From NCBI GenBank assembly GCA_018651745.1, contig JABIDL010000029.1:15001-35637 (forward strand): a stretch of 20,637 nucleotides of DNA. The letters are read 5' to 3'. This stretch comes from Candidatus Neomarinimicrobiota bacterium. Its GTDB lineage: Bacteria; Fidelibacterota; Marinisomatia; Marinisomatales; TCS55. A program made the position numbers and the translations under genes. Every line of letters starts with the position of its first letter. Within the stretch, counting starts at the first letter, position 1. The notes under the pieces were generated by a model. It had not been told where the DNA came from. It did no database searches and worked only from the letters and a program-made list of their open reading frames with translations. This document shows positions 1 to 20,637 of this stretch, piece after piece.

Positions 1-177
1 TCTGTCATGAAATCCTTCTTCCGAAAGAAAATCACAAAAAGAAAGTAGCTCCTGTTTTTGGAAGGATGTATAATCCTGCCATTCGTTTTTTATATCGTCC
101 GGTTGGCGATAAGATTGGATTTGAGCGGTGAGCCCCGCCACCATAACCCACAATAAAATGAATGTAATTCTATTCAT
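1..177 (-). CDS. 5' end of an exported protein of unknown function (partial, runs off the left edge)
   Basis: An open frame starts with ATG at 175-177 (minus strand) and continues without a stop to base 1, giving the first 59 residues. It begins with a typical signal peptide: MNRIT, then a hydrophobic core (FILLWVMVAGL), then T-A-Q as a likely cleavage site near residue 19. The mature part starts QSYRQPDD and is polar, with many charged and aromatic residues and one Cys (in LLSFCDF). Too little is visible to assign a family. The start lies directly under a hairpin and T-tract (178-214) that looks like the terminator of the upstream gene, so this gene probably has its own short or weakly expressed leader. 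The signal peptide strongly supports this start; the function is unknown. Confidence 0.6.
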   Translation of the reverse strand, partial: MNRITFILLWVMVAGLTAQIQSYRQPDDIKNEWQDYTSFQKQELLSFCDFLSEEGFHDR

Positions 178-214
178 AAAAAAATTCCCCTACCTCGAAG
201 GGATAGGGGAATTT
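178..214 (-). terminator. Rho-independent-type terminator after the 354-residue exported protein
   Basis: A perfect 11-bp inverted repeat pairs 182-192 (AAATTCCCCTA) with 204-214 (TAGGGGAATTT) around an 11-base loop. On the minus strand the stem is followed by seven T (178-184), the classic intrinsic terminator layout. It begins 28 bases past the stop of the 243-1307 gene. The hairpin runs right up to the start codon at 177 of the next gene, so the same structure would also occlude any ribosome-binding sequence there. Its CCCCT/AGGGG arms resemble the dispersed repeat seen elsewhere in the window, but the loop differs. Confidence 0.7.
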
Positions 215-242
215 AGAAAATTTGTCGGTAAGTCTAAACGAA

Positions 243-1307
243 TTAACGCAGCAATATCATTTTCTTTCTGGCAGTGAATTCACCCGTTTTCAATTCATAA
301 AAATACATTCCGGATGCCACGGTCTGTCCATAAGAATCCAAACCATTCCACTCTACCTGAAACCTTCCGGGATTAGCAGAACCGTTATAGAGTTCGGCAA
401 CGCGGTGGCCAAGTAGATTGTAAACGGTGAGTTTTACATCATGCTGAAACTGGGGAAGATCAAATGAAATCAGCGTAGTTGGATTGAACGGATTCGGATA
501 ATTTTGATCAAGCGCAAATGTATTCGGTATGCCACCTAACTCCGCGATGGAAAGAAAATCGGAACTGAAGGATGTCATATTATTCGTATCGGGATAACTG
601 CACACCACATTTAGCAGACTATTTTCATTCGTGGTCCCCGGAACATTCGGCATGCCCATTCCAAAACTGATATTGTCCGGAAGTGCGACTTGTCCGCTGG
701 GTAAACCAAACGTAATGGAAAACAATTCACCTTGCGTCCCGTCACCTTGCGTTTGAACCTGACTTGTGTTATATGCCATTATTTTAATATAACCACCCAT
801 GTCATTTGCAATGAGCTGCATCGCGGAAGAACTGGCAGACGTGCCATCTTCATTTTCCAAATTAGTCAGTTTCGAACCCTTTGAATAAAGTTGCGAGGTC
901 CAATTACCATTGCCGTCCCAGTCTGTAAAATCTTCACCGCTATCATAACTATTATCACCATCAGCATCCACAAATGGTTCGCTCATATTGTTAGAGATGA
1001 GTGTGCTCTGATCGTTGTAAATGTTTATTTCAACACCTCGAACCGGTTCGTGATCAGTTATAAAAACTGTTAAGGTAACCGAATTCTCATTCCCATCTAG
1101 TGTTGCTTTAAAATCTATGCAGGCGCAAAGTCCTGTTGCTATTGTATCTCCAAAAGTTGGATTTTCTATCATACCACCAATGCCGTCCGAAATTTGAGTA
1201 CGGCTATCTACATGATAAGAGGAGTCCGCGGGACAATCCTGTGCCAAACCAAAGTTCAACCCAAACAATAGACTTAAAACTAAAGTAGTATTGAGATTAA
1301 TTTTCAT
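243..1307 (-). CDS. Exported protein with T9SS type A C-terminal sorting domain (354 aa)
   Basis: Complete gene. Residues 1-22 form a signal peptide (MKINLN, hydrophobic core, G-L-A-Q), and the mature chain starts at DCPADSSY. The middle (about 40-250) is a beta-rich domain. It contains an Asp/Gly-rich, calcium-loop-like stretch (DADGDNSYDSGEDF, then DWDGNGNW near 115-135) and an 'LFSITFGL' strand that faintly resembles cohesin-type sandwiches. The C-terminal ~90 residues are a clear T9SS type A sorting domain: the DQNYPNPFNPTT motif, then 'VYNLLGHRV', 'WNGLDSYGQTVASGMYFYEL' and the basic tail KKMILLR. The start is supported by GGAG (1317-1320) nine bases upstream. It lies 58 bases after the metalloprotease gene and is followed by a terminator. 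In known T9SS systems such tails direct export across the outer membrane and attachment or release at the surface. The role of the mature domain is not recognised. Confidence 0.85.
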   Translation of the reverse strand: MKINLNTTLVLSLLFGLNFGLAQDCPADSSYHVDSRTQISDGIGGMIENPTFGDTIATGLCACIDFKATLDGNENSVTLTVFITDHEPVRGVEINIYNDQSTLISNNMSEPFVDADGDNSYDSGEDFTDWDGNGNWTSQLYSKGSKLTNLENEDGTSASSSAMQLIANDMGGYIKIMAYNTSQVQTQGDGTQGELFSITFGLPSGQVALPDNISFGMGMPNVPGTTNENSLLNVVCSYPDTNNMTSFSSDFLSIAELGGIPNTFALDQNYPNPFNPTTLISFDLPQFQHDVKLTVYNLLGHRVAELYNGSANPGRFQVEWNGLDSYGQTVASGMYFYELKTGEFTARKKMILLR

Positions 1308-1365
1308 ATTGATTCACTCCGAACAGTAAGTTACTTATGTTTATTGTAGTAATTAAAGTGCGTCC

Positions 1366-4300
1366 CTATTTCAATAAAACTATTTTTTGGGACCGCATTT
1401 CTCCGTTGTAACGGATGTGGATTATATACACTCCCGTTGGCGATGCGAAATTATTATTATCCTTCCCATTCCAGGTAAAGCGATGATTCCCCGGTTGAAA
1501 AATCTCATTTGCCAAAAGTGAAACTTCCCTTCCATTCATGTCAATAATTGACGCCTTCAGTAACCCGGTTTCAGGAATTCCTACGTCAAAATGCGTTTGA
1601 GGGTTAAACGGGTTTGGATAATTTGAACCAACCGAAAAAACCGTCGGAACCGTTCCTCCTGACTCAACCCCTACATTTTGACTAACTGTAAAGGTTAAAG
1701 AAGATAATTCTGAAACGGAAACTTCCATATCTTTTTCGGAAGAAACGCCCCAGTAAACTGTTTGGTTTTCTACAAAGCCAAAATTGTCCACCATTTCTTG
1801 GTAACTTAAGGACAGAGTTCCACCGGAAACATTGTCCTCTATATATAAGGGATCAATCTTAGTCGCTGAAGAAGAAAGATAAAAGGTGTACGTAACATCG
1901 GAGGTTTCACCGGACCAGATAAAATCAATCGCATCATCATCGTTTTCAAGTGTTTGGGATGTACCGGTCGAAGGACTGCTGAGCGAAACGGCAGTTGGAT
2001 AAGAAACCGCTGATGTAAGGTATTCCAATATTTTAGTAGCAACATCAACCGGTTCCATAAAGCTCGAATTGGTTGCGTTCACCCTATCCAACTTAAATGA
2101 AGCGAATACTGCTTGATAATCCACCGATGAATACCGAAGAATACCACCATGATCATCATCACCATTAATGTAAAATGAGATGTGGCTTCTTGGATCTCCT
2201 TTTGTGGCAACAGAATCAATTCCTGAAGCATCAGCCGTAATTAACGCCCAATTAGAGGAAGTAACTCCAAGTGGGTCACCTGTAACGCCTTTTAACCATG
2301 TTGTAGAAGAGCGTGTACCACCAAAATGCATATTCAAATAGTCATTCAATAAATTTGTACCATCCAACTGTTGTGCTAAATGATCGCCAACGAGAAATAA
2401 GGATTTACCGGCATCCAAAAACCCTTTGATTGCGCTGCGTTCTTCCTGCGACAATGCACTTGAATTCACACTTCCAGTGTTCCAAATAACTAAATTTCTT
2501 GAATTCAAATTCATTGATGAAATGGCGCTCGATGCCCTGTCTTTCACTTCGTAAGAGGATCCCATCGCATCAAGTGCATCCACAATTACTTCCTGTGTGC
2601 TTCCGCTATTATCATCATCTACGAGTAGCACTCCCGGAAGACCAACATTCATAGACCAGTCTTCGGTAACATAATTCGTACTTCCTCCACTTAGATTGAT
2701 GCTAAACTCTACAACACCTGATGGCGCATCAGAATTGATAGATATTTCAAATGGATCATTTGCGTTGCTTGCTGTTCCATTGGTCGCAATATCAATGGAT
2801 GCTGTGGTTCCATCAACGATGGACACATTAGGATTCGTAGTTGATAAAGTAGCGGTTGCATTGTAAACAGGATTTCCATAGTTCGAAAATGAAACGGTGA
2901 GAGAAACCGTTTCGCCAGGATCGGGATATGTATCAGATCCACTCACAACCGATGTTACGGCCCCTAACAAAACAAGAGTTGTTATAGGATTTACATTTAA
3001 GATATACTGTGCATTCGATCCGGTGGTGTTTAGCACCGTCGGATTTATGGTTACGCTGCTGTAATTGGCCCAATCATTTAAAACGTATAGCGCATCACCA
3101 TTGCCGTCCACAGTAATTTCTGTACCATCATAATTGCTTCCTGCTCGAGTAAAAATCTGTAAATGCCAATCTCTGCTGGCATCGCCGTCAAATTCAACAA
3201 GAAGATGACCTGAACTTCCACTACGATTTACCCGGACATAATTTGTACCTAGATGATCAGGCAAATTGAGGGTTGTAGGTGTGAAATTGGATATTTGATT
3301 TGTATAGGTTCCGGCATGGGATCCGGGAGTAAGATTACTTGCTTCCTCATACTGCCCACCCTCATAGGTTCCGTTTGCTCTGCTGCCGGTATAATAATTC
3401 CAAGCCGTGAATTTTGGGAATTCTGCCGAAAGGCTGGTGCCCTCATCTTGGAAATAAGAATTGGCAGCAGAAATAGCATTTCCGATTGGTTTTTCCCAAA
3501 CCAATTTAATCGCCTGCGCTCCAAAATTTTCTTCGATGTAAAAATTCCATAGAACGGCACCATACTGATATAATTCTCCACTGAGAAATGTATCAAGACT
3601 GTAATGAGGTTTAGTTTGGAAGGCGCTTTCGTACCCTTCATATCCATCCAACGAATCGTACATTTTTTCTTCAATCCACATGGAGGACGCTTCCTTAAAC
3701 CATGAACTGGATACAGAATAGGAATGCTGAACCAAGTGAAAGAGCTCATGGCATCCGGTGAGTTTATTATATCGATCAGAGAGACTGTTGTCCATCCAAA
3801 TCTGATGATAGGAATTTCCAGGAACGTAGCCGTACACACCACTTAAATTTTCTACCGTTACAATAAATTGTGAATTTCCGGTATAGTCGAGTGGGTTGTG
3901 CCAACTGTTTGTTGTAACCCAGTCGATTGCATCATCAAAATAGTCGCCCATGTCTTCAATGTAATCCGGCGTTCCATTGTTATTTCCATCATAATTAGAA
4001 ACAGCATCCGAACCACTGGTAGAATACGAAATTCTAAATAATCCGCCGGAAGATGTATAAATCACACGGTTTGTTCTGGTTGACGATGTCGTTGAAGAAT
4101 TCACCAGCCCGTTTTGAAGATCAAATGGAAGTTCATCCAAATGATCTAAGGCATCCTGATGAAAAGGGAGTCCACATTTTAAGGGAGTTGCATCAGCAAC
4201 TTGATATTTTTCCGGAAGTGTTTCATTTAAGAATAGGGCACGCGCCTTTAGTTCTACGGCCTCAATCTCGCTGATATATCCCTTCTCAAGGTCTGCTTGA

Positions 4301-4377
4301 ATCAAGCTAACCGGATGCTCTGCCGCGAGAATTCCCGCGGCGAAAAAGACCAGTAATATTTTTCGTACTTCTGTCAT
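1366..4377 (-). CDS. Secreted HExxH metalloprotease, MXAN_6640-like, with T9SS sorting domain (1003 aa)
   Basis: Signal-peptide-like N-terminus (residues 1-19: MTEVRK, a hydrophobic stretch, L-A-A-E), then a propeptide-like region (about 20-100). The probable catalytic domain is at about 100-350: zinc-binding motif HELFH (H210, E211, H214) followed by a tryptophan/glutamate segment (SSSWFKEASSMWIEE), in which E229 is a candidate third ligand. This arrangement recalls the MXAN_6640 family of putative metalloproteases. Downstream are beta-sandwich segments, then a Rossmann-like module starting GVLLVDDDN at about 580-790 that resembles class I glutamine amidotransferase/ThuA folds, then a fibronectin-like stretch (about 795-905). 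The tail (about 909-1003) is a T9SS type A domain with SNYPNPFNPQT, 'TWNGKDNNN' and final KIVLLK. AAGGA lies just before the ATG. The gene follows a 128-base gap filled by an inverted repeat and precedes another T9SS-tailed gene. Extracellular proteolysis is inferred from the zinc motif; substrate unknown. Confidence 0.82.
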   Translation of the reverse strand: MTEVRKILLVFFAAGILAAEHPVSLIQADLEKGYISEIEAVELKARALFLNETLPEKYQVADATPLKCGLPFHQDALDHLDELPFDLQNGLVNSSTTSSTRTNRVIYTSSGGLFRISYSTSGSDAVSNYDGNNNGTPDYIEDMGDYFDDAIDWVTTNSWHNPLDYTGNSQFIVTVENLSGVYGYVPGNSYHQIWMDNSLSDRYNKLTGCHELFHLVQHSYSVSSSWFKEASSMWIEEKMYDSLDGYEGYESAFQTKPHYSLDTFLSGELYQYGAVLWNFYIEENFGAQAIKLVWEKPIGNAISAANSYFQDEGTSLSAEFPKFTAWNYYTGSRANGTYEGGQYEEASNLTPGSHAGTYTNQISNFTPTTLNLPDHLGTNYVRVNRSGSSGHLLVEFDGDASRDWHLQIFTRAGSNYDGTEITVDGNGDALYVLNDWANYSSVTINPTVLNTTGSNAQYILNVNPITTLVLLGAVTSVVSGSDTYPDPGETVSLTVSFSNYGNPVYNATATLSTTNPNVSIVDGTTASIDIATNGTASNANDPFEISINSDAPSGVVEFSINLSGGSTNYVTEDWSMNVGLPGVLLVDDDNSGSTQEVIVDALDAMGSSYEVKDRASSAISSMNLNSRNLVIWNTGSVNSSALSQEERSAIKGFLDAGKSLFLVGDHLAQQLDGTNLLNDYLNMHFGGTRSSTTWLKGVTGDPLGVTSSNWALITADASGIDSVATKGDPRSHISFYINGDDDHGGILRYSSVDYQAVFASFKLDRVNATNSSFMEPVDVATKILEYLTSAVSYPTAVSLSSPSTGTSQTLENDDDAIDFIWSGETSDVTYTFYLSSSATKIDPLYIEDNVSGGTLSLSYQEMVDNFGFVENQTVYWGVSSEKDMEVSVSELSSLTFTVSQNVGVESGGTVPTVFSVGSNYPNPFNPQTHFDVGIPETGLLKASIIDMNGREVSLLANEIFQPGNHRFTWNGKDNNNFASPTGVYIIHIRYNGEMRSQKIVLLK

Positions 4378-4393
4378 ATTCCTTCCGAGATTA

Positions 4394-4478
4394 AAATTGT
4401 ATGAACATTTATTTTTTCACACCCCTCTTCGCTTCTCCACTATTACAGGGGAGAAAACTCAATGGGGTCATACAATTT
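4394..4478. repeat. Dispersed palindromic repeat, copy A, with 11-bp outer inverted repeats
   Basis: The inner palindrome is TTCTCCACT (4433-4441), loop ATTAC (4442-4446), AGGGGAGAA (4447-4455), with one mismatch. Around it lie ACCCC and GGGGT arms. The outermost 11 bases are a perfect inverted repeat, AAATTGTATGA (4394-4404) and TCATACAATTT (4468-4478). The element fills most of the 128-base gap (4378-4505) between the 882-residue gene's stop and the metalloprotease start. Neither strand shows a proper T-tract after the inner hairpin, so it does not look like a standard terminator. Confidence 0.7.
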
Positions 4479-4505
4479 GACTTTAATGGCATCTGTTAAA
4501 ATCGT

Positions 4506-7154
4506 CTATTTCAGCATGAGCATTTTGCTCACGTCGCTAAACAATTCGGCGCCGGTTACTGGATCAACCGCTGTTACTTCATAAAAATAAACACCAGACG
4601 GCATTTTTTCACCAAGAGAATTAGTTCCATTCCAAATGGCAGAATGCATTCCGGGATTGACCTCTGAAGATCCAAGGCTTCGAACTTCATGACCCAATAC
4701 GTTCACAATCCGAACCGAAACAATCGAACGATTAGCAACCTCAAATTGAATCTTGGTTACCGGATTGAATGGGTTCGGATAATTCTGATGAAGATTAAAT
4801 CCTTCAACTACACTTGGTTCATCCACTGCTAACTGAGTTAATCCAGATGCATCAATTGTAAGGTTCATTGGTGAAGATTCCGTATCATACATCCCGTCGG
4901 TTGCAACGGCTGTCCAGGTTCCTGTAACGGTATTTCCGACACCTACAAAAGTACCCAGATCTAAATACGAAACGCTAAATGAGTTTACCGTTGATTTTTC
5001 AATTGGCGGGATCGTAAACCCAGCGAGCCCTCCACCAAAATCAATGCGAATTGCAAGCATATCACCATCCGGATCAGACACATTCCCTGCACTCAGGAAA
5101 AAGGATTGTGAATCAAACGATGCATTGGCATCTGTGATTGTAATTGTAGAACCATCTGCCGGCGTAACAGGCGTCGGCGCTGCTGAAGAACCGCCGGTAC
5201 CTACGAGCCATGTATGCGCATTGGTAAGCAAGGATGTAAAATCTGCCCAGTCATTTCCAGATCCCGCTTCTATTGGAAATGAAAAATAGACTGTTTTAAA
5301 TGGTGCACTCGATCCCATATCATAATTGGTAACACCAGTGCCTTCGTAGCTCGTATTTCCTGTAAAAATCTTTACAGCATTCCCACCGGTTTTTGCTGTA
5401 AGGAAATCACCCCAATTGGGCCACCCAATGGATTCAAAATCAATAATATACGGGCTTGATACCCAGTTATTGGTAATGGCATTCCCGGTAACTCCGGTCA
5501 TTTGAACATCGCCATATCCGCCGTTATCCGCATCCCCATCATTATCAGGATCATTTACATAACTCCCGAGGCCGAGATAATCGTAAGCAAAATCTCCGGA
5601 ACTAAAAGACCCAGATGCACCTAAACCTGCAGCGAAAAAATAATCCATATCCGCATACAAAATGCGACCGCCTCTGTCTAAAAATTCAGCATAGCCGTTA
5701 TTATCTGTACCGGATGCGGCCATGGATGAACCTCCCCAGCCATACTTGACAATCGTTTTAAATGTAGAATGATTAACAACCGAACTGTCAATCCCATCAC
5801 GCTCTGCCACATTCCATATATAATATCGAGTAAATTCGCTACCACTCAGTATTGAATTTAGACCAGTGCCGGATGTATAAAGATCGAGCGTATCAATGCT
5901 TCCATCCTGAATAAGAAGTGTCATTTGAGTTGAAATAGGAGAAGAAACTCGAACATAAGTTCCAATACCACCCGAATTTCCACGTCCTGTTACATCTTCG
6001 GTATATACTTGGAAACTAAGCGTATCGCCTACATCAATGCTGACGTCGGCGTAATATCGACCGGCAGTTGCCGCATCTTCTATCATTTCATAATTTGCAC
6101 TTGAGGATGAACCATCTGCTTTACCAATTGCAGTCATTAGCGTACAAACAAAAGCATCTCCGTCAAGATCTACAACGTCCGCCCAAATACGTCGTGTTTC
6201 AGCAAAAGTATCGCTGAATTGCGCTTGGTTTTCTATGATGGGTGGAACCGCATCGTACTGAACCACAATCTGCATCATATGGTTCACATAAAGGTTATCG
6301 TCAGCGGATGATATAATTCTGTACCATCCCGATGGTGTACCTAGAGAATGAAGCGTTGAATAACTTGGGCAATTCCCCTCTTCTTCGGTTGAGTGAAATG
6401 TGCCATCTTGATAAAGCGATGCAGGACTGGCTGAATTACCGCTGGTAGCAGTATAACCTGCCCAAATATAAATCTCATCATTCGGAGAATCCATTGCAGT
6501 TGCGGTTACTTCTACTCCACTGCCAAATGTTTCTGCGAAATTAACCACCTGCCAACCGGTGCCTGTGGATGCTAGCCAAGGTTCCCAATCTCCGTCTTGG
6601 GTAAAATGGTTTGCAAGTACACTGGTACCAAATTCAATGCCAACACTAAAAGGAGTTATGGGAGCAATCGTAGCGTCTATTGGTGGATCCCCTACTGTTA
6701 CATCGTTTGGGAAAGCGTACCAACCAGCTTCATACACACCATCGCCGTCATCATCTACCCATTGCACAGCAGGTCCTTCAATCCATGCTTCTGCATCACC
6801 ACCTGCCAAAATCATAGCATGGAGTTCATTAATAATTCCATCTGTCAGCAAATGATACCGCATAATTATCGAGTCTGTACCTGTGCTTTGGTACCCACCA
6901 AGAAAATCATCGTAACTTTCAACAGATGTTGGTGCTTTATATAATGAAATAGTATCGTACACTGCGCGGTTATTCCTCGCATCTATATTGACACCCAACC
7001 GATGTGTCCAAAAGCCTTCTTTAAGAGTCAGTGTGTTTTCACCTCGCGTTATCACATCCCATTTATGTTCTTTTTTAAAAACTGATGTTTCACCGGCGAA
7101 TGAATTGCTAATGAGCACAACTGATATTAATAGTGTGTTAAGCATTGATTTCAT
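4506..7154 (-). CDS. Large exported protein with T9SS type A sorting domain (882 aa)
   Basis: Signal peptide at residues 1-20 (MKSMLNTLLIS, hydrophobic core, S-F-A-G). The mature protein starts with a beta-rich region holding a calcium-loop-like DDDGDGVYEAG near 135. A central segment (about 410-650) starts 'TQMTLLIQDG' and includes 'GYAEFLDRGGRILYADMDYFF'. It looks like an alpha/beta module of the GATase-like/ThuA type, comparable to one in the neighbouring metalloprotease; no catalytic Cys-His-Glu set is evident. Next comes a probable Ig/cadherin-like segment (about 660-775), then the T9SS type A tail with HQNYPNPFNPVT, 'IVNVLGHEV', 'WNGTNSLGEKMPSGVYFYEV' and terminal SKMLMLK. The start at 7154, rather than the ATG three codons later, is favoured by a strong AGAGGAG six bases upstream. 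It begins only 23 bases after the PorV-like gene, so the two are probably co-transcribed. The function of the mature protein is not recognised. Confidence 0.85.
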   Translation of the reverse strand: MKSMLNTLLISVVLISNSFAGETSVFKKEHKWDVITRGENTLTLKEGFWTHRLGVNIDARNNRAVYDTISLYKAPTSVESYDDFLGGYQSTGTDSIIMRYHLLTDGIINELHAMILAGGDAEAWIEGPAVQWVDDDGDGVYEAGWYAFPNDVTVGDPPIDATIAPITPFSVGIEFGTSVLANHFTQDGDWEPWLASTGTGWQVVNFAETFGSGVEVTATAMDSPNDEIYIWAGYTATSGNSASPASLYQDGTFHSTEEEGNCPSYSTLHSLGTPSGWYRIISSADDNLYVNHMMQIVVQYDAVPPIIENQAQFSDTFAETRRIWADVVDLDGDAFVCTLMTAIGKADGSSSSANYEMIEDAATAGRYYADVSIDVGDTLSFQVYTEDVTGRGNSGGIGTYVRVSSPISTQMTLLIQDGSIDTLDLYTSGTGLNSILSGSEFTRYYIWNVAERDGIDSSVVNHSTFKTIVKYGWGGSSMAASGTDNNGYAEFLDRGGRILYADMDYFFAAGLGASGSFSSGDFAYDYLGLGSYVNDPDNDGDADNGGYGDVQMTGVTGNAITNNWVSSPYIIDFESIGWPNWGDFLTAKTGGNAVKIFTGNTSYEGTGVTNYDMGSSAPFKTVYFSFPIEAGSGNDWADFTSLLTNAHTWLVGTGGSSAAPTPVTPADGSTITITDANASFDSQSFFLSAGNVSDPDGDMLAIRIDFGGGLAGFTIPPIEKSTVNSFSVSYLDLGTFVGVGNTVTGTWTAVATDGMYDTESSPMNLTIDASGLTQLAVDEPSVVEGFNLHQNYPNPFNPVTKIQFEVANRSIVSVRIVNVLGHEVRSLGSSEVNPGMHSAIWNGTNSLGEKMPSGVYFYEVTAVDPVTGAELFSDVSKMLMLK

Positions 7155-7160
7155 GATGAT

Positions 7161-7167
7161 CTCCTCT
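7161..7167 (-). promoter_or_regulatory. Strong Shine-Dalgarno site for the 882-residue exported protein
   Basis: The minus strand reads AGAGGAG followed by six bases (ATCATC) and the ATG at 7152-7154. This is the clearest ribosome-binding site in the window and decides the start codon against the alternative ATG at 7143-7145. Confidence 0.7.
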
Positions 7168-7177
7168 TGTGTTTTTG

Positions 7178-8218
7178 TTAAAGCTGGAATTGAACCCCGA
7201 CCGAGTGAATTGGCTCGAGATATCGATGGTCTTCAAATCCATAAAAAAGTTTTGTTTTCTGTCTAAATACAGGTTCGAGGTTAACTCCAAACCCCCCAGA
7301 AAATCCACGCATATTACCGTTAAGTTGTGCATCAGTTGGATCAGAATACCCCAGAGAATTCAGATTCCCGTGTCCTGCAGTAAGGATGATAAAATCTTTG
7401 ATATTCAATTCCACACCTGCAGAAGAAAATTCCGCCTGATCAACGATATTACGAATAGCAAGACTTGTTGTCAACTTAGCACCCAGTGGCAATGGAAAAT
7501 CCATACTGAATCCAAGTTCAAAACTAATCGGAAGCTGATAGTCTTCTGAAACTACCTCTATTCTCACGTCTTCTTCCTCGAAATCACTTTCACCGAGTTT
7601 AACTTGTTTTTGTAGATTTTCACCTGAGTAATGCATATCTTTTCCAAAATTTCTGAGCGCAAATCCAATCACTAAATTATTGATAAGTCCTGTGTTATAG
7701 AGTGCGCCTATGTCAAAAACTACATTGGTTGCACTCAATTTGTCTATGGTCTGGATCACATATTTTGCAGTCCACCCTCCGCTGAATTTGTCCGTAAATT
7801 TTTTGCCAAAGGACATATGAAGCGCATAATCATTCGCTGTAAACATTCGTCCGGTTCCGAGAGGATCAAGTTCAGTGGTTTCTTCCATTTCACCTGAAAA
7901 CAAACCAACCATTCCAACGGCTATGGTACCAAATGAAGTTCGATACGCAGCAGAAAACTGTTCATATCCCATATCTACAAAATATTCAGAGTGGGAAACG
8001 ATAGCAGTAAATCCTTTTAACGTTGCAATACTTGCAGGATTGTAATGAACTCCTTCTAGTAGTCCTCCACGAGCGACCATAGTACCACCCAAACCTGCGG
8101 CCCTTGGAAAGGAATTAATTTGCAAAAATTTGGCACCAGCGCTGCCCTGCCCTGCAAACAAAATTGGGGGGGAGAGGATTAGTGCAAAAAACAATAATGA
8201 CAGAAATATCTGAATCAT
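7178..8218 (-). CDS. PorV/PorQ-family outer-membrane beta-barrel protein (346 aa)
   Basis: The chosen start is the ATG at 8216-8218, giving a good signal peptide (MIQIFLSLLFFALILSPPIL, then F-A-G) and a mature N-terminus GQGSAGAKFLQINSFPRAAG. That, with the following GGTMVARGG and YNPASIATL, matches the N-terminal signature of PorV/PorQ-family proteins: '...A.FL.I...ARA.GMGGA.VA....A...NPA.LA'. The rest is alternating beta-strand sequence typical of a FadL-like barrel, ending in VGVQFQL. The open frame extends 52 codons further upstream, but that stretch is translated repeat DNA without signal-peptide character, so the longer start is rejected. PorV in T9SS is an outer-membrane shuttle that moves cargo to the attachment machinery; PorQ has a related barrel. 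The gene lies between a giant exported protein and a T9SS-tailed protein 23 bases downstream, which fits a secretion role. Whether it acts as a true PorV cannot be told from sequence. Confidence 0.85.
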   Translation of the reverse strand: MIQIFLSLLFFALILSPPILFAGQGSAGAKFLQINSFPRAAGLGGTMVARGGLLEGVHYNPASIATLKGFTAIVSHSEYFVDMGYEQFSAAYRTSFGTIAVGMVGLFSGEMEETTELDPLGTGRMFTANDYALHMSFGKKFTDKFSGGWTAKYVIQTIDKLSATNVVFDIGALYNTGLINNLVIGFALRNFGKDMHYSGENLQKQVKLGESDFEEEDVRIEVVSEDYQLPISFELGFSMDFPLPLGAKLTTSLAIRNIVDQAEFSSAGVELNIKDFIILTAGHGNLNSLGYSDPTDAQLNGNMRGFSGGFGVNLEPVFRQKTKLFYGFEDHRYLEPIHSVGVQFQL

Positions 8219-8226
8219 TGATTTCT

Positions 8227-8279
8227 TACCCCACTTTTCATTATCCCCTATGACAGGGGAGAAAAAAGTGCTCAAAACC
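8227..8279. repeat. Dispersed palindromic repeat, copy B1
   Basis: Core TTATCCCCT (8241-8249), loop ATGAC (8250-8254), AGGGGAGAA (8255-8263), flanked on the left by TACCCCACTTTTC and on the right by a degenerate GAAAAAAGTGCTCAAAA. The loop is the reverse complement of the loop in copy C, so the unit is in the opposite orientation. On the minus strand its outer GTGGGGTAAG ends only 8 bases before the PorV-like start codon, so the repeat supplies that gene's leader sequence. Confidence 0.7.
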
Positions 8280-8280
8280 A

Positions 8281-8349
8281 TTGCTTTTCCCCTGTAATAG
8301 GGGAAACACATCGCGTCCGACCTTCGGCGGAAAGGGGTCAAAAATATTG
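8281..8349. repeat. Dispersed palindromic repeat, copy B2 (tandem to B1)
   Basis: Core TTTCCCCT (8286-8293), loop GTAAT (8294-8298), AGGGGAAA (8299-8306). The right side contains an extra GC-rich segment (about 8311-8330, CGTCCGACCTTCGGCGG) before the conserved end AAAGGGGTCAAAAATATTG. Together with copy B1 it occupies most of the 152-base gap between the 1319-residue protein gene and the PorV-like gene, and accounts for the spurious upstream extension of the latter's reading frame. Confidence 0.7.
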
Positions 8350-8370
8350 TTGATAGTGTTCGCAACTTCA

Positions 8371-11300
8371 TCATGGCCCAAGCACAATCGCGAATTTTCC
8401 TTCTTTGGTAACGGTTTTACCGAAGAGCTTCCCTTCAAGATGATACAGATAAAGTCCGCTGGCAACTTTGAGTCCTTCAAAATTTCTAAGATCCCAAGCT
8501 AACGTACCTTCTTCATCCTTTATTTCATTATCGCCAACCATGTTATCCTTCTTCAAAGTCGCAACCCATTCACCCGCAACATTGAAGATTCTAATAGTGC
8601 ATTCGGAGGGCAAATGCCGGAAATCAATCCGTTGATTAAAACGATTATGATCCCAAGCAGCCCGGATAATATAGGGATTTGGAACAACGCGAATATCATC
8701 CAATGAAACCATCGAAAGTGTATCCAACATATTCACGGTGTAAAACCTAAATATATCTTCTTCTGTCAGTGGGCGCGAGGTTCGTACAAATAGTGTATCA
8801 GGGTTTGCATTATTAATCCCGGCAGGTGCATCCAATACCGAGCCACCAGTGATATTATCATCGAAAGGTTGGAAAATGACTTTAAAAGAATAGGGACTTA
8901 CCGCTGTATTTACCTGCGCTTCACGAGTTAAAACATTGAACTTATTTTTAGAATTTGCTGTGGAAGAATCGGTATCCCACCAAAGATATTTTTTTTCAGA
9001 TATTCTCCCAGTATTGAATGATGAAATTGATTCGCCAAGCGTCTGGTTCGTCACCTGCAAAGGGACTCGCTGAGGATTGTAACTTGAATCACCTGATATT
9101 TCCTTGAAATCCGCCCATGCAGATGTTGGTGCACTTGCAGAATCAGATTCATCAAAAAATGTGATGTAATAATCGTAAGGTTCTAGGTTACTCTCGGAAA
9201 CAGAAAACCGGAAAAGATCCACGGCATTGGCGCCCAAATTCCAGTACACCGAATCCACTTCGAGCGTCGGATTTGTAACCATAAAAATGAACCCATGATC
9301 TACAGCATTGTCACCGGTATCAATAGTAGCGATATAAAATATACCACCCGGGCTAAGTGTTCCTGTATAAGCTGAATTAGAACTATTTTTTAATACAGTT
9401 GGGTTGTATTGATAATCTACGCTGACATTTCCAGTACCTAAGGTTGTTGCAGAAGTTGCATCCAAAGCAATGGTGGATTGTCCGTAATGAATGGTTCCCT
9501 TAACTGTATCTGATCCAACGATTCCCTGGATAATCCCGTCCCCCTGATCGGTTAAGGTGGTTGATCCAACGGTGAGCAGCACAGTTCCCGGGACAATAAT
9601 TCCATTTGGAAGATTATCACCAGCCGAAATATCTCCATCACCATCCGTATCTCGCCCACCAATGAGAAATGTATCTTTGTACGCAGTCCCGGAATTCAAC
9701 CCTATTAATGATTCGTTAGCAACACCAATGTTCGCCATGCTGGAATCTGTTAGCAATCCGTAGTCTGCCTTGCTGGTTTCATCAAATGGATCTGTTTTAT
9801 AAAAATTGATGCGGTAATGATGCCCGGTTAAATTTTCATACGCTGTAATCGCTTTCAGAAATTCACTAGTAGAAGGTCCTTCTTTAGTATAATCAGAAAT
9901 TTCCGGCTTACCTGCAAGTTCTAACGACATGTGCTGAGGCATTACCGTGATTAAATTTTGATAAATACTGCTTTCAAGCGACGGAATCCCAAGCGTGGGT
10001 TCTCCCATATCAAATGATGTTACCGAATAAAAATATGTCAATCCATCTACCAATCCTTCGTCCAAGTAAACGTACTCAAGCCCGGTTTGATCGCCAACAT
10101 CATCTGCAGCAAAGGATTGAATGGTGAACACATCTCCTTCTTGAGGATTCAAACTTTGCTGAGATATTTCCGTAGCACTGATGGTTCCGTCTAAATCGAG
10201 GTCCTTATATTCTCCGGAAGAAATACGAACAAAAAATCCATCAAGATAAATATAGTATCCAGGGCGATAAACATCGATATCTGTTAACATTCCACCGGAC
10301 GCCTTTTTTGCAGATGTATCATACGCCGAATAAGTTCTGAATCCTTCTCCTGTTGACATCGCTGCAAGATTCGGCTGAACCAATGTACGGTTTGTCACAT
10401 TGTAAATCACCATTTTAAGCGTATCTGCCTCTGATCCGCCACCCGTATCAATGGTTCCTGAAACAAATTCGATCGTGTATTCGCCTTCTTTAAACCTATC
10501 TGAAATCGCATCAATGGAAGACTGTGCCGAAATATCACCTGTACCAAGCGGACCGACAAATTCACCTATTGCGTTGGATGTCCCAGTTGTGTAAGACATA
10601 GTACCGGACCATTCAGAACTGTCACCATCCACATCGTATTCTGCAAGTTCTATCCAATCTCCCTGCAATCCGGTGGTTGATCTGTACACGCGGTAACCCG
10701 CAAAATCTGTTTTACCTGTAAATGGATCTTTGACCGTTTCAGGAAATGCGTCCCAAGATAGATAGACAGCTTCATGCGCAGGTTGAACGGTTAACCCCGG
10801 TGATGGTGGAGCTTCTGCACCAATATAACCCGAATCAAATTTATCAATGGCTGCTTGTGTATTTTCTTTTAGGTCTGCCAAAGAAGAACCCGCAACTAAG
10901 GCAATGGTAATACTAATGGTTTCGCCCGGAAGCATTTGAATAACCGGACCGCTTGTGGCAAGTTGACGAACATCTTGCGGTTCTTCGTACACCTCAAAAC
11001 TATCCGTTAAAGAAAGTTGGAAATATTTCAGATGATCCACTTCGCTGTCATCTACGTCGCCGGGATGTCCTTCACTTTGACCGAGATCAGACCGAATCCA
11101 TGTTTGGAATCCTGTTAATCCAATTTCCCAATCATCAAGCTCATTTCCGGATGCAGGAATGCCATTCACAGGATCTCCAACGGAATCCACAGGCGTCTCC
11201 ACATAGACAGATCCAAGATATCCCGCCGGTGCAACCCAACCTGTTTCCTCCAAATCAGAGTCATAAGAATACCCTAAATTTAAACTGCGGTCGAACCCAA

Positions 11301-12330
11301 TCAGGTCGTCATCAGCATAACCCACATCATTGTCCATGAAATAGCCAACGAAAACACTATCGAGCGGAAAATCGTTCATATTCGTAATTTTATAATTGAT
11401 ATAAAGGTAATCATCAGTAACCCAACTATAGGTCCGTTGTTCTACTTTCACACCGAGTGAGCGCTCATCATACCCGCCGGTCCATAAAAAATTCCCATAA
11501 CGTTCTTGAATGTAATCCCCAAAAACTGCATAAGTATCTTCATCCGAGACAACATCTCCATGAACCACACCATTTTCATCTACCCGAAAAGGATCAAGCA
11601 ACACGCGATTTGAATCCAACCCTGCTGCTGTTTGTAGGAATGCTCTCCGTCTAACATTGATTGGTTCATGTTCTAAGCGGTAGAGCGTATCTACTGCATC
11701 TTCCGGCGAATAATAATCCCCTACATTCGGCACATAAAACGACCAGGGATCCTGAAAGGATTCCATCGATTTGTTCTTCTGACCAAATAAAAATTCACCT
11801 TTGTTTTCTTCATCTTTTAAATCATTTTGCGCATTAATCGTTTGGTCAGACTGCCAAAGTTTTGAAATAGTGCTCATTTCAGAATAATATGCACAGGCTG
11901 CAACTCTCACATTTTCGATAGTTACGTTTCCCACTGTAATTGATTTGTCTTCTGGGGCATTGAATTGATCCGATTTCGCGCCAATCCATAAACCCGAACC
12001 CCATGTATAAAATTGTTCGGTTCCTTTGGGAAATTCACCCGTGCGGCCATTGAAATACCCAAATCCGGTTGGCCACATTCCGTCATAGCCATCCCAGCCC
12101 GGCGGCGGTTCAAAAATCCCATTCTGCCCTGTGTTACTGATGGTGTACGTTGTCAAAAACCCTGCGCCGGCCCACGACAGCATAATTTCCGGAGCAACAT
12201 CTAATCCCGTCCCCCTATTTAAAGATGGAAATGCTTCCGAATGTAACTGTGCTTGATAAAGTGGACGTGCAGTTAAAAACCCTACGACCATAAAAGTAAT
12301 TAGTATCGATTGACAGTATTTCATTTTCAT
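8371..12330 (-). CDS. Giant exported protein with fibronectin-like and degenerate T9SS-type C-terminal domain (1319 aa)
   Basis: Signal-peptide-like N-terminus (MKMKYCQS, then a hydrophobic stretch to about residue 21). The first ~500 residues are rich in Trp, Tyr, Gly and Asp ('GYDGMWPTGFGYFNG', 'WGSGLWIGAKSD'). A fibronectin type III-like region starts near residue 510 with 'YLSWDAFPE' and 'GYRVYRST', and its closing strand 'LTYFYSVTSFD' comes only around 775, so a long insertion may split the domain. Calcium-loop-like stretches occur (DLDLDGTISATE; DTDGDGDISAGD). The last ~105 residues resemble a T9SS/FlgD-type Ig tail: RVVPNPY replaces NYPNPFNP, then 'RIFNVAGEWV', 'WDLRNFEGLKVASGLYLYHL' and a GKFAIVLGP end without the usual basic tail. 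The gene starts 18 bases after the TonB-dependent receptor stop and precedes a PorV-like gene, implying one operon. A surface partner of the receptor is plausible but inferred; the molecular function is unknown. Confidence 0.85.
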   Translation of the reverse strand: MKMKYCQSILITFMVVGFLTARPLYQAQLHSEAFPSLNRGTGLDVAPEIMLSWAGAGFLTTYTISNTGQNGIFEPPPGWDGYDGMWPTGFGYFNGRTGEFPKGTEQFYTWGSGLWIGAKSDQFNAPEDKSITVGNVTIENVRVAACAYYSEMSTISKLWQSDQTINAQNDLKDEENKGEFLFGQKNKSMESFQDPWSFYVPNVGDYYSPEDAVDTLYRLEHEPINVRRRAFLQTAAGLDSNRVLLDPFRVDENGVVHGDVVSDEDTYAVFGDYIQERYGNFLWTGGYDERSLGVKVEQRTYSWVTDDYLYINYKITNMNDFPLDSVFVGYFMDNDVGYADDDLIGFDRSLNLGYSYDSDLEETGWVAPAGYLGSVYVETPVDSVGDPVNGIPASGNELDDWEIGLTGFQTWIRSDLGQSEGHPGDVDDSEVDHLKYFQLSLTDSFEVYEEPQDVRQLATSGPVIQMLPGETISITIALVAGSSLADLKENTQAAIDKFDSGYIGAEAPPSPGLTVQPAHEAVYLSWDAFPETVKDPFTGKTDFAGYRVYRSTTGLQGDWIELAEYDVDGDSSEWSGTMSYTTGTSNAIGEFVGPLGTGDISAQSSIDAISDRFKEGEYTIEFVSGTIDTGGGSEADTLKMVIYNVTNRTLVQPNLAAMSTGEGFRTYSAYDTSAKKASGGMLTDIDVYRPGYYIYLDGFFVRISSGEYKDLDLDGTISATEISQQSLNPQEGDVFTIQSFAADDVGDQTGLEYVYLDEGLVDGLTYFYSVTSFDMGEPTLGIPSLESSIYQNLITVMPQHMSLELAGKPEISDYTKEGPSTSEFLKAITAYENLTGHHYRINFYKTDPFDETSKADYGLLTDSSMANIGVANESLIGLNSGTAYKDTFLIGGRDTDGDGDISAGDNLPNGIIVPGTVLLTVGSTTLTDQGDGIIQGIVGSDTVKGTIHYGQSTIALDATSATTLGTGNVSVDYQYNPTVLKNSSNSAYTGTLSPGGIFYIATIDTGDNAVDHGFIFMVTNPTLEVDSVYWNLGANAVDLFRFSVSESNLEPYDYYITFFDESDSASAPTSAWADFKEISGDSSYNPQRVPLQVTNQTLGESISSFNTGRISEKKYLWWDTDSSTANSKNKFNVLTREAQVNTAVSPYSFKVIFQPFDDNITGGSVLDAPAGINNANPDTLFVRTSRPLTEEDIFRFYTVNMLDTLSMVSLDDIRVVPNPYIIRAAWDHNRFNQRIDFRHLPSECTIRIFNVAGEWVATLKKDNMVGDNEIKDEEGTLAWDLRNFEGLKVASGLYLYHLEGKLFGKTVTKEGKFAIVLGP

Positions 12331-12348
12331 AATTAAATAATTCCCAGA

Positions 12349-15300
12349 TTAGAATCTGAGGGTGAGTCCCATCCGAACAATACGTGGACTAGAATAATTG
12401 TAAGGGCTACTTATCAGACTTCTCCAGAGTGATAGATGCGCTGCATACGCTTCTTCAGCGGAACGCATTACAGATCCGGTCTGTGGATTGGTTTGACCTA
12501 CATATCTACTATATAAACTTGGTTCAAACGTTGGTGGCCGTCCATTAGAATCTGGTTCGCCACTTAATGGATAAACATAAGAAACATTTTCCCAATCAAA
12601 AACATTCCGAATGTCAACAAAAAAGCTGACCGGCCCTAAATATTTTCTGATAATGAGGTCAAGGTCTTTGGTTGATGGCATTCGTTTAGATCCCAACTCC
12701 ATAGCTTTTCCATATATATCTTCCGGTGTGTAAGCGCGTCCCGTGGCAAAATTCGCCTGAACATTGAAATCCCAGTTGCCAATGAATAAAGATCGCATTC
12801 CTTTCCCAACCGGGGGAATATAATAGCCGATGTTGGCTTTTAACGTATGCGTAATATCGTATTCCAGTGGATATTCTTTTGTAGGTAACGGTCTGTCCGC
12901 ATCAAAAATATAGAGGTAATAATATTCTCTGCTGCTCGAGCCCGTCCCTTTTGCAGTGAGGTAATTGTATTCGATGTCTCCATATAAATTAAAGAAACGA
13001 TTGAAACGCAATTTAATATCAACACCCTTAATCTTTGCAAAATCTTCCATCTCTGTCAGCGTTACGGTTGCAATCTGACCATCAATCATGGTGCTATAAA
13101 TTCGTTTTGCTTCCGCATTGATCACATCTTTATAAAAAGCACTAAGTTCAATTCCGATTTTTTCAGAAAATTTGTGAACCATGCCAACCTGATACTGAAT
13201 TGTTTTTTCGGGTTCAACATCAGGATTCCCGATAATGGGGAGTCCCGCAGCAGGATCTACAATTCCCTGATACACGTCCCCATACTCTGGTTTTTGGAAA
13301 AAATATCCGTAATTACAATAAATGGATGTCATATCTGATGCGCTAAAGTTTAGGCTAAACCGAGGGCTAATTTGATCTTTTGTTGAAGGATCAAAATAGT
13401 TGATTTCACCTTCGTCGAGTAGTTGTACTTGGTCCACAGCTTTAGCATTCGGTTTAAACCGATCCCATCTAAGTCCGAATGATGCAACAAAATCTTCATG
13501 TTCAAATTGGTTTTCAGCAAAAGCTGCCAATGTAAGCGGTCGATACTCATCGCTTCCAGACTTGTATTCAAACAAATCAAAGTATGGGTTCTGATTAGCG
13601 AATTGAATATCCATTACCATCATTTGGTTGGTGGTTGCATTGAAACCAAATTTAAAATTATTCCTCAGTGACCATTGCGAATTCAGTAAAAATTCCACTG
13701 TTCTATTTATGGTTTGCTGGATGTGCTGGCGCGGTCTTCCGGGTCCATAATTATATACATTGAAAATATCCCGATCCCAATAATATCCATTATGAAGATC
13801 AGAATTATAATCATATAAGTTATACTTTATCTGGTAATCTTCATCTCCAGTCGAATAGGAATAGAACTCTCTATGATCAAATTCTTTGAGGGTTGCTGAT
13901 GAATCTGCCGCGTCAAAGAAAAATGATGATGTATCTTGGTTCGAGGGAATGTACCACCGATGCGCATCATGCCAACGTTCATTAAAAGCCTGCATTTTGA
14001 AAAATTCTGAATCCCATGTCCCGCTTGTTACATTGAAAAAGTCTTTCTCTTTAAAATAATAATAGTAAAACGCCTGAAATTCGGATGAAAGTGAAGCAAG
14101 GTTAACCGCATTCGATGATGATCCACCAACCAATTGGTCATAAGAAATATACCCTTCAGAGAAAACGGGAAGCCCATTTTCATCAGTGATATCCTGCCAC
14201 TCACGCGTACGCGGATCATACCATTCTTTGCTTACAGCGTATTCCACCCAGTCTAACCGAGTTGAAATATAATTAAAATCTTTATAGGATGTATTGTTTC
14301 CGGACCCATAATCAGTATACGGTTCATGATAACTAACATTTAAACGCCAACTTGTATTTTTGCCAAGCATACTTTGAACAAGAAGGCTTACCCGTTGGCT
14401 ACCCGACACTGTTTTATAATAATCCTGAAGCCAATTTCCTTGACTTATTCCGTGAGAATAGCTATACCGTTCGGTTCGATCGAAATTTGCGGATAGAGTT
14501 GCGTTAAATGATGAATACTTTGGTGAAAAAGTTAATTTAAAAGTTCCCTGGGGAGATGAATAATCAGAATGATCAAGCTTTTGTGAACGCACATATGATT
14601 GATCGCCCTGTAAGAATGTTCCATTAACATAAAAAGACATGATACCTTTTAATAATGGAATCGGCCCGCCAAGACTGAAATTGGTCCTAGAATATCCGTT
14701 GTTAAGACCACCTTCTGGAAAAAGCCCATCACCTTCGTGTTCAAACGAACCGTTATATGTTTCCTTGCTTCCGGATTTGGTAACAATGCTCACTACGCCA
14801 GACATCGCCTCTCCATATTCCACGGAGAATCCGCCCTTTGTAATTACAATACTTTCGATCGCTTCATTATCAATTTCCACACCTTGCGAACGATCCACAG
14901 GGTCATTCGTCATAACGCCATCTACAAAAAAGGCTACTTCACCGGAGCGCCCTCCACGCAAGTGAATCCCGCTGGACCGACCCGTTTCAACTTCGACTAC
15001 ACCTCCGGTATTTGCAAGGAGCTCAGTAAAATTTGATACCGGCATTTTTTGCATATCATCGCCAGAAATAACAATTTTGGATGTGGTTGTTTTAACAGTC
15101 ACTACATCCTGATCCCGTTGGGCGATCACATCCACAGCCTTAATGCCAACGGCTTCCACATTGAGCTTAAAATTGAGTTTTACAGTCAACCCTGGAACTA
15201 TATTCACATCTCGAACAGTGTGGTTTGCATACCCAATGTATGAAACTTGAATATCATAGGTTCCGGCCGGGATATTAGGGATGACAAATTGGCCGTTTAT

Positions 15301-15483
15301 ATCGGACATAGCACCACGTCCGGATTCTACCGGCAGCACGAGTACATTCGCGCCAATAAGTGGATCGCCTGTTGATCCGTCCATAACAGATCCCCTAATC
15401 TTACCGGCAATACGGTCGGACTGCCCGAGGGAAATACTCATTAAAATGATGGTTACTATTAAATTCCGAGTTAGGCTATTCAT
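12349..15483 (-). CDS. TonB-dependent outer-membrane receptor with N-terminal carboxypeptidase-regulatory-like domain (1044 aa)
   Basis: Signal peptide at residues 1-20 (MNSLTRNLIVTII..S-L-G-Q). Residues about 27-115 form a carboxypeptidase-regulatory-like beta-sandwich ('GSVMDGSTGDPLIGANVLV', 'GQFVIPNIPAGTYDIQVSYIGY'). Residues about 130-240 form the plug: 'MPVSNFTELLANTGGVV', 'HLRGGRSGEVAFFVDGV', 'IESIVITKGGFSVEYGEAMSG'. The remainder is a 22-strand-type barrel rich in aromatic residues, with 'GNPDVEPEKTIQYQVG' and a C-terminal LTLRF ending in Phe, as expected for outer-membrane insertion. Proteins of this architecture import large substrates using the inner-membrane TonB-ExbBD system; the ligand is not evident. 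It lacks an adjacent SusD-like lipoprotein, so it is not an ordinary SusCD pair; the gene 18 bases downstream encodes a giant exported protein instead. It is the first gene of the envelope operon, with a candidate promoter 50-78 bases upstream and no clear Shine-Dalgarno sequence. Confidence 0.92.
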   Translation of the reverse strand: MNSLTRNLIVTIILMSISLGQSDRIAGKIRGSVMDGSTGDPLIGANVLVLPVESGRGAMSDINGQFVIPNIPAGTYDIQVSYIGYANHTVRDVNIVPGLTVKLNFKLNVEAVGIKAVDVIAQRDQDVVTVKTTTSKIVISGDDMQKMPVSNFTELLANTGGVVEVETGRSSGIHLRGGRSGEVAFFVDGVMTNDPVDRSQGVEIDNEAIESIVITKGGFSVEYGEAMSGVVSIVTKSGSKETYNGSFEHEGDGLFPEGGLNNGYSRTNFSLGGPIPLLKGIMSFYVNGTFLQGDQSYVRSQKLDHSDYSSPQGTFKLTFSPKYSSFNATLSANFDRTERYSYSHGISQGNWLQDYYKTVSGSQRVSLLVQSMLGKNTSWRLNVSYHEPYTDYGSGNNTSYKDFNYISTRLDWVEYAVSKEWYDPRTREWQDITDENGLPVFSEGYISYDQLVGGSSSNAVNLASLSSEFQAFYYYYFKEKDFFNVTSGTWDSEFFKMQAFNERWHDAHRWYIPSNQDTSSFFFDAADSSATLKEFDHREFYSYSTGDEDYQIKYNLYDYNSDLHNGYYWDRDIFNVYNYGPGRPRQHIQQTINRTVEFLLNSQWSLRNNFKFGFNATTNQMMVMDIQFANQNPYFDLFEYKSGSDEYRPLTLAAFAENQFEHEDFVASFGLRWDRFKPNAKAVDQVQLLDEGEINYFDPSTKDQISPRFSLNFSASDMTSIYCNYGYFFQKPEYGDVYQGIVDPAAGLPIIGNPDVEPEKTIQYQVGMVHKFSEKIGIELSAFYKDVINAEAKRIYSTMIDGQIATVTLTEMEDFAKIKGVDIKLRFNRFFNLYGDIEYNYLTAKGTGSSSREYYYLYIFDADRPLPTKEYPLEYDITHTLKANIGYYIPPVGKGMRSLFIGNWDFNVQANFATGRAYTPEDIYGKAMELGSKRMPSTKDLDLIIRKYLGPVSFFVDIRNVFDWENVSYVYPLSGEPDSNGRPPTFEPSLYSRYVGQTNPQTGSVMRSAEEAYAAHLSLWRSLISSPYNYSSPRIVRMGLTLRF

Positions 15484-15532
15484 AAGGTTTGTCGTGTATA
15501 AAAGGCGAATATAGTCCTGAATACAACTTGGG

Positions 15533-15561
15533 ATAGTACTTTATATACCATCAAAATTCAA
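15533..15561 (-). promoter_or_regulatory. Candidate sigma-70-like promoter for the TonB-receptor operon
   Basis: On the minus strand, TTGAAT (15556-15561) and TACTAT (15533-15538) are separated by exactly 17 bases. Each matches 4 of 6 consensus positions. The site lies in the 98-base gap between clpX and the receptor gene and would give a leader of about 45 bases. No clear terminator for clpX is visible in the same gap, so some read-through from clpX is possible. An AT-rich gap gives such matches by chance fairly often. Confidence 0.35.
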
Positions 15562-15581
15562 GTAGGAAAATTTTGGATAAA

Positions 15582-16715
15582 TCAGGCGGATTTTCGCAAG
15601 GTGCGGTAGGTTGGTGGATTTTCCCCGGTGATGACTTTATTTGTGATAATAACTGTTGAGACAGGTTCGCCGCCTTGCCCCTGCGCCAATTCAGGCAAAT
15701 GAAACATTAAATCCATCATCGCATTTTCCATTACTGACCGTAATCCCCTTGCCCCCGATTTCAACTTTCTTGCCCGGCGAATCACCTCCCGTAAAGCGGA
15801 TTTTCGGAACACCAGTTCGATGCCTTCCATCTGGAATAACTTTTGGTACTGTTTTACCAGTGAATTTCTAGGTTCAAGAAGAACCCGCATCAGCGCGTCT
15901 TCGCTTAAGTCTGATAAAGCCGTTACAACGGGAAGCCTTCCAACTAGTTCAGGAATAATACCGTATCGGATAAAATCTTCCGGCTGCGAATGAGAAAAAA
16001 CATTCGGATCACCGGAACCCATTGATCTTGCAGTACCGCCAAAACCGATTTTTCCCTTCCCGAGCCGCTGGGAAATGATATCTTCCATTCCATCGTACGA
16101 TCCTCCGCAGATAAACAGGATATTTTTGGTATCCATCGGAATCAAACTTTGTTCAGGATGTTTGCGCCCTCCTTTGGGTGGAACGTGCGCCACTGTGCCT
16201 TCTAATATTTTGAGTAGCGCTTGCTGAACACCTTCACCCGAAACATCTCTCGTAATGGATGGACTCGAGGATTTTCGGCCGATTTTATCAATTTCGTCTA
16301 AATAAATAATGCCCTTTTCTGCAGCACTAACATTGTAATTCGCCACTTGTAAAAGTCTGACGAGAATATTTTCGACATCTTCGCCCACATATCCGGCTTC
16401 GGTCAGCGAAGTTGCATCTGCAATTGCAAAAGGAACAGAAAGATATTTTGCAAGCGTTCGTGCGATTAACGTTTTGCCGGTCCCTGTTTTCCCCATCATG
16501 AGAATATTACTTTTTTCCAGCTCAACATCATCATCCATTTCGTTATGGGCAATGCGTTTGTAATGTGTGTACACCGCTACAGCAACAGCGCGCTTTGCGT
16601 CCTCTTGCTCAATCACATACCGATCTAGAAAAGACTTTATTTCCGAAGGTTTATGAAGCGAAAATGAGAAAGGAATATCTAAGGAATTTTGGTTTGTGTC
16701 ATTATCCATAGCCAT
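15582..16715 (-). CDS. clpX: ClpX ATPase subunit lacking the N-terminal zinc-binding domain (377 aa)
   Basis: AAA+ unfoldase that feeds proteins to ClpP in the cytoplasm. Diagnostic elements in order: '[14 protein letters not shown]' (24-37, usually YVIGQ), Walker A GKTGTGKT (75-82), pore loop GYVG (108-111), Walker B IIYLDEID (136-143), '[21 protein letters not shown]' (153-173), RKH loop (184-186), ClpP-docking IGF loop (223-225), '[10 protein letters not shown]' with an arginine-finger-type R260, and sensor 2 GAR (321-323). The usual ~60-residue N-terminal Cys4 zinc-binding domain is absent: only ~23 residues precede the AAA+ core, with no CxxC pair. The gene cannot extend upstream because its ATG overlaps the clpP stop by one base (TAATG), which also implies translational coupling. 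The AAA+ core looks intact, so unfolding and ClpP docking should work, but recognition of zinc-domain-dependent adaptors or substrates should differ. Confidence 0.96.
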
Positions 16716-17317
16716 TATTTCCGATTACCTAAAATGGTATCAATAATGCCATATTTTTTAGCTTCTTTGGCATTCATGAAAAAATTTCTGTCTGTGTCTG
16801 CTTCAATACGTTTCAAAGTTTGTCCTGTACTTTTTGCCATTAACGTATTCATCATTTTCTTAATGCGTAATATTTCATCTGCCTGGATTTTGATATCCGA
16901 TGCCTGTCCCTCTGCCCCACCAAGCGGTTGATGAATCATAATCCGGGAATTTGGAAGTGCTGATCTTTTTCCTTTTTTTCCGCCGGCCAGCAGAAAAGCG
17001 CCCATGCTGGCAGCCTGCCCCATGCAAATGGTTGCCACATCCGGCTTAATGTACTGCATCGTATCATAAATGCCCATTCCGGATGAAATGATTCCACCGG
17101 GAGAATTCACATAAAGATGAATGTCTTTTTTAGCATCTTCAGCTTCCAGAAACAAAAGCTGGGCGATCAGCAAAGAGGCTACATGATCATCAATGGGCGT
17201 ACCCAAAAAAACTATTCGCTCTTTTAATAAACGGCTGTAAATGTCGTAGGCGCGTTCCGAGCGACCGGTTTGCTCCACAACCATAGGGACTAATTGTGAT
17301 AGAATGTCTTTACTCAT
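16715..17317 (-). CDS. clpP: ATP-dependent Clp protease proteolytic subunit with Ser-His-Asn triad (200 aa)
   Basis: Barrel-forming serine peptidase that degrades proteins unfolded by ClpX. The catalytic Ser lies in '[10 protein letters not shown]' (S104) and His in '[11 protein letters not shown]' (H129), 25 residues apart as in E. coli. At the third triad position the family motif DT(E/D)RD reads DTDRN, so the normal Asp is Asn (N178, codon at 16784-16786). Length and remaining motifs are normal: '[19 protein letters not shown]' N-terminal region, 'YVNSPGG' oxyanion segment, 'YGIIDTIL' near the end. The start directly follows the tig stop (TAA-ATG, no gap) and is backed by AGAGGA six bases upstream; the stop overlaps the clpX start. 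Listeria ClpP1 is a known example with a Ser-His-Asn triad, so activity is possible but may depend on activation or be reduced. Confidence 0.97.
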
Positions 17318-18610
17318 TTAGGATCCTCTTTCAGTTGGGTTTTCACGGAGTGTTTTGGTTGGTACTTTCACTTCCTTAATCTTGGCAAATCCTCGGATAT
17401 AGTCTAGAATTTTCTTTTCCATCAGGTCATCTTCAATTCGGTGACGATTGCTGGGCTTTTTGTAGTATTGTTGCAATTCCTTCTTATGGTCTGGGTTCCG
17501 CTCGATAGCTTTAGCAAGATTTTGATCCAGTGCTTCCTTGGTGATTTCAAAATCCTGGTTCTGGATAAGCGCCTTCCGAATTAAATACCATTGTAAATTT
17601 CGTTCCGCAACCGGACGATATACTTCCCTGACTTTCTCCTCGTCCAATTCTCGCTTGGCTTCATTTTTCAGTTCGGTTACCATGTGCCCTAAATACGATT
17701 CGACCATAGATGGTGGATATTCTGTATTCACTTTTTCAATCAGCGCATCTGATAAGGAACGATCCAATTCTTCTTGGCTGCGGCGTTCATAATTTTCTTC
17801 GATTTTTTCCCGGATTTTCGTCTGAAATTTTTCAAGGCTTTCACAATCAGGGTCAATGCTTTTGGCAAATTCAAGATTGACCTCCGGCAATTTCTGACGT
17901 TCTACATTGAGTACTTTAAGTTCATACGGAGCAGTAATTCCATTGGCATCTGTCGGAACCGTCACGCGAATCAAGTCGTCCGCTTTGGCACCAAGTACTT
18001 TAGTTTCATTCTCACCAATGAATGGATCTTCGCCAACTTTTAAAAATCTTTGATCAAGTTTTTCACCGATAATTGGTAGTCCGGATTCGTCTAGTTTTTG
18101 GAAATCGGCGATGACAAAATCACCTTTCTTCGCACCATCTTCTACCGTATTCACTTCCATTTTTGATTTTCTAAATTCATCCATGGCAGCGGTCAAATCT
18201 TCTTCGTCCGGTTCGTACACCTTTTTTTCGACTTTAAGAGTGTGCTTTCGAAGCTTCGGCAGTTTAATAATTGGCTCCACTTCCGCTTTCGTAGTAAAAG
18301 ACAAAGGTTTTTCAAATCCAAATTCAATGTCCTCTACGGTTGCTCGATTTACCGGAACAATATTTTCCTGCTGAAGAGCTTTCAGATAAAAGTCATTCAA
18401 ATGGGAATCAATGAAGTGCGCCTCAATATCGCCCAGATACAAACTCATTAGTTTACTGACCGGTACCTTCCCGGGGCGGAATCCGGGCATTTTTATTTGC
18501 TTCCCAAACGAGCGTACTGCTTTATTAAAATCAGATTCCAACTCTTTCCAAGGAACTTGAATTTTGAGTTCCCGGGTAACACTGTTTGTGGATGATACTT
18601 TAATTTGCAT
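17318..18610 (-). CDS. tig: Trigger factor, ribosome-associated chaperone (430 aa)
   Basis: Binds near the ribosomal exit tunnel and holds nascent chains. The N-terminal ribosome-binding domain (1-~115) carries the signature MPGFRPGKVP, with the ribosome-contacting GFRPGK at 43-48. A middle PPIase/FKBP-like domain (~158-238) is recognisable ('GDFVIADFQ', 'KVLGAKADDLIRVTVP') but short and poorly conserved: the aromatic active-site positions and the loop equivalent to E. coli 'PEEYHAENLKGK' are not evident, so prolyl isomerase activity is doubtful. The helical C-terminal substrate-cradle domain (~240-430) is charged, with 'LPEVNLEFAKSID' marking its start. Length matches the family (E. coli 432). 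It is first in a tig-clpP-clpX run, the common bacterial order, with no spacing before clpP. The gap to the upstream membrane-protein gene is 41 bases. Confidence 0.94.
   Translation of the reverse strand: MQIKVSSTNSVTRELKIQVPWKELESDFNKAVRSFGKQIKMPGFRPGKVPVSKLMSLYLGDIEAHFIDSHLNDFYLKALQQENIVPVNRATVEDIEFGFEKPLSFTTKAEVEPIIKLPKLRKHTLKVEKKVYEPDEEDLTAAMDEFRKSKMEVNTVEDGAKKGDFVIADFQKLDESGLPIIGEKLDQRFLKVGEDPFIGENETKVLGAKADDLIRVTVPTDANGITAPYELKVLNVERQKLPEVNLEFAKSIDPDCESLEKFQTKIREKIEENYERRSQEELDRSLSDALIEKVNTEYPPSMVESYLGHMVTELKNEAKRELDEEKVREVYRPVAERNLQWYLIRKALIQNQDFEITKEALDQNLAKAIERNPDHKKELQQYYKKPSNRHRIEDDLMEKKILDYIRGFAKIKEVKVPTKTLRENPTERGS
17324..17329 (-). promoter_or_regulatory. Shine-Dalgarno site for clpP inside the end of tig
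   Basis: The minus strand reads AGAGGA, then six bases including the tig stop TAA, then the clpP ATG at 17315-17317. The site overlaps the last codons of tig and supports the clpP start and translational coupling. Confidence 0.6.
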
Positions 18611-18651
18611 AATTATCTTTCATAAAGGGCGGTGAATTTAAGAATAATCGC

Positions 18652-19305
18652 TTAAGGCGCTACACCATAATCCAAGATCAATTGACTTCCCCGATACATT
18701 ACTATCATTCCAACCATTTGAAAAACATGAAACAAATCGTTGTGATTGAAATGCTGATGCAATGAAAATCCGCTAACTTGCACGCCGGCGCCAATGAACA
18801 TAATAAAAATTCCCATTGCAACGTGTCCCGTGCCCGGACTACCGGAACCAAAATGACTATAAAGCATAATGGCAAATACGAATCCCATCGCCGGAGCGTA
18901 AAATTTAACAACATTCAAAAAAGAATCATCCTTTGATATTGTGAAAAGATATGCGCCGAGAAATACGATCGGGATCCAGCTAAGCCATCGGACCGCGTCA
19001 AAGGAAAAGCTATGATGAAAAGTGCCCATTAAAAAAAAGACGCTCGTAAATCCTACGGGAATGATTGTTGCTTTCCATAGTAATTGCTGAGTTTCGCCGG
19101 AAAAATGCGGACCCACTCCGTGAGAAACAGCACCCATAAATGCACCAATTGCCAGCGTAGTAAACGCCCAACCCCAATGCCAATGTATATTCAAAAAACG
19201 AATGCTGTGCCACGCTTGTAATTCGCGGGCGATGTACATCGCAAGGACGGCGATCATAAGATCAGTAACGACTGTCATGGGTTCGTAAATCAATGGTTTT
19301 GGCAT
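18652..19305 (-). CDS. Seven-helix integral membrane protein of unknown function (217 aa)
   Basis: Hydropathy by eye gives seven membrane segments, at about 11-30, 42-65, 76-98, 107-123, 134-151, 160-180 and 189-211. Conserved-looking polar residues sit at membrane edges: E8-P and T14-D15 near the start, S61-H62 at the end of segment 2, H97-H98 after segment 3, and a His-rich run before and in segment 7 (H183, H185, H188, H193, within 'HQHFNHNDLFHVFQ'). Seven helices with Ser/His near segment 2 and several His near segment 7 loosely recall the CREST hydrolase superfamily (alkaline ceramidases, PAQR receptors), or an uncharacterised family such as DUF6962; I cannot confirm either. It lies upstream of tig (41 bases) and could share its transcript. 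No clear Shine-Dalgarno sequence precedes the ATG. Confidence 0.8.
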   Translation of the reverse strand: MPKPLIYEPMTVVTDLMIAVLAMYIARELQAWHSIRFLNIHWHWGWAFTTLAIGAFMGAVSHGVGPHFSGETQQLLWKATIIPVGFTSVFFLMGTFHHSFSFDAVRWLSWIPIVFLGAYLFTISKDDSFLNVVKFYAPAMGFVFAIMLYSHFGSGSPGTGHVAMGIFIMFIGAGVQVSGFSLHQHFNHNDLFHVFQMVGMIVMYRGSQLILDYGVAP

Positions 19306-19373
19306 AGTTTTTAATTTTTAATGAAAAGGCCGCAATGACGCAAAGGGTAATGTTTTACTTTTCCTTTGTTAAG

Positions 19374-19496
19374 CAATTTTTTAGACCCCTTTGTGTTTCC
19401 GGGAAATTACTGGAATAGTCCATGCGGTCCCGTTTTCAGTCCAATTATCTTCTCCCCTGTCATAGGGGAGAATGAAAAAGGGGTTAAAATATATTG
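19374..19496. repeat. Dispersed palindromic repeat, copy C, with possible terminal inverted repeats
   Basis: Core TTCTCCCCT (19450-19458), loop GTCAT (19459-19463), AGGGGAGAA (19464-19472): a perfect 9-bp stem. The right end reads GAATGAAAAAGGGGTTAAAA, then TATATTG. About 70 bases to the left, CAATTTTTTAGACCCC (19374-19389) matches the reverse complement of that right end (CAATATATTTTAACCCC), suggesting a short element bounded by imperfect inverted repeats. The core palindrome is certain; the left boundary is an inference. It lies in the 222-base gap (19306-19527) between the deiminase and the membrane-protein gene, where no other gene is evident. It could shape the 3' end of the deiminase transcript, but no T-tract follows the stem. 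Confidence 0.55.
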
Positions 19497-19527
19497 AATG
19501 ATTTTGACTCAATTGTTCAAAGTGTTT

Positions 19528-20637
19528 TTACGGCCGCATGATATCCACAACCAACAGTGCAACATCGTAAATGGTAATTTCATTATCAGCATTGATATCA
19601 GCGATTTTGTCAAAGCAAAGTCCTCTAGATTCACCGGATGTTGCTTGGTCGGCTATTAAAAATACATCAAAAATATCAACCATTCCATCTTTGTTCACAT
19701 CGCCTGAAATCCAATCCGAACATATCGGAACCACCACGCCTTTTGCCGGAACCTTTATGGCTATACAATGAATTGCGCCGTTGGATGTAATAATGTCATT
19801 GCAATCAAATCCGATAGCTTCATATCCCGGCGCGATTGCTTCGTATTGATCCAAAACTTGTTGATCGGTGCTAAAGCCATACACCGGAACGAAAATCTTT
19901 TTATTTACAATCAGCGAATTAATGTAGGTATATGTAATACCTCCGGAATAGGGCGGCATGAGCATCCGCTCAATGGTGAAAGGCCGTCCGGCGCCGTTCG
20001 TTTCGGCAGCAAGTTGTGATGCCACGCTGTTCGTAATGGCATAATTATTCCCCGCGCCGGTAGAGGCAGACGTGTATTCGCCTACGATAATGGTTGTATC
20101 ATTTATAATTTTGACAAACATGTCCACATGTCCGGTACCATCCAGTTCCATGTGCGAAACCACAATCACTTTATGGACGCCAAAATAATTCAGCATGGTT
20201 TCTTCCAGCTCTGTCTGTGTGAGCGTTGGATCAAATCCTTCACTTCCATCAAAAATAATGTCCGACACAATAACAACGCCTTTTCCATCCAGTAGCATAT
20301 TACCGCCGGCTTGGGTCAAATCCGTTCCGAAAAAGTCCACATTATACAGCCCGGCGAATGCTTCCGGTATTGCGTCATCCAAAGGGCGCGGACGATTATA
20401 CACCAAATCAATCACGGCAAGATCTCCGAGCTCATCGTAAATCCACCACGGACCATAATCTCGAATCCAGACAGTATTTGATGGTAGAGATTCAAACGCA
20501 ATGTTGTTCATATTGACGCCGTTAGAAGTCAAAGTTGCAGAAACCGTAGTTGCTTCCGTTGATCCGTTTACAATCACCCATGCCGTATCTTCTTCCGCCA
20601 CTTCCTTAATGAGCTGGGTGAGAAGTGTTGGGAATCC
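19528..20637 (-). CDS. Secreted peptidylarginine/agmatine-deiminase-family enzyme with C-terminal dockerin (5' end missing)
   Basis: The frame is open to the right edge, so the visible 369 residues lack the true start; the GTG at 20599-20601 is only an internal candidate. Guanidino-group hydrolase motifs, numbered from the window edge: WIRDYGPWW (Asp60), 'AGGNMLLDGKGVV' (~110-122), 'GTGHVDMF' (His170, Asp172), 'YINSLIVN' (Asn240) and 'GAIHCIA' with the catalytic Cys291. These match in order and roughly in spacing the Asp-His-Asp-Asn-Cys set of Porphyromonas PPAD and agmatine deiminases. The last ~58 residues are a dockerin-type pair: DVNKDGMVDIFD and DINADNEITIYD, each a calcium-loop-plus-helix repeat. 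No T9SS tail is present. The reaction would convert arginine-type guanidinium to citrulline-type ureido groups, probably outside the cell given the dockerin. Whether the substrate is protein arginine or agmatine is open; a signal peptide would lie beyond the window. Confidence 0.85.
   Translation of the reverse strand, partial: GFPTLLTQLIKEVAEEDTAWVIVNGSTEATTVSATLTSNGVNMNNIAFESLPSNTVWIRDYGPWWIYDELGDLAVIDLVYNRPRPLDDAIPEAFAGLYNVDFFGTDLTQAGGNMLLDGKGVVIVSDIIFDGSEGFDPTLTQTELEETMLNYFGVHKVIVVSHMELDGTGHVDMFVKIINDTTIIVGEYTSASTGAGNNYAITNSVASQLAAETNGAGRPFTIERMLMPPYSGGITYTYINSLIVNKKIFVPVYGFSTDQQVLDQYEAIAPGYEAIGFDCNDIITSNGAIHCIAIKVPAKGVVVPICSDWISGDVNKDGMVDIFDVFLIADQATSGESRGLCFDKIADINADNEITIYDVALLVVDIMRP

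Follow-up and report, generated by a model that had tools for sequence, protein, structure and literature searches.

In the T9SS, PorQ anchors PorZ, and PorZ and PorU are members of the attachment complex, sitting on PorQ and PorV (PMC5562754). Type B substrates remain attached to carriers that are dedicated to them (PMC12635249), the carrier gene being located directly downstream of that of its cargo (PMC12618676). SprB and similar type B adhesins are retained on SprF, whose gene adjoins theirs (PMC9143113, PMC12618676). A stretch of 20,637 nucleotides from Candidatus Neomarinimicrobiota bacterium (contig JABIDL010000029.1, positions 15,001 to 35,637; hereafter "the window") harbors a TonB receptor, a giant exported protein, and an outer membrane barrel encoded one after the other. 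Precedents are known for the carrier-cargo half and for the receptor-partner half of this set, and their union in one conserved gene set is, as it appears, probably undescribed. Within the literature searched, which leaves out most subscription papers, no published account of the receptor-giant-barrel triplet was found, and this agrees with an earlier note on this DNA, whose author knew of no characterised system with this composition.

The ORF check of the window reveals that the reading frames at 4506-15483 are four minus-strand genes, encoding the receptor, the giant, the barrel, and a cargo, with the sizes and gaps that the earlier note had given. The first gene of the triplet encodes a TonB-dependent receptor of 1044 residues (12349-15483; ORF and Pfam). 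The second, separated from it by 18 bases, encodes the giant exported protein of 1319 residues (8371-12330; ORF, Pfam, and relatives), and the third a PorV/PorQ-family barrel (7178-8218; NF033709). The mechanical ORF of the barrel covers 7178-8374 and 398 residues; the methionine at 8218 gives a protein of 346 residues and a giant-barrel gap of 152 bases. A further 23 bases separate the barrel from an 882-residue T9SS cargo (4506-7154) that possesses a type A sorting domain, scoring 25.5 bits against TIGR04183 (cut-off 23). Next on the minus strand is a putative metalloprotease of the MXAN_6640 type, a 1003-residue protein with a sorting domain (1366-4377; assigned by family match and orthologous loci). 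The clpX, clpP, and tig genes found upstream were considered as part of the system and judged unrelated, their position being kept in only part of the family. A scan of the locus finds promoter- and terminator-like sites no more common than in shuffled sequence; since such chance-level sites weigh neither way, it is the conserved gene order described below that bears on the operon question.

Above cut-off, the receptor harbors an N-terminal CarboxypepD_reg domain (PF13620), a plug (PF07715, 53 bits), and a TonB barrel (PF00593, 82 bits). It has no NCBIfam match to the SusC/RagA class (TIGR04056), against which two of its paralogues score 54.7 and 27.2 bits for a cut-off of 368. SusD (PF07980) has no match anywhere in the genome, and is present in 16 of 61 genomes of the phylum. 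The receptor is therefore truly without a SusD partner, as had been claimed, but this is no anomaly of the operon, because the receptor is outside the SusC class and the whole genome is devoid of SusD. The replacement of SusD as a peculiarity of this operon was accordingly dropped.

The giant scores above cut-off for none of the Pfam families, and its relatives barely match Pfam either. By eye, its consensus VTLYWD ... DFEGY.IYRSTD ... NGQTYYYAVVAYD resembles an FN3 module split by an insertion; since Pfam yields no FN3 match in the giant, the "fibronectin-like" domains of the earlier note stand as a visual resemblance only. AlphaFold2 models were obtained for its two parts, using as alignment the relatives from the cross-phylum scan (see below). 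Residues 48-504 (10819-12189, minus strand) are predicted to adopt a β-supersandwich of galactose-mutarotase-like fold, with a best structural match in VIA-align of Z up to 18.2 over 237 residues, in a model of low overall confidence (mean pLDDT 54, about 70-90 in the core strands). The matched supersandwich domains adjoin the catalytic domains of glycoside hydrolases and phosphorylases (GH15, GH65, GH94, and GH116). In the predicted secondary structure of the giant, no catalytic helical barrel follows the supersandwich. This predicted domain suggests glycan binding, a fold alone proving no function.

The last part of the giant, residues 1202-1319 (8374-8727, minus strand; VVPNPY ... CTIRIFNVAGEWV ... 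GKFAIVLGP), is confidently modelled as a T9SS-type C-terminal domain (CTD). When compared with PDB chains, its best match is PorZ (Z 9.8, rmsd 3.0, 91 residues, 24% identity), followed by PorU (Z 9.5, 89 residues, 24% identity) and then, amid common Ig-like folds, by the CTDs of mirolase, NucA, and RemA (Z 7.0-7.2). PorZ and PorU are also the top PDB hits in a sequence profile search, with non-significant E values of 0.07 and 0.16, respectively. Against the type A sorting models TIGR04183 and PF18962 the giant stays below the cut-offs, and a paralogue attains 21.7 bits for the TIGR04183 cut-off of 23. The giant thus displays the predicted C-terminal Ig-like fold of T9SS cargos and, by that predicted fold, is a T9SS-type cargo. 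The "degenerate sorting domain" previously proposed for it is backed by this PorZ/PorU-like structure prediction.

The barrel matches the PorV/PorQ family model NF033709 with 139 bits (cut-off 90), confirming its description as PorV/PorQ-like. It passes neither equivalog model and is nearer to PorQ (89 of 220 bits) than to PorV (34 of 250). The barrels of the triplets have no NCBIfam match to the PorP/SprF carrier family, and belong instead to the PorV/PorQ family. Barrel and giant might also be seen as a counterpart of BamG-BamH, with a FadL-type barrel bearing a surface scaffold that would help to build or protect the TonB receptor. The 14-strand barrel of BamG serves as an anchor for surface lipoproteins, which form a canopy over receptors as they fold (PMC12611786, PMC12578637), and the barrel of the window does match the BamG model NF053685. 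This match is weak, however, at 22.8 bits for a cut-off of 250; the end of the giant is T9SS-type, whereas BamG has lipoproteins as partners, and an assembly factor would hardly need a separate set for every receptor. A role as an assembly aid is therefore held to be very unlikely.

The 152-base gap between the giant and barrel genes is peculiar to the genome of the window, the two genes overlapping by 4 bases in two species of the same genus. Comparison with these species, together with partial copies found elsewhere in the genome, delineates a dispersed repeat of about 114 bases (8222-8335, unstranded) at the start of the barrel gene. This element, with inverted arms CCCCTATTACAGGGG and CCCCTGTCATAGGGG, is inserted within the original signal sequence of the barrel. 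The frame across it remains open, and a new signal-peptide-like start occurs downstream, at 8218. The gap is thus explained by the insertion of this repeat, in this genome only. A stretch similar to the repeat is also present between the cargo and metalloprotease genes of the window.

A search with the giant and the PorV family model reveals two further complete triplets in the genome, in the same order: one on contig 37 (spacings of 2 and -4 bases) and one on contig 22 (29 and 21 bases). A rearranged relative is found on contig 10, where a contig edge holds the C-terminal end of a giant; next come a 1490-residue cargo, a lipoprotein-like protein, a receptor, a barrel of the PorV family, and a further exported protein. 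Six PorV-family genes of the genome score above cut-off; four of them belong to the three triplets, each of which has such a barrel, and to the contig 10 locus, while the remaining two are located on the SprA contig (C38) and beside another exported protein. The genome also encodes SprA (731 bits), PorU (582 bits), and TonB_C (84 bits), together with many ordinary T9SS cargos.

Beyond this genome, most genomes of the phylum (174 of 199) possess relatives of the giant. For 44 giants, picked by sequence match and contig size and not by their neighbours, the surroundings were recorded: a TonB receptor gene is directly upstream in 43, a PorV-family gene directly downstream in 41, and both in 40, the median spacings being 10 and 2 bases. 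The departures from this pattern are accounted for by a tandem pair of giants, a single interposed gene, and a single truncated contig. Bacterial genomes were also scanned separately with a short motif of the giant, independently of synteny, and this returned 79 loci from Neomarinimicrobiota, Calditrichota, candidate division KSB1, Ignavibacteria, and Rhodothermales, a few of which coincide with or are close to loci of the phylum set. Where there is room to show it, the receptor is directly upstream in 72 of 75 loci and the barrel directly downstream in 70 of 73; 64 of the 79 loci hold complete triplets. The earlier note had considered that the three families might be adjacent only in this genome; the survey finds the order in 40/44 and 64/79 loci, and this conservation backs its idea of a dedicated set. 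A conserved receptor-giant-barrel module almost certainly exists. Giant matches number 2 to 21 stretches per genome in 25 genomes of these groups, stretches not equating to proteins since some proteins yield two, and genomes of the phylum encode from 1 to 29 PorV-family genes.

The three genes share their history. Across 94 complete triplets, the Spearman correlations of tree distances are 0.94 (giant-receptor), 0.90 (giant-barrel), and 0.92 (receptor-barrel), for permutation maxima of only 0.17 to 0.22, and the trees have 66-72% of their five nearest neighbours in common (chance 5%). In genomes with two triplets, each receptor and each barrel group with the relatives of their own giant in other species and not together, so that the set duplicates and diverges as a unit. 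The matching trees could come, at least in part, from linkage alone. Coevolution at the sub-domain level, of the barrel with the CTD of the giant or of the receptor with its N-terminal half, is not supported: after correction for the rest of the giant, the partial correlation between barrel and CTD is 0.06, and -0.11 when the receptor is also held. As the domain has only 105 usable columns, this negative test is weak evidence against a specific barrel-CTD step.

Such a negative result is in line with the giant being an ordinary type A cargo, cleaved by PorU and released or LPS-linked, next to a general-purpose PorV-paralogue barrel that is interchangeable between cargos; the PorU and the many ordinary cargos of the genome, and the type A fold shared by the CTD, agree with this. 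However, each giant has one barrel, whose adjacency is kept through duplications, and the CTD, which is below the type A cut-offs, most resembles in fold the CTDs of PorZ and PorU, both of which are retained. This explanation is considered decidedly unlikely. The giant could otherwise serve for display, as a T9SS-delivered surface adhesin or coat protein on its own barrel, co-expressed with a receptor that imports something unrelated or acts as a sensor. SprB-type adhesins are held in this manner on an SprF encoded adjacently (PMC9143113, PMC12618676), multidomain β proteins of the size of the giant are common among adhesins, and giant paralogues differ greatly outside their core. Nevertheless, mere display would need no receptor, and here the receptor is both the most constant neighbour of the giant (43/44 and 72/75) and the one whose tree matches that of the giant best. 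Display is judged unlikely, and capture for uptake is favoured over it.

In all 11 orthologous loci in which the stretch is present, a homologue of the 882-residue cargo follows the barrel, and in 8 orthologous loci the metalloprotease follows the cargo. This cargo belongs to the orthologous group of triplets represented in the window, not to the module everywhere. Of the four-gene cargo operon initially suggested, the receptor-giant-barrel set recurs across several phyla, and the cargo is constant only within its orthologous group. More broadly, a same-strand sorting-domain protein adjoins 55 of 103 triplets, and close same-strand neighbours carry sorting domains in 18 of 54 cases downstream and 20 of 33 upstream. 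Together with sorting domains, the commonest domains of the neighbours are FG-GAP repeats, N-acetylmuramoyl-L-alanine amidase (8 of 54 downstream same-strand neighbours), and starch-binding CBM20 (6 of 54). One cultivated representative of the phylum grows on muropeptides (PMC11652737), and cell-wall fragments may therefore be one candidate ligand.

Capture for uptake can be put as a mechanism in which a binding giant, delivered by the T9SS and anchored to its own PorQ/PorV-like barrel, assists a TonB transporter, doing a SusCD-like job with other parts; we give this about an even chance. The giant would cross the outer membrane through SprA, and its CTD would be collected by the adjacent PorQ/PorV-like barrel, on which it would stay uncleaved, by analogy with PorZ on PorQ and SprB on SprF. 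That the carrier holds its cognate cargo is inferred from gene order and tree agreement. The held giant would bind a large ligand, perhaps a glycan or a cell-wall fragment, possibly prepared by nearby T9SS enzymes, and would hand it to the neighbouring TonB receptor for import powered by TonB.

Marinimicrobia, Calditrichota, KSB1, and Ignavibacteria occur widely, most of them having no cultured representative, and to our knowledge their uptake of large molecules is poorly known. The receptor-giant-barrel set, present in many copies per genome, is a definite candidate for this function. More tentatively, and with the balance somewhat against it, the set may be a second great class of TonB-energised surface uptake machine across FCB phyla, replacing SusCD or existing alongside it, in which the ligand-binding lid would be a T9SS-exported giant that stays uncleaved on a PorQ/PorV-like barrel of its own next to the transporter. 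If this second-class reading holds, it would explain the presence of up to 29 PorV-family genes in a genome. The triplet itself also suggests that the many PorV/PorQ paralogues are perhaps dedicated holders of one surface protein each, and the cognate cargo-carrier rule of type B would extend to the PorV/PorQ branch.

Among described systems, BamG-BamH of the Bacteroidota BAM (PMC12611786, PMC12578637) are alike in that a FadL-family barrel docks a surface protein near other barrels. They form, however, a single essential assembly machine with lipoprotein partners, and the barrel of the window is far below the BamG cut-off. In PorQ-PorZ and PorV-PorU of P. gingivalis (PMC5562754), a T9SS-secreted protein keeps its CTD and is anchored by a barrel, and these CTDs are the best fold matches of that of the giant; they are single-copy secretion parts, whereas many diverged copies are found per genome here, each with a receptor. 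Type B pairs such as SprB-SprF and Fjoh_3952-Fjoh_3951 (PMC12618676, PMC12635249) share with the triplet a large surface protein with a T9SS CTD and a FadL-family carrier encoded directly downstream, one per cargo. In contrast, the barrel of the triplet is of the PorV/PorQ family, the CTD of the giant is PorZ/PorU/type A-like, and a TonB receptor belongs to the set as its regular third component. SusC-SusD systems (e.g., PMC7618045) resemble the triplet in joining a TonB-energised receptor to a surface protein dedicated to it and in having enzyme genes close by. The receptor described here is outside the SusC/RagA cut-off, no SusD gene accompanies it, and the giant is predicted to reach the surface by the T9SS and not as a lipoprotein.

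The streamlined genomes (0.7-1.0 Mb) of one genus of the phylum Neomarinimicrobiota, g8, retain no more than one or two genes of the PorV family, and the giant exported protein is mostly undetectable in them. From these two features together, the number of barrels appears to fall with the module of TonB receptor, giant protein and PorV/PorQ-family barrel.

Arrangements of the module vary. At locus L103, one receptor and one barrel are common to two tandem giants, encoded on the minus strand at 3582-6680 and 6684-10580. A rearranged relative lies on contig 10 of the window's genome (loci L021 and L031), where the end of a giant, a 1490-residue cargo, a lipoprotein-like protein, a receptor, a barrel and an exported NHL-like protein follow in series. 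In the window itself, a short dispersed repeat with inverted arms (8222-8335) is inserted in the start of the barrel gene, an insertion peculiar to this genome; it has turned a former 4-base overlap between giant and barrel into a 152-base gap and left the reading frame intact. Similar stretches occur at 4378-4505 and 19450-19487.

Several genes resemble enzyme genes, as judged by eye. The protein encoded at 19528-20601 of the window resembles an agmatine or peptidylarginine deiminase, with a pair of DxNxDG repeats at its C-terminal end that look dockerin-like. On contig 37, plus-strand genes (locus L019, 97-5070) that run convergently with the triplet resemble a GH18-type enzyme, a NamZ-type muramidase and an M14 carboxypeptidase with a sorting domain; by these resemblances, they are possible cell-wall degraders.

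Within the giants, most paralogues in alignments A4 and A5 carry a block rich in aspartate (IDNDGDGMIDE...DNDGDW...), similar to calcium-binding repeats, around residues 380-430 of the window giant and mostly missing from its orthologous group. As to propeller repeats, one member of A4 matches Pfam Reg_prop (E 3.7e-10), and the 1590-residue giant of locus L097 (3590-8362, minus strand) contains stretches resembling two-component-regulator propeller repeats, as in PorZ, the T9SS-secreted protein anchored by PorQ.
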